Source of the DNA: Aestuariimicrobium kwangyangense DSM 21549
GTDB lineage: Bacteria > Actinomycetota > Actinomycetes > Propionibacteriales > Propionibacteriaceae
DNA length: 64,000 nt
Assembly: GCF_000421525.1 (NCBI RefSeq)
Contig: NZ_ATXE01000004.1
Coordinates: 62,001-126,000, forward strand
Direction of reading: 5' to 3'
The notes under the pieces were generated by a model. The model had not been told where the DNA came from and did not search any database. It saw only the letters and a list, made by a program, of their open reading frames with translations. Below, in pieces: positions 1 to 64,000 of the stretch. Position 1 is the first letter of the stretch, and every line of letters starts with the position of its first letter. The translations under genes and the position numbers were made by a program.

Positions 1-484
1 TGCGCATGCCGGCCGACGACGACCAGCCCTCGGGAATGTTCGACAGGAATACGGCGGCGACCACGGGAACGCCAACGGAACCACCGCCGAGCAGGCTGAT
101 GCCTATCGCTGCGGATTCAGGGATGCCGTCGAGAAGCGCTCCCAGCGCCAGCATCATTCCCTTGTTGTCGCTCGCGCCCTTCTGGCGGACGCCTCGCTGC
201 CCTCCGGAGCGTTTGCGATCGTGGGCGCCGTGCCGCTCCAGGATGACGCTTCCCAGGAAGAAGGCCCCCGCCCCGAGCGCCAGTCCGATCGTCACGGCGA
301 GGTAGCCGCCTTTGTCGAACGCCTCAGCAGTCAGGGAGAAGGCCAGGGCACTGATCAGCACGCCGGAGCCGAAGGCCATCACGCCTCCGATGAGGCGTGG
401 CGATCCCTTCACGTACACCCCCAGCACTGCACCGAGCAGCACGGCTCCGCCGGCGACCGCTCCCCAGAACAACGCCCACCACAT
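1..484 (-). CDS. ZIP-family metal transporter, C-terminus cut by window edge
   Basis: Read on the minus strand from an ATG at 484, preceded by a GGGAGG ribosome binding site about 5 nt upstream. The reading frame stays open to base 1, so only the first ~161 residues are seen. They are highly hydrophobic and carry two metal-site motifs of the ZIP family: LLDGIPES (about residue 117) and FLSNIPEG (about residue 148), in the positions of transmembrane helices 4 and 5. A loop rich in His, Arg and Lys precedes the first motif, as is usual for the ZIP variable loop. ZIP proteins import divalent metals such as zinc or iron across the cytoplasmic membrane; the substrate cannot be assigned here. It lies 120 bp downstream of menD on the same strand and could be co-transcribed with the men genes. 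Confidence 0.85.
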   Translation of the reverse strand, partial: MWWALFWGAVAGGAVLLGAVLGVYVKGSPRLIGGVMAFGSGVLISALAFSLTAEAFDKGGYLAVTIGLALGAGAFFLGSVILERHGAHDRKRSGGQRGVRQKGASDNKGMMLALGALLDGIPESAAIGISLLGGGSVGVPVVAAVFLSNIPEGWSSSAGMR

Positions 485-604
485 GATGCCTCCCGGAAAT
501 TCCCGCTCGTCCTGTGCGCGACCGCTCGGTGGCCGGCTCCTCGCTCCACGCAGGCTTGCCCTCGCCCTCCTTGACCTCGTCGTTGAGATCCAGCACGAGG
601 CTAC

Positions 605-2194
605 CTACTCGACCGGCGCGGTACCCGTGAGTCGGGCGACGATGACCTGCCAGCCGTGCTCGGGGTGGGGGGAGGCGAGCGCCTCGTCCAGTTCGCCGAG
701 CGAACGAACCGCGCGAGCATCGGCGCCCAACCCGCTCGCCGCGGCGACCAGGTCGACCCGCTGGGGGGTGCCGAAGACCCGAGCGAAGTGGCGGCCGTAG
801 ACCTCTGCTCCCTGTTCGAGACCGGCGAAGATCGCTCCTCCGTGGTCATCGACGACCACCACCCGAATGCCCGGCTCCTGCTCGAGGTCGCCGCCCACCA
901 CCGCCGTCAGGTCATGGACCGTCGTCAGGTCACCGAGCAGCACGGTGGTGCGCAGACCGGTGACCAAGCGGGTGCCGAGCGCGGTCGACAGGGTGCCGTC
1001 AATGCCCGCCAGACCCCGGTTGGCGAACACGATGGGCCCTTCGTTGGGCACGGGAGCGCCGTCAGCCCAACGGATGGGAGCCGAGGAACCCAGCACGAGC
1101 GCCTCCCCCGGGGTGACCGACAACAGCACCCGCTCCGTCACCGACCTCGACGTCCACCCGTCATCGGGCGCCTCGACGTCGGCGGGGTGGTCGAGCCACC
1201 GCCGCAGCCAGGCTGAATCAGCGGTGCCCCCGGCGATCACCGCGTCGACCACCGAGGTCGCGGCCCAGCCCGGGTCGACCCAGCTGGCCCGGTCGGAGAC
1301 CATGATCACTTCGCAGTCCGAGCGGCCCAACAGCCGCGTCATGGGGCGCGACAGGGTGGGATGGCCGAACACGATGACCCGTTCGATGTCGCCGACCAGG
1401 TCGCTCGTCAACAGGTCGGCCACCCGACCGACGGCGAACCCCCCGCTGCGCGCATTGGACGAAGGCTCGGCCAGCAGCGGCACCCCCAGTTGCTCGGCGA
1501 AGGCGCGGGCGGCCCGTCCGTGCTGGGGGGTGGCGTCGCCGGCCACCACGACGGTGCGAGGTCCGGGATTGATCATGGTCGGCTCGGCTGGGCGCGCCGC
1601 TGCCACCGATCGTGGTGCGGGCGTCTCGTCCAGCCACCGGGACTCCATCAGGGAGGGATCGACCAACGGGGTGGCCAGGCCAAGGTTGACGTGCACCGGC
1701 CGGGGCTCGCGGGTGCGGGTCCCCGCCGCCAGGGTGAGCGCACGGACGAGTTGCCCCCGCCAGGTCTGCGGGCGGCCCGACTCGTCGGCCAGGTCGACGC
1801 TGTCGAGCACGTGGGGCCCGAAGAGGCCCACCTGCCGGGTCGTCTGGTTCGACCCCGAATCACGCAACGACAAGGGACGATCGGCTGACATGACGACCAG
1901 GGACAGCCCCGAGTGGTGGGCCTCGGCGACCGCAGGGTGCAGGTTGGCCACGGCAGTGCCCGAGGTGGTGACCACACCCACCAGCCCCCCGCTGGCCTTG
2001 GCCAGACCGAGTGCGAGGAACCCGGCGGAGCGTTCGTCCACGCGCACGTGCAGACGCAGTCGTCCGGCCTCGTGGGCCGTGGCGAGGGCCAGCGCGAGAC
2101 CGGCGTTGCGCGACCCGGGACTCAGCACCACCTCGCGCACTCCAGCAGCGATCAGGGTCTGCACGACGGTGCGAGCCAGCAGGGGTGCGTTCAC
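605..2194 (-). CDS. menD: MenD, SEPHCHC synthase (menaquinone biosynthesis)
   Basis: Thiamine-diphosphate enzyme that joins isochorismate and 2-oxoglutarate to give SEPHCHC, the first committed step of menaquinone synthesis. The protein is 529 residues. The substrate-binding signature SPGSRN lies at residues 25-30 of the N-terminal domain, and the ThDP/Mg-binding GDLTTVHDL lies in the C-terminal third. I chose the GTG at 2194 because it overlaps the menC stop codon (GTGA), the usual sign of translational coupling. A longer reading to 2260 adds 22 residues of menC-antisense-like composition and is unlikely. It follows menC directly and precedes the ZIP transporter gene. Confidence 0.95.
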   Translation of the reverse strand: MNAPLLARTVVQTLIAAGVREVVLSPGSRNAGLALALATAHEAGRLRLHVRVDERSAGFLALGLAKASGGLVGVVTTSGTAVANLHPAVAEAHHSGLSLVVMSADRPLSLRDSGSNQTTRQVGLFGPHVLDSVDLADESGRPQTWRGQLVRALTLAAGTRTREPRPVHVNLGLATPLVDPSLMESRWLDETPAPRSVAAARPAEPTMINPGPRTVVVAGDATPQHGRAARAFAEQLGVPLLAEPSSNARSGGFAVGRVADLLTSDLVGDIERVIVFGHPTLSRPMTRLLGRSDCEVIMVSDRASWVDPGWAATSVVDAVIAGGTADSAWLRRWLDHPADVEAPDDGWTSRSVTERVLLSVTPGEALVLGSSAPIRWADGAPVPNEGPIVFANRGLAGIDGTLSTALGTRLVTGLRTTVLLGDLTTVHDLTAVVGGDLEQEPGIRVVVVDDHGGAIFAGLEQGAEVYGRHFARVFGTPQRVDLVAAASGLGADARAVRSLGELDEALASPHPEHGWQVIVARLTGTAPVE

Positions 2195-3204
2195 TGGCCC
2201 ACTGTCCCACGAGCGCCGGCCTCGGCCAGTCGTCGGGTCGTCGCCAGCCGCTCGAGCCACCAGCGCTCGCGCTCCTGCGATGGCGCGTGCCGCCCGAGCA
2301 GCACCTCATCGGCCGACACCTCGCGCACCTCGATGGCGCCCCCGACGGCGACCAGCGGTTCGTCCACGAGGTCTGAGGTGAGCAGGGTCGACGTGTTCAG
2401 TCCGCAGTCGTAGGGCAATTCCGGGAGCGCAGCAGCCAGGGCGATGCCCATCCGCAGTCCCAGCGATGTCTCCAGTGCGCTCGACACCACGACCGGCAGT
2501 CCGAGCCGTTCGGCCAACTCGAGGCAGCGCCGCACCCCACCCAGTGGCTGCACCTTGAGCACGGCGATGTCGGCCGCTTCGAGGGCCACCACCCGTTCGG
2601 GGTCACCGGAGCGGCGGATTGACTCGTCGGCTGCGATCGGCACGTCGATTCCCGCCCGCGCCAGACGAACGCGCAGACTGGCCAACTCCTCTGTGGTCGC
2701 ACAGGGCTGCTCCACGTACTCCAGCCCGATGGAACGGAAGCGGGTGATGGCCTCGACGGCCTCGTCCACGCTCCAGGCACCGTTGGCGTCGATCCGCACC
2801 CGGCCGTCGGCACCCAATGCCTCCCTCACGGCGGCGAGTCGATCATGGTCACTGGACAGGTCGGATCGCGGATCGGCCACCTTCACCTTCGCCGTCCGAC
2901 AGCCCTGGGCGAGCACCCACCGCTGGGCCTGGTCGGGGGGGATCACCGGCACCGTGCTGTTCACCGCGACCCTGGTGCGCACGGGCGCCGGGAAGCCCTG
3001 CGTGCAGGCCTCCTCGCAGGCCAGCCACCAGCCCACCAGCTCGCTGCCCGAGTAGTCGAGGAAGGGGCTGAACTCGCCCCATCCTGCGGGGCCGCGGAGC
3101 ACCAGCCCCTCTCGTCGCTGGATGCCGCGGAAGCGCATCCGCAGGTCGATCCCGTAGGAGTGGATCTCGGTGGCTGTCGCCTCCAGCCAAGCTGTCGTCG
3201 TCAC
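2191..3204 (-). CDS. menC: MenC, o-succinylbenzoate synthase
   Basis: Enolase-superfamily dehydratase that converts SHCHC to o-succinylbenzoate in menaquinone synthesis. The 337-residue protein carries all the expected catalytic positions: the KVKV strand (Lys106/Lys108), Mg ligands Asp139 (in DANGAW), Glu165 and Asp193 (in ADES), and the second catalytic Lys217 (in LKVQP). It starts at an ATG or alternative codon at 3204, only 9 nt after the stop of the upstream S41-like gene, and overlaps menD by 4 nt. The order menC-menD with overlap indicates one transcript. Confidence 0.94.
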   Translation of the reverse strand: MTTTAWLEATATEIHSYGIDLRMRFRGIQRREGLVLRGPAGWGEFSPFLDYSGSELVGWWLACEEACTQGFPAPVRTRVAVNSTVPVIPPDQAQRWVLAQGCRTAKVKVADPRSDLSSDHDRLAAVREALGADGRVRIDANGAWSVDEAVEAITRFRSIGLEYVEQPCATTEELASLRVRLARAGIDVPIAADESIRRSGDPERVVALEAADIAVLKVQPLGGVRRCLELAERLGLPVVVSSALETSLGLRMGIALAAALPELPYDCGLNTSTLLTSDLVDEPLVAVGGAIEVREVSADEVLLGRHAPSQERERWWLERLATTRRLAEAGARGTVGQ

Positions 3205-3213
3205 GGCGCCGGG

Positions 3214-4596
3214 TCAGCTGGTGAGGGCGGCGTCGAGCATGCGGTCGGTTCCGGCCAGGTAGTCCCGCCACGTGTTCTGCACCGCCACGTCGGGGCGGAA
3301 CTGCCCCACCCCCTGCAGCAGGAACTTGTCGGGCAACCACACGTCACCCCACAGCCCAGCGTCGTGGGAGAGGTCGTGCCAGTCATGGCACAGCTGCACC
3401 GTCAGCCCTGAGCGGGGCAACACCACCAGTCGTCCCTGACCACGGAACTTCAACTCGTCGCCGACCTCATTGCCCACCAACAGGGTGCGCTCGGGGGCAT
3501 GGGCCAGCACCTGGCTGGCGGCGATCAACCCTCCCCCGACGGTGTTGGGGCCGATCACGACACGAATTGGCACGCTCAGGGTGCGGGCACGCTCGGCGAC
3601 CGCCCGCACCAACGGCAGCACGGCGCGGTAGTCACCGCCGGCGGCGTAGCGCACGTCGACCACGTACCGGGAGGGTTCGTCGTCGGCCAGATCGGCGACC
3701 GCCCGCTCGACCACCTGGGACGAGGGGTCGCGACCGTCGGCGCTGCTGAGCAGCCGGATGTAGCTGGCGTCGCCCAGCCGGGTGTGCCAGACCAGGTCGT
3801 TGAGTCGGCGCTGGGAGACCGGCAGCCTTTCCTCGTCCAACTGGTCGAGGGCGGTCACCCAGCCGCGGGTGCCCAGCCCCGCGTCACCGGGGAAGCGGTC
3901 ACGGAAGTCGGCGAGCGGACCGCCGGGGAGGGCCTCGACATCTGCGGTGAGGTGGGTCACCGTGACGGTGCCATCGACGGCCTCGGTCTCGAGGCGGACC
4001 GGGACCCGTTGGTCGGTGAGTTGCCCGATCCGCTGCAGTGCCGCTGGCACCGTGAAGAACCAGGCGCTTCGGTTGCGCTGCCAGGCGCGGGTCCCGCCAC
4101 CGATGAATCGGACGAACCCGGGCCACACGTCGTGGGGTTGGCCACCACCGATCCTGAGCACGCGTTGCCCGACCAGCTCGGCGTGCTCGGGCCGGGCCTT
4201 CACCACCACCAGGTCGTCCGCCATCCAGCTGAAACGCACCGGCAGGCGATGGGCGCTGGTGGTCAACAGGCTGGTGGCCGCGTTGTGGAACTGGGCCAGC
4301 GCCTCCGAGGTGGTCAGCGTGAGGTCGTCGACGCTGCCGGACGGGCGGGTCGCCAGCACCTCCGAGAACGCGAGCCATTCCTGGCGGGTCGCCCCCAGTT
4401 CCAGGCGGCGGACGGCGCGGCGCAGGTACTTCACGTCACCGGCCAGTCCGGCGGGCAACCGACGGCTCCCCGGGGTCGGCAGCAGGGTCCTGGCCAACGA
4501 TCCCTGGTCGATGCTCCCGGCGAGGGCGACCACGCCGGCGGTCGCAGCCGCCGATGCGATCAGCACCTTGTGCCGGGTCTTGAGCCTGGGATTCAC
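3214..4596 (-). CDS. secreted or membrane-anchored S41 (tail-specific protease)-like protein
   Basis: A 460-residue protein with a basic N-terminus and one hydrophobic segment (about residues 10-28), so it is probably exported or anchored. The start is a GTG at 4596 with GGAG 5 nt upstream. The middle (LPVRFSW...LVGQRVLRIGGG) and the C-terminal part (VVDVRYAAGGDYRAVLP, then IRVVIGPNTVGGGLIAA) resemble the layout of S41 peptidases, where a VVDLRgNgGG strand is followed by a Ser-containing segment. The usual nucleophile segment (TxSAAE) reads TVGGGLIAA here, so catalysis is doubtful. It sits inside the menaquinone cluster between menA and menC, with only 9 nt to menC, so it is co-expressed with them. 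The assignment rests on pattern likeness only. Confidence 0.55.
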   Translation of the reverse strand: MNPRLKTRHKVLIASAAATAGVVALAGSIDQGSLARTLLPTPGSRRLPAGLAGDVKYLRRAVRRLELGATRQEWLAFSEVLATRPSGSVDDLTLTTSEALAQFHNAATSLLTTSAHRLPVRFSWMADDLVVVKARPEHAELVGQRVLRIGGGQPHDVWPGFVRFIGGGTRAWQRNRSAWFFTVPAALQRIGQLTDQRVPVRLETEAVDGTVTVTHLTADVEALPGGPLADFRDRFPGDAGLGTRGWVTALDQLDEERLPVSQRRLNDLVWHTRLGDASYIRLLSSADGRDPSSQVVERAVADLADDEPSRYVVDVRYAAGGDYRAVLPLVRAVAERARTLSVPIRVVIGPNTVGGGLIAASQVLAHAPERTLLVGNEVGDELKFRGQGRLVVLPRSGLTVQLCHDWHDLSHDAGLWGDVWLPDKFLLQGVGQFRPDVAVQNTWRDYLAGTDRMLDAALTS

Positions 4597-4789
4597 GGGA
4601 GCTCCGTTTCTTGGAAGGCCGGACTGACTCGCTCGGACGACTCCTGCCAACTGCATCAGCCCGAGCCGAAGCGTGCTCCCACTTCACCACTGACCAGGGG
4701 CGGCGCTCAAGCGGGGTGCCAGTTCGTCACCCTCCCGTGACCTGCCCCTTCCCCGGCCCCCTCTCCCGTCGAACCAAGGACTGGTGGGG

Positions 4790-5689
4790 TCACCAGCGGG
4801 CGAGGACGGCGCCGAGCACGAGTCCGATGCCGAGCAACAGTTCGGCCTGACCGGTGAATTTCAGCACGGGGATCAGGTCACGCCCCAGCGCACCGCCGCG
4901 GACCCGGCGCAGGGCCGGCACCAGCCCCACCAGACACACCAGGCCAGCCAGCAACCAGACGCTGGTGAGCACCGAGACGGCCACACATCCCAGGGCGGCC
5001 ACCACGGCGAGCAGGAGGTAGAAACGGCGCGTGGAGGCGTCGCCGAGGCGCGTGGCCAGGGTCCGTTTGCCGACTTCGCGGTCGCCGACGATGTCGCGCA
5101 GGTTGTTGGCCACCAGCAGGGCGCAGGCGAGTGCTCCGATGGCCACCGCTGCGATCACCGCCGCCGCGTCGATGGTGCCGGTCAGCAGGTAGTGGGTGCC
5201 GCCCACCGCAACCAGTCCGAAGAAGATGAAGACCATCAACTCCCCGAGCCCCGCGTACCCGTACGGGTGACTGCCACCGGTGTAGAACCAGGCCGCGAGG
5301 ATGCACGCCACCCCGACTGCCACCAGCCACCAGTGGTGGGTCACCAGCACGAGCCCGAGACCCGCCAGCGCGCCCACCCCGAAGCAGGCGAAGGCGGCCG
5401 CCTTGACCTCCCGTGCGCGAGCGGCCCTCGACCCCACCAGCCTCATCGGGCCCACCCGGTCGTCATCGGTGCCGCGGACACCGTCGGAGTAGTCATTGGC
5501 GTAGTTCACCCCCACCTGCAGGGCGAGCGCGACGACGAAGCAGAGGAGCACCACCAGCCACTCGCGACCCCCGAACGATCCCCGGTCGAGGGAGAACAAG
5601 GCGGTGGCCGTGCCCGCCATCACGGGTGCGGTGGCGGCTGGCAGGGTCCGTGGACGAGCGCCCTCCACCCATTGGCTGAACGTGGCCAT
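4790..5689 (-). CDS. menA: MenA, 1,4-dihydroxy-2-naphthoate polyprenyltransferase
   Basis: UbiA-family integral membrane prenyltransferase that attaches the polyprenyl tail to 1,4-dihydroxy-2-naphthoate, giving demethylmenaquinone. It has 299 residues with about eight or nine hydrophobic helices. The N-terminus begins [13 protein letters not shown], typical of MenA. The first Asp-rich prenyl-diphosphate motif is visible as [16 protein letters not shown], and a second polar motif is [18 protein letters not shown]. The ATG at 5689 has AGGAG 7 nt upstream. A longer open frame to 5875 is antisense composition over menE and is rejected. It lies 50 bp downstream of menE. Confidence 0.93.
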
Positions 5690-5739
5690 GCACTCACTCC
5701 TGGTCAGCGGCCGCGCTCCACCGACCCCGGGCGGGGCCG

Positions 5740-6903
5740 TCAACCGAAGTGGACGCGCAGACCTTGCCGGTCGATCTTCCCAGAAACGGTGCGGGGCAGC
5801 GTGTCGACGCGGGCCAGCCGCTTGGGCAGCGCGGGGGCCTGGAGCCCCTCGTCCCGCAGTTGGCCGCGCCACCACCCCAGTGGCTCATCCCCCTCGACGA
5901 CGAGGCAGACGCTGGCCCCCCACTCGGGATCGGGGGCCGCCACCACGGCAGCGCGGCCCGGCGCGACCCGCTCGACAGCCTGCTGCACCTCGGCGAGGTC
6001 GACGTTGACCCCGCCGGAGATGATGACGTCGTCGTAGCGGCCCAGCACCCGCAGCCGGCCCTGGCGCCAGCGTCCCCGGTCCTGGGTGACCACTCGACCG
6101 TCGACCAACGTCTCGGCGGTCAGGTCGGGCCGGTTCCGGTAGCCCGAGAAGAGCATCGGCCCGCTGATGGCGATCCGTCCCTCATCGATCTCAGGAGCGT
6201 CGCCACTGCCGAGCACACCGGGGAACTCGTGCAGCCCCAGCAGGTGGATGCCCACCCCGGGCAGCGGTGAGCCGTCGTAGACGCAGCCTCCGGCGGTCTC
6301 GCTCATGCCGTAGGTGGTCACGGCCTTGATGCCCATGCCGCGGGCGCGTGCCAACAGGCCTGCCTCGACCGCCGAACCGCCCACCAGCACCATCCGACAC
6401 GAAGCCATGCTGCGCACCACCTCGAACACCCCCTCGTCGGCGAGCGCGACGGCGCGGTGCAGTTGGGTGGCGACCACCGACAGGGCCGCGGGCCGTCCCG
6501 CCACCACCTCGGCCAGGCCCGACAACGACGCGTCGACCTCCGTGAACCGATGACCGGCGATCCTCGCCCTGACCAGCGTCATCAGTCCGGCGACGTACTG
6601 CAGCGGAAGGGCGCACACCCAGTCGGCCGGGCCGACGACCTGTTGGGTGGCCAGGCCACCCGCCCGGAGAGCGGATCCGGGAAGACAGACACCCTTGGGA
6701 GCCCCGGTCGAACCCGAGGTCGTGACGATGACTCCACCGCCGGCGCTCGTCTCGGGACGATCGGGGGCGAGCCAGTCGAGCCGCGCAGTTGCCCCACCGT
6801 GGTGACCGGGGTCGAGCGGGACCAGCCATTCCTCCTCGTCGAGGGCGCGATCGATCAGCCGTGGCAACTCTTCGGGCCGGCACACCCGGATCGTCCCGGT
6901 CAT
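5740..6903 (-). CDS. menE: MenE-like o-succinylbenzoate--CoA ligase
   Basis: ANL-superfamily AMP-forming ligase that activates o-succinylbenzoate with CoA in menaquinone synthesis. The protein has 387 residues and is short for the family, as MenE of actinobacteria usually is. The P-loop-like motif [12 protein letters not shown] (about residues 63-74), [10 protein letters not shown], and the C-terminal hinge and lysine segment [15 protein letters not shown] are all present. I take the ATG at 6903. No good ribosome binding site is visible, and the region just upstream is a 14-bp tandem duplication that creates further ATGs in other frames and a TTG in frame at 6927. It is the first gene of the leftward men cluster. 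Confidence 0.9.
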
Positions 6904-6937
6904 GCTGGTCCAATCATGCTGGTCCAATCATGCTGGG
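6901..6937. repeat. 14-bp tandem duplication at the menE start
   Basis: On the minus strand the unit ATTGGACCAGCATG occurs twice in tandem, preceded by a further CATG-adjacent remnant. ATG codons therefore appear at 6931, 6917 and 6903, each in a different reading frame because 14 is not a multiple of three. Only the ATG at 6903 is in the menE frame. The block sits at the divergent promoter region between menE and the MarR gene. Confidence 0.8.
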
Positions 6938-6964
6938 CAGCCTAGTCCCGGCGAGTTGGGGGGA

Positions 6965-6970
6965 TATGGT
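6965..6970 (+). promoter_or_regulatory. possible -10 box of the MarR-MFS operon
   Basis: TATGGT precedes the MarR gene and would place transcription start near 6977. No clear -35 hexamer is seen. The neighbouring bases (GGTTAGCC ... GTAAAC) could hold a MarR half-site, but no convincing palindrome is present. Confidence 0.35.
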
Positions 6971-6985
6971 TAGCCCACGTAAACA

Positions 6986-7480
6986 TTGCTCCTCACGCCT
7001 GCGTCGCGCACCCCGCCGCCGCTGGTCGTGGGACGTACCCCCGGGACCTCGGCCGTGCTTCCTGCCACCTCCACCATCGCCCACGACCTACGCGCCGCCT
7101 GCATGCGCATCACCCGACGCGTGCGGCTGCAGGCGACCCGCATCCCCCCGCACTGGTTCACCGTGTTGGCCGCCCTCGACCGGGGGGTGAAGACGGCGAC
7201 GGAACTCGCCGAGCGGGAGCACGTGTCGGCCCCGAGCATGAGCCGCACCCTGAAGGAACTCGAGGACCGCGGTCTCGTCTCACGCACCACCGACCCGGAC
7301 GACCGCCGCTCACGCATCCTCACCCTCACCGAGGCCGGCCTGCGTGAACTCCACGACGGCCGCCGCAGCCGGGACCACTGGATGGTCGAACGCGTGCGCA
7401 GCTGCACCCCGCAGGAGCAGAAAGTCCTGTACGAAGCCACCCTCATCCTCAACCGCCTTCTGGAGGACGACAGTCGATGA
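6986..7480 (+). CDS. MarR-family transcriptional regulator
   Basis: Winged-helix repressor of the MarR family, 164 residues in the longest plausible form. The recognition-helix region reads TATELAEREHVSAPSMSRTLKELEDRGLV, followed by the wing DPDDRRSRILTLTEAG, both diagnostic. The exact start is uncertain: the TTG at 6986 has no ribosome binding site, and the GTG at 7028 would remove 14 proline-rich residues while leaving the whole fold. The stop overlaps the ATG of the MFS transporter gene (ATGA), so the regulator and transporter are one operon. It most likely represses that operon and releases it when a toxic substrate binds. Confidence 0.88.
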   Translation: MLLTPASRTPPPLVVGRTPGTSAVLPATSTIAHDLRAACMRITRRVRLQATRIPPHWFTVLAALDRGVKTATELAEREHVSAPSMSRTLKELEDRGLVSRTTDPDDRRSRILTLTEAGLRELHDGRRSRDHWMVERVRSCTPQEQKVLYEATLILNRLLEDDSR

Positions 7481-8760
7481 GCGTCACGTTCGCGAGCCTG
7501 TCCAACCGCAACTACAAGCGCTACTTCATCGGTCTCACCACCTCCAACATCGGCCAGTGGATGGCCCGCACCGCCCAGGCCTGGCTGGTGCTGGTGACCC
7601 TCACCGGCGGCAACGCCAGCATGTTGGGTTGGCTGACCACGCTCAGCTTCGCGCCGACCCTGTTGCTGGCGCCCATCGCAGGGTCGATCGCCGACCGGGT
7701 CAGCAAGCGGACGATCATGAACGCGGCCGCCTCGATGATGGCCATCGACGCGATCGCGCTGTCGACACTGGTGCTGACTGGGCACGTGCAGTTGTGGCAC
7801 GTGTTCCTGTTGGCCGGTCTGGACGGCACCGCTGCGGCGTTCGACGGGCCGGCCCGGCAGGCCTTCGTCAGTGAGGTGGTGCCGTTGTCGATGCTGCCGA
7901 ACGCGATCAGCCTCAACTCGGCGAGCTTCAACGGTGCCCGCCTGCTGGGCCCCGGTATCGCCGGGGTGCTGATCGCCGCCATCGACACCGGCCCGGTGCT
8001 CGCCCTCAACGTGCTCAGCTTCGCCGCTCTGATCGTGTCGTTGTCGAGCCTCAACCGGGCCGAACTCCACCCCGCTCGCGCCAAGGGCAAGGGGGGACTG
8101 ATCGAGGGGGTGCGCTATGTCCGCGAACGCGCTGACCTCAAGGTGTTGTTGTTCATCGCGTTCATGTTCGGCACCTTCGGCTTCAACGGTGCGATCTCCA
8201 ATGCGGTGATGGCAACCGAGGCGTTCGGCAAGGGCCCCAGCGAGTACGGCATGTTGGGCTCCTGGATGGGACTCGGCGCCCTGACTGGCGCCCTGGCCTC
8301 GGCCCGTCGCCCGCGGCCCCGACTGCGCTACGTGCTCGAGGCGATGGCCGGGTTCGCCATCGTGATGTGCATCTCGGCGATCGCTCCCAACTACTGGTCG
8401 TTCGCGGCCCTGCTGGTGGGGGTCGGTTTCACCTCGATCACCTGCATCATCACGGCCAACTCGCTGGTGCAGATGAGCACGGAGCCCGCCATGCGCGGAC
8501 GGGTGATGAGCCTGTGGGGTGCCGTGATCCTGGGCGGTGTGCCGTTCGTCAGCCCGGTGATCGGCTGGATCGGGGACACCTTCGGCCCCCGCTGGACGGT
8601 GGCGGTGCAGGGCATCCCGATCGGGATCACGTTCGTGCTGGTGACCATGTGGATCATGCGCACCGACCAGTTGTCGGTGGTGGTCGACCGCAACAAGCGG
8701 GCCCCGTGGCTCCGGTTGGTGCGCGGCCAGGTCACCGAGGACGTTCAACTCGGACGGTGA
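7477..8760 (+). CDS. MFS transporter, MFS_3/EntS-like exporter
   Basis: A 427-residue major facilitator protein with about 12 predicted membrane helices. The beginning (SLSNRNYKRYFIG...SNIGQWMARTAQAWLVL) and the loop motif FDGPARQAFVSEVVP are typical of the MFS_3 group, which includes EntS-type siderophore and drug exporters. The MFS signature loop between helices 2 and 3 reads GSIADRVSKR. It overlaps the marR stop by 4 nt and is translationally coupled. The substrate is unknown; the MarR partner suggests efflux of an antimicrobial or phenolic compound. Confidence 0.88.
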   Translation: MSVTFASLSNRNYKRYFIGLTTSNIGQWMARTAQAWLVLVTLTGGNASMLGWLTTLSFAPTLLLAPIAGSIADRVSKRTIMNAAASMMAIDAIALSTLVLTGHVQLWHVFLLAGLDGTAAAFDGPARQAFVSEVVPLSMLPNAISLNSASFNGARLLGPGIAGVLIAAIDTGPVLALNVLSFAALIVSLSSLNRAELHPARAKGKGGLIEGVRYVRERADLKVLLFIAFMFGTFGFNGAISNAVMATEAFGKGPSEYGMLGSWMGLGALTGALASARRPRPRLRYVLEAMAGFAIVMCISAIAPNYWSFAALLVGVGFTSITCIITANSLVQMSTEPAMRGRVMSLWGAVILGGVPFVSPVIGWIGDTFGPRWTVAVQGIPIGITFVLVTMWIMRTDQLSVVVDRNKRAPWLRLVRGQVTEDVQLGR

Positions 8761-8802
8761 CCGCGGGCGTTGGCCGGAGACCGTGATCCGCGGATGTGTG
8801 GC

Positions 8803-8808
8803 AAGAAT
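8803..8808 (+). promoter_or_regulatory. -10 box AAGAAT, leaderless start of 8815 gene
   Basis: AAGAAT followed by 6 nt and then the ATG at 8815. No ribosome binding site is present. Confidence 0.55.
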
Positions 8809-8814
8809 GGACCC

Positions 8815-9696
8815 ATGGCGATCCTGATCGACACCCCCCGCTGGCCGGCCCACGGCACGGTCTTCGGGCACCTCGTCAGCGATCACTCCCTGACGGCACT
8901 GCACCGCTTCGCCCGCGCCAACGCCCTCGACATCCGGGCCTTCGACCACGACCACTTCGACGTCGCCGAGCACCACTTCGACCGGTTGGTCGACGCAGGG
9001 GCCCAGCACATCTCCTCCCGCGAACTCGTCGCGCGGCTCTCCGGGTCGGGACTGCGGGTCCGTCGTCCCGACAAGTTGCCACCGGCTGGCAGCCTGGTCG
9101 AACCGTTGAGGTACCAGTGGACGAACCTGGTGCCCTCCGATCCGGCCCTCGGTGATCGGCTGGTCGACGCCTGGTCGGCACCGGGCCGCCACTACCACGA
9201 CCCCCGCCACCTGTGGATGATGCTGGCGGCGCTCGACGAACTGGGGGCCGCCACCCCCGAACTGCAGCTGGCCACCTGGTTCCACGACGCCATCTACGAC
9301 GGCATCCCGGTGCAGGACGAGGAGGCCAGCGCCGCCTGGGCCGAGCATGCCCTGGCCGGATTGGTGCCCACCAGCACGGTCGCCGAGGTGGCCAGACTCG
9401 TCCGACTGACGATCACCCACGCACCAAGCCGGCACGACGAGGCGGGTCAGGCGCTCAGCGATGCCGACCTGTCGACCCTGGCTGGACCCGAGGGACGGTA
9501 CTGGATGTACGCCCGGGCCATCCGGATGGAGTACGCCCACGTCGACGACGCCGCCTTCCGCCGCGGACGTGCCCAGGTGCTGCAGGGATTCCTCGAGTCC
9601 GAACGCATCTTCCACACCGACCGGGGACTCGAACTGTGGGAGGCCCAGGCGCGGTCGAACCTGACCGGGGAACTCGACTTCCTGCTGCACGACTGA
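8815..9696 (+). CDS. DUF4031 domain fused to HD-type predicted metal-dependent phosphohydrolase
   Basis: A 293-residue cytosolic protein in two parts. Residues 1-90 (MAILIDTPRWPAHGTVFGHLVSD...) match the DUF4031 family, a small actinobacterial domain of unknown function. From about residue 105 the sequence matches the HD-superfamily predicted metal-dependent hydrolases. There the motif RHYHDPRHLWMM and then WFHDAIYD supply the His and Asp metal ligands, and a conserved DADL segment follows at about 220. The ATG at 8815 is chosen because a -10 hexamer lies exactly 6 nt upstream. The substrate is unknown. It stands between the MFS gene and the GDPD-IMPase fusion gene, all on the same strand. 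Confidence 0.8.
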   Translation: MAILIDTPRWPAHGTVFGHLVSDHSLTALHRFARANALDIRAFDHDHFDVAEHHFDRLVDAGAQHISSRELVARLSGSGLRVRRPDKLPPAGSLVEPLRYQWTNLVPSDPALGDRLVDAWSAPGRHYHDPRHLWMMLAALDELGAATPELQLATWFHDAIYDGIPVQDEEASAAWAEHALAGLVPTSTVAEVARLVRLTITHAPSRHDEAGQALSDADLSTLAGPEGRYWMYARAIRMEYAHVDDAAFRRGRAQVLQGFLESERIFHTDRGLELWEAQARSNLTGELDFLLHD

Positions 9697-9761
9697 CCAC
9701 ACCCTCACCCGCCCACCACAGAACTGCCACAACCTGAACGCCCACCACCCAGGAGCAACCC

Positions 9762-11432
9762 GTGCCCATGAATGTCTGCCGCGTCGTCGGCCACCGAGGC
9801 GATCCGGAGTCGGCTCGCGAGAACACCCTCGATGCCTTCGCCGCGGCGATCGAGGCGGGGGTGGACGTGATCGAACTCGACGTGCGCACCACGTCCGACG
9901 GGGTCAGCATCGTGCTCCACGACCCCACGACCTTGCGACTGTGGGGTCGGGCCAGGCCAGTCGGCGAGCAGACGCTGGCCGAGATCCGGGAACTGGGCGT
10001 CGGACCCATTCGCATCCCCACCCTGGCCGAGACCATCGACCTGGTGGCGGCCACGTCACCACGCCCCGGTTTCGGACGACCCACGGTGCTGGTCGACACC
10101 GTCGATGCCGATGACGCCGAGGTCGCCTGGCGGGTGCTGCGTGACCACCCGCACACGGTGAAGGAGACGGAGCCGGGGAACGGCACGACGGGGCAGACCA
10201 CGGCGGGGCGGGGCACGGTGGCCATCGAGTGGTGTGGTGACGCGCAGGCCATGCGGCGGATCCGAGAACTCGACCCATCGGCCACGCTCGCGCACAACCA
10301 CTTGGGAGGGGCGCTCGACCATGACCTGCTGCGACGACAGCGCCCGGACACCGTCAACGTCGAGTGGACCCTGCTCACCCGCGACCTCGTCACCGAGATC
10401 CACCAGCTCGGTCTGCGCTGCGCCACGTGGACGGTCGACTCCGCCGAGGAGATGACCTGGCTGCTGGCGCTGGGCGTCGACCAGATCACCACGAACCGCC
10501 CGCGGGTGTTGCGAAGCCTGGTGCCGGTCAACACCGGCGAGAACCTGATGGTGGCCGGTTCAAGCCCCCTGGCGCTGGCCTGGGCCGACGCCGATGCGCT
10601 CGCCGGGGCTTCCGGGCTCACCGTCGAGGTGGCCCGCTGGGTGTGCGTGGCCAGACAGATCGCCGAGTGGACCATCGCCCACACCCGCACGGCCACCCTG
10701 GGCCGGATCACCACCAAGAAGCACGCCGCAGACATCGTGACTGCCGTCGACGTCGCCGTCGAGGAGCGTGTGCGCGCCATCATCGCCGCCGAGTTCCCCG
10801 ACCACCTGGTCGTCGGCGAGGAGCTGGGCGGGCAGACCCAACCCGGTCGTCCGACCTGGTACCTCGACCCGGTCGACGGCACCACCAACCTCGCCAACCA
10901 CCTGCCCTGGACCTCGATGAGCCTGGCCCTCGCGGTGGACGACCAACCCGTCGTCGCCGTCGTGGCCCAGCCGTGGTCGGGTGAGATCTTCCTGGCGGTG
11001 CGGGGACTCGGTGCCGTGCGCAACGGTGAGCCCCTGCAGATCGGGGCGGTGCGGCAGCTGGCCGGGACGGCGCTGCTCACCGAACTGGCCGGCCACGAGT
11101 TCTGGCCCGGCATGCAACCCTTCCTGGCCAGTCTGGCCGACGAGCACGTCACCACCAGGGTGATGGGTTCGGGCACGCTGACGATGACCCGCATCGCCAG
11201 CCAGTCAGGCATCGGTGGGTTGGTGCACGAGTTCCACGCCATCGACCATCTGGCAGGGGTGCTGATCGCCTCCGAGGCAGGAGCCCGCATCGTCAACTCC
11301 GACGGTGGCGACTCACTGTTCCCCTCTCACGGAGGCATGCTGGTGGCCGCTCCGGGTGCCGCCGAGAAGCTGTGGCCCCTGTGGGAGAGGGCCCTCGCCG
11401 AGGCCTCGGACGACGGGCCCATCGGCGGCTGA
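9762..11432 (+). CDS. glycerophosphodiester phosphodiesterase - inositol monophosphatase fusion
   Basis: A 556-residue fusion of two enzymes that are normally separate. Residues 5-260 form a GDPD TIM barrel: HRG at 11-13, ENT at 20-22, ELD at 38-40 with the metal ligands, and His53 in VLHD. The barrel ends with [25 protein letters not shown]. Residues 270-555 form an inositol-monophosphatase-like domain: DIVTAVD around 334, GEE at 352-354, the metal-binding DPVDGTTN at 369-376, and the second Asp in IDHLAG at 495. GDPD cleaves glycerophosphodiesters; IMPase removes phosphate from inositol or similar sugar-alcohol phosphates. I infer use of glycerophosphoinositol or a related head group, giving glycerol plus inositol. 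The genes immediately downstream phosphorylate dihydroxyacetone, a glycerol product. The GTG at 9762 has AGGAG 7 nt upstream; an in-frame ATG lies two codons later. Confidence 0.85.
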
Positions 11433-11473
11433 GGGTTCCTTCACTTCCCCACCCGTCGGGGTGGGCTCGGTGC

Positions 11474-11479
11474 CAGACT
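11474..11479 (+). promoter_or_regulatory. -10 box CAGACT, leaderless start of dhaK
   Basis: CAGACT, 6 nt spacer, then the dhaK ATG at 11486. The dhaK gene thus has its own promoter in addition to any read-through from the fusion gene. Confidence 0.5.
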
Positions 11480-11485
11480 GAGGCC

Positions 11486-12484
11486 ATGAAGAAGCTCATC
11501 AACGACGCCGGCGCCGTCGTCCGCGATTCCCTGCTCGGAGTGGAGGCCGCACATGCTGACCGTGTGCGTGTCGACCATGAGCACCGGGTCATCCTGCGCC
11601 GCGAACCCACCCGCCAGGGCAAGGTGGCCGTCATCTCGGGCGGAGGCTCCGGCCACGAACCCCTGCACGGGGGTTTCGTCGGTATCGGCATGCTCGATGC
11701 CGCCGTCTGCGGTGAGGTCTTCACCTCACCGACACCCGACCAGATCATGGCCGCCACCACGGCCGTCGACGCCGGTGCGGGGGTGCTGCACGTCGTCAAG
11801 AACTACACCGGCGACATCATGAACTTCGAGATGGCCGCCGAACTGGCCGATGCCGAATCGGGGGTGCGGGTGGCGGCTGTCGTCGTCGACGACGACGTCG
11901 CCGTGCAGGACTCCCTCTACACCGCCGGTCGCCGCGGTGTCGGTCTGACGGTGCTGCTCGAGAAGATCGTCGGAGCCGCCGCCGAGGAGGGACGCGACCT
12001 CGACTCCTGCCTGAAGGTCGCCCAGCAGGTCGTGGCCACCGGCCGGTCGATGGGCATGGCCCTGACCAGCTGCACGGTTCCGGCGGCTGGCAAGCCCACC
12101 TTCGACCTCGGCGAGGGCGAGATGGAGCTCGGCATCGGCATCCACGGCGAACCGGGCCGCGAGCGACTCCCGCTGGGCAGCGCCAAGGAGGTGGCCGCGC
12201 AACTGGTCGAGCCGATCCTGGCCGACCTCGACTTCGCCGGCGACGCCATCGTGATGGTCAACGCCATGGGTGGCACCCCACTGATCGAGCTCTACATCGT
12301 CTACGCCGAGGTGAAGGCGCTGCTCGAGAGCCGAGGCGTCACCATCGTCCGCAACCTCGTCGGGAACTACATCACCTCGCTGGAGATGGCAGGCTGTTCC
12401 GTGACCGTGCTGAAGGCGGACGACGATCTGCTGAAGCTGTGGGACGCACCGGTGAACACGCCGGGACTTCGTTGGGGAGCCTGA
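11486..12484 (+). CDS. dhaK: dihydroxyacetone kinase subunit DhaK
   Basis: Substrate-binding subunit of the PEP-dependent dihydroxyacetone kinase. It binds dihydroxyacetone covalently through a histidine while DhaL transfers phosphate to it. The protein is 332 residues, the usual length. The glycine-rich [13 protein letters not shown] (51-63) and the hemiaminal histidine His220 in GIGIHGEPG are present. The ATG at 11486 lies 6 nt after a -10 hexamer and matches the family N-terminus MKKLIND. Its stop abuts the dhaL ATG with no gap. Confidence 0.96.
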
Positions 12485-13105
12485 ATGACTGACACCGCCG
12501 CCGTGGCCACCTGGTTGGCCGATTTCGCTGCTCTGGTGCACGAGAACGCCAACCTTCTGACCGACCTCGACCGCCAGATCGGCGATGCCGATCACGGGTC
12601 GAACATGGAACGGGGCATGACGGCGGTGGCCGCCCTGGATCCGGGCCAGTACCCCGAACCGGCGGCGCTGTTGAAGGCCGCCGGCATGACCTTGGTCAGC
12701 ACGGTGGGTGGGGCGTCCGGACCGTTGTTCGGCACCTTCTTCCTGAGGCTGGCGACGGCGGCCACGGGGCCTGACATGTCCCCGGCCGAGTTCGCGGCGG
12801 GTCTCGAGGCAGGGCTGGCCGGGGTGGTCGCCCGTGGCAAGGCCTCAGAGGGCGACAAGACCATGATCGACTCTCTCGCACCGGCCGTCCGGGCTTGCCA
12901 GGAGGCGATAGCCGGGGGCGACTCCTTGGCGGACGCGCTGCACAAGGCAGCCGAGGCCGCCGCAGCCGGCCGCGACGCGACCGTGCCGCTGATCGCCCGC
13001 AAGGGCCGGGCCAGCTATCTGGGCGAGCGCTCCCGGGGGGTGCAGGATCCCGGTGCGACCAGTGTGGCGCTGTTGATCGAGAGCGCCGCCCGCACGCTGC
13101 ACTGA
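12485..13105 (+). CDS. dhaL: dihydroxyacetone kinase subunit DhaL
   Basis: ADP-binding subunit that is rephosphorylated by DhaM and passes the phosphate to dihydroxyacetone held on DhaK. It has 206 residues. The Mg-nucleotide loop LDRQIGDADHGSN supplies Asp29, Asp34 and Asp36, and the lid motif GASGPLFGTFF follows at about residue 78. The ATG directly follows the dhaK stop codon, so the two subunits are made in a coupled way. The next gene, dhaM, begins 64 bp downstream after a G-rich spacer. Confidence 0.95.
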   Translation: MTDTAAVATWLADFAALVHENANLLTDLDRQIGDADHGSNMERGMTAVAALDPGQYPEPAALLKAAGMTLVSTVGGASGPLFGTFFLRLATAATGPDMSPAEFAAGLEAGLAGVVARGKASEGDKTMIDSLAPAVRACQEAIAGGDSLADALHKAAEAAAAGRDATVPLIARKGRASYLGERSRGVQDPGATSVALLIESAARTLH

Positions 13106-13115
13106 GCCCGGTGCT

Positions 13116-13155
13116 GGGGGTTTTGGGCATGGGGGTGTTGGGCATGGGGGATGGG
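13116..13155 (+). repeat. G-run repeat in the dhaL-dhaM spacer, possible G-quadruplex
   Basis: The unit TTGGGCATGGGGG occurs twice, flanked by further G runs. In 40 bp there are six runs of three or more G on the coding strand, with loops of 3 to 4 nt. Such a pattern can fold into a G-quadruplex in DNA or in the mRNA just upstream of dhaM. No open reading frame explains it. Confidence 0.7.
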
Positions 13156-13169
13156 TTCGAGGTGAACCG

Positions 13170-15518
13170 ATGATCGGGGTGGTGGTCGTCTCGCACAGCA
13201 CCGCCGTGGCCGAGGCCGCTGCCTCGCTCGCCCGCGAGATGGTGCCCGCCGACTCGGGGGTACGCCTTGAACGTGCCGCGGGTACCGCGGACGGCGGGTT
13301 CGGCACCGACGCCGTGGCCATCGCCGACGCCATCCAGCGGGCAGACTCGGGTGAGGGCGTGCTCGTGCTGATGGATCTCGGATCCGCGGTGCTGTCGGCC
13401 GAGATGGCCTGTGAGTTCCTCGACCCCGACCAGTCAGCACGAGTGAGGCTCTCCCCCGCCCCACTGGTGGAGGGCCTGCTGGTGGCGGCCGTCAGTGCGG
13501 CCTCGGGAGCCAGTCTCGACGAGGTCGCCGATGAGGCGCTGTCGGCCCTGTCGGCCAAGCGTGACCACCTGGGCGCAGTCGATGACGACCAAGGGCAGCC
13601 AGCTCCCTCCCCCGGCCCCACCACCGCGGCAGCCGGTGATCCGGTGACCGCGGAGTTCGAGATCACCATGCAGCATGGGCTCCACGCCCGACCCGTCGCC
13701 CAGTTGGTCAGCGCACTGCGCGCCTTCGATGCCGAGGTGGTGCTGTCGAATGCCACCACCGGACGAGGTCCGGTACCCGCGACCTCGGTCACCAAGGTGG
13801 CCACGCTGGGTGTCGCCCACGGCCAGCACCTGGCCGCGGCAGCCGTCGGCCCGCAGGCGCAGCAGGCGATCGACCGCCTGGCCGAACTCGTGTCCGACCA
13901 GTTCGGCGAGCGCGAGCCCGACACCTCGGCGGCCAGCGCCGGGATGGCGTCGGGTGGAACCCCCGGAGGTGGCCCTGCCGGGAGCCACCTCACCGGGCGG
14001 CAGGTCGTCGTCGGCCCGGCCGTGGTGGTCTCCGACGACCTCGACCTCTCGACCCACACGCCGTCGACCGACGAGCCCGCCAGGGCTGACCGGGTGCTCA
14101 CGGACCTCGTCGCCGACCTGCAGGCCCGATCCCAGCGCTCACACGGCGACATCTTCGCCGCACAACTGGCCCTGCTCGACGAGTTGGCGACCTCGGTACG
14201 AGACCGCGTCGCCGCCGGTTCCGGGGTCGTGGAGGCGGTCGACACCGTCTTCGGGCAGGTGGCCGCCGAATTCGACCAACTCGCCGACCCCCACCTGCGC
14301 GATCGCGCGCAGGACCTTCGCTCCCTGCGCCGCCAACTGCTCGAAGCCCTGCTGCGCCCCTCGGACGACAGCCCCGTGACCGAGGGCGAGCACGTGCTGG
14401 TGGTGCAGGAACTCGACGCCCTCACCGCCTCCTCGCTCGACGCGTCCCTCACCCTCGCCGTGCTGACCCGTGCCGGTGGGGCGACCGGGCACGGGGCCCT
14501 GGTGGCCGGTTCGCGGGGCATACCCGTGGTGACCGGCCAGGCTGAGTTGTCGGTCGTGACCGGGGACCTCGTCGCTGTCGACCCCGTCGAACAGCGGGTG
14601 TGGGTCAACCCGTCACCAGCCGAGTTGGACGACCTGCGGCGCCGCGGCGCCGAGCGGACCCAGGCCGAGGTCGAGGCCCGCCAGCACGGCCACGAGGAGG
14701 CCATGACCCGCCAGGGCGCCCTGATCGTGGTGAAGGCCAACATCTCCAACCTGACCGATGCGCAGGTCGCATCCGACCAAGGTGCGGACGGATCAGGTCT
14801 GGTGCGCACCGAACTGCTGTTCGGGGACCGCGCAACGGCGCCCTCGGCTGAGGAACAGGCGGAGGTGTTCATCGCCGTGGGCCGGGCCCTGGGCGGTCGT
14901 CCGATCACCGTGCGCACCTGGGACGCCGGCGCTGACAAGCCGCTGCGCTTCATCGACCAGGTCGCCGAACTGAACCCCTTCCTCGGCGAACGCGGCGTGC
15001 GGACGATGAGGCGGGTGCCCGAGGTCTTCGACGAGCAGTTGCGGGCGGTCGTGCTCGCCAACCGCCAGACCCCGGTGAAGGTGATGCTGCCGATGGTCAC
15101 CACCACCGACGAGGTGCTGTGGGCGCGGCGGCGACTCGAGGCAGTGTGTCGGGAACTCCACTCCGATCCCGTGCCGCTCGGCATGATGGTCGAGGTGCCA
15201 GCCGCAGCCATCCGCGCCGGCGACTTCGTCGACCTGGTCGACTTCGCGAGCATCGGCACCAACGACCTCACCCAGTACACGGCCGCCGTCGACCGGGGCA
15301 ACGCCTCGGTCCAACGGCTCGCCCGGGACTCGTCCGAAGCGGTCTTCGACCTGATCACCATGACCTGCCTGGGACTGATGGGCCTGCCGGTCAGTGTCTG
15401 CGGTGACCTCGCCAGTGACCTCGACGCGGTACCGCGACTGATCCGCGCAGGGGTGACCGAGTTGAGCGTGCGCCCCTCGATGGTGGCGCTGGTCAAGCAG
15501 TCCGTGCGGGAGGCCTGA
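13170..15518 (+). CDS. dhaM: DhaM-HPr-EI multiphosphoryl transfer protein
   Basis: Phosphoryl donor of the dihydroxyacetone kinase, 782 residues with three domains in one chain. Residues 1-130 are the EIIA-mannose-like DhaM domain with phospho-His9 in VVSHS. Residues 157-250 are HPr with His172 in LHARP. Residues 280-782 are a complete enzyme I: phospho-His441 in GGATGHGALVA, the PEP-binding barrel with GMMVEVPAAAI and GTNDLTQY, and Cys744 in SVCGD. It can therefore carry phosphate from PEP to DhaL without the general PTS proteins. The domain order and His positions are as in E. coli DhaM, but the EI part here looks full length with its C-terminal PEP domain. An Ala/Pro/Gly-rich linker joins the domains. 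The ATG at 13170 has GAGGTG upstream. Confidence 0.93.
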   Translation: MIGVVVVSHSTAVAEAAASLAREMVPADSGVRLERAAGTADGGFGTDAVAIADAIQRADSGEGVLVLMDLGSAVLSAEMACEFLDPDQSARVRLSPAPLVEGLLVAAVSAASGASLDEVADEALSALSAKRDHLGAVDDDQGQPAPSPGPTTAAAGDPVTAEFEITMQHGLHARPVAQLVSALRAFDAEVVLSNATTGRGPVPATSVTKVATLGVAHGQHLAAAAVGPQAQQAIDRLAELVSDQFGEREPDTSAASAGMASGGTPGGGPAGSHLTGRQVVVGPAVVVSDDLDLSTHTPSTDEPARADRVLTDLVADLQARSQRSHGDIFAAQLALLDELATSVRDRVAAGSGVVEAVDTVFGQVAAEFDQLADPHLRDRAQDLRSLRRQLLEALLRPSDDSPVTEGEHVLVVQELDALTASSLDASLTLAVLTRAGGATGHGALVAGSRGIPVVTGQAELSVVTGDLVAVDPVEQRVWVNPSPAELDDLRRRGAERTQAEVEARQHGHEEAMTRQGALIVVKANISNLTDAQVASDQGADGSGLVRTELLFGDRATAPSAEEQAEVFIAVGRALGGRPITVRTWDAGADKPLRFIDQVAELNPFLGERGVRTMRRVPEVFDEQLRAVVLANRQTPVKVMLPMVTTTDEVLWARRRLEAVCRELHSDPVPLGMMVEVPAAAIRAGDFVDLVDFASIGTNDLTQYTAAVDRGNASVQRLARDSSEAVFDLITMTCLGLMGLPVSVCGDLASDLDAVPRLIRAGVTELSVRPSMVALVKQSVREA

Positions 15519-15583
15519 CCAGTCCCACGGCGGCGACCGAGCCCCCTTGCGCGTGAACCTGTCCCCTGCATCGGGAGCGTGAC

Positions 15584-15589
15584 TAGGTT
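15584..15589 (+). promoter_or_regulatory. -10 box TAGGTT, leaderless start of 15596 gene
   Basis: TAGGTT, 6 nt, then ATG at 15596. Confidence 0.6.
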
Positions 15590-15595
15590 GGGGCC

Positions 15596-15799
15596 ATGAC
15601 CGAGCCACCCAGTGACTTCGACCCGCTCGACGCCATCGAGGAAGCAGCCATCATCGAGGAGATCGACGGCGACGAGGACGTGCCCCGCAGCGACGGCGAC
15701 CGGGACACCGCACCCCATGAGTCGGAGGGGCTGGAGGAGCCCGTGCTGACCGCCGACGGTCAGGTGGTGCCCGTCGCCCCCGACACGCCCGCCTCCTGA
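15596..15799 (+). CDS. small acidic protein of unknown function
   Basis: A 67-residue, strongly acidic protein (about 19 Asp/Glu, very few basic residues) ending in a Pro-rich tail. It has no hydrophobic segment and no cysteine, so it is probably a soluble cytosolic protein, perhaps largely disordered. I do not recognise a family. Support for it being real comes from the leaderless promoter signature exactly 6 nt before its ATG and from its place in an otherwise empty gap between dhaM and the nucleotidyltransferase gene. Confidence 0.6.
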   Translation: MTEPPSDFDPLDAIEEAAIIEEIDGDEDVPRSDGDRDTAPHESEGLEEPVLTADGQVVPVAPDTPAS

Positions 15800-15858
15800 A
15801 CCGGCGGCACGACGCTCAGGGGGGTGCGCATCTGGCGCAGCGCGCGTCACCCGCTCAC

Positions 15859-15864
15859 TAGGCT
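15859..15864 (+). promoter_or_regulatory. -10 box TAGGCT, leaderless start of nucleotidyltransferase gene
   Basis: TAGGCT, 6 nt, then ATG at 15871. Confidence 0.65.
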
Positions 15865-15870
15865 GCCGTC

Positions 15871-16680
15871 ATGGCGAACACCAAGGCAGTGATCATGGCG
15901 CGCGGGCTCGGCTCGCGCATGCGCAAGCAGGCCGACGGGGTCGCGCTCACCGAGCAGCAACAGGCCGCCGCCGATTCCGGCGTGAAGGCGATGATCTCGG
16001 TCGGACGCCCCTTCCTCGACCATGTCATCTCGGCCCTGGCCGATGCCGGTTTCACCGATATCTGCTTGGTGATCGGGCCCGAGCACCAGGTGATCCGCGA
16101 CCACTACGACAGCGTCGAGAAGACCCGCGTGACGATCAGCTACGCCGTGCAGGAGGAGCCGCTCGGTACCGCCAACGCCTACCTCGCCGCCGCGGACTTC
16201 GCGGGTGACGACCGGGTGCTGCTGGTGAACTCCGACAACTACTACCCCGCCGAGGCGGTGGCGCTGCTCAACGGGCTGACCACCTCCGGGCTGCTGGGAT
16301 TCGACTCCCGCGCCATGATCGAGCAGTCGAACATCCCTGCCGACCGGGTCGCCGCCTTCGCCCTGGTCACCGCGGACGACCAGGGACACCTGACCTCGCT
16401 GATCGAGAAGCCCTCCCCCGACCAGGTGGCCGCTGCCGGTGAGTCGCCGCTGGTGTCGATGAACTGCTGGCTGCTCGGGCCCGCCGTGCTCGAGGCCGCC
16501 CGCCACGTGCCGCTGTCGGCGCGCGGCGAGTACGAGATCGTGGACGCCGTGCGGGCAGCCATCGAGTCCGGTGAGACCGTCACCCTGGTGCCCGTGCGGG
16601 CCGGGGTGCTCGACATGTCGAACCGCGGCGACATCGCCTCGGTCGTCGAGGCCCTCGCAGATCGTCCGTGCACCCTGTGA
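15871..16680 (+). CDS. sugar-phosphate nucleotidyltransferase
   Basis: A 269-residue Rossmann-type NTP transferase that should join a sugar-1-phosphate to a nucleoside triphosphate. The N-terminal nucleotide motif is MARGLGSRMR, a variant of the usual LAAGxGxRM. A product-binding region is seen as EEPLGTANAYLAA, followed by VNSDNYYP, which holds the metal-binding Asp. An EKP motif appears at about residue 185 and the C-terminal half has YEIVDAV. The stop codon overlaps the start of a galactokinase-like gene, so the pair probably converts a free sugar to sugar-1-phosphate and then to a nucleotide sugar. Which sugar and which nucleotide cannot be told from sequence. Confidence 0.85.
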   Translation: MANTKAVIMARGLGSRMRKQADGVALTEQQQAAADSGVKAMISVGRPFLDHVISALADAGFTDICLVIGPEHQVIRDHYDSVEKTRVTISYAVQEEPLGTANAYLAAADFAGDDRVLLVNSDNYYPAEAVALLNGLTTSGLLGFDSRAMIEQSNIPADRVAAFALVTADDQGHLTSLIEKPSPDQVAAAGESPLVSMNCWLLGPAVLEAARHVPLSARGEYEIVDAVRAAIESGETVTLVPVRAGVLDMSNRGDIASVVEALADRPCTL

Positions 16681-17933
16681 GCGCCCAGACCGGCCGACGG
16701 GTCGACGCCGTCGTGCGGTGGTTCGTGCCCGGGCGCATCGAGGTGTTGGGCAAGCACACCGACTACGCCGGCGGCCGCTCGCTGCTGGCCGCCGTCGACC
16801 GGGGTGTGACCGTCGAGGCGAGGTTCGCGTCGGGCGACGAGTTCATCGGACGAACCGACGCCACCCCGGGCGAGGTGGTGCTGATGCGTACCGGTGAGGC
16901 ACCCCGCTCGGGCCATGGAGCATCCCTGCCCGAGGGCCACTGGGGCCACTACCTGGCCACTGTCGTCGACCGTCTCGGCTCCAATTTCGGTGCCCTGCCC
17001 CCGGCCGAGATCGAGGTCAGCTCGGACCTTCCACTGGCCAGTGGCATGTCGTCGTCATCGGCCCTCATCACCGCGATCGCCTTGGCGCTGGTCGACCTCA
17101 ACTCGATCACCGACCACCCGGCGTGGCGTGAGAACATCGCCACCCGTATCGACCTGGCCGGCTACGTGGCCTGCATCGAGAACGGCATGTCTTTCGGCAG
17201 CCTGGCGGGACATCGGGGGGTCGGAACCTTCGGTGGATCCGAGGACCACACCGGCATGCTCTGCGGCGTCACCGGCCACCTCGGTCAGTTCTCGTTCTGC
17301 CCCATCCGGGAGGAGGCCCAGATCCCCTTCCCCGACGACCTGTCGTTCGTCGTGGCCGTCTCGGGGGTGGCCGCCGAGAAGACCGGTGCCGCCCGTGACC
17401 TCTACAACCGGGCCTCACTGTCGACCCTCGAGATCGTCGACCGCTGGAACGCCCAGACCGGGCGCTCCGACGTGGTGCTCGCCGACGCCGTCGCCTCCTC
17501 ACCCGATGCTCCCGACCGGCTACGGGCCCTGGTGGCCGGCGACGACCGTCTTGCGAAGCGGTTGCACCAATTCCTCGAGGAGTCCGACCGCATCGTCCCC
17601 GCCGCTGCGGCGGCCTTGGCGGCAGGTGACCTCGTCGGGTTCGGACGACTCGTCGACCAGTCGCAGCGGTTGACCACCACCGACCTGGGCAACCAGGTGG
17701 ACGAGACCGTCGCCCTGGCCCGGTTGGCACGCGAGCGCGGCGCGCTGGCTGCCTCGGCCTTCGGGGCAGGCTTCGGTGGTTCGGTGTGGGCGCTTGTCCC
17801 CACGGTCGACGCCGAGGAGTTCGCCGCCGGCTGGCTGGCCGAGTACCGCGCGCAGTTCCCGGACGCCGGTGCCCGCGCGACCACGTTGGTCACCCGCCCG
17901 GGTGACCCGGCTCGGCCCGTCGCCATCGGCTGA
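16677..17933 (+). CDS. galactokinase-like GHMP sugar kinase
   Basis: A 418-residue GHMP kinase. The three family motifs are present: the galactokinase signature GRIEVLGKHTDYAGG near the N-terminus, the ATP loop LASGMSSSSAL at about residue 120, and GAGFGGSVWAL near the C-terminus. These are the marks of galactokinase rather than of homoserine or mevalonate kinases. The start is the GTG at 16677, which overlaps the TGA of the nucleotidyltransferase gene; a GTG three codons earlier is also possible. The coupled pair indicates a sugar salvage step feeding a nucleotide sugar. The sugar might be galactose, arabinose or another; there is no epimerase or uridylyltransferase nearby. Confidence 0.87.
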   Translation: MSAQTGRRVDAVVRWFVPGRIEVLGKHTDYAGGRSLLAAVDRGVTVEARFASGDEFIGRTDATPGEVVLMRTGEAPRSGHGASLPEGHWGHYLATVVDRLGSNFGALPPAEIEVSSDLPLASGMSSSSALITAIALALVDLNSITDHPAWRENIATRIDLAGYVACIENGMSFGSLAGHRGVGTFGGSEDHTGMLCGVTGHLGQFSFCPIREEAQIPFPDDLSFVVAVSGVAAEKTGAARDLYNRASLSTLEIVDRWNAQTGRSDVVLADAVASSPDAPDRLRALVAGDDRLAKRLHQFLEESDRIVPAAAAALAAGDLVGFGRLVDQSQRLTTTDLGNQVDETVALARLARERGALAASAFGAGFGGSVWALVPTVDAEEFAAGWLAEYRAQFPDAGARATTLVTRPGDPARPVAIG

Positions 17934-17957
17934 GCACGGCTGCCTGCAAGGTCGGTC

Positions 17958-18884
17958 TCAGATGTCCATGTCCTCATAGGATCGAGGATCCTCGATCGGC
18001 TCCAGGTGCATCGTGATCCTCAGTTCGGGCATCAGCTTCAGCAGTTCCTCGGTGACGTCCTCGACGGCGTCGTGACCCTGCTGCACGCTCCAGTCGCCGG
18101 GCACCAACATGTGCACCGCCATGAACTGTCGCCGCCCTGACTCGCGGGTGCGCAGGGCGTGGAAGATGATCTCCTCGGAGCTGAAGCGGTCGAGCAGCGC
18201 CACGATGGCCTCGTTGTCGTCCTTCGACAGCGAGGCGTCCATCAGGCCAGCGGTCGACTCGGCGATCAGGCGCCACCCGGTCACCAGGATGTTGATGCCC
18301 ACCGCGAAGGCGACGATGGCATCCAGCCGCGTCCAGTGAGTGATCACGACGAGCCCGACACCGACGATGACGCCGACCGAGGTCCACACGTCGGTCAGCA
18401 GGTGGTGGCCGTCGGCCCGAAGGGTGACCGAGCGGTGGTTGCGTCCGGCCCGGATCAGCACCCACGCCACCAGCCCGTTGATCACCGAGGCCAGCGCCGA
18501 GACGGCCAGACCGACGCCGATGTTCTCCAGGGGCTGCGGTGAGAAGAAGCGGGTGATGGCCGAGTACATGATCACCGCCGCGGCGACGAAGATCATGATC
18601 CCCTCGACCGCAGCCGAGAAGTACTCAGCCTTCGAGTGGCCGTACTGGAAGGACTTGCTGGGCGGACGAATGGCCACCTTGAGCGCGACCAGGGCGACGA
18701 TGGCCGCCACCAGGTTGACGATCGACTCGGCCGCGTCCGAGAGCAGACCGACCGATCCGGTCATCAACCAGGCACCGGTCTTGAGGGCGATCGTGACGAT
18801 CGCAGCCGCGATCGAGAGCCAGGCGAACCGACTCAGGTCTTCGGGAGCGGCGCGGTGGTGGATGGAGTCGACAGGCGTGGTCAC
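17958..18884 (-). CDS. cation diffusion facilitator (CDF) metal transporter
   Basis: A 308-residue CDF family protein that exports divalent metal cations (zinc, iron, manganese or cobalt) in exchange for protons. Six hydrophobic helices are seen in residues 25-215. Metal-site residues are in SVGLLSDAAES (helix 2) and ADGHHLLTDVWTS (helix 5), the latter with the HxxxD pair. The C-terminal cytosolic domain (from about 220) has conserved His residues. The GTG at 18884 with GGGAG 9 nt upstream is the best start; the longer frame to 19061 runs through the MarR operator region. It is transcribed towards the kinase gene, convergent with it. Confidence 0.9.
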   Translation of the reverse strand: MTTPVDSIHHRAAPEDLSRFAWLSIAAAIVTIALKTGAWLMTGSVGLLSDAAESIVNLVAAIVALVALKVAIRPPSKSFQYGHSKAEYFSAAVEGIMIFVAAAVIMYSAITRFFSPQPLENIGVGLAVSALASVINGLVAWVLIRAGRNHRSVTLRADGHHLLTDVWTSVGVIVGVGLVVITHWTRLDAIVAFAVGINILVTGWRLIAESTAGLMDASLSKDDNEAIVALLDRFSSEEIIFHALRTRESGRRQFMAVHMLVPGDWSVQQGHDAVEDVTEELLKLMPELRITMHLEPIEDPRSYEDMDI

Positions 18885-18995
18885 GTCAGCATTCTCCCAG
18901 AACTCGCGGGCCGGGACCCTCGCGGGGGTCGCCGACGAGAGACCCACCTGCGGCAGACCACTCCCCCACCCCTCAGCCGAGGGCGAACAGATTTC

Positions 18996-19012
18996 GTTTG
19001 CATCCTGCAAAC
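18996..19012. promoter_or_regulatory. MarR-type operator palindrome
   Basis: GTTTGCATCCTGCAAAC is a perfect 7-3-7 inverted repeat in the gap between the divergent CDF and MarR genes. A second weaker dyad (TTGCGGGGTGCAA, 19029-19041) follows. The size and symmetry fit a MarR dimer site, and the first half-site could also serve as a -35 element, so a bound regulator would block transcription of the marR-mfs operon. Confidence 0.65.
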
Positions 19013-19099
19013 ACCCGGCGCAAACTAATTGCGGGGTGCAATCAACGCTCCTGAGCGGCACTGGCCGCTCCGATCCATGATCCGCTCGAAGGAACCGCC

Positions 19100-19603
19100 G
19101 TGCCCACGCCTCCCGCCCGCACCTTGGGTGACCACTTGATGCGACTCGTCAAGCTGATCCAGGCCGGCAAGCACCTGATGCAGGTGCCCCACCCCGACGT
19201 GGATCCCTTCCACTACCCCATCCTGTTCCGGGTCTGGGCCGAACCCCAGAGACTCAGCGACCTGGCCCAGGCCCTGCACGCCGACGTCTCGACCACCAGC
19301 CGACAGGTCAGCCACCTCACCCAACTGGGGCTGATCGAGAAGGTGCCCGACCCGCAGGACCGCCGCGCGGCCCAACTGGGCATCACCGAGCAGGGCAAGG
19401 CCTTCGTCCTCGCCCTCCGCGCCTCCCGCAACCAGCAGTTGGACGAGGTGATGGCTGGCTGGTCCGCGGAGGACCGGGACCAGTTCACCCACCTGCTCGC
19501 CCGCTTCCTCGACGACCTCGAGGTCGGGCTGCAGCGGCTCCGCGAAGCCAAGTCCTCGGTTCCAGCATCGTCCCAGCCCACCACCGACCAGCAGGAGTGC
19601 TGA
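19100..19603 (+). CDS. MarR-family transcriptional regulator
   Basis: A 167-residue winged-helix regulator. The helix-turn-helix reads LSDLAQALHADVSTTSRQVSHLTQLGLIEK and the wing DPQDRRAAQLGITEQG. The GTG start at 19100 has AAGGAA upstream. The MFS gene begins 1 nt after its stop, so the two form an operon. A palindrome about 90 bp upstream is the likely autoregulatory operator. Confidence 0.9.
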   Translation: MPTPPARTLGDHLMRLVKLIQAGKHLMQVPHPDVDPFHYPILFRVWAEPQRLSDLAQALHADVSTTSRQVSHLTQLGLIEKVPDPQDRRAAQLGITEQGKAFVLALRASRNQQLDEVMAGWSAEDRDQFTHLLARFLDDLEVGLQRLREAKSSVPASSQPTTDQQEC

Positions 19604-19604
19604 C

Positions 19605-21263
19605 ATGACCTCCCACGCCACCGCCGAATCGGCACCAGCCAGCGCCCAGGCCGACGCCGGCCTCACCCACGCGCAGATCGTCACCATCCTGATCGGCCTG
19701 ATGACCGGCATGTTCCTGGCCGCGCTCGACCAGACCATCGTCGCCACGGCCATCCGCACGATCGCCGACGATCTGGACGGTCTGAGCCAGCAGGCTTGGG
19801 CCACCACCGCCTACCTGATCACCTCGACCATCGTCACGCCCTTGTACGGCAAGCTGTCGGACATCTACGGGCGCAAGCGCTTCTTCCTCTCCGCCATCAC
19901 CATCTTCGTCTTCGGGTCGGCGCTGTGCTCGCTGGCGGGGTCGATGTACCAGTTGGCGGTCTTCCGCGCCGTCCAGGGACTCGGCGCCGGAGGCCTGTTC
20001 TCCTTGGCGCTGGCGATCCTCGGTGACATCGTCCCCCCGCGGGAGCGCGCCCGCTATCAGGGCTTCTTCCTCGCCGTCTTCGGCACCTCGTCGGTGCTGG
20101 GCCCGGTGGTCGGTGGGTTCCTGGCTGGCCAGTCATCCATCCTCGGGGTCTCGGGCTGGCGCTGGGTCTTCCTGGTGAACGTGCCTCTCGGACTGATTGC
20201 CTTCCTCGTGGTGGCACGAACCCTGCACCTGCGTCATCGACGCCTCGACCACCGCATCGACTGGTGGGGTGCTGCGGCGCTCTCCGTCGCCGCGGTCCCG
20301 CTGCTGCTGGTGGCCGAGCAGGGCCGCACGTGGGGCTGGGGTTCATTGGACTCGATCCTCTGCTACGCCGTCGGCCTGGTCGGAATCGTCTCGTTCGCCC
20401 TCATCGAGAGGCGCATGGGCGACGAGGCTCTGTTGCCCTTTCACCTGTTCCGCAACCGCACGATCGGCATCTCGTCCATCATCTCGGTGGTGATCGGCAT
20501 CGGCATGTTCGGTGGTCTGGCCATGCTGCCGCTGTACCTCCAGATCGTCCGCGGCGCCTCCCCCACCAAGGCCGGCCTGCTGATGCTGCCGCTCACCTTG
20601 GGCATCATGACCGGTTCGGTGTTGGCTGGACAGCTGATCAGCAAGTTCGGACGCTACCGCCGCTTCATCCGCATGGGCGGGTTGCTGCTGACCGTGGGGC
20701 TGGTGCTCTTCAGCTTCCTGCGCTACGACACGGCCATGTGGAAGGTGATGCTTCCCATGATCGTGTTCGGGCTGGGGCTGGGCTTCATGATGCAGCCCCT
20801 GATGCTGGCGGTGCAGAACTCCGCCGACCGCAAGGACATGGGAGTGGCCACCTCGTCGGCCACGTTCACCCGCCAGATCGGAGGCACCCTGGGTACCGCG
20901 GTCTTCCTGTCGATCCTCTTCTCGGTGGTGCCGACCAAGTTGGCAGAGGCATTCACCAGATGGGTGCCCACGGCCGAGTTCCAGGCGGCCGTCAAGGATC
21001 CCCAGGTGATGCAGAACCCGGTCAACCAGGCCTTCGTCAAGGCGCTGCAGTCCGGCGACCGGGGCGGGCTCAACCCGTTGAGCGACAGTTCGTTCATCCA
21101 GCACTTGGACCCGCGTCTGGCCAGGCCCTTCCTCGAGGGCTTCTCGAACTCGATGAACCTCGTCTTCCTGGTGGGTGCCTGCGTCATGTTCGTGGGTTGG
21201 TTGGTGACCTTCCTGCTCCCCCACGTCGAGCTCCAGGGTGGGGAGCGCCCCGCGGCCGAGTGA
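19605..21263 (+). CDS. MFS multidrug transporter, DHA2 (EmrB/QacA) family
   Basis: A 552-residue drug:proton antiporter with about 14 hydrophobic helices. The family motifs are clear: LDQTIVATAIRTIADDL in helix 1 (DHA2 motif D1), GKLSDIYGRKRFF between helices 2 and 3 (motif A), and VFGTSSVLGPVVGGFLA in helix 5 (motif C, antiporters). It is immediately downstream of a marR gene. Likely function is export of drugs or toxic metabolites across the membrane, derepressed when the MarR protein binds a ligand. The long external loop near residues 440-500 is usual for this subgroup. Confidence 0.92.
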   Translation: MTSHATAESAPASAQADAGLTHAQIVTILIGLMTGMFLAALDQTIVATAIRTIADDLDGLSQQAWATTAYLITSTIVTPLYGKLSDIYGRKRFFLSAITIFVFGSALCSLAGSMYQLAVFRAVQGLGAGGLFSLALAILGDIVPPRERARYQGFFLAVFGTSSVLGPVVGGFLAGQSSILGVSGWRWVFLVNVPLGLIAFLVVARTLHLRHRRLDHRIDWWGAAALSVAAVPLLLVAEQGRTWGWGSLDSILCYAVGLVGIVSFALIERRMGDEALLPFHLFRNRTIGISSIISVVIGIGMFGGLAMLPLYLQIVRGASPTKAGLLMLPLTLGIMTGSVLAGQLISKFGRYRRFIRMGGLLLTVGLVLFSFLRYDTAMWKVMLPMIVFGLGLGFMMQPLMLAVQNSADRKDMGVATSSATFTRQIGGTLGTAVFLSILFSVVPTKLAEAFTRWVPTAEFQAAVKDPQVMQNPVNQAFVKALQSGDRGGLNPLSDSSFIQHLDPRLARPFLEGFSNSMNLVFLVGACVMFVGWLVTFLLPHVELQGGERPAAE

Positions 21264-21359
21264 CGAGGCTGGGGCCATCGGTGACAACAACCTGCCCCCC
21301 GGGGGAAGGATGACCGCGAATGGCGGCTCCCCTCCCACGGGGGGCAGTCGCATGTCACC

Positions 21360-21365
21360 TAGGCT
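21360..21365 (+). promoter_or_regulatory. -10 box TAGGCT, leaderless start of patatin gene
   Basis: TAGGCT, 6 nt, then ATG at 21372. Confidence 0.65.
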
Positions 21366-21371
21366 GAGGCC

Positions 21372-22865
21372 ATGTCGCGGTTCTCGTGGAGTGGACTGCC
21401 CACCTTGCCGTGGTCGCACGGCGCCAACCCCGTCGAGGGCCTCGTCCTCTCGGGAGGGGGCTCCAAGGTGAGCTTCCAGCTGGGTGCCCTGCGTTACCTC
21501 TACGAGGTGGTGGGGATCCGGCCGAGTGTGGTGGTGGGCACGTCCTCCGGTTCGATCCTGTCTGCCATGATCGGACAGAGCACCGACCCAGAGGAGCAGG
21601 CCGCCGGAGTCAGGCAGCTGGAGGGGCTCTTGTACGAACTGCGCCGTCAGTCAGACATGTTCACCGAGCGGCCTTGGTTCACCACCCTGCAGGCGCGGGG
21701 CCAGGAGTGGGTCGCGCTGCTCTCCACCGAGCGTCCGATGCCGTCCGCGCCCAAGCTGGGAGCGACCAGGAAGCGCGCCACGGACGACGATCCCCCGCTC
21801 GCGGATGAGGAACAGCTGTCCGGCCAGGCGGAGACCCTCCGGATCGCGATGGCCGAGAACACCCCCGAGACCAGCGGCTGGTCGCCCTCGGTGGTGATGC
21901 AACTGATGTCGAGCCTGCCGCGGTTACGGGGGGCGCCTTCGGATCTCGGCACCATCCTGCGGGGAGCTGAGGCGACCCGCTCGATGTACCGTCCAGGTCC
22001 CCTGCTCGAGCGGTTGTTGGACGAGCAGACGTACCGCTCCGACAAGGTCGCCTCGTCGGGCATGACGGTGCGGATCTCGACCGTCTGTCTGGAGTCGGGC
22101 GAGCTGCGATTCATGCGTCAGGACGGGCGGCTCGTCGATCGCGACGACGAAGTGGTCGGCCACGAGGTGCACGACTTCTCCCGCGGGGTACTGGCCTCCT
22201 GCTCGATCCCGGCGGTGTTCGCCCCGGTGGAGTTGGAGGGCGAGTACTACGTCGACGGGGGTGTCCGGGAGAACATCCCCGCCGAAATGGCAGCCAAGCT
22301 GGGGGTGGATCGCTGCTGGGTGGTCAGCTCGGCCGCGGTCGACAACCCTCCCAAGCACAGCTTCGCCGTCTCCTCGATCGCCCTGATCGCCTCGCGTGCC
22401 ACCGAGATCATGGCGGACGAGATCGAGCGCGACGAAATCGCCTATGCCCGCTCGGCGGGCATGCGGGTGATCGAACCGGAGGTTCCGGTGCACCAGCCGT
22501 TGCAGGTCGACCCGGGGCTGATCCGGATCAACCGGGACTACGGCTGGATGCGTGCCGCCGAGGCGCATCTCGACGTGCCGCTGGCTCAGCGGAACACCCA
22601 CCGCAGGCTGATCGAGTTGAGGTGCGAGGCGCACCGACTTGAGGCGGAGCACTTCGTCAGGAGGCGGGGCGAGCGTTCAAGGCCGACCGAGGACCAGTTG
22701 CGCGCCCTGACCGCGGTGAAGCTCGAGATCGCCGACGCCATCGGTCACGCACGACACGAGGCCCTTCCCGAGGGCCACGAGCGGTGGGCCAGCGAGTGGG
22801 AGCAGCATCCCTCCCAGCCGACGCGGCGTCCACCGTGGTTGAGTGCGGCGGGCCGCAGGAGCTGA
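21372..22865 (+). CDS. patatin-like phospholipase family protein
   Basis: A 497-residue protein with a patatin core. The oxyanion glycine run is LSGGGSKVSFQLGAL (about 28-42), the nucleophile elbow is GTSSGS (Ser in GxSxG, about residue 59) and the catalytic Asp is in DGGV (about residue 297), giving the Ser-Asp dyad of this family. Residues 100-200 form an insert rich in charged residues that is not part of the core. The C-terminal ~100 residues are Arg/Glu-rich and helical. There is no signal peptide, so it probably acts on lipids inside the cell or at the membrane. Substrate unknown. Confidence 0.87.
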   Translation: MSRFSWSGLPTLPWSHGANPVEGLVLSGGGSKVSFQLGALRYLYEVVGIRPSVVVGTSSGSILSAMIGQSTDPEEQAAGVRQLEGLLYELRRQSDMFTERPWFTTLQARGQEWVALLSTERPMPSAPKLGATRKRATDDDPPLADEEQLSGQAETLRIAMAENTPETSGWSPSVVMQLMSSLPRLRGAPSDLGTILRGAEATRSMYRPGPLLERLLDEQTYRSDKVASSGMTVRISTVCLESGELRFMRQDGRLVDRDDEVVGHEVHDFSRGVLASCSIPAVFAPVELEGEYYVDGGVRENIPAEMAAKLGVDRCWVVSSAAVDNPPKHSFAVSSIALIASRATEIMADEIERDEIAYARSAGMRVIEPEVPVHQPLQVDPGLIRINRDYGWMRAAEAHLDVPLAQRNTHRRLIELRCEAHRLEAEHFVRRRGERSRPTEDQLRALTAVKLEIADAIGHARHEALPEGHERWASEWEQHPSQPTRRPPWLSAAGRRS

Positions 22866-23057
22866 GCGGCGGTGGGCTGCCACGCCCGAGGCGCGTGGCC
22901 CGCGACGTCCCTGGCTCATCTTGCGCGGGCGGGGTCAGTGGGGGTCGGTGACCCATTCCGGCTTCCGGATCGCCCCAGCGGCAGGTTGCGGGGGCTCAGT
23001 GCCATCGAGCAGCCGGATCGGTGCACCCTCGCGCAATGACCAGCCGTGCGTGCCCGC

Positions 23058-23063
23058 TAGGAT
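23058..23063 (+). promoter_or_regulatory. -10 box TAGGAT of tRNA-Lys
   Basis: TAGGAT lies 6 nt before the first base of the mature tRNA-Lys, the same spacing seen for leaderless protein genes in this window. Transcription may therefore begin at or within a base or two of the mature 5' end. Confidence 0.5.
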
Positions 23064-23069
23064 TGGCGG

Positions 23070-23145
23070 GCCCCTATAGCTCAGTTGGCAGAGCAGTGGA
23101 CTTTTAATCCATGGGTCGCGGGTTCGATCCCCGCTGGGGGCACCA
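23070..23145 (+). tRNA. tRNA-Lys (anticodon UUU)
   Basis: A 76-nt cloverleaf with encoded CCA. Acceptor stem GCCCCTA pairs with TGGGGGC (one G-U). The D arm is AGCTCAGTTGGCAGAGC. The anticodon stem GTGGA/TCCAT encloses CTTTTAA, giving anticodon UUU, and the T arm holds GGTTCGATCC. Confidence 0.97.
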
Positions 23146-23154
23146 GCTCGCCCC

Positions 23155-23160
23155 TAGGGT
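23155..23160 (+). promoter_or_regulatory. -10 box TAGGGT, leaderless start of 23167 gene
   Basis: TAGGGT, 6 nt, then GTG at 23167. Confidence 0.6.
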
Positions 23161-23166
23161 GGTCGA

Positions 23167-23493
23167 GTGCCGTCCTACCGCGTCAGTGTCGACATCCTGG
23201 CGACGAGGCCGGGCGTGGCGCACGAGAGCGTGCTCCCCGCGGCGGAGGCAACGGTTTCCCGCACTCACCGGGTGGAGGACCGCAGCATCCAGGTCATCGG
23301 CGGGCAGCCCCAGATCCACCTGAGATTCGGCGTGGCCGCCTCGAACGACCGGTCCGAGGACGAGGACGCCGAGGCCGTCGTGCGAGCCGTCGTCACCGAA
23401 CTCGACCGGGTCGCCCACTGCGGACGATGGACCCTCAGGCGCGGACGGGGCGGCCGCTGGTTCCCGGTTCGCGCGGGATGGGCTCCCCTGTGA
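23167..23493 (+). CDS. conserved-looking small protein of unknown function
   Basis: A 108-residue protein read from a GTG that lies exactly 6 nt after a TAGGGT hexamer. The composition is mixed alpha/beta (DILATRPGVAHESVLPAAEATV, then QIHLRFGVAAS) with a very basic C-terminal end (WTLRRGRGGRWFPVRAGW). No membrane segment and one cysteine. I do not recognise a family. It sits between tRNA-Lys and the convergent NYN-domain gene. Confidence 0.6.
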   Translation: MPSYRVSVDILATRPGVAHESVLPAAEATVSRTHRVEDRSIQVIGGQPQIHLRFGVAASNDRSEDEDAEAVVRAVVTELDRVAHCGRWTLRRGRGGRWFPVRAGWAPL

Positions 23494-23503
23494 TGCCTGC
23501 CGT

Positions 23504-24493
23504 TCAGGAGGCCTCGGGCTTGGCCTTCGCCCGGCTCGCTCGCTTGGGACGTTGCGCGGTCTGATCGGCCGGCTCACCAGCCGTCGCCTTCGCGACCGTG
23601 GCTTTCGGGGCCGCAGCCTTCGCGACCGCAGCCTTCGTAGCCGTGGTTTTCGCTGGGGCCTTGGCGGCGCGCCTCTGGCGCAGGCGCACCTGTCGTCCGC
23701 TGCCATGGGTGCGGGTGTCGAGATAGGGCTGTTCGTCGACCAGGGAGCTGAGCTTGGCATGCCCGAAGTCGCGGGGGTCGAAGTCGGCATGGGCGCGGCT
23801 CAGGTGCTGGCCCACCTGGCTCAACTTGGCCCACCCGTCGTCCCCCGAGGTGGCGTTGATCGCCTTGGTGAGCACGCTCTGCAGGTTGATGGTCGGCCCC
23901 TCGGGCGCAGCGTCCGCACCGGACGAGCCGCGGTCGGCCGACTCCGGGGAAGTGGGCGCGACAGCCGTGGTCGCCGAGGCAGTTGCTGCTGCGCGGTCGG
24001 TTGCGACGGAGTCCTGCTCGGTGTCGGCCTCGGCCTGCCGCTCCTGCTCCTGCAGCACCTCGAGGAAGATGAACTGGTCGACGGCCCGGCGCAGCGACTC
24101 GGGTGTCTTGCGGCGTCCGAGCCCGAACACCCGCTTGCCTGACTCGCGCAGGCGGGTGGCCAACCGGGTGAAGTCCGAATCGGACGAGACGATGGCGAAG
24201 GCCTCGACGTTGCCCTGCCACAGCAGGTCCATCGCGTCGATGATCAGGGCGGAGTCGGTGCTGTTCTTGCCCACCGTGTTCGCGAACTGCTGCACCGGCT
24301 GGATGGCGTTGCGCAGCAGTTCCTGCTTCCAGCCGGTGAGCTGGCTTGTCGTCCAGTCGCCGTAGGCGCGCTTGACGGTCGGCACCCCATAGGTGGCCAG
24401 CTCCTCGAGCACGGCCGCTATGTGCTTGGAGGAGACGTTGTCGCAGTCGATCAGAACGGCGATCCGGGTCGAGCTGCTGGTGTCGGTGTCCAC
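23504..24493 (-). CDS. NYN-domain ribonuclease with OST-HTH/LOTUS domain and basic Ala/Lys tail
   Basis: A 329-residue protein in three parts. Residues 8-150 are a NYN (limkain-b1/PIN-like) nuclease domain: LIDCDN (Asp16, Asp18), the acidic NSTDSALIIDAMDLL near 78, and VSSDSDF near 105 provide the metal-binding acids. Residues about 205-280 match the OST-HTH (LOTUS) RNA-binding fold (LQSVLTKAINATSGDDGWAKLSQVGQHL). The last ~55 residues are Ala/Lys/Pro repeats (TKAAVAKAAAPKATVAKA), like histone H1 tails of actinobacteria, and probably bind nucleic acid. A Ser/Thr/Ala linker separates the first two parts. The start is a GTG 6 nt after a TAGGGT box. Likely RNA turnover; target unknown. Confidence 0.85.
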   Translation of the reverse strand: MDTDTSSSTRIAVLIDCDNVSSKHIAAVLEELATYGVPTVKRAYGDWTTSQLTGWKQELLRNAIQPVQQFANTVGKNSTDSALIIDAMDLLWQGNVEAFAIVSSDSDFTRLATRLRESGKRVFGLGRRKTPESLRRAVDQFIFLEVLQEQERQAEADTEQDSVATDRAAATASATTAVAPTSPESADRGSSGADAAPEGPTINLQSVLTKAINATSGDDGWAKLSQVGQHLSRAHADFDPRDFGHAKLSSLVDEQPYLDTRTHGSGRQVRLRQRRAAKAPAKTTATKAAVAKAAAPKATVAKATAGEPADQTAQRPKRASRAKAKPEAS

Positions 24494-24499
24494 AGGTTC

Positions 24500-24505
24500 A
24501 CCCTA
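24500..24505 (-). promoter_or_regulatory. -10 box TAGGGT, leaderless start of NYN gene
   Basis: On the minus strand TAGGGT, 6 nt, then GTG at 24493. Confidence 0.6.
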
Positions 24506-24555
24506 GTGGGGCTTCCGAGCCCGGGGCCCAGCACCCCACAGCTCGACCTCCCTGC

Positions 24556-26325
24556 TCAGATCGCCGCCAACGAGGCGTCCTGGGTGAGACCGGCCAAGAG
24601 CTCGACCCCCACGGGCTCCTCGACCTGCATGGGGACGACCGCCATCCGCGGCGCGACCTCCTGCACGGCGGCCAGTTGCTCAAGTTCCCGCCGAGCGCGC
24701 CGCACCAGGAACGGGTCGGAGGGACGAGCGGCAGCCAGCGAGGCGTTCACCACCCAGGCCCAGGGTGTGATCTCGGCTCGGGCGAGATCGTCCACCAGCC
24801 CTTTCGCCTCGAGCACCGGCGTCGTCTCGGCCAAGGTGACGACGATGATCTTGGTGTAGTCCGGGTTCTGCAGTCGCATCAGCGGGGTGGTCACCCGCGC
24901 CAGTTGTGCCTGGTCGAGGTGACGGGTGATGTCCCGGTGGTACGAACCCGTCGCGTCCATCAGCAGGAGGGTGTGACCGGTGGGCGCCGTGTCCATGATC
25001 ACGAACTGGTCGCGGGCCCGGTTCACGGCACGACTGAACTGCTGGAAGACGGCTATCTCCTCCGTGCACGGACTCATCAGGTCCTCGGCCAACGCAGCTC
25101 GGCCGGCCTCGTCCAGCGCTGCCCCCTTGGTGCGCATGACGTGCTCGCGATAGTCCGACGTGGCTTGGTGCGGGTCGATGGAGGTCACCTCGAGGCCGGG
25201 TAGTCCGCCACCCAGCGCCTCCGAAAGGTGGGCAGCCGGGTCGGTCGTGGTCAGCAGCACCCGCTTTCCGCGGGCGATGAGCGCGACGGCCAGGGCGGCC
25301 GCGATGGTGGTCTTGCCCACGCCGCCCTTGCCCATGGTCATCACCAGACCGCGGTCCTCGGTGGCGAGGTCGTCGACGAGTTCGGCCAGGGACGGCAGCA
25401 TCAGGTCAGGCAGGAGTGGGGCATCCGGGGCAGGCGCAGTGTCGTGTTCGGCCAACAGAAGGTCGAGCGCGGGGAGGCCGACCATGTTCTCGACCTTCAG
25501 TCCGATCCGGTCGCACTCCAGCTCGGCCAGGCACGCGGGCAGCTCGGCCAGCGCCGACGCCTCTCGCTCCTGGATCGCATGGCGCAGAAGGTCGTCCGAG
25601 TCCCCGGGCGGCATCACCCCGTTGACCACGAGATGACTGGGCCGGATGCCGAGCTCGCTGAGTTCGTCCACGGTTCGGGCCACCTCGTCGAGCGTGGAGC
25701 CTTGCGCCCGCGCGACCAGGACGATCCGCGTGGCCTCGCGGTCGGTGAGCCGCTCGACAGCGGCGCGATACGTGGTCCTGCTCTTCTCGAGACCGGCCAT
25801 GGGCCCCAGGCAGGACGCGTCCCCCAAGCCGTCGTCGAGGTAGCTCGTCCAACTCCCCGGCAACTGCAGCAGGCGGATCGTGTGGCCGGTGGGAGCCGTG
25901 TCGAAGATGACGTGGTCGTAGGCGGCGGTGGACGACGGGTCGGCCAGCAGGTCGGTGAACTCGTTGAAGGAGGCGATCTCGGTGGTGCACGACCCCGACA
26001 ACTGCTCGGTGATCGCCTCGATCTCGCGGGCGGGAAGGATCAGGCGCACCGGGGCGATGATCTTCTCCCGATAGGCGCGCGCGGCCTCGTCGGGGTCGAT
26101 CTCGATGGCGTCGAGCCCGGGCACGGACTCGATGGGCGTGATCGCATCCCCGATCCGGGTCTTCAACACCTGACCCACGTTGCTGGCCGGGTCGGTGCTG
26201 ACCAGCAGTACCCGCTTGCCGGAACGCGCGAGGTGGAGGGCGGTGGCGCAGGCCACGCTGGTCTTGCCCACTCCACCCTTGCCCGTGAAGAAGAAGTGGC
26301 GCGGCGGGTTCTCGAGGAAGTGCAT
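24556..26325 (-). CDS. arsA: ArsA, two-domain arsenite/antimonite-stimulated ATPase
   Basis: Soluble ATPase of the arsenic export machinery, 589 residues with two homologous halves. Each half has a deviant Walker A (FTGKGGVGKTS at residue 13 and TMGKGGVGKTT at about 328) and a DTAPTGHT signature. The three metalloid-binding cysteines of the classical protein are conserved in SGSCTTEI, DASCLGPM and MSPCTEEI. The ATG at 26325 is 17 nt beyond the arsD stop, in the same operon. Classical partners ArsB or Acr3 (the membrane pump) and ArsC (reductase) are not in this window. Energised export of As(III)/Sb(III) delivered by ArsD is the expected role. Confidence 0.94.
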   Translation of the reverse strand: MHFLENPPRHFFFTGKGGVGKTSVACATALHLARSGKRVLLVSTDPASNVGQVLKTRIGDAITPIESVPGLDAIEIDPDEAARAYREKIIAPVRLILPAREIEAITEQLSGSCTTEIASFNEFTDLLADPSSTAAYDHVIFDTAPTGHTIRLLQLPGSWTSYLDDGLGDASCLGPMAGLEKSRTTYRAAVERLTDREATRIVLVARAQGSTLDEVARTVDELSELGIRPSHLVVNGVMPPGDSDDLLRHAIQEREASALAELPACLAELECDRIGLKVENMVGLPALDLLLAEHDTAPAPDAPLLPDLMLPSLAELVDDLATEDRGLVMTMGKGGVGKTTIAAALAVALIARGKRVLLTTTDPAAHLSEALGGGLPGLEVTSIDPHQATSDYREHVMRTKGAALDEAGRAALAEDLMSPCTEEIAVFQQFSRAVNRARDQFVIMDTAPTGHTLLLMDATGSYHRDITRHLDQAQLARVTTPLMRLQNPDYTKIIVVTLAETTPVLEAKGLVDDLARAEITPWAWVVNASLAAARPSDPFLVRRARRELEQLAAVQEVAPRMAVVPMQVEEPVGVELLAGLTQDASLAAI

Positions 26326-26342
26326 GATGCGTACCGGCCGAT

Positions 26343-26801
26343 TCAGCAGCAGGCGTTGGTGGTGGAGGACCCGGCGGTGGACGACCCGGCGGTGGACGAG
26401 TCCGATGAACTGCAGCACGAACTGCCCGACGAAGCGGACGACCCCCCGCAGCATCCCGACGACGCCATCGGAAGAGGGTTGGCAGTGGCGGGAACGGGGT
26501 CCAACCCGGCGAAGCGCAGCAGTTCCTCGCGACTGGGGTGGCGTCCCGTCAGCACGGTCACATCGTCGACCAAGGTGAGGGGCAGGCCGGCGGAACCGGC
26601 GGCGTGGAGGAAGCTCACCACCACGGGATTCTCGGCGAACAGGGCCGGGTCGCTGGCAAGGTTCGCTCGTTGGATGTCGACACCTTGGGTTTTGACCGCA
26701 TCGAGGTCAGCGGTGAAAGTCACCAAGGACTGGTCGACATCCGGTCCGCAGACCCCGGTGTTGCAGCACAGGGCGGGTTCGAAGACGCGAATGGTGGGCA
26801 T
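26343..26801 (-). CDS. arsD: ArsD, arsenical metallochaperone
   Basis: Arsenite metallochaperone that hands As(III) to ArsA and can act as a weak repressor. 152 residues. The essential Cys12-Cys13 and Cys18 are in LCCNTGVCGP. The core ends near residue 112. A Ser/Gly/Thr-rich tail of about 38 residues follows with three vicinal cysteine pairs (117-118, 129-130, 151-152). Vicinal pairs occur in other ArsD proteins, but the long low-complexity spacing here is unusual and is encoded partly by a 15-bp tandem repeat. The ATG at 26801 has GGAGG upstream. It is the first gene of the arsD-arsA operon, divergent from arsR. Confidence 0.93.
   Translation of the reverse strand: MPTIRVFEPALCCNTGVCGPDVDQSLVTFTADLDAVKTQGVDIQRANLASDPALFAENPVVVSFLHAAGSAGLPLTLVDDVTVLTGRHPSREELLRFAGLDPVPATANPLPMASSGCCGGSSASSGSSCCSSSDSSTAGSSTAGSSTTNACC
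26359..26400. repeat. 15-bp tandem repeat in the arsD 3' end
   Basis: A GGTGGACGACCCGGC-type unit is repeated about 2.5 times in codon phase. It encodes the Ser-Thr-Ala-Gly-Ser repeats between the last two cysteine pairs of ArsD and could vary in copy number by slippage. Confidence 0.6.
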
Positions 26802-26817
26802 GGGGACCTCCGGACGT

Positions 26818-26833
26818 ATTGACGAGTGTCGAT
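26818..26833. promoter_or_regulatory. ArsR operator 1 (arsD side)
   Basis: ATTGACGAGTGTCGAT is an imperfect palindrome 17 bp before the arsD ATG. It is the near mirror image of the second site at 26854-26869. Confidence 0.75.
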
Positions 26834-26853
26834 GCATCGATCCTCGTCCTCAT

Positions 26854-26869
26854 ATCGACGAGTGTCAAT
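26854..26869. promoter_or_regulatory. ArsR operator 2 (arsR side)
   Basis: ATCGACGAGTGTCAAT, 36 bp from site 1, lies just before the -10 box of arsR. The two sites together cover both divergent promoters. Confidence 0.75.
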
Positions 26870-26878
26870 ACGTCGGGG

Positions 26879-26884
26879 TAGGGT
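26879..26884 (+). promoter_or_regulatory. -10 box TAGGGT, leaderless start of arsR
   Basis: TAGGGT, 6 nt, then ATG at 26891. Operator 2 lies 9 bp upstream. Confidence 0.65.
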
Positions 26885-26890
26885 GATCCC

Positions 26891-27235
26891 ATGAACTTCC
26901 GCACAGAGACCCTCCCGGTGGTCGAACTGTGCGCACCGGCTGCGGAGACGATCGACGTGCCCGAGGCCGAGGCGCTGGCAGTGGTGGCCAAGGCGCTGGC
27001 CGACCCGGTCCGGCTGAGGATCTTCCACCACATCGCGGCCAGCAGGTGTTCCAGTGTGTGCGCCTGTCACCTGCCCGAGGTGTTCGGGGTCGGACAGCCG
27101 ACCTTGTCCCACCACCTGAAGAAGCTGGTGGAGGCTGGCCTGGTGAACCGTGAGATGCGGGGACGATGGGCCCACTTCACGCCGCGCCCCGAAGGGCTGG
27201 AGGCGCTGCGAACCTTCTTGGGGGCGATGGGCTGA
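26891..27235 (+). CDS. arsR: ArsR/SmtB-family arsenic-responsive repressor
   Basis: A 114-residue winged-helix repressor that leaves DNA on binding As(III) or Sb(III). The core begins ALADPVRLRIFHHIA. A metalloid site is likely formed by the cysteines in SRCSSVCACHLPEVFG, at the position used by the actinobacterial ArsR subgroup rather than the E. coli one. The recognition helix is GQPTLSHHLKKLVEAGLV. It is divergent from arsD-arsA, with two operators in the 89-bp gap. Confidence 0.93.
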   Translation: MNFRTETLPVVELCAPAAETIDVPEAEALAVVAKALADPVRLRIFHHIAASRCSSVCACHLPEVFGVGQPTLSHHLKKLVEAGLVNREMRGRWAHFTPRPEGLEALRTFLGAMG

Positions 27236-27276
27236 GGGCGCCCGAAAACCTCCCCGTGGAGGGATCGGGCGCCCTT
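27236..27276. terminator. bidirectional hairpin terminator after arsR
   Basis: A 10-bp perfect stem, GGGCGCCCGA (27236-27245) with TCGGGCGCCC (27265-27274), with an inner CCTCC/GGAGG pairing. It begins right after the arsR stop and ends 28 bp before the stop of the convergent secreted-protein gene, so it can serve both. Confidence 0.75.
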
Positions 27277-27302
27277 GTGCTCCGGACCCGGGAGTCCCCC
27301 GC

Positions 27303-29543
27303 TCAGGCGAGCAGGGTGTAGCCCTTGAACCCGGTACCCAACTGGGTGGCTGCCGACCAGCCGCCGCGTCCGTTGTTCTTGTAGCCGTACAGCACACCCG
27401 ATGAGTTCACACCCACCAGGTCGAAGCGACCATCACCCGACATGTCACCCGGGGAGAACGCATGGGCGAAACCGCCCCATCCGCGCCCCACCTGAACGCC
27501 GCCGGCCAAGGTGCCATTCGTACGACCCGCATAAAACCACATCGTCCCGTCGCTGGAACGGACACCAATGATGTCGCCCCGCCCGTCACCGTTGAAGTCG
27601 CCGACCGAGAAGAAGAAACGCATCCCGCTCCACCCGCTGCCGATCTTCACTCCACTCGACAGACCCGTCGACGACATCTGGTACCGGTACAACAAACCCG
27701 TCGACTTCTGCCTGGCCACCACATACTGCGTCGAGGAACCACTCAGCTTGCCCGCGAACACGATCTTGTCCATACCGCCCCAGTTCTGGCCCACCTTCCG
27801 CCACGGGTACAAACCACCCGAAGCCGACGACCGGTAGATCCACAGACTGTTGTCCGCACGACGCACCAGCGTGTCTGAGCGACGATCACCGGACCAGTCA
27901 CCGATCTGCACGAGGTAGGTCGCGCCATCGACCATCGCATCGAACGACGCCAACCGCGACAACCCCGTCGAGGTCGTCCGGAACAACGACAAGTAGCCGT
28001 ACTGATCGGCCGCGTAGATGTCGGCGAACGAATCACCCGTGTGCTCACCAAACCTGCCCGTCGCGGCGAAGGTCGGCATCACCTTGGCGGTGCCCACCAC
28101 CTTGGTGGTGGTGCTGTTGTTGCCCATGATGTCGGACAGGTCCGCAGGGTCGAAGCGGAAGGTCAGAGCCCACGGGGTGGTGCCCTTGGGGATGGTCCAA
28201 CCCATGATCCACCAACCGTCCAGGGGGGTGCCCTGGTAGAGCTCCATCGCCTCGCTGGTGACGAATCCTTGGCTGTCGTACAAGGCCAGGGTGGGCGGGT
28301 TGGTGCCGCTGGCGTCCTTGATGCGCACCAGGACGACCACCTGGGCGTCGGTGAGGGAGGCGTCGATCGAGCTGGGGCTGACGAAGGAGTCGACCACCAC
28401 GGGCGCCGCCACGTCGGGGGTGTTGACGACGGTGAAGCGTGCGAGCTCCTTGACCGCGGTCCACGTGTTCCCGACCGCGTCGCTGGCCGGACCCATCTTG
28501 ACGATCCAGGTGCCGGCTTGGGCTCGCACCGGTACCTCGTACTGGGCTCGCCACGTACCCGACACTGCGGTGCCGCTGACGAGCGTCATCGTGTAGTCGG
28601 GGTCACAGATGCCGCCCTGTACGTACACACAGATCATCGGGGGCCTGACGCCCGACGGGTCGGAGAGCTGGGCCTGCACCACCACCACCTTCCATGCAGA
28701 AGTGACATCGACACTGCTCGGGGAGACGCTGCTCGAGACCAGGGTCGGTGGCGTGGTGTCGGTGGAGGCCAGCCGCACACCGACGTTGCCGACGGTGGTC
28801 GGGTCGGCCACGTTCCCGACCTTGTCCTTCAGGTCGGACAGCACCACGGTCCATGTGCCGGAGGCCGCGGTATCGGCCGGAACGCGCAGGGTCGCACCCC
28901 ATCTGCCGTTGAGTTCGGTGCCGCTCGAGCGGGCCAGCGAGGCGCTGGGTTGGGGGTTCCCGGCTGGATCTTCCAGGTGCACGGACCCGGAGAGCACGCC
29001 CGAGGGGTCGGCGAGGTCGAGGGCCACGGTCACAACGTTCGAGTCCGCCGGCAGGGTGATGATCGACGGGGTGGTCGAGACGTTGGACGTCTGCGGGGCC
29101 ATCGTGTCGGGGGCCACCACCACGGAGAACCCGGCAACAGCGATGGCGCTGGCGCTCTGGTTCCCGAGCGTGTCACGCACAGGCCCGACGTTCACCGTCC
29201 ACTGGCCGGCCTTCGCACGAGCCGCCACTGAGTAGGTTCCCGTCCAGGTGCCCGACTGCGGAGTACCGGACGAGAGGGCGAGGGCGACACTGCCGACACT
29301 GGGGGTGTCGGGCGAGGAGACCACCGCCGTGGGAGCCTCGGTTCCCGTCTCGTCCGTGATCGTCACGGCGATGGTCACCTGCTGGGCGTCCGTGGTGACA
29401 TCGACCTCCATCGGGGTGACCGTTGATGCGGTCACCACCGGAGCGGCGAAGTCATCGGCGGCGTGTGCCACCCCTCCGGCGAGTCCCAGCCCGACGACCA
29501 ACATTGTCGCGAGCGCGATCCGCGCAATTCTTGTAGCCCCCAT
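27303..29543 (-). CDS. secreted protein with four Ig-like repeats and a C-terminal FG-GAP/VCBS repeat domain
   Basis: A 746-residue exported protein. A signal peptide spans residues 1-29 (MGATRIARIALATMLVVGLG...AHA). Four repeats of about 115 residues follow, at roughly 34, 148, 265 and 378. Each begins P-x-V-x-x-S-x-V-x-P-x-x-V-D-V and ends in a W-T-V-x-x-G/S-x-x-D-x-x-G-N motif, typical of bacterial Ig-like adhesin domains. From about residue 495 there are four or five blades with the FG-GAP signature (IGDWSGDRRSD, VGDFNGDGRGD, PGDMSGDGRFD), which bind calcium in such folds. The protein has no LPXTG or C-terminal anchor, so it is released or held non-covalently. Function is unknown; carbohydrate or surface binding is a guess. 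Its promoter is not obvious and the ribosome binding site is weak (AAAGAA). Confidence 0.85.
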   Translation of the reverse strand: MGATRIARIALATMLVVGLGLAGGVAHAADDFAAPVVTASTVTPMEVDVTTDAQQVTIAVTITDETGTEAPTAVVSSPDTPSVGSVALALSSGTPQSGTWTGTYSVAARAKAGQWTVNVGPVRDTLGNQSASAIAVAGFSVVVAPDTMAPQTSNVSTTPSIITLPADSNVVTVALDLADPSGVLSGSVHLEDPAGNPQPSASLARSSGTELNGRWGATLRVPADTAASGTWTVVLSDLKDKVGNVADPTTVGNVGVRLASTDTTPPTLVSSSVSPSSVDVTSAWKVVVVQAQLSDPSGVRPPMICVYVQGGICDPDYTMTLVSGTAVSGTWRAQYEVPVRAQAGTWIVKMGPASDAVGNTWTAVKELARFTVVNTPDVAAPVVVDSFVSPSSIDASLTDAQVVVLVRIKDASGTNPPTLALYDSQGFVTSEAMELYQGTPLDGWWIMGWTIPKGTTPWALTFRFDPADLSDIMGNNSTTTKVVGTAKVMPTFAATGRFGEHTGDSFADIYAADQYGYLSLFRTTSTGLSRLASFDAMVDGATYLVQIGDWSGDRRSDTLVRRADNSLWIYRSSASGGLYPWRKVGQNWGGMDKIVFAGKLSGSSTQYVVARQKSTGLLYRYQMSSTGLSSGVKIGSGWSGMRFFFSVGDFNGDGRGDIIGVRSSDGTMWFYAGRTNGTLAGGVQVGRGWGGFAHAFSPGDMSGDGRFDLVGVNSSGVLYGYKNNGRGGWSAATQLGTGFKGYTLLA

Positions 29544-29742
29544 GGCTCATTCTTTCTCGAAAGGTCCGCCTCACCGACGGTGAGCACTCGGACGCGTGCA
29601 CGGTAACCCACGGGCCGGTTCAGCGCGCAGCCGGGGGTGGTGCATTTGTCCACGATCGAGTCGAAATCGTTACCACGGAGCGTCGCAGAGCGAAATGCGC
29701 CTCAGGTGCCTCGCAGCGCAACGGGGAATCTTCGCCCAGTGA

Positions 29743-30786
29743 TCACGGCCTGATGATCGTCACCCCTGGCACAGCCATGGATCCGTCCCCCATGGCCACC
29801 AGCGCCGCGGGCGCCTCGTCCAGACTGATCGTGCGACCCAGCAGCCGCTCCGGCTGCAGCCGCCCAGCAGCAATGTCGGCCAGCATCCGCGGGTAGTCGG
29901 CGGCAGCCATCCCGTGGCTGCCGAGCACCCGCAGTTCGCGGGCGATCACCAGATGCATCGGCACGCTGGCCCGGTCCGCGACGACGGCGGGCGGGAGCAG
30001 GCCGATCTGCAGATGCCGACCATGCACCCCCAACGTCTCGCTTGCGGCGCGGGCGGTCGGGATACTGCCGAGGGCGTCGATCGCGACGTCGGCGCCGCCG
30101 GACCACACGAGTCTCACCTCGTCAGCTATGGACTCTGCGGCGTCGACCAGATGCGTCGCGCCGACCGATGCAGCGACCTCCAGCGCCCCGGACGACACGT
30201 CCACCGCGAGCACTTCTGCACCGAGCGAGGCGGCGACCATCACCGCCGCGAGTCCCACGCCACCGCACCCCACGACGACGACGCGCTCCCCCGCCTGCAC
30301 CTTCGCGACGTCGACGACGCCCCGGTAGGCCGTCGCGAACCGGCAGCCGAGTCCCGCCGCCACCTCGAAGCTCACCTCGGGCGGCAGCGTCACCGCGTTG
30401 AAGTCTGCGGCCGGCACGGCCACGAGTTCGGCGAACGATCCCGGCCCGTTGAAGCCGGGCTGCCACTGGTTCGGGCAGACCTGGGCCGCACCGGCCCGGC
30501 AGGTGTCGCAGTCGCCGCAGCCCAGCACGAACGGGACGACGACCCGGTCGCCGATGCGCACCCGCTTCACGCCTGCGCCCACCGAACGGACGACGCCAGC
30601 GAACTCGTGCCCCGGGATGTGCGGCGGCGTGATGTCCGCGTCGTGACCGGCCCAGCCATGCCAGTCCGAACGGCACAGACCCGTCGCGCGAACCTCGATG
30701 ACCACGCCCCCGTCGGTCGGCTCAGGGTCCGGGACATCCTCGACCGCCGGCAGCTGACCGAAGGCGGCGTATCGCACAGCTCTCAC
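29743..30786 (-). CDS. zinc-dependent alcohol dehydrogenase (MDR family)
   Basis: A 347-residue medium-chain dehydrogenase. Catalytic zinc ligands are in GLCRSDWHGW (Cys38) and GHEFAGVV (His59-Glu60). The structural zinc site is CGDCDTCRAGAAQVC with four cysteines (about 90-105), and the Rossmann motif is VVGCGGVGLAAVMVA. It should oxidise an alcohol or reduce an aldehyde with NAD(P). The exact substrate cannot be told. The start is a GTG at 30786 with GAAAGGA 5 nt upstream. It is divergent from the small membrane protein gene and marks the left edge of the accessory block. Confidence 0.9.
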   Translation of the reverse strand: MRAVRYAAFGQLPAVEDVPDPEPTDGGVVIEVRATGLCRSDWHGWAGHDADITPPHIPGHEFAGVVRSVGAGVKRVRIGDRVVVPFVLGCGDCDTCRAGAAQVCPNQWQPGFNGPGSFAELVAVPAADFNAVTLPPEVSFEVAAGLGCRFATAYRGVVDVAKVQAGERVVVVGCGGVGLAAVMVAASLGAEVLAVDVSSGALEVAASVGATHLVDAAESIADEVRLVWSGGADVAIDALGSIPTARAASETLGVHGRHLQIGLLPPAVVADRASVPMHLVIARELRVLGSHGMAAADYPRMLADIAAGRLQPERLLGRTISLDEAPAALVAMGDGSMAVPGVTIIRP

Positions 30787-31010
30787 GGACGAATCCTTTC
30801 ATCAGCGCCGCTGAGTGACTCGCCCCAGCCACCGAAGGGTCACGTGCGGTCGTGGATCACCACAACTCCTCTTGGTTCGCCGCTGCTCCCACGTGGTGGT
30901 CGGCGCAGTGGCGGCTCCTCCCATCGTGGGAGCTGGCGTTCAAAGATCGGCTCACAATCACCGCAACCCCCACGCACGGCCTGCCGGCACCTTCCCCGCA
31001 AGTCTCCTTG

Positions 31011-31016
31011 TAGAGT
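31011..31016 (+). promoter_or_regulatory. -10 box TAGAGT of the 31055 gene
   Basis: TAGAGT would start transcription near 31023, giving a ~32-nt leader that contains the AGGAG ribosome binding site of the gene. Confidence 0.45.
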
Positions 31017-31054
31017 CGCTGGCGTGCTTGTGGCACTGGGGCCAAAGGAGAAGC

Positions 31055-31561
31055 GTGAGCGAAATCAATGACAGCACGACCGAGATCGAGCTGATGAAGA
31101 AGCTGAACATCGATTCTTGGCGCAATCTGTCCAAAGACAAGGTGCTCGAGTTCGCCTCCGCCCTCCCAGACCTCGACAAGGAGGTGGCCCTGCAGGTCGT
31201 CGGGCAGTTCCCCAACCTCAAGGAACTCGTGAATGGCGCGCTCCAACAGGTGGAGAACCAGGCCAAAGAGGCCCATCGCTTCAACTGGAGGAGCCAGAAG
31301 AAGGCCCACGAGGGCTACGCGGACTACCGACGCGTGCTCGACAGGGAACTCGACCGTGACGACCAATCCCCGGAGGCCCGGCTCCACATCCTCGAGCTGT
31401 TCAAGAAGGTGGTGGACGACGAGGCCGCCAAGGACAGCGAGAACAAGAAGTTTCTGGCCTTCTTGGCCACTACCGGCTCAGCCGCCATCGTGGTCGCCAT
31501 CGGCCTGGCCTCAGCCGCGCTTGGAGGAAGCTCCAATCTGCGAGATCACAACCAGAACTGA
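31055..31561 (+). CDS. small protein with C-terminal membrane segment, unknown function
   Basis: A 168-residue protein. The GTG at 31055 has AGGAG 4 nt upstream. The N-terminal ~130 residues are highly charged and helical (DSWRNLSKDKVLEFASALPDL, NQAKEAHRFNWRSQKKAHEG), likely coiled-coil, and stay in the cytosol. A single hydrophobic helix (FLAFLATTGSAAIVVAIGLASAAL, about 138-161) ends the chain, so it is tail-anchored. I do not recognise a family. It lies 125 bp upstream of hsdM on the same strand. That position, next to a type I restriction system, makes a defence or phage-response role possible but unproven. Confidence 0.75.
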   Translation: MSEINDSTTEIELMKKLNIDSWRNLSKDKVLEFASALPDLDKEVALQVVGQFPNLKELVNGALQQVENQAKEAHRFNWRSQKKAHEGYADYRRVLDRELDRDDQSPEARLHILELFKKVVDDEAAKDSENKKFLAFLATTGSAAIVVAIGLASAALGGSSNLRDHNQN

Positions 31562-31649
31562 CATGGGCGTTCGCCTTCACCCCGAGTCAGAGTTCCTCAC
31601 GCCGCCCCGACTGGCACCCCCTTCGCGTCCCCCTGCAACCCCCACTGGA

Positions 31650-31655
31650 TAGGTT
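31650..31655 (+). promoter_or_regulatory. -10 box TAGGTT of the hsd operon
   Basis: TAGGTT gives a start near 31662 and a ~25-nt leader with the AGGAG site before hsdM. Confidence 0.55.
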
Positions 31656-31686
31656 GATCAGCAACCCCCACCATCGAAGGAGATCC

Positions 31687-33465
31687 ATGCCCCCACAAGG
31701 CTTTGCCGACAAGGTCGCGTTCGTGTGGCGCGTCGCCGACAAGCTCCGGGGCACCTTCAAGCAGCACGAGTACGGCTCGGTGATGCTCCCCCTCCTCGTG
31801 CTGCGCCGCATGGACGCCGTGCTCGCGGACACCAAGGACGCCGTCGTCGCCGCGGCCGAGGGCTGGACCGACATCAACGAGGGCCAGGACTACATGCTCA
31901 AGTCCATCGCCAAGCAGCGCTTCTACAACACCTCGCCACTGACCTTCTCGAGCATGCTGCACGACGACAAGAACCTCGCCCTGCACATGGGTGGCTACAT
32001 CCGCCGTCTCTCCCGCGATGCCTACCGCGTGATGGAGGCCTACAACCTCGACGAGAAGCTCTCCCGCATGGAACGCGCCGGCATTCTCTACGGTGTCGTC
32101 TCCGATTTCGCTGACCTCGATCTTCGTCCGAGCCAGGTCAGCAACGAGGCGATGGGCTACATCTTCGAAGAACTGCTGCGGAAGTTCTCCGAAATGAGCA
32201 ACGAGACCGCCGGGGAGCACTACACCCCGCGTGAGGTGATCTCGCTGATGGTCGACCTGCTGCTCACCGGCCAGACGCTCACCGAACTCGTCGAGAACCC
32301 CAAGCCCGTCCGCACCGTCTACGACCCGGCCGCGGGCACCGGCGGCATGTTGATGGGTGCGCTCGACAAGATCCGCGAGGCCAACCACAGCGCCGTGGTG
32401 CAGGTCTACGGTCAGGAACTCAACGACGAGACGTGGGCCATCGCCCAGTCCGACCTGATGATGCAGGACATCTCCCCTGACCAGATGGCCAATGGCAACA
32501 CCCTCACCCAGGACCACTTCCCCACCCACAAGTTCGACTTCATCCTCGCGAACCCGCCCTATGGGGTCGACTGGAAGGGATACGCCGGCCCCATCAAGGA
32601 CGAGCATGAGTTGCTCGGCTTCCACGGACGCTTCGGCGCCGGCCTCCCCCGCGTCAGCGACGGCTCGCTGCTGTTCCTGCAGCACATGCTGTCGAAGATG
32701 AAGCCGGACGGATCCCGCGTCGGCATCGTGTTGTCGGGCTCGCCCCTGTTCTCCGGCCAGGCCGGGTCGGGCGAGTCGGAGATTCGCCGCTGGATTCTCG
32801 AGAACGACTGGCTCGAGGGCATCGTCGCCCTGCCCGACCAGATGTTCTACAACACCGGCATCTCGACCTACGTGTGGATCCTCACCAACCGCAAGGACGA
32901 CCCCTCCCGCGGTCTGGTGCGCCTCATCGACGGCCGCGAATCCGGCTCCAAGATGCGCAAATCCCTCGGCGACAAGCGCAAGGAACTCACCGGTGACGCC
33001 ATCGCCGACCTCGTGCGTCTGTACGGGGGTGCAATGGGCGAATTCGCGGACGATCCCCGAGTGCGGGTGCTCCCCCGCGAGGAGTTCGGGTTCCAGCGCA
33101 TCACCGTCGAGCGCCCCACCAAGGACGAGGACGGCAGGCCCATCCTCAAGCGCGGCAAGCCCGTGGCGGACGCAAGCCTGCGCGACCAGGAGAACGTCCC
33201 CCTGCCCGCCGGCTTCTTCGAGCTGGACGCCAGTCAGCGCGAGCAGGTGTTGATCGAGTCGGCCGAGAAGCACCTTCACGAGGAGATCCACCCCTACGTG
33301 GCCGACGCCTGGCTCGACCACAAGAAGACCAAGTTGGGGGTGGAGATCCCCTTCACGCGGCAGTTCTACGTGTATGAGCAGCCGCGAGCGGTGGAGGAGA
33401 TCGCCGCGGAGATCAAGGCGTTGGAAGGTCAGATTCAGGAGTGGATGGCGGGGTTGGGGCTGTGA
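31687..33465 (+). CDS. hsdM: HsdM, type I restriction-modification DNA methyltransferase subunit
   Basis: Adenine-N6 methyltransferase of a type I system, 592 residues. The AdoMet motif I is DPAAGTGGM (Asp213) and the catalytic motif IV is NPPYG (Asn289). The N-terminal helical region (FADKVAFVWRVADKLRGTFKQHEYGSVMLPLLVLRRMD) is the usual HsdM_N domain. The ATG at 31687 has AAGGAG 5 nt upstream. Its stop overlaps the GTG of hsdS. Together with HsdS it methylates host DNA, and with HsdR it cuts unmodified DNA. Confidence 0.96.
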   Translation: MPPQGFADKVAFVWRVADKLRGTFKQHEYGSVMLPLLVLRRMDAVLADTKDAVVAAAEGWTDINEGQDYMLKSIAKQRFYNTSPLTFSSMLHDDKNLALHMGGYIRRLSRDAYRVMEAYNLDEKLSRMERAGILYGVVSDFADLDLRPSQVSNEAMGYIFEELLRKFSEMSNETAGEHYTPREVISLMVDLLLTGQTLTELVENPKPVRTVYDPAAGTGGMLMGALDKIREANHSAVVQVYGQELNDETWAIAQSDLMMQDISPDQMANGNTLTQDHFPTHKFDFILANPPYGVDWKGYAGPIKDEHELLGFHGRFGAGLPRVSDGSLLFLQHMLSKMKPDGSRVGIVLSGSPLFSGQAGSGESEIRRWILENDWLEGIVALPDQMFYNTGISTYVWILTNRKDDPSRGLVRLIDGRESGSKMRKSLGDKRKELTGDAIADLVRLYGGAMGEFADDPRVRVLPREEFGFQRITVERPTKDEDGRPILKRGKPVADASLRDQENVPLPAGFFELDASQREQVLIESAEKHLHEEIHPYVADAWLDHKKTKLGVEIPFTRQFYVYEQPRAVEEIAAEIKALEGQIQEWMAGLGL

Positions 33466-34727
33466 AGCTCAAGCACGTAGCCAGGCTCAGGGCGGGGGGA
33501 ACCCCAGACACGAGCGATGAAGCCATGTGGACTGATGACGCAACCGAGGGAATCCCCTGGGTGGCGATCGGCGACATGAGCGGAACCCGATTGGTTGCGG
33601 GAACCAACAAGCTGGTGTCCCTGTCCGGAGCTTCGTCAAAAGGCCTCCCCGTGGGGCAGGCCGGGACAGTGCTCTTCGCCATGTACGCCAGCGTCGGAGC
33701 GGTCTCCGCATTGGGGGTGAAAGCGACTTGGAATCAGGCACTGTTGGGCCTAGAGGCGAGCGATCTCGCGGATCAACGCTTCCTCGCCTACTGGCTAGAG
33801 CACTACGCGCCACAAGCAGTCGCACAAGCCAGGTCAGCTACACAGGCCAACCTCAATGCCGACCAGGTCGCCAACTTCCCGTTTCCTGACCTGTCTCTCG
33901 AGGAGCAACGGAGGATCGCGGCCTTCCTCGACGACCGTGTGGACAGGATCGACCGCATCATCGCCGCCCGCCGCCAGCAGATCCAGCACGTGAAGGAGTG
34001 CCTGCAAGCCGAGCGCCGGCACGAAGTGCTTGGCTTGCGCGATGGTCAGGTTGCGACGCCACTGCCCTGGGCGACTCACGTCGGCGCCGGACGCCCGCTG
34101 CGCCGCCTCTTCCAAGTCACGAGGATCGGTACGGGTCATACCCCGAGTCGGTCGGTCCCCGAGTACTGGGAGAACTGCACGATCCCGTGGCTTACCACAG
34201 CAGACGTGCACAAGTTTCGGTACGACCAGATCGACGTCATCGACCAGACTGAGCTGCAGATCAGCGAGCTTGGTCTCGCGAACAGCGCGGCCGTGCTCCA
34301 CCCGGCAAACACAGTAGCCCTGAGTCGCACGGCCTCCGCAGGCTTCCCGGTCATCCTTGGCAAGGATATGGCGACCAGCCAGGACTACTTCACGTGGACC
34401 TGTGGCCCCGAGATCATTCCGGCATACCTCTTGGAGACGCTGCGCGTGATGCGTTCGTACTTACTCAAATACCTTGCAACTGGCTCGACTCACAAGACCA
34501 TCTACTTCCCCGATCTCCAAGACCTTGAGGTCCCCCTGCCGAGTCTCGGCGCTCAGCAGGCGGCCGTCGAACGGGTCCGCCATGCGTCCTCGGTCGCCCT
34601 GAGCGCGGAGAAACTGCTGACAAACCAGATCGCCAGGCTCAGCGAGTACAAGTCGTCTCTGATCACCGCCGCCGCCACCGGCGAACTCGACGTGACCACC
34701 GCCAGCCGCCGCATCCCCGGGGAGTGA
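33462..34727 (+). CDS. hsdS: HsdS, type I specificity subunit
   Basis: Target-recognition subunit, 421 residues with two target-recognition domains (about 1-165 and 195-375). Each domain is followed by a conserved coiled-coil spacer: LSLEEQRRIAAFLDDRVDRIDRIIAARRQQI, and AQQAAVERVRHAS...LSEYKSSLITAAATGELD. Repeated GG-T/S-P and W...D-motifs (RLRAGGTPDTSD, VTRIGTGHTPSR) open each domain. The GTG start is coupled to the HsdM stop. The second domain uses more A/T-rich codons than its neighbours, as is common for exchanged target-recognition domains. The sequence recognised cannot be predicted from the window. Confidence 0.94.
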   Translation: MKLKHVARLRAGGTPDTSDEAMWTDDATEGIPWVAIGDMSGTRLVAGTNKLVSLSGASSKGLPVGQAGTVLFAMYASVGAVSALGVKATWNQALLGLEASDLADQRFLAYWLEHYAPQAVAQARSATQANLNADQVANFPFPDLSLEEQRRIAAFLDDRVDRIDRIIAARRQQIQHVKECLQAERRHEVLGLRDGQVATPLPWATHVGAGRPLRRLFQVTRIGTGHTPSRSVPEYWENCTIPWLTTADVHKFRYDQIDVIDQTELQISELGLANSAAVLHPANTVALSRTASAGFPVILGKDMATSQDYFTWTCGPEIIPAYLLETLRVMRSYLLKYLATGSTHKTIYFPDLQDLEVPLPSLGAQQAAVERVRHASSVALSAEKLLTNQIARLSEYKSSLITAAATGELDVTTASRRIPGE

Positions 34728-34729
34728 CC

Positions 34730-37700
34730 ATGAGCGTCCATCTGGAGTCGTCGTTCGAGGCCAACATCGAGGCCCACCTCGTCCAGCACGGGTGGACGTC
34801 GCTGCCTGCCACCGGGTACGACCGCACCCTCGGCCTCTTCCCCGAGGAGATGCTGGCGTTCGTCCGGGAATCACAGCCCAAGCAGTGGGCCACACTCGTC
34901 CAGCGCCACGGCGGCGAATCCTCCGCGCGGCACAAGTTCCTCACCGTCGTCGCCCAGACGATCGACCACCGCGGCACCATCAGCGTGCTGCGCGGCACCC
35001 TCAAGGACTCCGGTGTCGAGTTCCACCTGTGCCCGATCAAGCCGGCGAGTGGGCTCACCCCGGAACTCGAGCAGCGCTACTCGAAGAACCGGCTCGGCAT
35101 CGTCCGGCAGTTGCACCACTCGGAGTCGAACCCGTCCGATTCGGTAGACCTGACCCTGGTCGTCAACGGCATCCCGGTGGCCACGGCGGAGCTGAAGAAT
35201 CCGATCACCCACCAGACGGTCGAGCACGCGATGGCGCAGTACCGCACCGATCGGCACCCGAACGACCGCATCTTCGCCAAGCGCACCTTGGTGCACTTCG
35301 CCGTCGACCCGCACCAGGTGATGATGGCGACCAAGCTGGCGGGCGACGCTACGCGGTTCCTGCCGTTCAACCAAGGCACGGCGGGTCCGGGGCGTCCGGG
35401 GGCGGCGGGAAACCCCGCCTCCGACGGCTACCAGACTTCGTACCTGTGGGAGCAGGTGTGGCAGCGCGACAACTGGCTCGACCTGCTGCACTCGTTCGTC
35501 CACGTCGAGAACGGAGTGGTGCTGTTCCCCCGCTTCCACCAGTGGCATGCAGTCCGCTCGCTGGTCGCGGCTACGCGGGAGTCCGGCGCCGGAGTCGATC
35601 GCTTGGTCCAGCACTCGGCGGGGTCGGGCAAGTCCAACACCATCGCTTGGACCGCGCATTCCTTGTCGAGGCTGCATGGGGCTGACGATCGTCCGATCTT
35701 CGACAAGGTCGTGGTGATCACCGACCGCAAGGTGCTCGACCGGCAGTTGCAGCAGACGGTGGCGGGGCTCGACCACACGCCTGGCACCATCGCGCGGGTT
35801 GACCAGCACTCCAACCAGTTGAAGGCGGCGCTGGAGGGGAACGCGGCCCGGGTGATCATCACGACGCTGCAGAAGTTCCCGGTTGTGGCTCAGTTCGCCG
35901 CGCAGGAAGCGGCGGCCGGCGAGGGCAAGGAGGTGGCCGGGCATCGGTTCGCGGTGATCGTCGACGAGGCTCACTCCTCGTCCAGTGGTGACTCGATGAA
36001 GAAGCTGAAGACCGTGCTCGGCAGCGATGACGACGAGGCGCTGCTGGCGGCGGCTGAATCGATCGAGGCCAGCGCGGAGCAGAAGGCCGAGAACGACGAC
36101 CCGGTGCTGGCGAGTGCCCAGGCGCGGGGCAGGCAGAAGAACCTGTCGTTCTTCGCGTTCACGGCCACTCCCAAGCCGAAGACGCTCGACCTGTTCGGGC
36201 AACTCGACTCCGAGGGCAACCGGCAGCCGTTCCACACGTACTCGATGCGGCAGGCCATCGAAGAGGGCTTCATTCTCGACGTGTTGGCGAACTACACGAC
36301 TTACGCGACCTACTACAAGCTCGCCAATGCCGAACCGCGCACCGATCCGGAGCTGAACCAGTCGAAGGCGAAGGCTGCCTTGGCACGGTTCGTGTCGCTT
36401 CATCCGTACCAGTTGGAGCAGAAGGCCGAGGTGATCGTCGAGCACTTCCGCCAGAAGACCGCCTCGAAGATCGACGGGCGCGCCAAGGCCATGGTGGTGA
36501 CGCGGTCGCGGCTGCACGCGGTGCGCACCAAGCAGGCGCTCGACGCCTACATCACCAAGAAGGGCTACGACCGCGGGGCAGGTGCACTGAAGACCTTGGT
36601 GGCGTTCTCGGGTGCCGTCACCGACCCGGACATGCCGGAGGTGGCGTTCACCGAGGCCGGCATCAACGGATTCCCCGAGACGCAGCTGCCGAAGAACTTC
36701 CACGAGGACGAGTTCCAGGTCTTGGTGGTGGCCGAGAAGTACCAGACCGGTTTCGACGAGCCGCTGCTGCACACCATGTACGTCGACAAGAAGCTGTCAG
36801 GTGTCAAGGCGGTCCAGACGCTGTCGCGGTTGAACCGGACGCATCCAGGGAAGACCGAGACCTTCGTGCTCGACTTCGCCAACTCGGCCGAGGAGATCAA
36901 GGACTCGTTCGCGCCGTTCTACGAGGAGACCCTGGCCGTTCCCACCGAACCGCAGATGCTCTACACGATGGAGCACGATCTGCGATCAGCGGGGGTCATG
37001 GCTGCTGACGAGATTCGGGCTGGTGCGCTGGCGTTGTTGTCGGACGATCCGGGACAGCAGGCGGCGGTTTACGCTGCCGTGACTCCAGCGGTGGGGCGAT
37101 TCTCGCTGCTCGAGGAGGACGACGACCGCGACGAGTTCCGGGCGAAGCTCAACCACTTCTGTCGGGCTTATGGCTTCGTGGCGCAGGTGATGCCGTGGGC
37201 GGACCCCGATCTCGAAGAACTGTTCCTCTACGGACGAGTGCTGCTGGCTGAGTTGCCGGCTGGCGGGGACGACCCCGTACCCCAATTGTCACGGTCGGTG
37301 CAGCTGACCCACCTGCGGTTGGCGGTCACCTCGGAGGGAACGATTGGTCTCTCGGCCGCCGACGAGCCGGGCAAAGCGTTCACCGGAGAAGGCAAGGGTC
37401 GACAGGCCGAGCCCGTGGTGGACAAGCTGTCGGCGCTGATCGCCGCCATGAACGAGAGGTTCGGAGCCGATCTGGGCGAGGCCGACCTCGTGTGGTTCGA
37501 GCAGCAGCGCGTCGTCGTCAAGACCGACGATGAGATGCGCACGGTGGCCCTGAACAACGACAAGACCCAGTACATCCTGATGCTCAACGAGCGGGTCAAG
37601 CGGATGCTGGTGGATCGGCACGGGCAGAACCAGGTGTTGTTCGACCTGTTCTTCAGCCAGCCGGAGGTGCAGGAGCGGGTGTTGAGCTACCTGGCGGACA

Positions 37701-37732
37701 CCTATGAGGAGTTCAGGAGTGAGGCTGGATGA
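34730..37732 (+). CDS. hsdR: HsdR, type I restriction endonuclease and translocase subunit
   Basis: DNA translocase and nuclease of the type I system, 1000 residues. The N-terminal nuclease domain (about 1-230) has the PD-(D/E)xK type motif in DLTLVVNGIPVATAELKNP. The helicase part has Walker A QHSAGSGKSNT with Lys301 and the DEAH box VDEAHSS at 412. Later helicase motifs include FFAFTATPKPKT and YQTGFDEPLL. The ATG at 34730 has GGGGAG 5-6 nt upstream; a GTG at 34724 overlaps the hsdS stop and is a poorer choice. It is the last gene of the hsdMSR operon. Confidence 0.95.
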   Translation: MSVHLESSFEANIEAHLVQHGWTSLPATGYDRTLGLFPEEMLAFVRESQPKQWATLVQRHGGESSARHKFLTVVAQTIDHRGTISVLRGTLKDSGVEFHLCPIKPASGLTPELEQRYSKNRLGIVRQLHHSESNPSDSVDLTLVVNGIPVATAELKNPITHQTVEHAMAQYRTDRHPNDRIFAKRTLVHFAVDPHQVMMATKLAGDATRFLPFNQGTAGPGRPGAAGNPASDGYQTSYLWEQVWQRDNWLDLLHSFVHVENGVVLFPRFHQWHAVRSLVAATRESGAGVDRLVQHSAGSGKSNTIAWTAHSLSRLHGADDRPIFDKVVVITDRKVLDRQLQQTVAGLDHTPGTIARVDQHSNQLKAALEGNAARVIITTLQKFPVVAQFAAQEAAAGEGKEVAGHRFAVIVDEAHSSSSGDSMKKLKTVLGSDDDEALLAAAESIEASAEQKAENDDPVLASAQARGRQKNLSFFAFTATPKPKTLDLFGQLDSEGNRQPFHTYSMRQAIEEGFILDVLANYTTYATYYKLANAEPRTDPELNQSKAKAALARFVSLHPYQLEQKAEVIVEHFRQKTASKIDGRAKAMVVTRSRLHAVRTKQALDAYITKKGYDRGAGALKTLVAFSGAVTDPDMPEVAFTEAGINGFPETQLPKNFHEDEFQVLVVAEKYQTGFDEPLLHTMYVDKKLSGVKAVQTLSRLNRTHPGKTETFVLDFANSAEEIKDSFAPFYEETLAVPTEPQMLYTMEHDLRSAGVMAADEIRAGALALLSDDPGQQAAVYAAVTPAVGRFSLLEEDDDRDEFRAKLNHFCRAYGFVAQVMPWADPDLEELFLYGRVLLAELPAGGDDPVPQLSRSVQLTHLRLAVTSEGTIGLSAADEPGKAFTGEGKGRQAEPVVDKLSALIAAMNERFGADLGEADLVWFEQQRVVVKTDDEMRTVALNNDKTQYILMLNERVKRMLVDRHGQNQVLFDLFFSQPEVQERVLSYLADTYEEFRSEAG

Positions 37733-37842
37733 CGTCGTCGCCACGAACTGCGGTTGGAGAGCACCATGGAGCGAATGTCGCGAGGTGAGCAGAGTCGGAA
37801 CTCAACTGCTGATCACTGCTGCTCTGCTGTGGGCGCCGCCCG

Positions 37843-37874
37843 CCGCCCGAACCCCCCCTCCAGCCTTCGGGCGG
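37843..37874 (+). terminator. possible hairpin after hsdR
   Basis: CCGCCCGAA and TTCGGGCGG form a perfect 9-bp stem with a 14-nt C-rich loop, about 110 bp after the hsdR stop. No T run follows. Confidence 0.4.
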
Positions 37875-37897
37875 ACAGCCAACGCACTGGTGCAACC

Positions 37898-37933
37898 TAC
37901 TGAAACATCTATGTTGCAGTAGATGTTTCAGTA
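37898..37933. repeat. 14-bp inverted repeat at the 3' end of the AlbA_2 gene
   Basis: TACTGAAACATCTA (37898-37911) and TAGATGTTTCAGTA (37920-37933) form a perfect 14-bp dyad with an 8-nt loop. It lies 3 bp beyond the stop of the leftward AlbA_2 gene and is far more A/T-rich than its surroundings. It could end transcription, but the lack of a T run and the related copy at the other end of the gene suggest a protein-binding site. Confidence 0.8.
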
Positions 37934-37936
37934 ACT

Positions 37937-39337
37937 TCACGGCAGGCTCCACGAAGCTCGGGGATCACGGGGCGACTGACCGTCCCACGTGACAAGCCCG
38001 AGCGCGCGAAGACTCTGCAGATGACGAGAGGCGGTTGGGCGGGCAACGCCAGCGAGTTCCGCAACCTGACCGGTGCTCAGTGGCCTCCCCTCCAACCGCA
38101 GGACATCGAGGATACGCCGTGCGGCCTTCGGCAGACTCGCTCGCACATCCTCATCGAGGGCATCAGCAGACGACAAGACAAGCCGCACCGAGCCAGTGCC
38201 TTGCGAGTAGATCGGATCAGTGAGACCGAGGGATCTCATCTGGGTGAAGATCCGCTTGATGCCCTCACCAAGTTCTCGGGCAATCCCGAGGTCAGAGCAA
38301 ACGCGGACGATACGAGGGTTGCGTGCATAGCGACTGATCGCCAACGGCCTGGACGGATCCGCCAGACCTGGGAAGCGTCCGGGGTTCTCGATCTCGATGC
38401 GGTTGGGGAAGATCTCAACACGGACGTGGTCCCCCGCGATCGAGTACGAACGATGCAAGACCGCATTGACCAGCCCCTCGAGCCACACGTCGCGGGGGAT
38501 GATCGGGCGCGCCTCGAAGTGTCCGCTGGGCGCCAGCGCCTGAACCTTGGGAGCCCATTGTTCGATCGCTGCTGCTGCTCGAGTGATCTGCACTGGGATG
38601 GAGCCTTCGAAACGGACATCTCGGCCTTCGAGGAGTGACATGTTCGCCCCGGTGCCCCGGTCGATGCCCGCGTACTGGAGAACTCGGACGACTGCACTGG
38701 GAAACAGCGTCTGTGGTCGCTCAGCGAAGAGAAGCCAGCCCGCAACTGTGAGGCGGCCGTCGCGCGTGAGCAGGTCACGCGCCGACAGCATTCCAGCCGG
38801 CGTCTCAGACCCGATCGACTCTTGGTAGGACGAGACCTGTCCTCGGTCGAGATCCTTGACGGCAACGTCGACGGGTGTTCCGTCGAAGGGAGCGCTTCCG
38901 CGATCGAACTCCAATTCTCGGCGCTGGGTGTAGCCAAGCTTGCGTGACTCATCGCCGACCCGGAGGTAAACCTCACCCTTGCTCGTCTCGTGAACATGCT
39001 CGCCCGGATCGACGCGCAGTACGATCACGACCCTTCCATCGGTTGTGGCCAACTCGAAGGCAGTGGAGCGCACCACTGGGGCGGTGAAGTCCTGAGCTGC
39101 CTGCCGCAGTGCGTTGCGATGAGTCTCAGCCACTCCCTCCACCGACCCGTCATGAATCCCGACGACGACGTACCCACCCTCCGCGTTCGCCAATGCCACC
39201 AATGGGACGGCCAGGTCTCGGGCACTGATCCGACCCGCCTTGCGCTCAAACCACTGTCCCTCCTGTAGCCGCGCCAGGCGCTCGATCGCGTCGCTGGGGG
39301 GCAGTGCGAGCACACGCTCGACGTCTCCGGGATACAT
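37937..39337 (-). CDS. AlbA_2/Schlafen-like ATP-binding protein with C-terminal winged helix-turn-helix
   Basis: A 466-residue protein. Residues about 20-140 match the AlbA_2 (Schlafen-like DNA-binding) domain: EGQWFERKAGRISARDLAVPLVALANAEGGYVVVGI and KGEVYLRVGDESRKL. The middle (DVWLEGLVNAVLHRSYSIAGDHVRVEIFPNRIEIENPG) is the ATP-binding C-terminal domain found with it. Residues about 405-460 are a winged helix (GQVAELAGVARPTASRHLQSLRALGLV). Such proteins are annotated as regulators and are common in defence islands. The start ATG at 39337 lies 6 nt after a TACAGT hexamer. Related repeats flank the gene at both ends, which fits autoregulation. Codon use is less GC-rich than in the flanking sugar genes, in keeping with acquisition. 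Confidence 0.85.
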   Translation of the reverse strand: MYPGDVERVLALPPSDAIERLARLQEGQWFERKAGRISARDLAVPLVALANAEGGYVVVGIHDGSVEGVAETHRNALRQAAQDFTAPVVRSTAFELATTDGRVVIVLRVDPGEHVHETSKGEVYLRVGDESRKLGYTQRRELEFDRGSAPFDGTPVDVAVKDLDRGQVSSYQESIGSETPAGMLSARDLLTRDGRLTVAGWLLFAERPQTLFPSAVVRVLQYAGIDRGTGANMSLLEGRDVRFEGSIPVQITRAAAAIEQWAPKVQALAPSGHFEARPIIPRDVWLEGLVNAVLHRSYSIAGDHVRVEIFPNRIEIENPGRFPGLADPSRPLAISRYARNPRIVRVCSDLGIARELGEGIKRIFTQMRSLGLTDPIYSQGTGSVRLVLSSADALDEDVRASLPKAARRILDVLRLEGRPLSTGQVAELAGVARPTASRHLQSLRALGLVTWDGQSPRDPRASWSLP

Positions 39338-39340
39338 GAT

Positions 39341-39373
39341 CCTACTGTAACAATATTCCAGTAGATTTCAGTC
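39341..39373. promoter_or_regulatory. operator-like repeat over the AlbA_2 gene promoter
   Basis: The segment reads ACTGAAATCTACTGGAA ... ACAGTAGG on the minus strand and resembles the dyad at the 3' end of the gene (ACTGAAACATCTACTGCAA ... TCAGTAGG). It overlaps the -10 hexamer TACAGT (39344-39349), so a protein bound here would block the promoter. Confidence 0.6.
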
Positions 39374-39535
39374 ATTGATCAGCGCCGGGAGTCAACCGGA
39401 AGCCAAGCTGTGTTGCACCCACTTGGAGGCTTGGTGCCAGCGGTCGCCGTCAACCATCCAGCGCCACCACGCCCAACCTCGCGACTCAGGTGTGGTGCGT
39501 GAGGCACCAGTCCACTACGGATCCCAGCGCCGAGG

Positions 39536-40078
39536 TCACCCCGCCGTGACAATCCCCTCGGTCGTGACCCGCACCCCAAAACCCTGCCCGTCAATGGCGG
39601 CGTAGTCATACCCAGCGGTCGTGGGCCACACCGCAAAGACCTTCAGGCTCTCGTCGCCGGTGTTGACCAGCCGGTGCCCCTCGGACCCTTGGATCGCGTG
39701 GATCGACCCGGGCTCCACCTCTTCCAGGCGCGTGTGGCCCTGCTCGTCCATCAACAGGAGCAGCCCGCGCCCCGCCACGCCGACGTAGATCTCGGCCGCA
39801 CGCCGGTCCTGGTGCACGTGCCCGCGCGTCATGTGGAACTCGCCGTTGACGTCGCCGGGGTGGATCGTGGTCATGCCGACGTAGAGGTTGCCCGGAACCG
39901 CAGGCTCGCCGCGGTGGAACACGTCCACCTCGTAGAGCACCCGGTCCGGATCGACCCCGGTGGCGTCGGTGAAGGCGCCCGCCACCTCGCCCAGTGTCTT
40001 GCGGGAGTGCACGACGCTCTCGCCGGTGATGGTCAGTCCGGCCAGTGCGAGGGCCAAGGGTGCTGGGGTGATGGTCAC
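39536..40078 (-). CDS. cupin-type glucose-6-phosphate isomerase
   Basis: A 180-residue single-cupin protein that matches the archaeal-type phosphoglucose isomerase (cPGI, metal-dependent). The metal-binding signature reads HPGDVNGEFHMTRGHVHQDRRAAEIY, with His ligands in GHVH and the Glu of AEIY, and a third His in EGHRLVNTGDE. It would interconvert glucose-6-phosphate and fructose-6-phosphate in the cytosol. Classical PGI is a much larger unrelated protein. The start is a GTG at 40078 with GGAG upstream. It lies 35 bp after a second cupin PGI-like gene, in the same transcript. Confidence 0.87.
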   Translation of the reverse strand: MTITPAPLALALAGLTITGESVVHSRKTLGEVAGAFTDATGVDPDRVLYEVDVFHRGEPAVPGNLYVGMTTIHPGDVNGEFHMTRGHVHQDRRAAEIYVGVAGRGLLLLMDEQGHTRLEEVEPGSIHAIQGSEGHRLVNTGDESLKVFAVWPTTAGYDYAAIDGQGFGVRVTTEGIVTAG

Positions 40079-40113
40079 GTGCTGCTCCAGGGTGGTCGAG
40101 GTTCAGTGAAGGG

Positions 40114-40893
40114 TCAGGGGATGAAGGACTGCCAGCGGGGATCGTCCATCCGCGGCCGGGGGATGAAGTCGAAGTCGTGCGGACGCTGCTGCCACTGCCG
40201 ATGAATGGGTCCGGCGCCGTCGACGCCGAACTCGGTCAGGTCACCCGGCGCCTTCTCGACCAGGGCTGAGCTGTGCTGGTAGTGCTCGTTGGGGAGCCAG
40301 CGCAGCTCGCCCCCCTCCAGCACGGGATACCAGGCGAGGCCACGTCTGGCCCGCAGGTCGGCGTAGTCGAAGCCGTAGTCGCGCACGCACCAGGCACCGA
40401 AGGCCATCGGCCGACTCGGGTCCGCATTCACGGTGCAATGGGCCCAACCCGGTGGGACGAGCACCTTCTCGCCCGGCTCCGCGCGCACCGCGAAGCAACG
40501 GCCGGGATCGTCGGCTGCGAACTCCTGCATGTAGACGATCCCGACCCCCTCCCAGAACTCGTACAACTCACCGGTGGAGGTGCCGCACGATGCCGACACG
40601 GCGTGCACATGTCCCTGCGACCTGACCGGCTCCTCACCCACCGTGCCGCCGGCATAGGCGCAGGCCCCGAACAGGATGTTCTGGTCGACCTGCCGCGGCC
40701 GGTCGACCGCGGGACCGATGTCCATCGCAATGGCGTAGAGCACGTCCGGTCCCGAGGCCTCCGGGTCACGGAGCGTGGCACGCACATCGTCCAGTCGGCG
40801 CAGTTCGAGCGGGGGCGCCATGACATCGGCCCCGTGACTGAACCCCAGCGGGTCGTGGGTCAGCTCGATGTCGAAACCCGGGTGGTACTCCAC
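40114..40893 (-). CDS. second cupin-type glucose-6-phosphate isomerase family protein
   Basis: A 259-residue protein of the same cupin phosphoglucose isomerase family but of a longer type. The metal motif is QGHVHAVSASCGTSTGELYEFWEG and the second cupin motif is VLVPPGWAHCTVNADPSRPMAFGAWCV. The short and long cupin isomerases share only the GHVH...E(L/I)Y pattern. Two such genes side by side suggest different substrates or anomers. The GTG start at 40893 has GAGGAGG upstream. The gene is divergent from lacI, and a LacI operator sits in the gap, so it is probably part of the same regulon. Its true sugar-phosphate substrate is not established here. Confidence 0.8.
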   Translation of the reverse strand: MEYHPGFDIELTHDPLGFSHGADVMAPPLELRRLDDVRATLRDPEASGPDVLYAIAMDIGPAVDRPRQVDQNILFGACAYAGGTVGEEPVRSQGHVHAVSASCGTSTGELYEFWEGVGIVYMQEFAADDPGRCFAVRAEPGEKVLVPPGWAHCTVNADPSRPMAFGAWCVRDYGFDYADLRARRGLAWYPVLEGGELRWLPNEHYQHSSALVEKAPGDLTEFGVDGAGPIHRQWQQRPHDFDFIPRPRMDDPRWQSFIP

Positions 40894-40908
40894 TCAGACC
40901 CCTCCTCT

Positions 40909-40922
40909 TGGTATCGTTACCA
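40909..40922. promoter_or_regulatory. LacI-type operator O1
   Basis: TGGTATCGTTACCA is a palindrome with two mismatched centre bases, 16 bp upstream of the cupin isomerase start and 52 bp upstream of lacI. It matches operator O2 at 11 of 14 positions. Confidence 0.8.
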
Positions 40923-40974
40923 GAATGCCGAGCCTAGCCCCCTCCCCCAACCAGCGACAAGTGCCCCCGCTGCC

Positions 40975-42036
40975 ATGACGGCAGGCCAGAAGTCGCCCAC
41001 CCTCAAGCAGGTGGCCGAGCGGGCGGGCGTCAGCCCCATGACCGTCTCGCGTGTGCTGGCGGGTGGTCACCACGTCAGCGCCGAGGTCAGCGAACGAGTG
41101 CTCGCCGCGGTCAGCGAACTGGGCTACCGCCGCAACGACGTCGCGAGCAGACTCCGTAGCCAACGCGGCAGCGGACTGGTCGGGGTGGCCATCACCAACA
41201 TCGACAACCCGTACTACGCGCAGGTGGTGCTGGGTGTCGAGGACGCCATCCGGGCCAGCGGCCGCCGCATCCTGCTCGGCACCACCGCCGAGGACCCCGA
41301 GCGTGAGGCCACCGTGGTGGCTGACTTCGTCGGTCGTCAGGTCGAGGGCATCGTGCTGGTACCCAGTGGCGCTCGGGCACACCTCCGCCCGGCCGCGCTG
41401 GCGGGCCGTCCGCTGGTGCTCGCCTCGCGGGCCGTGCCCGGCGTGAGGGCCGACACGGTGCTCGTGGACGACGTCAACGGATCCCATGAGGCGACACTCG
41501 CCCTGTTCGAGCAGGGCTACCGGCGGCTCGCCTTCCTCGGCAACGCCGAATCGGTCTCGACCAGCAGCAGACGCCTGGAGGGCTTCCTGCTGGCGCACGA
41601 GGACGCCGGTGTACCCGTCGACCAGACCCTGGTCAGGCGCGGAGCACACTCAGTCGAGCAGGCGTGCGAGACCGCACTCGACCTGTTGGCACTTCCCCAG
41701 CCACCCGATGCCTTCTTCGCCGCCAACAACCGCAACGCCGTCGGCCTGCTCACCGCACTGGCACGGCACCGCACGGACGACCTCGTCAACGGAGCCGTAC
41801 CCGGCCTGGCTGTGTTCGACCAGTTCGACCTGGCCGAGTTCGTCCCCTGGCCCATCGCGGTCGTCGAACACGACGCGCGCGAGGTCGGCCGGATCGCCGG
41901 ACGGATGCTGCTCGACCGACTCGAGCGGGGGGAAGATGCCCGCGACCACGAACCCCCCGAGGTACCGCTTCGTACGGTGCAGATGCCCGCCCAAGTCGTG
42001 TGGGCAGGAACCCCTCGACTTCCCGGGAAGGTCTGA
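40975..42036 (+). CDS. LacI-family transcriptional regulator
   Basis: A 353-residue regulator. Residues 8-58 form the helix-turn-helix and hinge (TLKQVAERAGVSPMTVSRVLAGGHHVSAEVSERV), followed by a periplasmic-binding-protein-like sugar domain (VGVAITNIDNPYYAQVVLGVEDAI). The ATG at 40975 is the natural family start. No strong ribosome binding site is seen. Two palindromes that fit one protein (O1 upstream of lacI and O2 at its 3' end) show that it controls both the cupin genes and the GH13-ROK-PMI operon, and itself. The effector should be a sugar or sugar phosphate. Confidence 0.92.
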   Translation: MTAGQKSPTLKQVAERAGVSPMTVSRVLAGGHHVSAEVSERVLAAVSELGYRRNDVASRLRSQRGSGLVGVAITNIDNPYYAQVVLGVEDAIRASGRRILLGTTAEDPEREATVVADFVGRQVEGIVLVPSGARAHLRPAALAGRPLVLASRAVPGVRADTVLVDDVNGSHEATLALFEQGYRRLAFLGNAESVSTSSRRLEGFLLAHEDAGVPVDQTLVRRGAHSVEQACETALDLLALPQPPDAFFAANNRNAVGLLTALARHRTDDLVNGAVPGLAVFDQFDLAEFVPWPIAVVEHDAREVGRIAGRMLLDRLERGEDARDHEPPEVPLRTVQMPAQVVWAGTPRLPGKV

Positions 42037-42048
42037 TAACGTTATCAG
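42033..42048. promoter_or_regulatory. LacI-type operator O2 (perfect palindrome)
   Basis: CTGATAACGTTATCAG is a perfect 16-bp palindrome. It overlaps the lacI stop codon and sits 10 bp before the GH13 ATG, covering its likely promoter. Confidence 0.88.
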
Positions 42049-42058
42049 CGTGCTGCTG

Positions 42059-44266
42059 ATGAACCGGGCCCGCGACGTGGCCCTCACCCTGGACGACACC
42101 ACCGGTTGCCCCACCTCGCTGCGTAGCGGCGACGTGGAGCTCGATCTCGCCGTGACCCTCGACCTCGTCGTCGGTGGCGTGGAGGAACGAGGCGTGCAGG
42201 GTGGCCTGCACTACCGCGACACGACCACACTGACGGGCACCACCGCCACAGCACCGGCTCGTCGTCGATCGACGGGTCTGGACGACCAGGTGGTCGTCAC
42301 CACCGACCTGCAGGGCTGGACGGTCGAGTGGACCTGGACCCTCCATCCCTCCGAGGGGCCCGCCCTGGGGCTCGGCCTCACCCTGACCCCGCCGACGACC
42401 GGGGAGCGGGTGCTGCGCGACCTCATCGTCCGGGTCACGCCCCAGCTGCCGTACGACGCCGTCGTCCACGTGCCGGGGGCACAGCTGCGTCCCTCACTCG
42501 AGGTGCGTGACCTGCCGGCAGTGGTGCAGGTGGCGTCCGCGGGGGGCGTGCCCGGGTCGTCCGCCCTGTTCGGGTTCGAGACCGAGGGCGCGACCATGGT
42601 GGCCTGGCCGTTCTGCCGCACCGAACTCGGCTCCATCACCCTGAGCCCGGTCACGGGGGGCTGCGAGGTCACCTACGCCACGTCCCTGGCCGGTGAGGTG
42701 GCAGCCGACGAGTCGTTGGTGATCGAACCACTGCTGCTGCACCTCGCGCCGCACACCGGCTGGGACCACCTGCTCGCCCTGTTGCCGCAGTGGTACGCCG
42801 GGCTGGCCCTGACCACGCCCCAGAGCCCTCCCCCGTGGCTGCGCGCCGCCAGCATCTTCGAGGTGCAACTGGGCACCTCGCTCTTCTGGGGCGGGCACAG
42901 CTACACCGCCTACCCCGATGTCGCCGCCCTGCGCGCCGACCTCGACCGGGTGCAGCAACTCGGGTTCGACGTCATCCAGCTGATGCCGCGCCAGCCCTAT
43001 CCCAGCTACAACCTGCATGAGGTCGGGGACGTCGACACCAGCTACGCCCCCGCCGACGAACTCCGCGCCCTGGTCGATGACTGCCATGCCCGCGGCATGC
43101 ACATCATCCTCGACATCCTCATGCACGGGGTGCTCGACAACGAGTCGATCGACGAGGCCGCGGTCGGCGTCCGCGGAGGTCCGCTGGCTGCGTCGCTGGA
43201 AACCCTGCGCGGTCAGGCCTTCGACGAGGAGGGCGTCTTCTACCCGGTCGCGTGGTCGCGGCACATCCTCGACTTCGAACAGGCCTGGAAGCAGGGCAGC
43301 CCGGTCCACCACCACCTGCTGGACGAGCACCCGGACTGGTTCTTCCGCGCGAGCGACGGGCACGTCACCGGCATCTACACCAAGGCCCTGGACGCCAGGA
43401 CCGGATTCGCGGATGCGTTCATCGATGCCTGCTGCGCCATGGTCCAGACACTCGGCATCGACGGCTTCCGCTTCGACGCCCCGACCTACAACGACTTCCC
43501 CAACTGGTCACCCGAGACCCGGCACCGTGCCAGCGCCTCGCAACTGGCGTGCACCTCGCTGTTCCGGCGCCTGCGTCCGCGGCTGCGCGCCATCCGCGAC
43601 GACGTGCTGCTCTACACCGAGCCGTCCGGGGTCCTGCTGCGCGAGTCGATGGATCTCAACTACAACTACGACGAGCAGTGGCTGCTCGCCTCGATCGTCC
43701 TCGACAGCGAGCACGGCTCGGCCCACCAAGTCCGCACCGGGCATGACCTGGTGGCCTGGTACCACGACCGCGACGCCGCCCTCCCGCCGGGCAGCCTCAC
43801 CGCTCACCACATCGACTCCCACGACACCTTCTGGTGGCCGCTGTGGGGCGACAAGTGGCGGCGTGAACAGTTCGGCCTGCCCGCGACCCGCGCGATCGCG
43901 ACCGTCAACCTGCTGTTGGGCAGCCCCTACATGATGTTCGTCGGCGGCGAGGTGGGGCTGGAGGACTGGCTGCCGGTGGTCAACCGGCTCAAGCGCGAGC
44001 ATGCGGCCCTCCGTGAGGGACGACCCGACTTCGTCGTCCTCGCACCCGACGCACCGAGCGTCTTCTCCGTGCTCCACCACCACGCGGACGAACCGGTGGC
44101 TGTTCTCGTGAACCTCTCCGACCGGCCGGCGACCAGCCGAGTGGTGCTGCCCGTGGCCGGTCCGTGGCACGAGGTCACCGGGCAGGACGGCCTGCCGTCC
44201 CAGGTCACGGACGGGGACGAGGTGACGCTGCCCGCCTGGGGCGCGATGGTGCTGGCCGGGAGCTGA
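42059..44266 (+). CDS. cytoplasmic GH13 (alpha-amylase family) glycoside hydrolase
   Basis: A 735-residue GH13 enzyme without a signal peptide. An N-terminal beta-rich domain spans about 1-255. The catalytic barrel follows with region I in ILDILMHGV (Asp352), region II GIDGFRFDAP with nucleophile Asp473, region III LLYTEPSG with acid/base Glu521, and region IV HHIDSHDT with Asp589. A C-terminal beta domain ends at 735. All three catalytic acids are present. It probably hydrolyses or rearranges alpha-glucosides that enter the cell. The ATG at 42059 is preferred; a GTG at 42050 is also possible. It is the first gene of the operon with a ROK kinase and a mannose-6-phosphate-isomerase-like protein, under LacI operator O2. 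Confidence 0.87.
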   Translation: MNRARDVALTLDDTTGCPTSLRSGDVELDLAVTLDLVVGGVEERGVQGGLHYRDTTTLTGTTATAPARRRSTGLDDQVVVTTDLQGWTVEWTWTLHPSEGPALGLGLTLTPPTTGERVLRDLIVRVTPQLPYDAVVHVPGAQLRPSLEVRDLPAVVQVASAGGVPGSSALFGFETEGATMVAWPFCRTELGSITLSPVTGGCEVTYATSLAGEVAADESLVIEPLLLHLAPHTGWDHLLALLPQWYAGLALTTPQSPPPWLRAASIFEVQLGTSLFWGGHSYTAYPDVAALRADLDRVQQLGFDVIQLMPRQPYPSYNLHEVGDVDTSYAPADELRALVDDCHARGMHIILDILMHGVLDNESIDEAAVGVRGGPLAASLETLRGQAFDEEGVFYPVAWSRHILDFEQAWKQGSPVHHHLLDEHPDWFFRASDGHVTGIYTKALDARTGFADAFIDACCAMVQTLGIDGFRFDAPTYNDFPNWSPETRHRASASQLACTSLFRRLRPRLRAIRDDVLLYTEPSGVLLRESMDLNYNYDEQWLLASIVLDSEHGSAHQVRTGHDLVAWYHDRDAALPPGSLTAHHIDSHDTFWWPLWGDKWRREQFGLPATRAIATVNLLLGSPYMMFVGGEVGLEDWLPVVNRLKREHAALREGRPDFVVLAPDAPSVFSVLHHHADEPVAVLVNLSDRPATSRVVLPVAGPWHEVTGQDGLPSQVTDGDEVTLPAWGAMVLAGS

Positions 44267-44269
44267 GCC

Positions 44270-45232
44270 GTGCCTGACACGATCTGCGTCGACCTGGGCG
44301 GGTCGAGCGTCAAGCTGGCCCGGGTCTCGGCTGACGGCCGACTCACCCTCGGCCCGGTGTTGTCGGTGCCGTCCTCCCCCGAAGACCTCGGCCCGCTGGC
44401 GGCGGCGCTGGTCGGGCTGGGCCGAAGCTCGACGGACGACCGGCTGGGGGCCGCCGGGTTGGCGCTGCCCGGCATCGTCAACGAGCGAGGACTGGTGGCG
44501 TCCAATGCCAAGTACGACGGCTTCGCCGGAGTCGACCTCCGCGGTTGGCTGGCGACCACGACAGGACTCCCCGAGTCGTGCGTGGTCGTCGAGAATGACG
44601 CCCGCTCCGCACTGCTCGGCGAACTGGCCGCCGGCTGCGCGGTGGGGGTCAAGGACGCAGTTCTCGTCATCCTGGGCACCGGTGTCGGCACCGCTGTCGC
44701 CCACGACGGGCAACTGCTGGTGGGAGCCCACGGCCACGCAGGTGTGCTGGGGGGCCACCTGACCGTGGCCGTGGGCGGCCCACCCTGCACCTGCGGCAAC
44801 CTCGGTTGCGCCGAGGCGATCGCCGGCAGTTGGGCCCTGGGTCGCACCTGGCAGACAGTCGTCGGCGAACCGCCGCCGGCCCACCTCGTCCCGCTGGGCT
44901 ACCGCGGACTGCTCGATGCTGCCGCTGCCGGTGACGCTGCGGCCGCAGCCGTGTGGACCGCCGTGAGAGACGTGCTGGTGGCGCTCGTCGTCGACCTGTG
45001 CCACGCCCATGACCCCGACGTGGTGATCTTCTCCGGCGGCCCCCTCCAGCACCCCATGGTCGACGTCCCCGCCCTGATGGACGACGTGCACCGCCGCCTC
45101 TACCCGTCCAGCCACCGGCCAACCGCCCTCCGGGCCACCGACCCGGCCTCCTCGGTGCTGCTGGGCCTCGACCACCTCGCCCGCCGCGCCATCCGGCCCG
45201 GCACCACCACCCAACCCACGGGAGCAGCATGA
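44270..45232 (+). CDS. ROK-family sugar kinase
   Basis: A 320-residue ROK protein, probably a cytosolic hexose kinase. ATP-binding DLGGSSVKLARV is at the N-terminus. The catalytic Asp is in VVENDARSALLGE, and the zinc-binding CTCGNLGCAEAIAG is complete. A GHAGVLGGHLTV motif precedes it. There is no helix-turn-helix, so it is an enzyme and not an NagC-type repressor. GTG at 44270 with GGGAG upstream. It overlaps the PMI-like gene (ATGA). The phosphorylated sugar should then be isomerised by the products of the same cluster. Confidence 0.92.
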   Translation: MPDTICVDLGGSSVKLARVSADGRLTLGPVLSVPSSPEDLGPLAAALVGLGRSSTDDRLGAAGLALPGIVNERGLVASNAKYDGFAGVDLRGWLATTTGLPESCVVVENDARSALLGELAAGCAVGVKDAVLVILGTGVGTAVAHDGQLLVGAHGHAGVLGGHLTVAVGGPPCTCGNLGCAEAIAGSWALGRTWQTVVGEPPPAHLVPLGYRGLLDAAAAGDAAAAAVWTAVRDVLVALVVDLCHAHDPDVVIFSGGPLQHPMVDVPALMDDVHRRLYPSSHRPTALRATDPASSVLLGLDHLARRAIRPGTTTQPTGAA

Positions 45233-46983
45233 CCTACCGCGACGACCACCCCCGCAACTACGACCGGTGGCCGGTGGTCGAGGTGCCCGATGGCGCCGCC
45301 ACCAGCGGGGCGGAGGTGTGGACGACCCTGGTCGCCGCGGCCGGCGAACGTGACGGAGGTCGTCCGGTGCTGGTGGTTGACACCTACCCCGGGGTCGACC
45401 TCGACCTGCTGCGCCAGCAGGTGGGGCGGGTGTGGGGCGACCACGATGTCGTCGACGTCGAGGACGAGGCCGCACTGCCGATCGCCGAGATCGACCAGAT
45501 GGTCCAGGCCAACCTCACCGACGACCGGGTGTTCGGCGTGCTCAGCCATCACCGCCTCGAGGACTTCTACGACCACCACCGGCTCGCGGCGGTGAGCGAC
45601 AGGGTCGAGAACGCCGTCCGCCCGACCCTGGTGGTGGGCTGGGGTGCTGCTCTGGTGGCCCCGGAACGGGCCCTGCTGGTGCTGGCCGACCTGGCCCGCT
45701 GGGAGATCCAGCAGCGGCTGCGAGCCGGCATGCCCAACTGGCGCTGCTCCGAGCCCGAGGACGACATCCTGCGCGCCTACAAGCGTGGCTTCTTCGTGGA
45801 GTGGCGGGTGGCCGACCGCCACAAGCGCCGCCTCTTCGACCGCCTGGACTTCGTCCTCGACACCAACTCCGCCGAGCCGCACCTGCTCGACGGGACGGGG
45901 TTCCGCGCCGGGCTGTCCGAGGCGGCATCGCGTCCCTTCCGCGTGGTGCCCTTCTTCGACCCCGGGGTCTGGGGCGGCCAGTGGATGAAGGAGGTGGTGG
46001 GCCTCGACCGGACGGTGGAGAAGTTCGCCTGGTGCTTCGACTGCGTACCCGAGGAGAACTCGCTGCTGCTCGAACGCGACGGGGTGGTGACGCAGGTGCC
46101 GGCGATGGACCTCGTGCTGAATCACCCGCGCGAACTGCTCGGCGAGCGCACGTTCGCCCGGTTCGGTGCCGAGTTCCCGATCAGGTTCGACTTCCTCGAC
46201 ACGATGGAGGGCGGCAACCTCAGCCTGCAGGTGCACCCGTTGACCGACTACATCCAGCGCACGTTCGGCATGCACTACACCCAGGACGAGAGCTACTACC
46301 TGCTCGATGCCGGACCCGACGCGGTCGTGTACCTGGGCATCAAGGACGGCGTCGACCCCGACGAGATGGTGGCGGCCCTGCGGCGGGCCGAGGCCGGGGA
46401 CGAGCCGTTCCCGGCGGAGCGGTACGTCAACACGTTCCCCGCGCGCACCCACGACCACTTCCTCATCCCGGCCGGGACGGTGCACTGTTCGGGTGCCGAC
46501 TCGATGGTGCTGGAGATCTCGGCCACCCCCTTCATCTTCACCTTCAAGATGTGGGACTGGGGCCGGGTCGGGCTCGACGGACGGCCGCGTCCGGTGCATC
46601 TCGACCATGCCGAAGCCAACATCGCCTGGGAGCGGCGGACGGACTGGGTCGGGCAGAACCTGGTGGATCGGGTGGAGCAGGTGTCGTCCGGGGAGGGCTG
46701 GAGTGAGGAGCGCACCGGACTGCACGAACTGGAGTTCATCGAGACCAGGCGGCACTGGTTCACCGGTCCCGTCGAGCACGACACGGCCGGCACGGTGAAC
46801 GTGCTCAACCTCGTGGAGGGGGATGCTGCGGTGGTGGAGTCACCCAGCGGGGCCTTCGCGCCGTTCGAGGTGCACTACGCCGAGACCTTCATCGTCCCGG
46901 CGGCGGTGGGTCGCTACACGATCCGGCCGCTCGGGGAGGGTGACCGTTGGGGGACGGTCAAGGCCTACGTGCGAGGCACCTGA
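45229..46983 (+). CDS. class I mannose-6-phosphate isomerase-like protein with long N-terminal domain
   Basis: A 584-residue protein. Residues 1-190 form an extra domain (VLVVDTYPGVDLDLLRQQVGRVW...), possibly a degenerate kinase-like fold. From about 225 it matches type I phosphomannose isomerases: FFDPGVWGGQWM, then NLSLQVHPLTDYIQ with His ligands, QDESYYLLDAGPDAVVYLG, and HFLIPAGTVHCSG. It would link mannose-6-phosphate and fructose-6-phosphate. It is much longer than the common ~390-residue form. It closes the GH13-ROK operon, and its ATG overlaps the ROK stop. Confidence 0.83.
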   Translation: MTYRDDHPRNYDRWPVVEVPDGAATSGAEVWTTLVAAAGERDGGRPVLVVDTYPGVDLDLLRQQVGRVWGDHDVVDVEDEAALPIAEIDQMVQANLTDDRVFGVLSHHRLEDFYDHHRLAAVSDRVENAVRPTLVVGWGAALVAPERALLVLADLARWEIQQRLRAGMPNWRCSEPEDDILRAYKRGFFVEWRVADRHKRRLFDRLDFVLDTNSAEPHLLDGTGFRAGLSEAASRPFRVVPFFDPGVWGGQWMKEVVGLDRTVEKFAWCFDCVPEENSLLLERDGVVTQVPAMDLVLNHPRELLGERTFARFGAEFPIRFDFLDTMEGGNLSLQVHPLTDYIQRTFGMHYTQDESYYLLDAGPDAVVYLGIKDGVDPDEMVAALRRAEAGDEPFPAERYVNTFPARTHDHFLIPAGTVHCSGADSMVLEISATPFIFTFKMWDWGRVGLDGRPRPVHLDHAEANIAWERRTDWVGQNLVDRVEQVSSGEGWSEERTGLHELEFIETRRHWFTGPVEHDTAGTVNVLNLVEGDAAVVESPSGAFAPFEVHYAETFIVPAAVGRYTIRPLGEGDRWGTVKAYVRGT

Positions 46984-47022
46984 GCCACGTCGGTTGAGTG
47001 GGGGGCCGGGTCCCCCAGCGCC

Positions 47023-47028
47023 TAGGCT
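47023..47028 (+). promoter_or_regulatory. -10 box TAGGCT, leaderless start of 47035 gene
   Basis: TAGGCT, 6 nt, then ATG at 47035. Confidence 0.65.
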
Positions 47029-47034
47029 CGGGGC

Positions 47035-47742
47035 ATGACCACCAGCACCGTCCAGGGCGTCGTCACGATCATCGCCATCGGGGTCCTGGTGCTGGCGGTG
47101 GCCGCCCTGCTCGACTGGCGCAGCAAGCGCCGGGCGGAGACGATCCTCGCCGCGCCCACCAGCGAGACCATCGCGGGCGAACCCGTCCCCGTCCCTGACT
47201 ACCTGACCCCCGAGACACTGCAGAAGACGGCGAAGGCACCCGAAGCGGTCACGCCGGACGAGGCGGAGGTCCTCGCATCGGCTGAGGCCGAGCCGTCCAC
47301 CCTGCATTTCGACCACGGTCTGGTCGACCCTCGCCAGGCCAACCGCAGCGACCCCGAGCGGCTGGTGCTCAACGGACCTCTCGTGCTGGTCGTGAGCGAT
47401 GGCATCGGCTCGCCGCAGGAAGTGCTGCAGACACTGGACCGGGCTGCTCGCGGGAATGAGGCGATCGTGCTCGCCTCGCTCGCCATCGACCCCGAGGTGG
47501 TTGACCTGGTGAGCGTCAACGCGCAGCAGGGAGTGATCAACGCTGGCACCCTCGTGCTGCCCCGGGAGGCCCTCGAAAGCCTCGCCGCGGCGACGGGTGC
47601 CACCGCCCTCAGCCGGGCCGACCTGCAGGCCGGCTACGTGCCGCACTCCGCCTATGGACGAGCGGCGTGGGTGACGGCCGATGCCGAGCACACCACCATC
47701 GTCGCGCTGACCAGCGATGACGGACCCTCAACCGAAGCCTGA
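47035..47742 (+). CDS. membrane-anchored protein with GroEL-apical-domain-like region
   Basis: A 235-residue protein with one N-terminal membrane helix (about 9-27), a basic stop (DWRSKRR) and a long soluble part. From about residue 115 to 225 it follows the pattern of the GroEL apical domain and its return: LVLVVSDGIGSPQEVLQTLDRAARGNEAIVLA, then VVDLVSVNAQQGVINAGTLVLP and LAAATGATALS, and finally a GRAAWVTADAEHTTIVAL segment. These parallel the GroEL [36 protein letters not shown] and RVVINKDTTTI parts. No ATPase domain is present. I infer a chaperonin-derived binding domain tethered to the membrane. This is by eye and needs a profile check. Confidence 0.6.
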   Translation: MTTSTVQGVVTIIAIGVLVLAVAALLDWRSKRRAETILAAPTSETIAGEPVPVPDYLTPETLQKTAKAPEAVTPDEAEVLASAEAEPSTLHFDHGLVDPRQANRSDPERLVLNGPLVLVVSDGIGSPQEVLQTLDRAARGNEAIVLASLAIDPEVVDLVSVNAQQGVINAGTLVLPREALESLAAATGATALSRADLQAGYVPHSAYGRAAWVTADAEHTTIVALTSDDGPSTEA

Positions 47743-47989
47743 ACTGTCAATCAAGACTTGACCCTGAAGCCGCGGTCATCGTTTGCCTGTGAGTTGCCAC
47801 CCGGACTCTCAGCCCAGGCTCAGCTCACAGCCCTCCATTCGTCCTCCCTGGACGATCGTTCGGCCTAGCCAGCGCGCATTCCGAGGACCTCGCCACCCTC
47901 CCGGGGAGCACCTGAATCACACGATTGTGGTTTTTGACCCCTGACCGGCATGTCGGCTTGCAGTCGTAGGGCAGACCACTTCGGACGGC
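47743..47989. other. intergenic region before the SH3 protein promoter
   Basis: About 250 bp without a gene. The only feature I can support is the terminator-like hairpin at 47915-47935. Short open frames here have no start signals and are not considered genes. Confidence 0.5.
47915..47935 (+). terminator. possible intrinsic terminator
   Basis: AATCACA (47915-47921) pairs with TGTGGTT (47926-47932) around CGAT and is followed directly by T residues, about 170 bp after the GroEL-like gene. Confidence 0.4.
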
Positions 47990-48018
47990 TTGTGGACGTA
48001 GGCGCGTCGGCTTACTTT
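47990..48018 (+). promoter_or_regulatory. promoter of the SH3-repeat protein gene
   Basis: TTGTGG (47990-47995), 17 bp spacer, TACTTT (48013-48018). This gives a start near 48025 and a ~150-nt leader. Confidence 0.5.
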
Positions 48019-48024
48019 TCTGGC

Positions 48025-48160
48025 GTCGACGATCGAGCTCACGCGGGTGACCGGGTGATGGGCGTGGTGTTGGCGTACCCCCCAACCGATGGGGTGTGCC
48101 CTGCACCGGGGAAGACGCCCTTCGATCGACGGCTGTCGACCTGCGGCAGGGAAGGCCGCA
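48025..48160 (+). ncRNA. structured 5' leader, candidate cis-regulatory RNA
   Basis: The 150-nt leader of the SH3-protein gene can fold into a branched structure. P1 pairs 48030-48036 with 48122-48128 (CGATCGA/TCGATCG), optionally extended by 48025-48029 with 48136-48140. Inside it are a small hairpin 48039-48050, P2 (GGGCGT 48060-48065 with ACGCCC 48115-48120), P3 (GTTGG 48069-48073 with CCAAC 48082-48086) and P4 (48093-48096 with 48104-48107). A separate 6-bp hairpin (TGCGGC/GCCGCA, 48142-48160) stands just before the ribosome binding site. Genes for secreted wall proteins in actinobacteria often have c-di-AMP riboswitches, but I cannot match the known conserved core, so the class is open. 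Confidence 0.5.
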
Positions 48161-48175
48161 CGGAAGGAGCCCCCC

Positions 48176-49528
48176 ATGCTGCGCCTCTTGGTCAGCCTGC
48201 GCATCGGCGCTACCGCTGCTGGCCTCGCCGGAGCGATCGTCGCCTCCGGTGTTGCGATCGGTCCGAGCGCCATCGCGAACTACACCACCCTGCGCGCCAC
48301 CACCGCCGTCAACGTGCGGTCGGTGCCGAGCCCGAGAGGCCCCATCATCGGGGTGCTCTACCTGGGCGGCACCGTCAAGCAGACCGGACCCGTCAACAAC
48401 GGCTGGGTGCCCGTCACCTGGAACGGACGCTCCGCCTGGGTGTCGTCCAACTACCTCACCGGCGTCCGCGCGACCGAGTCGGCCCCCGTCAGCCAGTCGG
48501 GCTCCATCGGTAGCCGAACCGTCACCGAGGCGCTCAACGTGCGCACCGGGCCCACCGTCACCGCACGCGCCGTGGGTCTGCTGCCGAAGGGCGCGACCGT
48601 CACGCTGACAGGCCTCGTCAACGCCTCCTACACCCAGATCATCTGGAAGGACGGCCGGGCCTGGGTCGCGACGGCCTGGCTGGGCACCTCCGGGTCGGCC
48701 GACACCACGCTGGTGGCCAAGAGCCAGGGACGTGCCACCGCCGACCTGATGATTCGCACCTCGGCGGACGCCTCGTTCACCTCGCTCGGCGACATCCCCA
48801 AGGGGACGATCCTGAACCTCACCGGCAAGACCGGCACCGGCGTCGTCGAGATCATCTGGCAGGGCAGCCTGCGCTGGGTCAACGCCGCCTACGTGGCACC
48901 CGTCGATGGCGCGCCGGTGGTCATCACACCGACGCTTCCCAAGGTGATCGGAATCCAGTACGCCACCGCTGCGCTCGACATCCGCACCACCTCCGGGACC
49001 GATGCGGTCACCGTGGGCGAGGTGCCCGCGGGCACCGCGCTCAGCGTGACCGGTGTGGTGCAGAACGGACGAGCCCAGATCGTCTACCAGGGCGCCGTGC
49101 GCTGGGTGACCGCCCTGTACCTGAGCTCGACCAAGCCTGGCTCCAACATGGACCCGACCTACGGCGGATCCTCGGGTCTGGTCGGACTGCCCAGCAACAC
49201 CTACACGCTGCTGGTGAACGTGCGGTCGACTTGGCCCCAGATCAAGACGATCTACGGCATCCGTCCCGACTCCATCCCCGACCACCCAAGTGGTCACGCC
49301 CTCGACCTGATGCTCCCCAGCTGGGGCACGACGTCCGGCAACGCGCAGGGGTGGCAGATCGCGAAGTGGGCCCGGGCCAATGCCGATCGACTCGACATCC
49401 AGTACGTCATCTTCGACCAGCACATCTGGAACCGTGATCGGGACGCCGAGGGATGGCGCCTGATGGCCGACCGTGGTGGAGCGACAGCCAACCACCGCGA
49501 CCACGTGCACATCACGACGCGGTTCTGA
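48176..49528 (+). CDS. secreted SH3-repeat protein with C-terminal peptidase-like (ARB-07466/VldE-type) domain
   Basis: A 450-residue exported protein. A signal or anchor helix spans residues 8-33. Four bacterial SH3 (SH3b) repeats follow, about 40-100, 115-175, 190-245 and 260-320. Each has the ALNVRTGPTVTARAVGLLPKG pattern and ends in a W-V...YL motif. The C-terminal ~110 residues contain DHPSGHALDLMLP, YVIFDQHIWNRDRDAEGW and NHRDHVHIT. The conserved His-x6-Asp and the later HVH fit a zinc site of the VldE/LAS-type family seen in actinobacterial wall proteins. Likely a wall-binding hydrolase or similar. The ATG at 48176 has GGAAGGAG 6-7 nt upstream. It has a long leader with predicted RNA structure. 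Confidence 0.85.
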   Translation: MLRLLVSLRIGATAAGLAGAIVASGVAIGPSAIANYTTLRATTAVNVRSVPSPRGPIIGVLYLGGTVKQTGPVNNGWVPVTWNGRSAWVSSNYLTGVRATESAPVSQSGSIGSRTVTEALNVRTGPTVTARAVGLLPKGATVTLTGLVNASYTQIIWKDGRAWVATAWLGTSGSADTTLVAKSQGRATADLMIRTSADASFTSLGDIPKGTILNLTGKTGTGVVEIIWQGSLRWVNAAYVAPVDGAPVVITPTLPKVIGIQYATAALDIRTTSGTDAVTVGEVPAGTALSVTGVVQNGRAQIVYQGAVRWVTALYLSSTKPGSNMDPTYGGSSGLVGLPSNTYTLLVNVRSTWPQIKTIYGIRPDSIPDHPSGHALDLMLPSWGTTSGNAQGWQIAKWARANADRLDIQYVIFDQHIWNRDRDAEGWRLMADRGGATANHRDHVHITTRF

Positions 49529-49590
49529 GGATCCGCGGCCGCGCCCGATTGGCCCACGGTCAACGGCAGGTCCTAGACTTGCCCAGCCGG

Positions 49591-49666
49591 GTCCCCATCG
49601 TCTAGCGGCCCAGGACACCGCCCTTTCAAGGCGGCAGCGCGGGTTCGAATCCCGTTGGGGATACCA
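49591..49666 (+). tRNA. tRNA-Glu (anticodon UUC)
   Basis: 76 nt with encoded CCA. Acceptor GTCCCCA pairs with TGGGGAT. The anticodon stem CCGCC/GGCGG encloses CTTTCAA, anticodon UUC. The -10-like TAGACT at 49574 is 11 bp before the mature end. Confidence 0.97.
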
Positions 49667-49670
49667 GACC

Positions 49671-49705
49671 ACGAACCCCGCCGAGCCCAGCTCGGCGGGG
49701 TTCGT
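49671..49705 (+). terminator. terminator after tRNA-Glu
   Basis: A perfect 16-bp stem (arms 49671-49686 and 49690-49705) with a CCA loop follows the tRNA by 4 bp. The arms are ACGAACCCCGCCGAGC and its complement. Confidence 0.8.
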
Positions 49706-50028
49706 CGTTCCCTTCCCGAGGCGGAAAGCAGTGACGTGCAAGCTCGGGGCGGCCGCTTCACCAAGGGGGCAGCCAGCGTCTCCGCGGCGAATCGTGCGGA
49801 TCGTGCGCTCTCACACCGATTGTTGCGCCCAGGAGGACCGGATTGCCGCCAGGGGACACAATCCGCACGATTGGGGCGAGAGCCTCAGACCGAGACCGCA
49901 CGCCATGGCCGCGCCACCAGCCGGCCGCGTCTGGCTCGATTGGCGAACCCCGCGGGGTTGTGGCTATTCTTCTCTAGCTGCCTGTTTCGGGTAGCAGCTC
50001 ACCGAATCGCAAGGTTCGAGGGCCGCCA
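49706..50028. other. gap between tRNA-Glu and tRNA-Asp with a long-range inverted repeat
   Basis: Over 300 bp without a credible protein gene. AATCGTGCGGAT (49790-49801) is repeated exactly as its reverse complement at 49861-49872, 59 bp apart. A 14-bp palindrome AACCCCGCGGGGTT (49946-49959) lies just upstream of a -10-like TATTCT (49965-49970), which may drive tRNA-Asp or its precursor. The role of the inverted repeat is unknown. Confidence 0.6.
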
Positions 50029-50102
50029 GGCCCCGTAGCGCAGTTGGTTAGCGCGCCGCCCTGTCACGGCGGAGGTCGCGGGTTCGAGTCCCGTCGGGGT
50101 CG
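50029..50102 (+). tRNA. tRNA-Asp (anticodon GUC)
   Basis: Acceptor GGCCCCG pairs with CGGGGTC. The anticodon stem CCGCC/GGCGG encloses CTGTCAC, anticodon GUC. The discriminator is G, and the next bases (CTG) are not CCA, so CCA must be added after transcription, unlike the neighbouring tRNAs. Confidence 0.96.
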
Positions 50103-50105
50103 CTG

Positions 50106-50136
50106 AAGCGATGATGTCTCGCACATCATCGCTTTT
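50106..50136 (+). terminator. terminator after tRNA-Asp
   Basis: A 12-bp perfect stem (AAGCGATGATGT and its complement, arms 50106-50117 and 50123-50134), CTCGC loop, followed by TT. A classic intrinsic terminator. Confidence 0.85.
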
Positions 50137-50165
50137 GTCTCTCAGTGAGCATGCTCGCGAGGGAT

Positions 50166-50241
50166 GGCCAGGTAGCTCAGTTGGTAGAGCGTTCGCCTGA
50201 AAAGTGAAAGGTCACCGGTTCGATCCCGGTCCTGGCCACCA
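50166..50241 (+). tRNA. tRNA-Phe (anticodon GAA)
   Basis: 76 nt with encoded CCA. Acceptor GGCCAGG pairs with CCTGGCC. The anticodon loop CTGAAAA gives anticodon GAA. The T arm has GGTTCGATCC. Confidence 0.97.
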
Positions 50242-50242
50242 C

Positions 50243-50267
50243 AGCCCCGGTCCGCCGGGGCTTTTTT
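50243..50267 (+). terminator. terminator after tRNA-Phe
   Basis: AGCCCCGG (50243-50250), TCCG loop, CCGGGGCT, then a run of T. It separates the tRNA block from the convergent ndh gene. Confidence 0.85.
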
Positions 50268-50302
50268 GTCTGTCCGGACAGCCCCCGGGACGGCCACGGG
50301 CC

Positions 50303-51601
50303 TCACTCGTGCTCGCGACCCAACTCCGCAGGGGAGGCGGTGATGTCGCCCATGATGCCGGTCGCCGACTTCGGCCAGGTCACGAACCGCACCCCCATGT
50401 TGATCATGGCCTGGAGTCGGTTTCGTCCACCCAGCAGCGACCGCAGGTGGACGGCCACCCACAGCACCCAGGCCGGCCCGGAGCGCAGCGTGTAGCCGGG
50501 CTTCCCGTCCTTGCGGTTGGGGAACTGGAGCACGGCGTCGAGGCGGCCGATGGTGGCCATCGTCCCCTTGTCGGTGTACTCGAACGGACGCGTGGCCCGG
50601 CCCTCGATCCGCGCCAGGATCGTCTGGGCCACGTGGGCGCCCTCCTGGATGGCGGGCTGCGCCAGCTGCGGCAGCGGGTCGTCCTCGATCAGGGCGGCGT
50701 CGCCGATGGCGTAGACGTTGGTGAACCCCTTCACCGTGAGGTCGCGGTCGACCAGGATCCTGCCTCCCCTGCCCTGCGGCATGCCCCACCCGTTGACCAC
50801 GGAGTGGGCGCCCACGCCCGCCGCCCAGACGACCACGTCGACGTCGAGGGTGCCGCCGTTGGCGAAGGTCACCTGGTTGTAGGCCACCTTCGAGATCGTC
50901 GTGTTGAGCCTCACGTCGACCCCGCGCTTGCGCAGTTCGGCGAGGGTGTAGTCGCGCAGTCCGGGTTCGAAGGGGGCCAGCAGGGCGGGCCCCATCTCGA
51001 CCAGCACCACCCGGAAGTTGTCGATGTGGATCTCGGGGTAGACCACCGGCAGGGCCTCGGACTTCATCTCGGCGAGGGTGCCGGCCATCTCGACTCCGGT
51101 GGGTCCGCCTCCGACCACCACCACGGTGAACCGGCGATCTGGGTCGCGCTCGGCCGTCAACTGCTCCAGGCCGGAGTAGATGATGTCTCGTACCTCGATG
51201 GCCTCGCCCCGGGTGTAGATGGAGCGTGCGTTCTCGGAGGCTCCCTCGATGCCGAAGAAGTTGACCCCCACCCCGGGGCTCAGCACCAGGTGGTCGTACG
51301 CGATCGGCTCGCCGCGGCTGACGACCACCTGCTGGTTCTCGGTGTCGATGGCGTTGACGGTGGCCCGGCGGAAGCTGACCCGTCCGACGGCATGGTTGGA
51401 CGCGAACCGTCGCAGGGAGTAGGTGATGTCGCCCGGATTCAGGCCCCCGGTGGCCACCTGGTAGAGCAGGGGCTGGAAGGTGGTGTAGGGGTGGCGGTCG
51501 ACCAGGGTGACCCGGAACCCGGCCTTGGCCAGCTGGGTGCTGGCGTTCAGTCCGGCGAACCCGCCACCCACGACGACGACATGCTGATCACGATGCGGCA
51601 T
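50303..51601 (-). CDS. ndh: NDH-2, type II NADH:quinone oxidoreductase
   Basis: A 432-residue single-subunit flavin dehydrogenase that passes electrons from NADH to menaquinone without pumping protons. The FAD motif is VVVVGGGFAGLNAS near the N-terminus, and the NADH motif is VVVVGGGPTGVEMAG at about 160. The Thr/Asp motif VYAIGDAALIEDDPLPQLAQPAIQEG is characteristic. The C-terminus is amphipathic, for membrane binding. Its electron acceptor is made by the men cluster at the left end of this window. The start ATG lies 6 nt after a GAGAAT hexamer. Confidence 0.94.
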   Translation of the reverse strand: MPHRDQHVVVVGGGFAGLNASTQLAKAGFRVTLVDRHPYTTFQPLLYQVATGGLNPGDITYSLRRFASNHAVGRVSFRRATVNAIDTENQQVVVSRGEPIAYDHLVLSPGVGVNFFGIEGASENARSIYTRGEAIEVRDIIYSGLEQLTAERDPDRRFTVVVVGGGPTGVEMAGTLAEMKSEALPVVYPEIHIDNFRVVLVEMGPALLAPFEPGLRDYTLAELRKRGVDVRLNTTISKVAYNQVTFANGGTLDVDVVVWAAGVGAHSVVNGWGMPQGRGGRILVDRDLTVKGFTNVYAIGDAALIEDDPLPQLAQPAIQEGAHVAQTILARIEGRATRPFEYTDKGTMATIGRLDAVLQFPNRKDGKPGYTLRSGPAWVLWVAVHLRSLLGGRNRLQAMINMGVRFVTWPKSATGIMGDITASPAELGREHE

Positions 51602-51607
51602 GTGACC

Positions 51608-51613
51608 ATTCTC
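51608..51613 (-). promoter_or_regulatory. -10 box GAGAAT, leaderless start of ndh
   Basis: On the minus strand GAGAAT, 6 nt, ATG at 51601. Confidence 0.45.
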
Positions 51614-51659
51614 TCACCGGACGGCCCCTCGACCGGCATCGAGGAACGACTGCGGCCGC

Positions 51660-52655
51660 TCAGAGGACGTAGGCCGACAGCCATCGCCGCAGGTGCTCGA
51701 AGACGTCTGCACGCGCCCTCTCACCCGACAGCACGAGGTCGTGCATGCCGTCGGTGATGCGCACCACGGTCACGTGGGGGCCCAGACGAACCGAGCCGCG
51801 TGCCAGCTTGTCGACGTCGAGCACCGTGTCGGTGGTCTGGGCCAGCGGGCCGTAGGTGCGCCGAAAACTCGTCTTGTGGCTCAGCATGCTGATCACCGGG
51901 GTGTCGATGTGCAGACCGGCCTTGACCTCGGCGTGGCCAGCCATGATGGCCCGCATCCAGCCCACCCTGATGGCGAAGGACGGGTGCTGCTTCAGACCAA
52001 GGTCGAAGTCCCACTCGCCGTCCTGGGAGGCATGGATCGAACGTGCGTAGATACCGGCGTCGGTCAGGGGCAGCACCGTGGTCGGGTAGCGCTGGCCGAG
52101 GGTCTTCATCATGGGGGCGGTCACCGCCTTCAGCACGGGCGCACCCTGCAGGTCGATCCACGGGGAGTTCAGGACGACACCGTTGAACCGTCCGGGACGC
52201 TCGTTCGCCCACAGCGAGGCGGTCAGACCGCCGGTCGAGTGGCCCATCAGCGTGATGTCGTCGTGGTCGGCCGCGATCACCGCGAAGGCTTCGTCCAACT
52301 CGTCGAAGTACTCGTGCAGGTCGGTGACGAACCCGCCCAGTTGCCCCTCGCGCAGCGACCGTCCGTAGCGCCTCAGCTCGATGGCATGGAAGTCGAATCC
52401 CAACCCATCGAAGAACTCGGCCAGATGGGTCTGGAAGAAGTAGTCCGACCAGCCGTGCAGGTACAGCACTGCCCGTCGATGACGGGGTGGGTGCTGCCTG
52501 ACCAACGTGGCGCAGAGGTCGGTGTCCTCGGGTTCACCGTCGGCCACCGCCGGGTCGTGCAACTCAAGCCGGAGACACTCGTAGCCGGGCAACAACTCGT
52601 CGGGGTACCAGTCAGCCACGGGGTACGAGTCAGCCACGGGGTACGAGTCAACCAT
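51660..52655 (-). CDS. alpha/beta hydrolase, lysophospholipase-like
   Basis: A 331-residue serine hydrolase of the S33/lysophospholipase type. The oxyanion motif is LYLHGWSDYF, the nucleophile is in GHSTGG, and the His near the C-terminus is in DGMHDLVLS. The start ATG at 52655 has AGGGG upstream; the GTG at 52664 is an alternative. The N-terminal DSYPVADSYPVADWYP is encoded by an 18-bp tandem repeat. It follows DUF3073 by 21 bp on the same strand. No signal peptide; cytosolic. The substrate could be lysolipids or acylglycerols. Confidence 0.82.
   Translation of the reverse strand: MVDSYPVADSYPVADWYPDELLPGYECLRLELHDPAVADGEPEDTDLCATLVRQHPPRHRRAVLYLHGWSDYFFQTHLAEFFDGLGFDFHAIELRRYGRSLREGQLGGFVTDLHEYFDELDEAFAVIAADHDDITLMGHSTGGLTASLWANERPGRFNGVVLNSPWIDLQGAPVLKAVTAPMMKTLGQRYPTTVLPLTDAGIYARSIHASQDGEWDFDLGLKQHPSFAIRVGWMRAIMAGHAEVKAGLHIDTPVISMLSHKTSFRRTYGPLAQTTDTVLDVDKLARGSVRLGPHVTVVRITDGMHDLVLSGERARADVFEHLRRWLSAYVL
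52611..52646. repeat. 18-bp tandem repeat in the hydrolase N-terminus
   Basis: GTCAGCCACGGGGTACGA occurs twice exactly in codon phase, with partial copies on both sides. It encodes the repeated SYPVAD/WYP residues and may vary in copy number. Confidence 0.75.
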
Positions 52656-52676
52656 TGGGGTCACCCCTGGATCCGG

Positions 52677-52886
52677 TCAGCGACCGTCCGGGTCGTCGTC
52701 CTCGCCGTCCACGTACTGCGCAGCGAGATCTGCGTACTGGTCGTCGTCCAGATCGACAAACCTGCTGTCGTCCGGCGAATCACTGCGGAGCTCACGCTCC
52801 AAGGAAGCAAAATCTGTGTCAACCGAGCGATATTTCAGATCGCGGGCAACCTTGGTCTGCTTCGCCTTTGCACGGCCGCGCCCCAT
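52677..52886 (-). CDS. DUF3073 small actinobacterial protein
   Basis: A 69-residue protein: MGRGRAKAKQTKVARDLKY, then a middle of Ser/Thr/Asp, then an acidic tail (VDLDDDQYADLAAQYVDGEDDD). This is the DUF3073 family, almost universal in actinobacteria and of unknown function; a basic head with an acidic tail is typical. The ATG at 52886 is preceded by GAGGGGG. It is downstream of purM and upstream of the lysophospholipase on the minus strand. Confidence 0.88.
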   Translation of the reverse strand: MGRGRAKAKQTKVARDLKYRSVDTDFASLERELRSDSPDDSRFVDLDDDQYADLAAQYVDGEDDDPDGR

Positions 52887-53076
52887 ATGGGTCGACCCCC
52901 TCGCTGTGTCCCTCGCGGGCGTGCCCGCGGAAATGTGTGTCAACTGTCGTGAGTGCAAGGGTAGCGGAGCCACCTGCCCCATCCAAAGTGATTCCGCCCC
53001 CAGCGAGTGCCGGGCGGGTCGCCCGTGGCGGGCGCCGCCTGCGACCATCGGGACCGATCGGCTGACCGGGCGCCGA

Positions 53077-54141
53077 TCAGGCGTGTTCGCCGACCAGTTC
53101 GACCCCGTCCCGGGACTCGACCCGACCACAGACCCACGACTCCACCCCGCGGGACGCCAGGCTCGTCCGGGCGGCGTCGACGGCCGATTCCGGCAACACG
53201 ACAGCCATACCGACCCCTTGGTTGAGGGTGGCCTCGAGATCGGCCCGGGAGACCTTGCCCACGCCCTGCACGAGCTGGAAGATCGCCGGCGGGGTCCAGG
53301 TCGAGCGCTCGACCACCGCCCCCAGACCGGACGGGAAGATGCGGGCCAGGTTGTTGGCGAACCCACCACCGGTGATGTGGCTGATCGCATGGATCCCGTC
53401 GCCGGGCTGGTCACCGCGGGCGGCCTCGATCATCGCGAGGATGTCGGTGGCGTAGACCTTGGTCGGCGTCAACAACGCCTCGCCCAGCGAGGTGCCCAAC
53501 TCGTCGACCTGTCGGTCGAGCGACCAGCCCGCTTCGGTGAGCAGGACGTGGCGCACCAGCGAGTAACCGTTGGAGTGCAGACCCGACGAGGCCAGCGCGA
53601 GCACCACGTCGCCGGCGACGATGCGATCGGCACCCAGGATCTGGTCGCGCTCCACCACGCCCGTGGTGGCACCGGCGATGTCGTACTCGTCGGGCGACAA
53701 CAGTCCCGGGTGCTCGGCGGTCTCCCCACCCAGCAGGGCCGCGCCAGCGACCTCACAGGCGGCGGCGATACCGCCGACGATGGCCGCGATCCGCTCGGGG
53801 ACGACCTTGCCGCAGGCGATGTAGTCGGTCACGAAGAGGGGCTCGGCACCGGTGACGACGAGGTCGTCGACGAGCATGCCGATCAGGTCGAACCCGATGG
53901 TGTCGTGCTTGTCGAGGGCCTGCGCGATCGCGACCTTGGTGCCGACACCGTCGGTGGAGGTGGCCAGCACCGGCTGGCGGAAGTTCTTGAGCGCCGAGGC
54001 GTCGAAGAAGCCGGCGAACCCGCCCAAGCCACCCAGCACCTCGGGACGGCGGGTGCGCGCCACGTGGGCCTTCATGAGCTCGACCGCGCGATCACCGGCC
54101 TCGATGTCGACTCCCGCTCGGGCGTAGGCGGACTGGCTCAT
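53077..54141 (-). CDS. purM: PurM, phosphoribosylformylglycinamidine cyclo-ligase
   Basis: AIR synthetase, the fifth step of purine synthesis, which closes the imidazole ring of FGAM with ATP. 354 residues. The N-terminal SAYARAGVDIEAG and the conserved STDGVGTKVAIA, DLIGMLVDDLVVTGAEPLF and SHITGGGFANNLARI are diagnostic. The ATG at 54141 shares one base with the purF TGA and has AGGAG 5 nt upstream, so it is co-translated with purF. A longer frame to 54369 overlaps purF and is rejected. Confidence 0.96.
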   Translation of the reverse strand: MSQSAYARAGVDIEAGDRAVELMKAHVARTRRPEVLGGLGGFAGFFDASALKNFRQPVLATSTDGVGTKVAIAQALDKHDTIGFDLIGMLVDDLVVTGAEPLFVTDYIACGKVVPERIAAIVGGIAAACEVAGAALLGGETAEHPGLLSPDEYDIAGATTGVVERDQILGADRIVAGDVVLALASSGLHSNGYSLVRHVLLTEAGWSLDRQVDELGTSLGEALLTPTKVYATDILAMIEAARGDQPGDGIHAISHITGGGFANNLARIFPSGLGAVVERSTWTPPAIFQLVQGVGKVSRADLEATLNQGVGMAVVLPESAVDAARTSLASRGVESWVCGRVESRDGVELVGEHA

Positions 54142-55598
54142 CAACACTCCTGGGGGTGGTATCCGGTGGGGACGGGCACGGGGTAGACCCCGTCGAAACA
54201 GGCCCGACACAGGTTCTCCATGGGCTGGTGGGTGGTCTTCACCAGACCCTCCAACGAGACGAATCCGAGCGAATCGGCGCCGATGGCGGCGCACATCTCG
54301 TCGATGGTCATCTGGGGCGCCAGCAGCTCCTCGCGGGTGGCGAAGTCGATGCCGTAGAAGCAGGGCCACTGCACCGGGGGCGCCGAGATGCGCACGTGCA
54401 CCTCGGTGGCGCCGGCATGGCGCAACATGGCCACCACCTGGCGCTGGGTGTTGCCGCGGACGATGGTGTCGTCGACCACCACCAGGCGCTTGCCCTTCAC
54501 CACGTCGCGCAACGGGTTCAGCTTCAGTCTGATGCCCATCTGCCGCATGGTCTGCGAGGGCTGGATGAAGGTTCGTCCGACGTAGGCGTTGCGCACCAGA
54601 CCCTGCCCGTAGGGGATCTTCGACTCCGCCGCGAACCCGATCGCCGCGGGCGTTCCCGACTCGGGGGTGGGGATGACCAGGTCGGCCTCGACAGGGTGCT
54701 CCTTGGCCAGTGTCTTGCCGACCTTGACCCTCACGTTGTGGATGCGTCGGCCCTCGACGAGGGTGTCGGGTCGCGCGAGGTAGACGTACTCGAACAGGCA
54801 GTGCTTCGGGGCGGGCTCGGCGAACCTGACCGAGCGCAGGCCCTCCTGCTCGGTGATGATCACCAGTTCGCCGGGAGCGACGTCGCGGACGATCTCGGCC
54901 CCGACGATGTCGAGGGCTGCCGTCTCGCTGGCCACCACCCAGCCGCCGGAGGGCAGCTTGCCGAGTGCCAACGGACGGATGCCCTGCGGGTCACGCGCCG
55001 CGAACAGGGTGTTCTCGTCCATGAACGTGAGGCAGAAGGCGCCACGCAGCTGGGGCAGCACCTCGAGGGCGGCCTGTTCGACAGTGAGGTCTTCATAGGT
55101 GGCCAGCAGCGCCGTCAGGATGGAGGTGTCGTTGGTGGAGTCCATCCGATTCTTGTGCGGCACCTGGCTGGGTGGCATCCGGGTGGCGAGGATGGCCTCG
55201 AGTTCGTCGGTGTTGGTCAGGTTGCCGTTGTGGGCCAGCGCCAGCCCGCCACGCCCGGTGGGACGGAAGGTCGGCTGGGCATTGCCCCACACCGAGGCAC
55301 CGGTGGTCGAGTAGCGGGTGTGACCGATGGCGAGGTGTCCCGGAAGGGAGTTGAGGGCCGCCTCGTCGAAGACCTGGCTGACCAGCCCCATGTCCTTGAA
55401 GACCATGATCCGTTCACCGTTGCTGACGGCGATGCCGGCGGACTCCTGCCCGCGGTGCTGCAGCGCGAACAGACCGAAGAAGGTCAGCTTGGCGACTTCC
55501 TCCTCGCGGGCCAACACCCCGAACACCCCGCAGTGGTCCTGCGGGCCGCGGTCGAGCGGATCGAGTTCATGGGTGAGCAGACCGTCGGGACGAGGCAC
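54141..55598 (-). CDS. purF: PurF, amidophosphoribosyltransferase
   Basis: First committed enzyme of purine synthesis; it makes 5-phosphoribosylamine from PRPP and glutamine. 485 residues. A propeptide of 22 residues precedes the nucleophile Cys23 (HCGVFGV), as in Bacillus. Cysteines in KHCLFEYVYL, WPCFYGIDF and NLCRACFDG fit the 4Fe-4S cluster of that type. The PRPP motif VVVDDTIVRGNTQ is intact. The GTG at 55598 is 6 nt from a TAGGGT hexamer, a leaderless start. It forms an operon with purM. Confidence 0.96.
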   Translation of the reverse strand: MPRPDGLLTHELDPLDRGPQDHCGVFGVLAREEEVAKLTFFGLFALQHRGQESAGIAVSNGERIMVFKDMGLVSQVFDEAALNSLPGHLAIGHTRYSTTGASVWGNAQPTFRPTGRGGLALAHNGNLTNTDELEAILATRMPPSQVPHKNRMDSTNDTSILTALLATYEDLTVEQAALEVLPQLRGAFCLTFMDENTLFAARDPQGIRPLALGKLPSGGWVVASETAALDIVGAEIVRDVAPGELVIITEQEGLRSVRFAEPAPKHCLFEYVYLARPDTLVEGRRIHNVRVKVGKTLAKEHPVEADLVIPTPESGTPAAIGFAAESKIPYGQGLVRNAYVGRTFIQPSQTMRQMGIRLKLNPLRDVVKGKRLVVVDDTIVRGNTQRQVVAMLRHAGATEVHVRISAPPVQWPCFYGIDFATREELLAPQMTIDEMCAAIGADSLGFVSLEGLVKTTHQPMENLCRACFDGVYPVPVPTGYHPQEC

Positions 55599-55604
55599 AC
55601 GGTC

Positions 55605-55610
55605 ACCCTA
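55605..55610 (-). promoter_or_regulatory. -10 box TAGGGT, leaderless start of purF
   Basis: On the minus strand TAGGGT, 6 nt, GTG at 55598. No purine operator or riboswitch can be seen in the short gap. Confidence 0.65.
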
Positions 55611-55675
55611 CAGGGGCACGACCGGACGGACCGGCTCGTCCGGGGCTGGCTCCGCTCGGGCGCGGAAGCCGCCCG

Positions 55676-56671
55676 TCACCACCCCAGCTGGGCCAGCAAC
55701 CTGTCCACCATGGGCACCACGTGGTCACCGGGGGAATCCGGTCCCAGTGGCTCCCACAGCAGCGCCTCACGAACGGTGTAGCCGAGGGTCGACACCAGCA
55801 GGCGCTCGTCCGAGACCTGCCAGGCCGGCAGGGACCGTTGGACAGCGGGAACCAGGTGCTGGTGGCAGTCACGGCCATCGGCGACGTCGGCCAGTGCTCG
55901 CTCGTGGGATCGTCCGTAGTCGGCCCAGGGTTCGGCGAAACGCGCCCATTCCAGGTCGAACAGTCCGGTCACCCGACCGGAGACGCCGTCGAAGCGCTCG
56001 CCGGGGTCGTCCTGCCACCAGATGTTGCTGGCATGCAGGTCGCCGTGGATCACCGGCAACTCGGGGCTGTCGACCCGGGGTACCAGGTCGGGGTGGGCCA
56101 CCAGTCCGTCGAGGATGCGCTGCTTCTGGTCGTCCCTCAGCACGGAGCGTGGGTCGGCGAGCAGTCCTCGCACGCGCGGGAGCGGCCAGCCGAGCATGGC
56201 ACCGCCCAACAGGTCGCCGTGGCCCAGCAGGTCTTGGTAGTTGGGGACCGACAACACGGCGCGGGTGACCTCGGCGCTGGGGCGGTGTTCGTAGAGCTGG
56301 GCGACCAGGTCGGCGGTGGCCACGGCCGCGGCGTCACGTTGCTTGAGGGTCAGGTCGGGCCACACTGCAGCCAGGGTGCGCCCCGGCATGCGGCTCGAGA
56401 CGGCCCAGGTGAGGCCGTCCAGTCGTCCGAAGGCGAGCACCGTGGGAGACCCCAGCGACACCGGCAGCTCACGTAGCAGGAGCGACTCGGCCAGCAGCCG
56501 GTCGGTGTTGCCCAACCAACACACTCGTAGCACCCGGTCATCGCCGACCATCACGGTGTGCTGCGACCAACTCGGCACGATCTCGCCGAGCTCGTCGGCT
56601 CCGATGCCGGCGGCCCGGGCGCAGCCGAGGATGCGTTCGCGGGTCGCGGGGTCGCGCGTGGCGAGCGTCAT
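55676..56671 (-). CDS. aminoglycoside phosphotransferase (APH)-family kinase
   Basis: A 331-residue protein of the APH/choline kinase fold. The catalytic loop is VIHGDLHASNIWW and the metal motif is FDLEWARF (DxEW in place of the usual DFE). The N-terminal lobe has GDDRVLRVCW with the ATP-binding region. Actual substrate unknown; most chromosomal members are not resistance enzymes. The ATG at 56671 overlaps the DUF1992 stop (ATGA), so it is in the M20-DUF1992 operon. Confidence 0.82.
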   Translation of the reverse strand: MTLATRDPATRERILGCARAAGIGADELGEIVPSWSQHTVMVGDDRVLRVCWLGNTDRLLAESLLLRELPVSLGSPTVLAFGRLDGLTWAVSSRMPGRTLAAVWPDLTLKQRDAAAVATADLVAQLYEHRPSAEVTRAVLSVPNYQDLLGHGDLLGGAMLGWPLPRVRGLLADPRSVLRDDQKQRILDGLVAHPDLVPRVDSPELPVIHGDLHASNIWWQDDPGERFDGVSGRVTGLFDLEWARFAEPWADYGRSHERALADVADGRDCHQHLVPAVQRSLPAWQVSDERLLVSTLGYTVREALLWEPLGPDSPGDHVVPMVDRLLAQLGW

Positions 56672-57048
56672 GACAGCCCTCGCCGCCGCATCCATTCGGC
56701 CAGGACTTCCTCGACGTCGAGTTCGCGGGTGAAGATCGGCACCCGCTCGGTCTGGCGCACGTTGGCGTCACGGATGCGGTCGTTCAGGTCGGCGATGATC
56801 TCGCGAGCGGCTTCGATGCCGCGGACGTCGGCCAGGGTCTGCTGGATGTCCTGCTTCTCGCGGCGCAGCGCCAAGGAGGTCGGCATCGCACCGCGCAGGT
56901 CTTCCTTCTCGAGCTTGCGGCGGATCCACCACTCGTCATCACCGGGTCGACCCAGGTCGACCGGCTTGCCCTCACCGGGCAGGTTCGAGAACTCCCCCCG
57001 CTCGGTGGCCTCCCGGATCTGGCGGTCGATCCAGTTCTCGAATCCCAT
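56668..57048 (-). CDS. DUF1992 (DnaJ homologue C28-type) protein
   Basis: A 126-residue protein with the DUF1992 pattern: FENWIDRQIREATERGEFSNLPGEGKPV near the N-terminus and a coiled LRREKQDIQQTLADVRGIEAAREIIADLNDRIRDAN in the second half. The family occurs in bacteria and in the human DNAJC28 protein; its function is unknown. The start at 57048 has GGAAGG upstream. It is between the M20 peptidase and the APH-family gene, overlapping the latter. Confidence 0.87.
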   Translation of the reverse strand: MGFENWIDRQIREATERGEFSNLPGEGKPVDLGRPGDDEWWIRRKLEKEDLRGAMPTSLALRREKQDIQQTLADVRGIEAAREIIADLNDRIRDANVRQTERVPIFTRELDVEEVLAEWMRRRGLS

Positions 57049-57068
57049 GCCCCCACCCTTCCTTGCGG

Positions 57069-58427
57069 TCAGCGAGCCAGTCGGGCCAGCAGCAGGGTCT
57101 CGGCCAGGCAGGCCTTGCGCCAGTCGCCGAGGTGCAATGACTCATCAATGCCGTGGGCTCGGCTGTCGGGGTCACCGACGGCGGTCACCAGCACGTCCGC
57201 CTGGGGGAACTGCCGCTGGAAGTCAGCCACCATCGGGATCGAGCCTCCCTGGCCGACCTGGACCGGATCGACCCCCCAAGCCTCCCGGAAGGCGTCGGTG
57301 GCGGCCTCGGCGACGGCGCCCTCGAACGGGATCAGTCCCGGCTGGCCGGCGTCGCCGTCACGGACCGTGACGTGGGCGCCGAACGGTGCGTGGCTCTCGA
57401 GGTGGGCCCGCAGGGCCTGGGTGGCACGGTGGGCGTCGTCACCGGGCGCCACCCGCAACGAGACCTTGGCGCGCGCCTTCGGCTGCAGCGTGTTCGACGC
57501 GTTCGCGACCGAGGGGGCATCAATGGCGAGGACGGAGACCGATGGCTGGGCCCACAGCCGGCTCACCACCGAGCCGTCACCGATCCAGTCGACCCCGTCG
57601 AGCAGCCCGGTCTCCGACCGCAACCGGTCCTCCGGGTAGTCCAGGTCGGGCGCGTCGGTGCTGCCGAGGCCGGCGACGGCCACTCGTCCGCGGTCGTCGT
57701 GCAGGGTCGCGAGCAGGCGGCAGAGGGTGGTCAGTGCGTCGGGGACGACCCCACCGAACGACCCGGAGTGCAGAGCGTGGTCGAGGGTCTCGACCTCGAC
57801 GACGCAGTCCGCGAGGCCCCGCAGGGTGGTGGTGAAGGCGGGCACCCCGACCTGCCAGTTGCCGGAGTCGGCGATCACGAACACGTCGGCCGCCAGCGCT
57901 TCGTGGTGGCGCTCGATGATGGTGGCGAGGCTCGGCGAGCCGATCTCCTCCTCACCCTCGATGAACAGGGTGACGCCGACGGGCGGCTGGCCCTCGTAGG
58001 CCCGCAGGGCTGCCAGGTGGACGGCCAGTCCACCCTTGTCGTCTGAGGTGCCGCGGCCGAACAGTCGGTCCTCCCCCACCGCGTCGGTGCGCTCGGTGGC
58101 GACGAACGGCTCACTCGTCCACAGGGACTCGTCGCCGGTGGGCTGCACGTCGTGGTGGGCGTAGAGGCAGACGGTGGGCTGACCCGAGGGGGCAGGGAAG
58201 TGGGCGATGACGGCGGGCTTGCCACCGTCCTCACTGACGATGCGCACGTCGGGGCAACCGAGGGCCTCGAGTTGGGCGACCACCCAGGCCGCCGACCGGT
58301 CGACCTGGTCGGCGTGGTCGGGCAGCGAACTCACCGACGCGATGGCGCAGTGTTCCTTGAGGGAGTCGAGGGTGGCGGGCAGCACCGCTTCAACGCGGGC
58401 CCGCAGCTCAGCATCGTCGAAAGCCAT
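57069..58427 (-). CDS. M20-family metallopeptidase (dipeptidase)
   Basis: A 452-residue zinc peptidase of the M20/ArgE-DapE-CPG2 type. Metal ligands are in YAHHDVQPTG (His-x-Asp), GRGTSDDKGGL (Asp) and EGEEEIGSP (Glu pair); further ones are in IADSGNW and near the C-terminus (AHGIDESLHLGD). The dimerisation domain lies between. It should act on dipeptides in the cytosol, as there is no signal peptide. The ATG at 58427 is 6 nt after a TAGGGT box, back to back with the subtilase promoter. It begins the operon with DUF1992 and the APH-family gene. Confidence 0.9.
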   Translation of the reverse strand: MAFDDAELRARVEAVLPATLDSLKEHCAIASVSSLPDHADQVDRSAAWVVAQLEALGCPDVRIVSEDGGKPAVIAHFPAPSGQPTVCLYAHHDVQPTGDESLWTSEPFVATERTDAVGEDRLFGRGTSDDKGGLAVHLAALRAYEGQPPVGVTLFIEGEEEIGSPSLATIIERHHEALAADVFVIADSGNWQVGVPAFTTTLRGLADCVVEVETLDHALHSGSFGGVVPDALTTLCRLLATLHDDRGRVAVAGLGSTDAPDLDYPEDRLRSETGLLDGVDWIGDGSVVSRLWAQPSVSVLAIDAPSVANASNTLQPKARAKVSLRVAPGDDAHRATQALRAHLESHAPFGAHVTVRDGDAGQPGLIPFEGAVAEAATDAFREAWGVDPVQVGQGGSIPMVADFQRQFPQADVLVTAVGDPDSRAHGIDESLHLGDWRKACLAETLLLARLAR

Positions 58428-58433
58428 GGTTCG

Positions 58434-58439
58434 ACCCTA
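58434..58439 (-). promoter_or_regulatory. -10 box TAGGGT, leaderless start of M20 gene
   Basis: On the minus strand TAGGGT, 6 nt, ATG at 58427. The divergent promoter at 58492 is 53 bp away. Confidence 0.65.
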
Positions 58440-58491
58440 CGCAGTTCACCCGTGGGCCGCGAGCCGACCCCGACCGGTCAGGCCGGGTGCC

Positions 58492-58497
58492 TAGGAT
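58492..58497 (+). promoter_or_regulatory. -10 box TAGGAT, leaderless start of subtilase
   Basis: TAGGAT, 6 nt, then GTG at 58504. Confidence 0.6.
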
Positions 58498-58503
58498 GCT
58501 CGG

Positions 58504-60330
58504 GTGACGTGCACCCCTCAGGCCCGCAGATGGGTCCTTCCCCTGCTCGTGGTCACCGGAGTGCTGGCGGCGTCGACCCCGCCGCTGCCCGCCGAGGCCG
58601 CACCTGGCCTGCCGGCGGGTTGGTCGAGCGAGGTCCTGGTGCGTTTCGCGCCCTCGGCCGACCGTGTCCACCGCACCCAGGTGCTGAAGGCGGCCCAGTC
58701 GACGAAGCGACTCACCAGGACCCCCGTGGAGAAGAGGCAACTGTTCACCGGAACCGTCGTGGTCGATGGCGCCGGCGATCCGCAGGCCGTGATCGCCGCC
58801 CTGCGAGCCCGCTCCGACGTGGAGTACGCCGTGCCCAACCGTCGGGTCACCGCGGTCAGCAACGATCCCGACTTCGCCAAGCAGTGGAACCTCAAGGGGC
58901 CCGCGAGCATCAACGTCGAGCCCGTCTGGCAGTGGACGGGGACCGGGGTCAACGTGGCGGTGCTCGACACCGGCCGGACCGCCCACCCCGATCTGGCGGG
59001 GCAGTACCTCGGGGGGTATGACTTCATCGCCGACCCGACGGCCGCCGGCGACGGCAACGGCCGCGACGGTGACCCCACCGACGTGGGTGACTTCTGCAGC
59101 TCGACGGGTGACTCGTCCTCGTGGCACGGCACCGCGGTGGCCGGCACCATCGCCGCCCTGCGTGACAACGGACGAAACATCGCCGGGGTGGCGCCCGGGG
59201 CGAAGATCGTGCCCCTGCGCGTGCTCGGCCGCTGCGGCGGGCTGGAGTCCGACGTGATCGACGCCATCGGCTGGGCCAGTGGCATCCCCGTGCCGGGAGT
59301 GCCCACCAACACCCATCCGGCGAAGGTGATCAACCTCTCCCTCAGCACCCTCGACCCTTCGAGCTGCACCGCTGACTGGCAGCAGGCCGTCCAGGCCGCC
59401 AGGGCCCAGGGGTCCCTGGTGGTGACGGCGGCCGGCAACGCCGGCGCGGCCGCCCAGAACTTCGCGCCCGGCAACTGCCCGGGAGTGCTCGACGTGGCCG
59501 CGAGCACCTCGACCCAGGCGCGTGCGGTCTATTCGAACTACGGCGGTCCGGTCGATCTCGCAGCGCCGGGCGGCGACCAGTCGGCCCCCCTCATGCTGCT
59601 GGGCGTGAATGCCGGCACCACGAACAATGGCTCCTACACCGACGTCCTGGGGGCGGGCACCTCGTTCGCAGCGCCACAGGTCGCCGGGGTGGCCGCGATG
59701 TTGTGGCAGCAGCAGCCGACGCTGACGGTCGCCCAGGTCGAGGCAGCACTCACGAGCAGGGCCCGCCCGGCAGCAACCTGCTCGGGTTGCGGCAGCGGCA
59801 TCGTGGACGCCTCCCGCACCCTGACCCCGACCCTCAGCTCGCAGGTCTGGGCGGCCACCGGACTCGACGGTGGTACCCGGGTCTCGTTCCGCGGCACCGG
59901 GTTCACAGGCGTCACCGCGGTCACCGTGGGAGGGGTGCGACTGGCTGACCTGGTGGTCAGCTCCGACACCGAACTCAGCGGCGTCATGCCCGCCCACGTG
60001 TCGCCGGGCGCCTACCCGATCCGGATGGTCGGAGCGGCCGGGACCACCATGGTCGGACGAGCGACCTACGTCGCCCAACCCGTGATCTCGTCGCTGTCGA
60101 CCACCAGGGGGTCCTCCGGCATCGTGATCCGGGTGACCGGACGAGGGTTCCTGCCCGGGATGACGGCCGATGTCGGTGGGGTGGCGGCCGTGGTCACCAA
60201 GGTCGAGTCGCCCACCTCGGCACTGGTCAGGATCCCGGCAGGGTCGTCCGGTCGTCGGGGGATCGTGCACGTGACCACCTCGCAGGGCACCAGTTCTGGA
60301 CGCAAGGCTGCCGTCTTCACCTGGGCGTGA
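58504..60330 (+). CDS. secreted S8 subtilisin-like serine protease with two IPT/TIG domains
   Basis: A 608-residue exported protease. A signal peptide spans about 1-32. A propeptide (VLVRFAP...VVVDGAGDPQAVIAALRARSDVEYAVPN) runs to about 120, and the catalytic domain follows with Asp155 (VAVLDTGR), His198 (WHGTAVAG), Asn302 (AAGNAG) and Ser387 (GAGTSFAAPQVAG). Residues about 440-520 and 525-605 are two Ig-like IPT/TIG domains. Cysteines are paired across the domain, suggesting disulfides. Probably degrades proteins outside the cell. The GTG start is leaderless. Confidence 0.92.
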   Translation: MTCTPQARRWVLPLLVVTGVLAASTPPLPAEAAPGLPAGWSSEVLVRFAPSADRVHRTQVLKAAQSTKRLTRTPVEKRQLFTGTVVVDGAGDPQAVIAALRARSDVEYAVPNRRVTAVSNDPDFAKQWNLKGPASINVEPVWQWTGTGVNVAVLDTGRTAHPDLAGQYLGGYDFIADPTAAGDGNGRDGDPTDVGDFCSSTGDSSSWHGTAVAGTIAALRDNGRNIAGVAPGAKIVPLRVLGRCGGLESDVIDAIGWASGIPVPGVPTNTHPAKVINLSLSTLDPSSCTADWQQAVQAARAQGSLVVTAAGNAGAAAQNFAPGNCPGVLDVAASTSTQARAVYSNYGGPVDLAAPGGDQSAPLMLLGVNAGTTNNGSYTDVLGAGTSFAAPQVAGVAAMLWQQQPTLTVAQVEAALTSRARPAATCSGCGSGIVDASRTLTPTLSSQVWAATGLDGGTRVSFRGTGFTGVTAVTVGGVRLADLVVSSDTELSGVMPAHVSPGAYPIRMVGAAGTTMVGRATYVAQPVISSLSTTRGSSGIVIRVTGRGFLPGMTADVGGVAAVVTKVESPTSALVRIPAGSSGRRGIVHVTTSQGTSSGRKAAVFTWA

Positions 60331-60348
60331 GGCGGCGAGGGGTTGCCT

Positions 60349-60367
60349 CCGGGGCAGGTGGCCCCGG
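60349..60367 (+). terminator. possible hairpin between subtilase and amylase genes
   Basis: CCGGGGC (60349-60355) and GCCCCGG (60361-60367) with a 5-nt loop. No T run, so termination would be factor-dependent at best. Confidence 0.35.
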
Positions 60368-60442
60368 GCTGGAACGGGGCAGCTTGGACGGGCCGCACGA
60401 TGGGGGGTGCCCATCCTCGTCCTCACCTGACACAGTGACCTC

Positions 60443-61990
60443 ATGACGCAGGACCCCACGAACCCTCGCCCCACGAGACACCGTGCGAGGGCCTTCGCAC
60501 CCCTGGCCGTGCTGCTCCTGGGCCTGGTCGTGATCGCTGCCCTGGTCGCGATCCAGCCGCGGGGTACGGGCTCGTCCCCGTCGCCCACCAGCGCCACCAG
60601 CCCCAGCGGCGCCCGCACTCCGACCGGTCCGGCGCAGCCGGTCGGCGTCCAACTCTTCCAGTGGCCGTGGACCTCGATCGGCGCCGAGTGCCCCGCCCTG
60701 GCCAAGGACGGCTACGCGTTCGTCCAGACCTCTCCCCCACAGGAGTCGATCACCGGGGATCCTGCCTCGCTGGCTCCGTGGTGGATCGTCTACCAGCCCG
60801 TCTCGTACAAGCTCGAGTCAACCCTCGGCACCCGCGCCGAGTTCGCCGCGATGGTGAAGGCCTGCCACGCGGCAGGCGTCGAGGTGCTGGTCGATGCCGT
60901 CATCAACCACATGACGGGTCAGGACACGCCCGGGGTCGGCACCGCGGGCTCCCACTACGACCACTACGACTACCCGGGCCTCTACGGACGGGCGGATTTC
61001 CACCACTGCGGGCTCACGGCCGGCGACGAGATCGTCGACTACACCAACGCCACCGAGGTGCAGACCTGCGAACTGGTCAACCTCGCCGACCTCGACACCG
61101 GCTCCCCCAAGGTGCGACGCACCCTCACCGCCTATCTCGCCGACCTCCAGTCGCTGGGGGTGGACGGTTTCCGCGTCGACGCCGCGAAGCACATCTCGCC
61201 GGCCGACCTGGCCGCCATTCTCGACCCCTTGCCGAAGCGTCCGCGGTTGGTGCTCGAGGTGATCCGGGGCGGGGACGACGAACCGATCGCCCCCGAGCAG
61301 TACGCCGGCATCGGTCGGGTGCAGGAGTTCGGCTACGCCCGCGCCCTGCAGAACATCTTCGGCAACTATTCGTTCGACTCCCTCAACGACTTCAACACCG
61401 CCTCGTGGCTGCCCTCGGTCAACGCCATCACCTTCGTCGACAACCACGACACCGAGCGCAACGGCGAGACCCTCTCGATCCAACGACTGGACGAGTACCG
61501 GTTCGGGGAGGCCTTCCTGCTCGGCTACGGCTACGGCACCCCCGTGGTCTACTCCGGGTACCGATTCGAAGTGGGGGCCACCGACCAGGGGCCGGCCCGT
61601 GACTCGTCCGGTCAGGTACTTCCCGCCACCTGCACGGGCGTGACCCAGCCCCGGGACGAGGGGTTCAGCTGCAACCACCGCGACCGACTCGTGATCGGCA
61701 TGATGGCCTTCCACCGAGCCGTCGGCGACGCGCCGGCCGAGGTGGCCGCCGACGGCAACCTGGCCACCATCGTCCGCAGGGCCGACGGGGCAGGCGCGGG
61801 TGGCGGGGTGGGCTTCGTGGCCATCAACGCCGGCGAGACCGCGGCCACCTCACAGCGACAGACCGGGCTGGCCGACGGTGACCACTGCAACCTGGCGGAC
61901 GGGTGCGCGTCCACGGTGCAGGTGAAGGACGGACTGCTGGTCACCCCGGTCCCGGCCGGGTCGGTCGTGGCGATCACCGTCGGGCGATAG
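60443..61990 (+). CDS. secreted GH13 alpha-amylase
   Basis: A 515-residue exported enzyme that cuts alpha-1,4 links in starch or glycogen. A cytosolic tail and hydrophobic segment (about 17-37) are followed by a Ser/Pro/Thr linker, so it is either secreted or membrane-tethered. GH13 motifs: DAVINHMTG (region I), GFRVDAAKH with Asp246, LEVIRGG with Glu272 and FVDNHD with Asp336. The invariant acids are all present. It resembles animal/actinobacterial amylases (GH13_32 type) by eye. It has no starch-binding domain. It ends 23 bp from the convergent GH32 gene. Confidence 0.9.
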   Translation: MTQDPTNPRPTRHRARAFAPLAVLLLGLVVIAALVAIQPRGTGSSPSPTSATSPSGARTPTGPAQPVGVQLFQWPWTSIGAECPALAKDGYAFVQTSPPQESITGDPASLAPWWIVYQPVSYKLESTLGTRAEFAAMVKACHAAGVEVLVDAVINHMTGQDTPGVGTAGSHYDHYDYPGLYGRADFHHCGLTAGDEIVDYTNATEVQTCELVNLADLDTGSPKVRRTLTAYLADLQSLGVDGFRVDAAKHISPADLAAILDPLPKRPRLVLEVIRGGDDEPIAPEQYAGIGRVQEFGYARALQNIFGNYSFDSLNDFNTASWLPSVNAITFVDNHDTERNGETLSIQRLDEYRFGEAFLLGYGYGTPVVYSGYRFEVGATDQGPARDSSGQVLPATCTGVTQPRDEGFSCNHRDRLVIGMMAFHRAVGDAPAEVAADGNLATIVRRADGAGAGGGVGFVAINAGETAATSQRQTGLADGDHCNLADGCASTVQVKDGLLVTPVPAGSVVAITVGR

Positions 61991-62013
61991 GCGACCTCAG
62001 CGAGCCGCTGGAG

Positions 62014-63444
62014 TCAGGCGGACAGGCCTTCCACCCGGACGGGTCCGGTGGTCTCGACCCGCAGCGGGCCGTCGACCGGGAAGGTCTGCAGGCTGGCGCT
62101 GACCAGCCCGTCGGCGGTGAAGACCTCGACCAGCCCGTGGTCCTCGATCACGACCAGGTCGACCGGGTCGCTGGTTGCCGAACCCGCACGCCCCAGAGGC
62201 ACCACGATCGGCGCCTCGGGATGCACGGCGATGACCGACGCACGGGAGCGATCGATCTCGAGCCGGTCGCCGGGCCGCCTGATGACCAGTTCGCTGCTGG
62301 CCGGTTCGCCGCCAGCGCTGTCGCCCACCCGCCGCAGGGTGAGGGCTCCGCCGTCGTCCAGACCCGTCGTGATCCGGTAGGCGGCGGCCGTGGCCAGGGC
62401 CCCTCCGGGAGCGGGGTGGAGTTCTGTGAACAGGCTGGGCAGCAGGGGTAGGTGGGCCAGCGCCAACTCGTCCCCGTCACGTCGAAGGCGCAGTCGCCTG
62501 GGCAGGGTCATCGCCGACGCCCAAGGGCGGGTGGGGCTGTCGCGCGCGTAGAGCCAGTTGCTCATCCATCCGATCAGGGTGGTCTCGGACTCACCCGAGA
62601 AGGTCACGCCGGCGTACAGGTCGGGGCCGTGGTCGAGCCAGCGTGACTCCTGCTGGCTGGTGAAGACCTCGCCGTCGAAGCCCCCGACGAACCATTGCAT
62701 GCCGGAGCCTCCGGCTGGTGCCCCGTCGCCGACGCTCACCAGCATCACCCAGCGGCTCTCGGACGTCCCCTCGACGGGCATCTCGAACAGGTCGGGGCAT
62801 TCCCAGATGCCGAAGGTCGAACCCTCGGGCCCGAAGCTGCTGGCGAGCGTCCACTCGACCAAGTTGGTCGAGGTGTGCACCAGCACCTGCCGTTCGTGGG
62901 CCTCGACGGCGACCATCACCCAACGCTGGGTCGGCGTGTGCCAGAACACCTTCGGGTCGCGGAAGTTCTCCGAACCACGCATGAGAACGGGATTGCCCGC
63001 GAACCGCGTCCAGGTCTGGCCGTCATCGAGACTGAAGGCCAACGACTGGCCCTGCTGGTTGCCCCAGGTGGGGTCGGACTGGAAGGCGCTGGTGTGGATC
63101 GCCACCAGCGGTGGGTTCTCGGCGGTGCCGAATCCCGAGGTGTTCAGCTGGTCGAAGACGACGCTGCCCGAGAAGATGCCCTCGGTCGGGGTGCCCACGA
63201 TCGCCACCGGTTTTTCGGTCCAGGAGAGGTAGTCGGACGAGGTGGCGTGCCCCCACGACATGTTCCCCCACTCACGCCCGTGCGGGTTGTTCTGGAAGAA
63301 CAGGTGGTGCACACCGTGGTGGGTGATCAGCCCGTTGGGGTCGTTGAGCCACGTGTCGCGAGCCGTGAAGTGCAGACTCGGACGCCACTGCGCGGTCTGT
63401 GGCGCCTCGACCTCGGACGACGGGTCGTGGGTGTTGTCGGACAT
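62014..63444 (-). CDS. GH32 beta-fructosidase (sucrose/levan hydrolase)
   Basis: A 476-residue GH32 enzyme. The nucleophile motif is TWLNDPNG with Asp35; the transition-state motif is FRDPK (about 158) and the acid/base is in WECPDLF (about 213). The five-bladed catalytic part is followed by a C-terminal beta-sandwich. No signal peptide, so it acts inside the cell on sucrose, sucrose-phosphate or fructo-oligosaccharides. ATG with GGAGAGG upstream. It lies 30 bp downstream of purL on the same strand. Confidence 0.92.
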   Translation of the reverse strand: MSDNTHDPSSEVEAPQTAQWRPSLHFTARDTWLNDPNGLITHHGVHHLFFQNNPHGREWGNMSWGHATSSDYLSWTEKPVAIVGTPTEGIFSGSVVFDQLNTSGFGTAENPPLVAIHTSAFQSDPTWGNQQGQSLAFSLDDGQTWTRFAGNPVLMRGSENFRDPKVFWHTPTQRWVMVAVEAHERQVLVHTSTNLVEWTLASSFGPEGSTFGIWECPDLFEMPVEGTSESRWVMLVSVGDGAPAGGSGMQWFVGGFDGEVFTSQQESRWLDHGPDLYAGVTFSGESETTLIGWMSNWLYARDSPTRPWASAMTLPRRLRLRRDGDELALAHLPLLPSLFTELHPAPGGALATAAAYRITTGLDDGGALTLRRVGDSAGGEPASSELVIRRPGDRLEIDRSRASVIAVHPEAPIVVPLGRAGSATSDPVDLVVIEDHGLVEVFTADGLVSASLQTFPVDGPLRVETTGPVRVEGLSA

Positions 63445-63474
63445 GGCCGCACCTCTCCTTGCTTCGCGGCCGGC

Positions 63475-64000
63475 TCAGCCGACCGGGGCCAGTTGGGCAG
63501 CCGGGGCGTTCATGGCGTCAGGGATGGGTGCCGTCCATGCGGTGCGGAGTTCGTCCAGCCCGATGTCGAACCGTCCGCCCTCGAAGCCGCCGATCACCTC
63601 GAGCGACCCCTCACCGGTGACCTCACCGATCCGCTCCCAGGCGACACCGTGTTCGGCGCACAGCTCCTGCAGACGACCCAGGGACGAACCGGGCAACGAC
63701 ACCAGGGCGCGGCCCGCGGACTCCGAGAACAACTGCACCGTCGCGTCACCACCGCCCTGGGGCAGGGTGACGGCCACACCGAGGTTGTGGTGCAGGGACG
63801 ACTCGACCAGCGCCTGCGCCAGGCCCCCGTCGGCCAGGTCATGGGCCGAACTCAACAGTCCCTCGACGGCGGAGCTGATCAACACGCGTCCGAGTGCCTT
63901 CTCGGCCTCGAAGTCGACCACCGGCGGTCGTCCACCCAGGTGCCCGGCGTGGACGACCTCGGCCCACGCCGAACCCGACAGTTCCTCGCGGGTGGTTCCG
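63475..64000 (-). CDS. purL: PurL, FGAM synthase large subunit, C-terminal part
   Basis: The C-terminal end of phosphoribosylformylglycinamidine synthase II; the gene begins beyond the right edge. Residues readable include ELSGSAWAEVVHAGHLGG, then VDFEAEKALGRVLISSAVEGLLSSAHDLADGGLAQAL, which matches the second AIRS-type domain of PurL (substrate-binding DLxDGGL). It acts on FGAR, the substrate just before PurM, and so belongs to the same pathway as purF/purM about 8 kb to its left. Confidence 0.9.
   Translation of the reverse strand, partial: GTTREELSGSAWAEVVHAGHLGGRPPVVDFEAEKALGRVLISSAVEGLLSSAHDLADGGLAQALVESSLHHNLGVAVTLPQGGGDATVQLFSESAGRALVSLPGSSLGRLQELCAEHGVAWERIGEVTGEGSLEVIGGFEGGRFDIGLDELRTAWTAPIPDAMNAPAAQLAPVG

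Follow-up and report, generated by a model that had tools for sequence, protein, structure and literature searches.

A glycerophosphodiesterase-inositol monophosphatase fusion common in actinobacteria, with an ABC importer as its conserved genomic partner

In a 64,000-nucleotide stretch of the Aestuariimicrobium kwangyangense DSM 21549 genome, hereafter the window, one gene encodes a glycerophosphodiesterase (GDPD) domain and an inositol monophosphatase (IMPase) domain in a single chain. Our survey of related genomes found that this fusion is common in actinobacteria, being no curiosity of one genome, and that the conserved partner of the GDPD-IMPase unit is an ABC importer and not the dhaKLM genes that follow the fusion in the window. 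We consider it probable (about 0.6) that the protein is a cytoplasmic bifunctional hydrolase of organophosphate scavenging, in which an imported sugar or polyol phosphodiester would be split by the GDPD half and then dephosphorylated by the IMPase half. Under this proposal the importer would bring in a glycerophosphoinositol-like or agrocinopine-like diester, the phosphate would remain with the sugar or polyol after cleavage, and its subsequent removal would yield two alcohols plus Pi; in A. kwangyangense a separate importer cassette would feed the fusion enzyme. We infer the order of these steps, the cleavage side, the substrate class and the supply of this enzyme by that cassette.

Table 1. 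Features of the fusion locus and its surroundings (positions are those of the window)
Feature	Position	Strand	Basis or remark
MFS transporter gene	7477..8760	+	precedes the fusion here and in G001, G021 and G341
AGGAG, likely ribosome-binding site	9751..9755	+	read directly from the sequence
GDPD-IMPase fusion gene	9762..11432	+	single ORF, 556 aa, GTG start, Pfam domains
GDPD domain, TIM-barrel phosphodiesterase, residues 11-248	9792..10505	+	PF03009; structural match 2pz0_B
Asp112 codon, third metal-ligand position (Glu in other GDPDs); Val114 at the usual Lys, +2	10095..10097	+	alignment
Linker region between domains	10506..10631	+	partly low model confidence
IMPase domain, residues 291-550 in the model	10632..11411	+	PF00459; structural match 2p3n_A
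dhaK, lineage-specific neighbour	11486..12484	+	TIGR02363, 476.6 bits; start read directly
dhaL	12485..13105	+	TIGR02365, 218 bits
dhaM fused to HPr and enzyme I domains	13170..15518	+	domain matches

The 556 codons of the fusion ORF run without an internal stop. An earlier note on this DNA had described both domains as intact in one 556-residue chain, which description held: the GDPD match (PF03009, residues 11-248) scored 122.6 bits against a gathering cut-off of 23.6, the Inositol_P match (PF00459, residues 316-537) scored 137 bits against 27, and the residues quoted there—HRG 11-13, ELD 38-40, His53, GEE 352-354, DPVDGTT 369-375 and Asp495—all occupy the positions given for them. In an AlphaFold model built from 41 sequences (mean pLDDT 89.6, pTM 0.62) both halves are predicted to fold confidently, with a block of linker residues, 251-280, at pLDDT 58-71. 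On structural comparison of that model, the GDPD half matched the solved GDPD 2pz0_B (Z 28.7, rmsd 2.2, 228 aligned) and the IMPase half the solved IMPase 2p3n_A (Z 33.9, rmsd 1.9, 254 aligned), most rows of the comparison being IMPases. A sequencing joint of two frames, which the same note had named as an outcome that would speak against a fusion, can be set aside, since full-length relatives with the same domain order in one frame, at 41-57% identity, occur in other genomes.

The distribution of the pair was followed in two samples. Among 391 order-level genomes, 25 (the window included) gave a match at E <= 1e-30, and their loci comprised 10 single-frame fusions, one frame-broken fusion in the metagenome-derived genome G341 (locus L113), 11 separate GDPD and IMPase pairs with the genes close by—those of G253 being separated by about 1.6 kb and two predicted genes—and three loci with the IMPase only; the window genome and its sister genome G001 belong to the same genus group. 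With the window protein alone as query the species genomes gave no match, and an alignment was needed to find relatives; 263 were then found, of which the best 80 were kept, eight of these being order-level genomes again. Both domains were present in 76 of those best 80, in one ORF at 59 loci and in two ORFs at 17, L113 among the latter, and the other four had the IMPase only, on cut contigs. All the best 80 of 263 are actinobacterial, from Arthrobacter, Cryobacterium, Sinomonas, Agreia, Clavibacter, Microbacterium, Leifsonia, Curtobacterium, Kribbella, Microlunatus, Propionibacterium, Tessaracoccus and others, several bins included. The picture of two enzymes known only apart, from which the earlier note had started, was therefore wrong in general, whereas the functional pairing that it proposed gained support, in that unfused GDPD and IMPase genes mostly lie together and two alphaproteobacterial importer operons hold the same pair. 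In a quick tree (92 rows, SH-aLRT only) the fused and separate states changed into one another at least four times. Within titles and abstract starts of the open-licence literature we found no description of the fusion protein, which result does not imply its absence from print. At L157, L158 and L159 (two Acidimicrobiaceae bins and one Actinomycetes bin) the GDPD and IMPase genes are followed by a second, divergent GDPD gene.

Directly upstream of the GDPD-IMPase unit, an ABC importer ATPase gene was present in 63 of the 76 two-domain loci among the best 80 of 263 relatives, which agrocinopine-type arrangement, with importer, GDPD and IMPase genes together, is not found in the window itself. 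The stop of the ATPase gene overlapped the first GDPD-frame start codon by 4 bases in 37 of the 63, and a binding-protein gene and two permease genes preceded the ATPase gene in 60, the remaining three (L098, L106, L159) beginning at a contig end. As to the 13 loci without the importer ATPase, L108 and L157, both interrupted by a contig end, hold ATPase remnants, and L137 begins at a contig end; importer adjacency underwent at least eight changes in the same quick SH-aLRT-only tree. Judged by family models, five importer-locus subunits of relatives resembled those of polyamine, phosphonate and iron importers, and none reached the cut-off of any listed family. The binding protein gave only weak matches to PDB sequences, iron, polyamine and maltose binders among them (best E 9e-6), and we therefore name no ligand, the matches being all weak and mixed in ligand.

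The window genome holds the whole importer cassette at C1:727555-731550, on another contig than the fusion, with identities to three relatives of 49-51% for the binding protein, 49% and 63-67% for the permeases and 55-67% for the ATPase. Besides the fusion, that genome has two further GDPD matches and two further IMPase matches, each at another place, and because all of them, the fusion included, lie elsewhere, no such enzyme stands beside the cassette. With the fusion gene apart from the importer and in front of dhaKLM, a split of the importer-enzyme operon in the window lineage is the simplest reading.

A role is assigned in GDPDs to the Lys that follows the third metal ligand. In GlpQ of B. 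subtilis the third ligand is Glu-152, and roles are described for two catalytic His and for the Arg beside the first (PMC7086022, in part of its text). We located the ligand positions by reference to a canonical GDPD from the window genome and two GDPDs of rhizobia. The window GDPD half keeps both catalytic His and the Arg (H11, H53 and R12), together with E38 and D40; in place of a Glu-Asp-Glu metal site with ELK, it has D112 as third ligand and V114 at the Lys position. The Asp112/Val114 change does not appear in the earlier note. Of 96 rows, 88 had Asp at the third position, one had Glu and seven had another residue, and the usual Lys occurred in 0 of the 96, in which set seven genomes stand twice and the G105 row was left out, its copy L118 being counted. 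Since the metal site is thus altered, with Glu changed to Asp and the Lys lost, activity is not certain even in the window protein. Within the 41 aligned fusions, H11 was kept in 37, R12 in 40, E38 in 40, D40 in 41, H53 in 39 and D112 in 37, and all departures came from L082 and three Curtobacterium rows.

GDPD catalytic residues were lost in G001 (= L082) and in the Curtobacterium loci L128, L133, L140, L150 and L137, the last of which is truncated and was judged by its third ligand; the losses amount to two changes in the quick tree of 92 rows with SH-aLRT only. In L128, L133, L140 and L150 the first catalytic His and the third ligand are gone and the GDPD domain persists, a state that suggests that the Curtobacterium GDPD half is a natural pseudoenzyme half. 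The earlier note had counted an inactive domain as evidence against its proposal; to judge from the residues, such a domain probably occurs in the fusion of G001 and not in that of the window. The GDPD half also diverged faster than the IMPase half, with 42 versus 67% identity to G001 and 45 versus 60% to G021.

We compared these losses with the presence of the importer, judged by the binding protein alone among the subunits. For the binding protein, matches in the genomes of the six GDPD-loss loci were weak throughout (best E 1.7e-7 to 1.4e-5), and another query gave no match in G001. GDPD residue loss was accordingly confined to genomes whose matches to the binding protein, if any, were weak, but the converse fails: G021, L119, L124, L152, G038, G041 and G050 keep the GDPD site with weak binding-protein matches at most. 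The genome of L105 contains the binding protein only as a 70-residue piece, and strong matches away from the locus were obtained for G053, G044, G035, L108 and L138; the GDPD of G044 lies outside the 96 rows, and no GDPD was found beside the IMPase of G035. As the site is kept in several genomes without a clear binding protein, importer loss would permit GDPD decay and not force it.

The IMPase half presents a different record. Its metal residues—GEE, DPxDGT and the last Asp—are present in the window protein and in 40 to 41 of the 41 rows: E354, D369, D372 and D495 are invariant in the aligned fusions, and E353 is kept in 40, being replaced by Gly in L105, in which one Glu of GEE is therefore lost. 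The four rows with a damaged GDPD half retain all these residues, from which it would follow that the IMPase half has retained an independent function. The half scored 85.4 bits against 332 for the inositol-1-monophosphatase equivalog NF008027 and fell below the cut-off of every listed equivalog; the Trp before the last metal Asp, present in SuhB, IMPA2 and three alphaproteobacterial relatives, is replaced in 41 of 41 fusions, and a W-P-G-M stretch is conserved, which features point to a distinct subfamily. The inositol specificity supposed earlier rested on the family name and finds no warrant in the sequence of this divergent half.

Around the fusion, the window has a DUF4031 gene (8770-9696) between the MFS gene and the fusion, which gene is absent from that place in G001 and G021, in both of which the fusion comes right after the MFS gene. 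On the other side, dhaK begins 53 bases after the fusion stop codon; the RNA folding of that gap is ordinary (z -0.59), and a search of 9600-11600 for promoter- or terminator-like sites found none. The DhaM-HPr-enzyme I protein has 782 aa, and its G001 version, with no dhaK or dhaL beside it, 770 aa; to judge from its domains, this protein might on its own relay phosphate from PEP to DhaL, with no further PTS protein needed. Two overlapping genes, one for a nucleotidyltransferase and the next for a galactokinase-like GHMP kinase, lie 3' of dhaKLM (15871-17933); both products fall below the cut-off of every listed NCBIfam model, the pair recurs in G001 at 60-61% identity, and together they form a putative sugar activation route.

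The dha genes were the basis of the reading put forward earlier, by which the fusion would convert glycerophosphoinositol to glycerol, inositol and Pi, perhaps with channelling, and dhaKLM would handle the dihydroxyacetone made from the glycerol. That reading we regard as improbable. GDE3, a mammalian GDPD-family enzyme, is described in part of PMC5576486 as leaving inositol 1-phosphate on the product cut from GPI anchors, and a title cited there calls GDE3 glycerophosphoinositol-specific; dhaK, dhaL and dhaM do follow the gene in the window and in G021, and dhaK with a cut dhaL in G341, but these three are the only loci among the 25 of the order-level sample where dhaK and dhaL adjoin the fusion. 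Near the best 80 of 263 species-genome loci, dhaKL occurred twice, at L113 and at L109, where they are divergent and upstream of the importer; because DhaK is present in 48 of the 57 relatives searched, one neighbour of the L109 type among 80 loci may be chance. The window genome, moreover, encodes a glycerol kinase (730.7 bits against a cut-off of 590.35), and released glycerol would therefore not need the dhaKLM route; the dhaKLM link is weak. In G001 the DhaM-HPr-enzyme I protein stands beside a fusion whose GDPD half is damaged, dhaKL being absent from that place; a functional link between the missing dhaKL and the GDPD decay of G001 was considered and dropped, given four DhaK matches elsewhere in that genome. 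The pTM, the low-confidence linker and the occurrence of two ORFs in 17 of the 76 loci lend channelling no support.

It also appears unlikely that the GDPD half releases glycerol 3-phosphate, in the manner of Ugp systems, with the IMPase half dephosphorylating that product or another cellular phosphomonoester. GDPDs in general make glycerol 3-phosphate, according to part of PMC4926365, and in R. etli a GDPD gene lies behind the Ugp importer genes in the same way; to destroy glycerol 3-phosphate would, however, presumably be wasteful, and the importer subunits of the relatives remain below the Ugp cut-offs, the ATPase with 313.5 bits against 432 for UgpC and one permease with 18.9 against 297 for UgpE. 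A GDPD half that is a structural or regulatory remnant family-wide, the IMPase half alone being catalytic, would agree with the prevalence of Asp at the third ligand, the universal absence of the Lys, the faster divergence of that half and its retention in two lineages after loss of the catalytic residues. We nevertheless hold this explanation to be quite improbable in view of the conservation of H11, R12, E38, D40, H53 and D112 across the fusions, since such constraint is to be expected of a working variant site. For the bifunctional scavenging hydrolase, on the other hand, the recurrence of GDPD and IMPase behind importers in different settings agrees with a GDPD cleavage after which the phosphate stays on a sugar or polyol, in which event a second enzyme would be needed.

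Somewhat tentatively, we extend this proposal to the family: the unit may constitute an undescribed and widespread system of actinobacteria for taking up sugar or polyol phosphodiesters, composed of an ABC importer and a two-step enzyme with an Asp-type GDPD site devoid of the Lys, the phosphate being left on the sugar or polyol—a counterpart of agrocinopine catabolism. If true, the conserved importer and enzyme of Arthrobacter, Sinomonas, Microbacterium, Leifsonia, Clavibacter, Kribbella and relatives would acquire a function, and an organic phosphorus source would be hidden from present annotation; the natural GDPD losses where the binding protein was not found would serve as an existing test case for the import dependence of either half.

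As regards known systems, the fusion shares with the PF03009 GDPDs, of which 2pz0 is the nearest solved, the TIM barrel and the HRG, ENT, E.D and HD motifs, and differs from them in the change of Glu to Asp at the third metal ligand and in the absent Lys. With the PF00459 IMPases (SuhB, IMPA1/2) it has the fold and the metal-binding motifs in common, but it lacks the Trp before the last metal Asp, has the W-P-G-M stretch and lies below the equivalog cut-offs. UgpBAEC-UgpQ resembles the actinobacterial unit in that a GDPD gene follows importer genes, although that importer is of another subfamily; in R. etli the GDPD motif reads EIK, and the annotation of a 15-kb stretch at the Ugp locus lists no IMPase gene. 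A plasmid operon of Rhizobium NXC14, with binding protein, two permeases, ATPase, GDPD, LacI and IMPase genes, likewise unites importer, GDPD and IMPase, but there the genes are separate, the GDPD keeps ELK, and the actinobacterial profile did not find the binding protein. In Roseomonas gilardii (L080, 995-9167) genes for an IMPase and a histidine-type phosphatase come after an iron-type-annotated ABC importer, and an inositol 2-dehydrogenase gene is close by, a gene content that looks like inositol phosphate uptake.

There is also a close resemblance to the acc genes of agrocinopine catabolism and to an operon on the A. fabrum plasmid pAtAG67, in both of which, as in the actinobacterial unit, importer, phosphodiesterase and phosphatase genes lie together. 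We take AccF to belong to the GDPD family and AccG to the IMPase family. AccF releases sugar 2-phosphates, and AccG is a putative phosphatase, as given in part of PMC4526662; this pair is a precedent for the two-step route proposed here. The pAtAG67 operon consists of ATPase, two permease, binding-protein, GDPD and overlapping IMPase genes and continues with Na/Pi cotransporter and sucrose phosphorylase genes. The actinobacterial cassette profile finds its binding protein at E 8e-20, whereas the binding proteins of three other compared importers (L078, L079, L080) gave no match at E <= 1, and the permease profiles gave 103 and 73 bits for the pAtAG67 permeases against 47 and 19 for those of Ugp. 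The enzyme halves are not especially close, with 109 bits to the GDPD profile against 95 and 87 for two others, and 85 bits to the IMPase profile against 146 and 144; moreover, the actinobacterial enzymes are often fused and have the variant GDPD site, while the plasmid GDPD keeps ELK. Although pAtAG67 is described, in part of PMC10745273, as an octopine/cucumopine-catabolic plasmid, we infer an agrocinopine-like substrate for this operon because of its sucrose phosphorylase gene.
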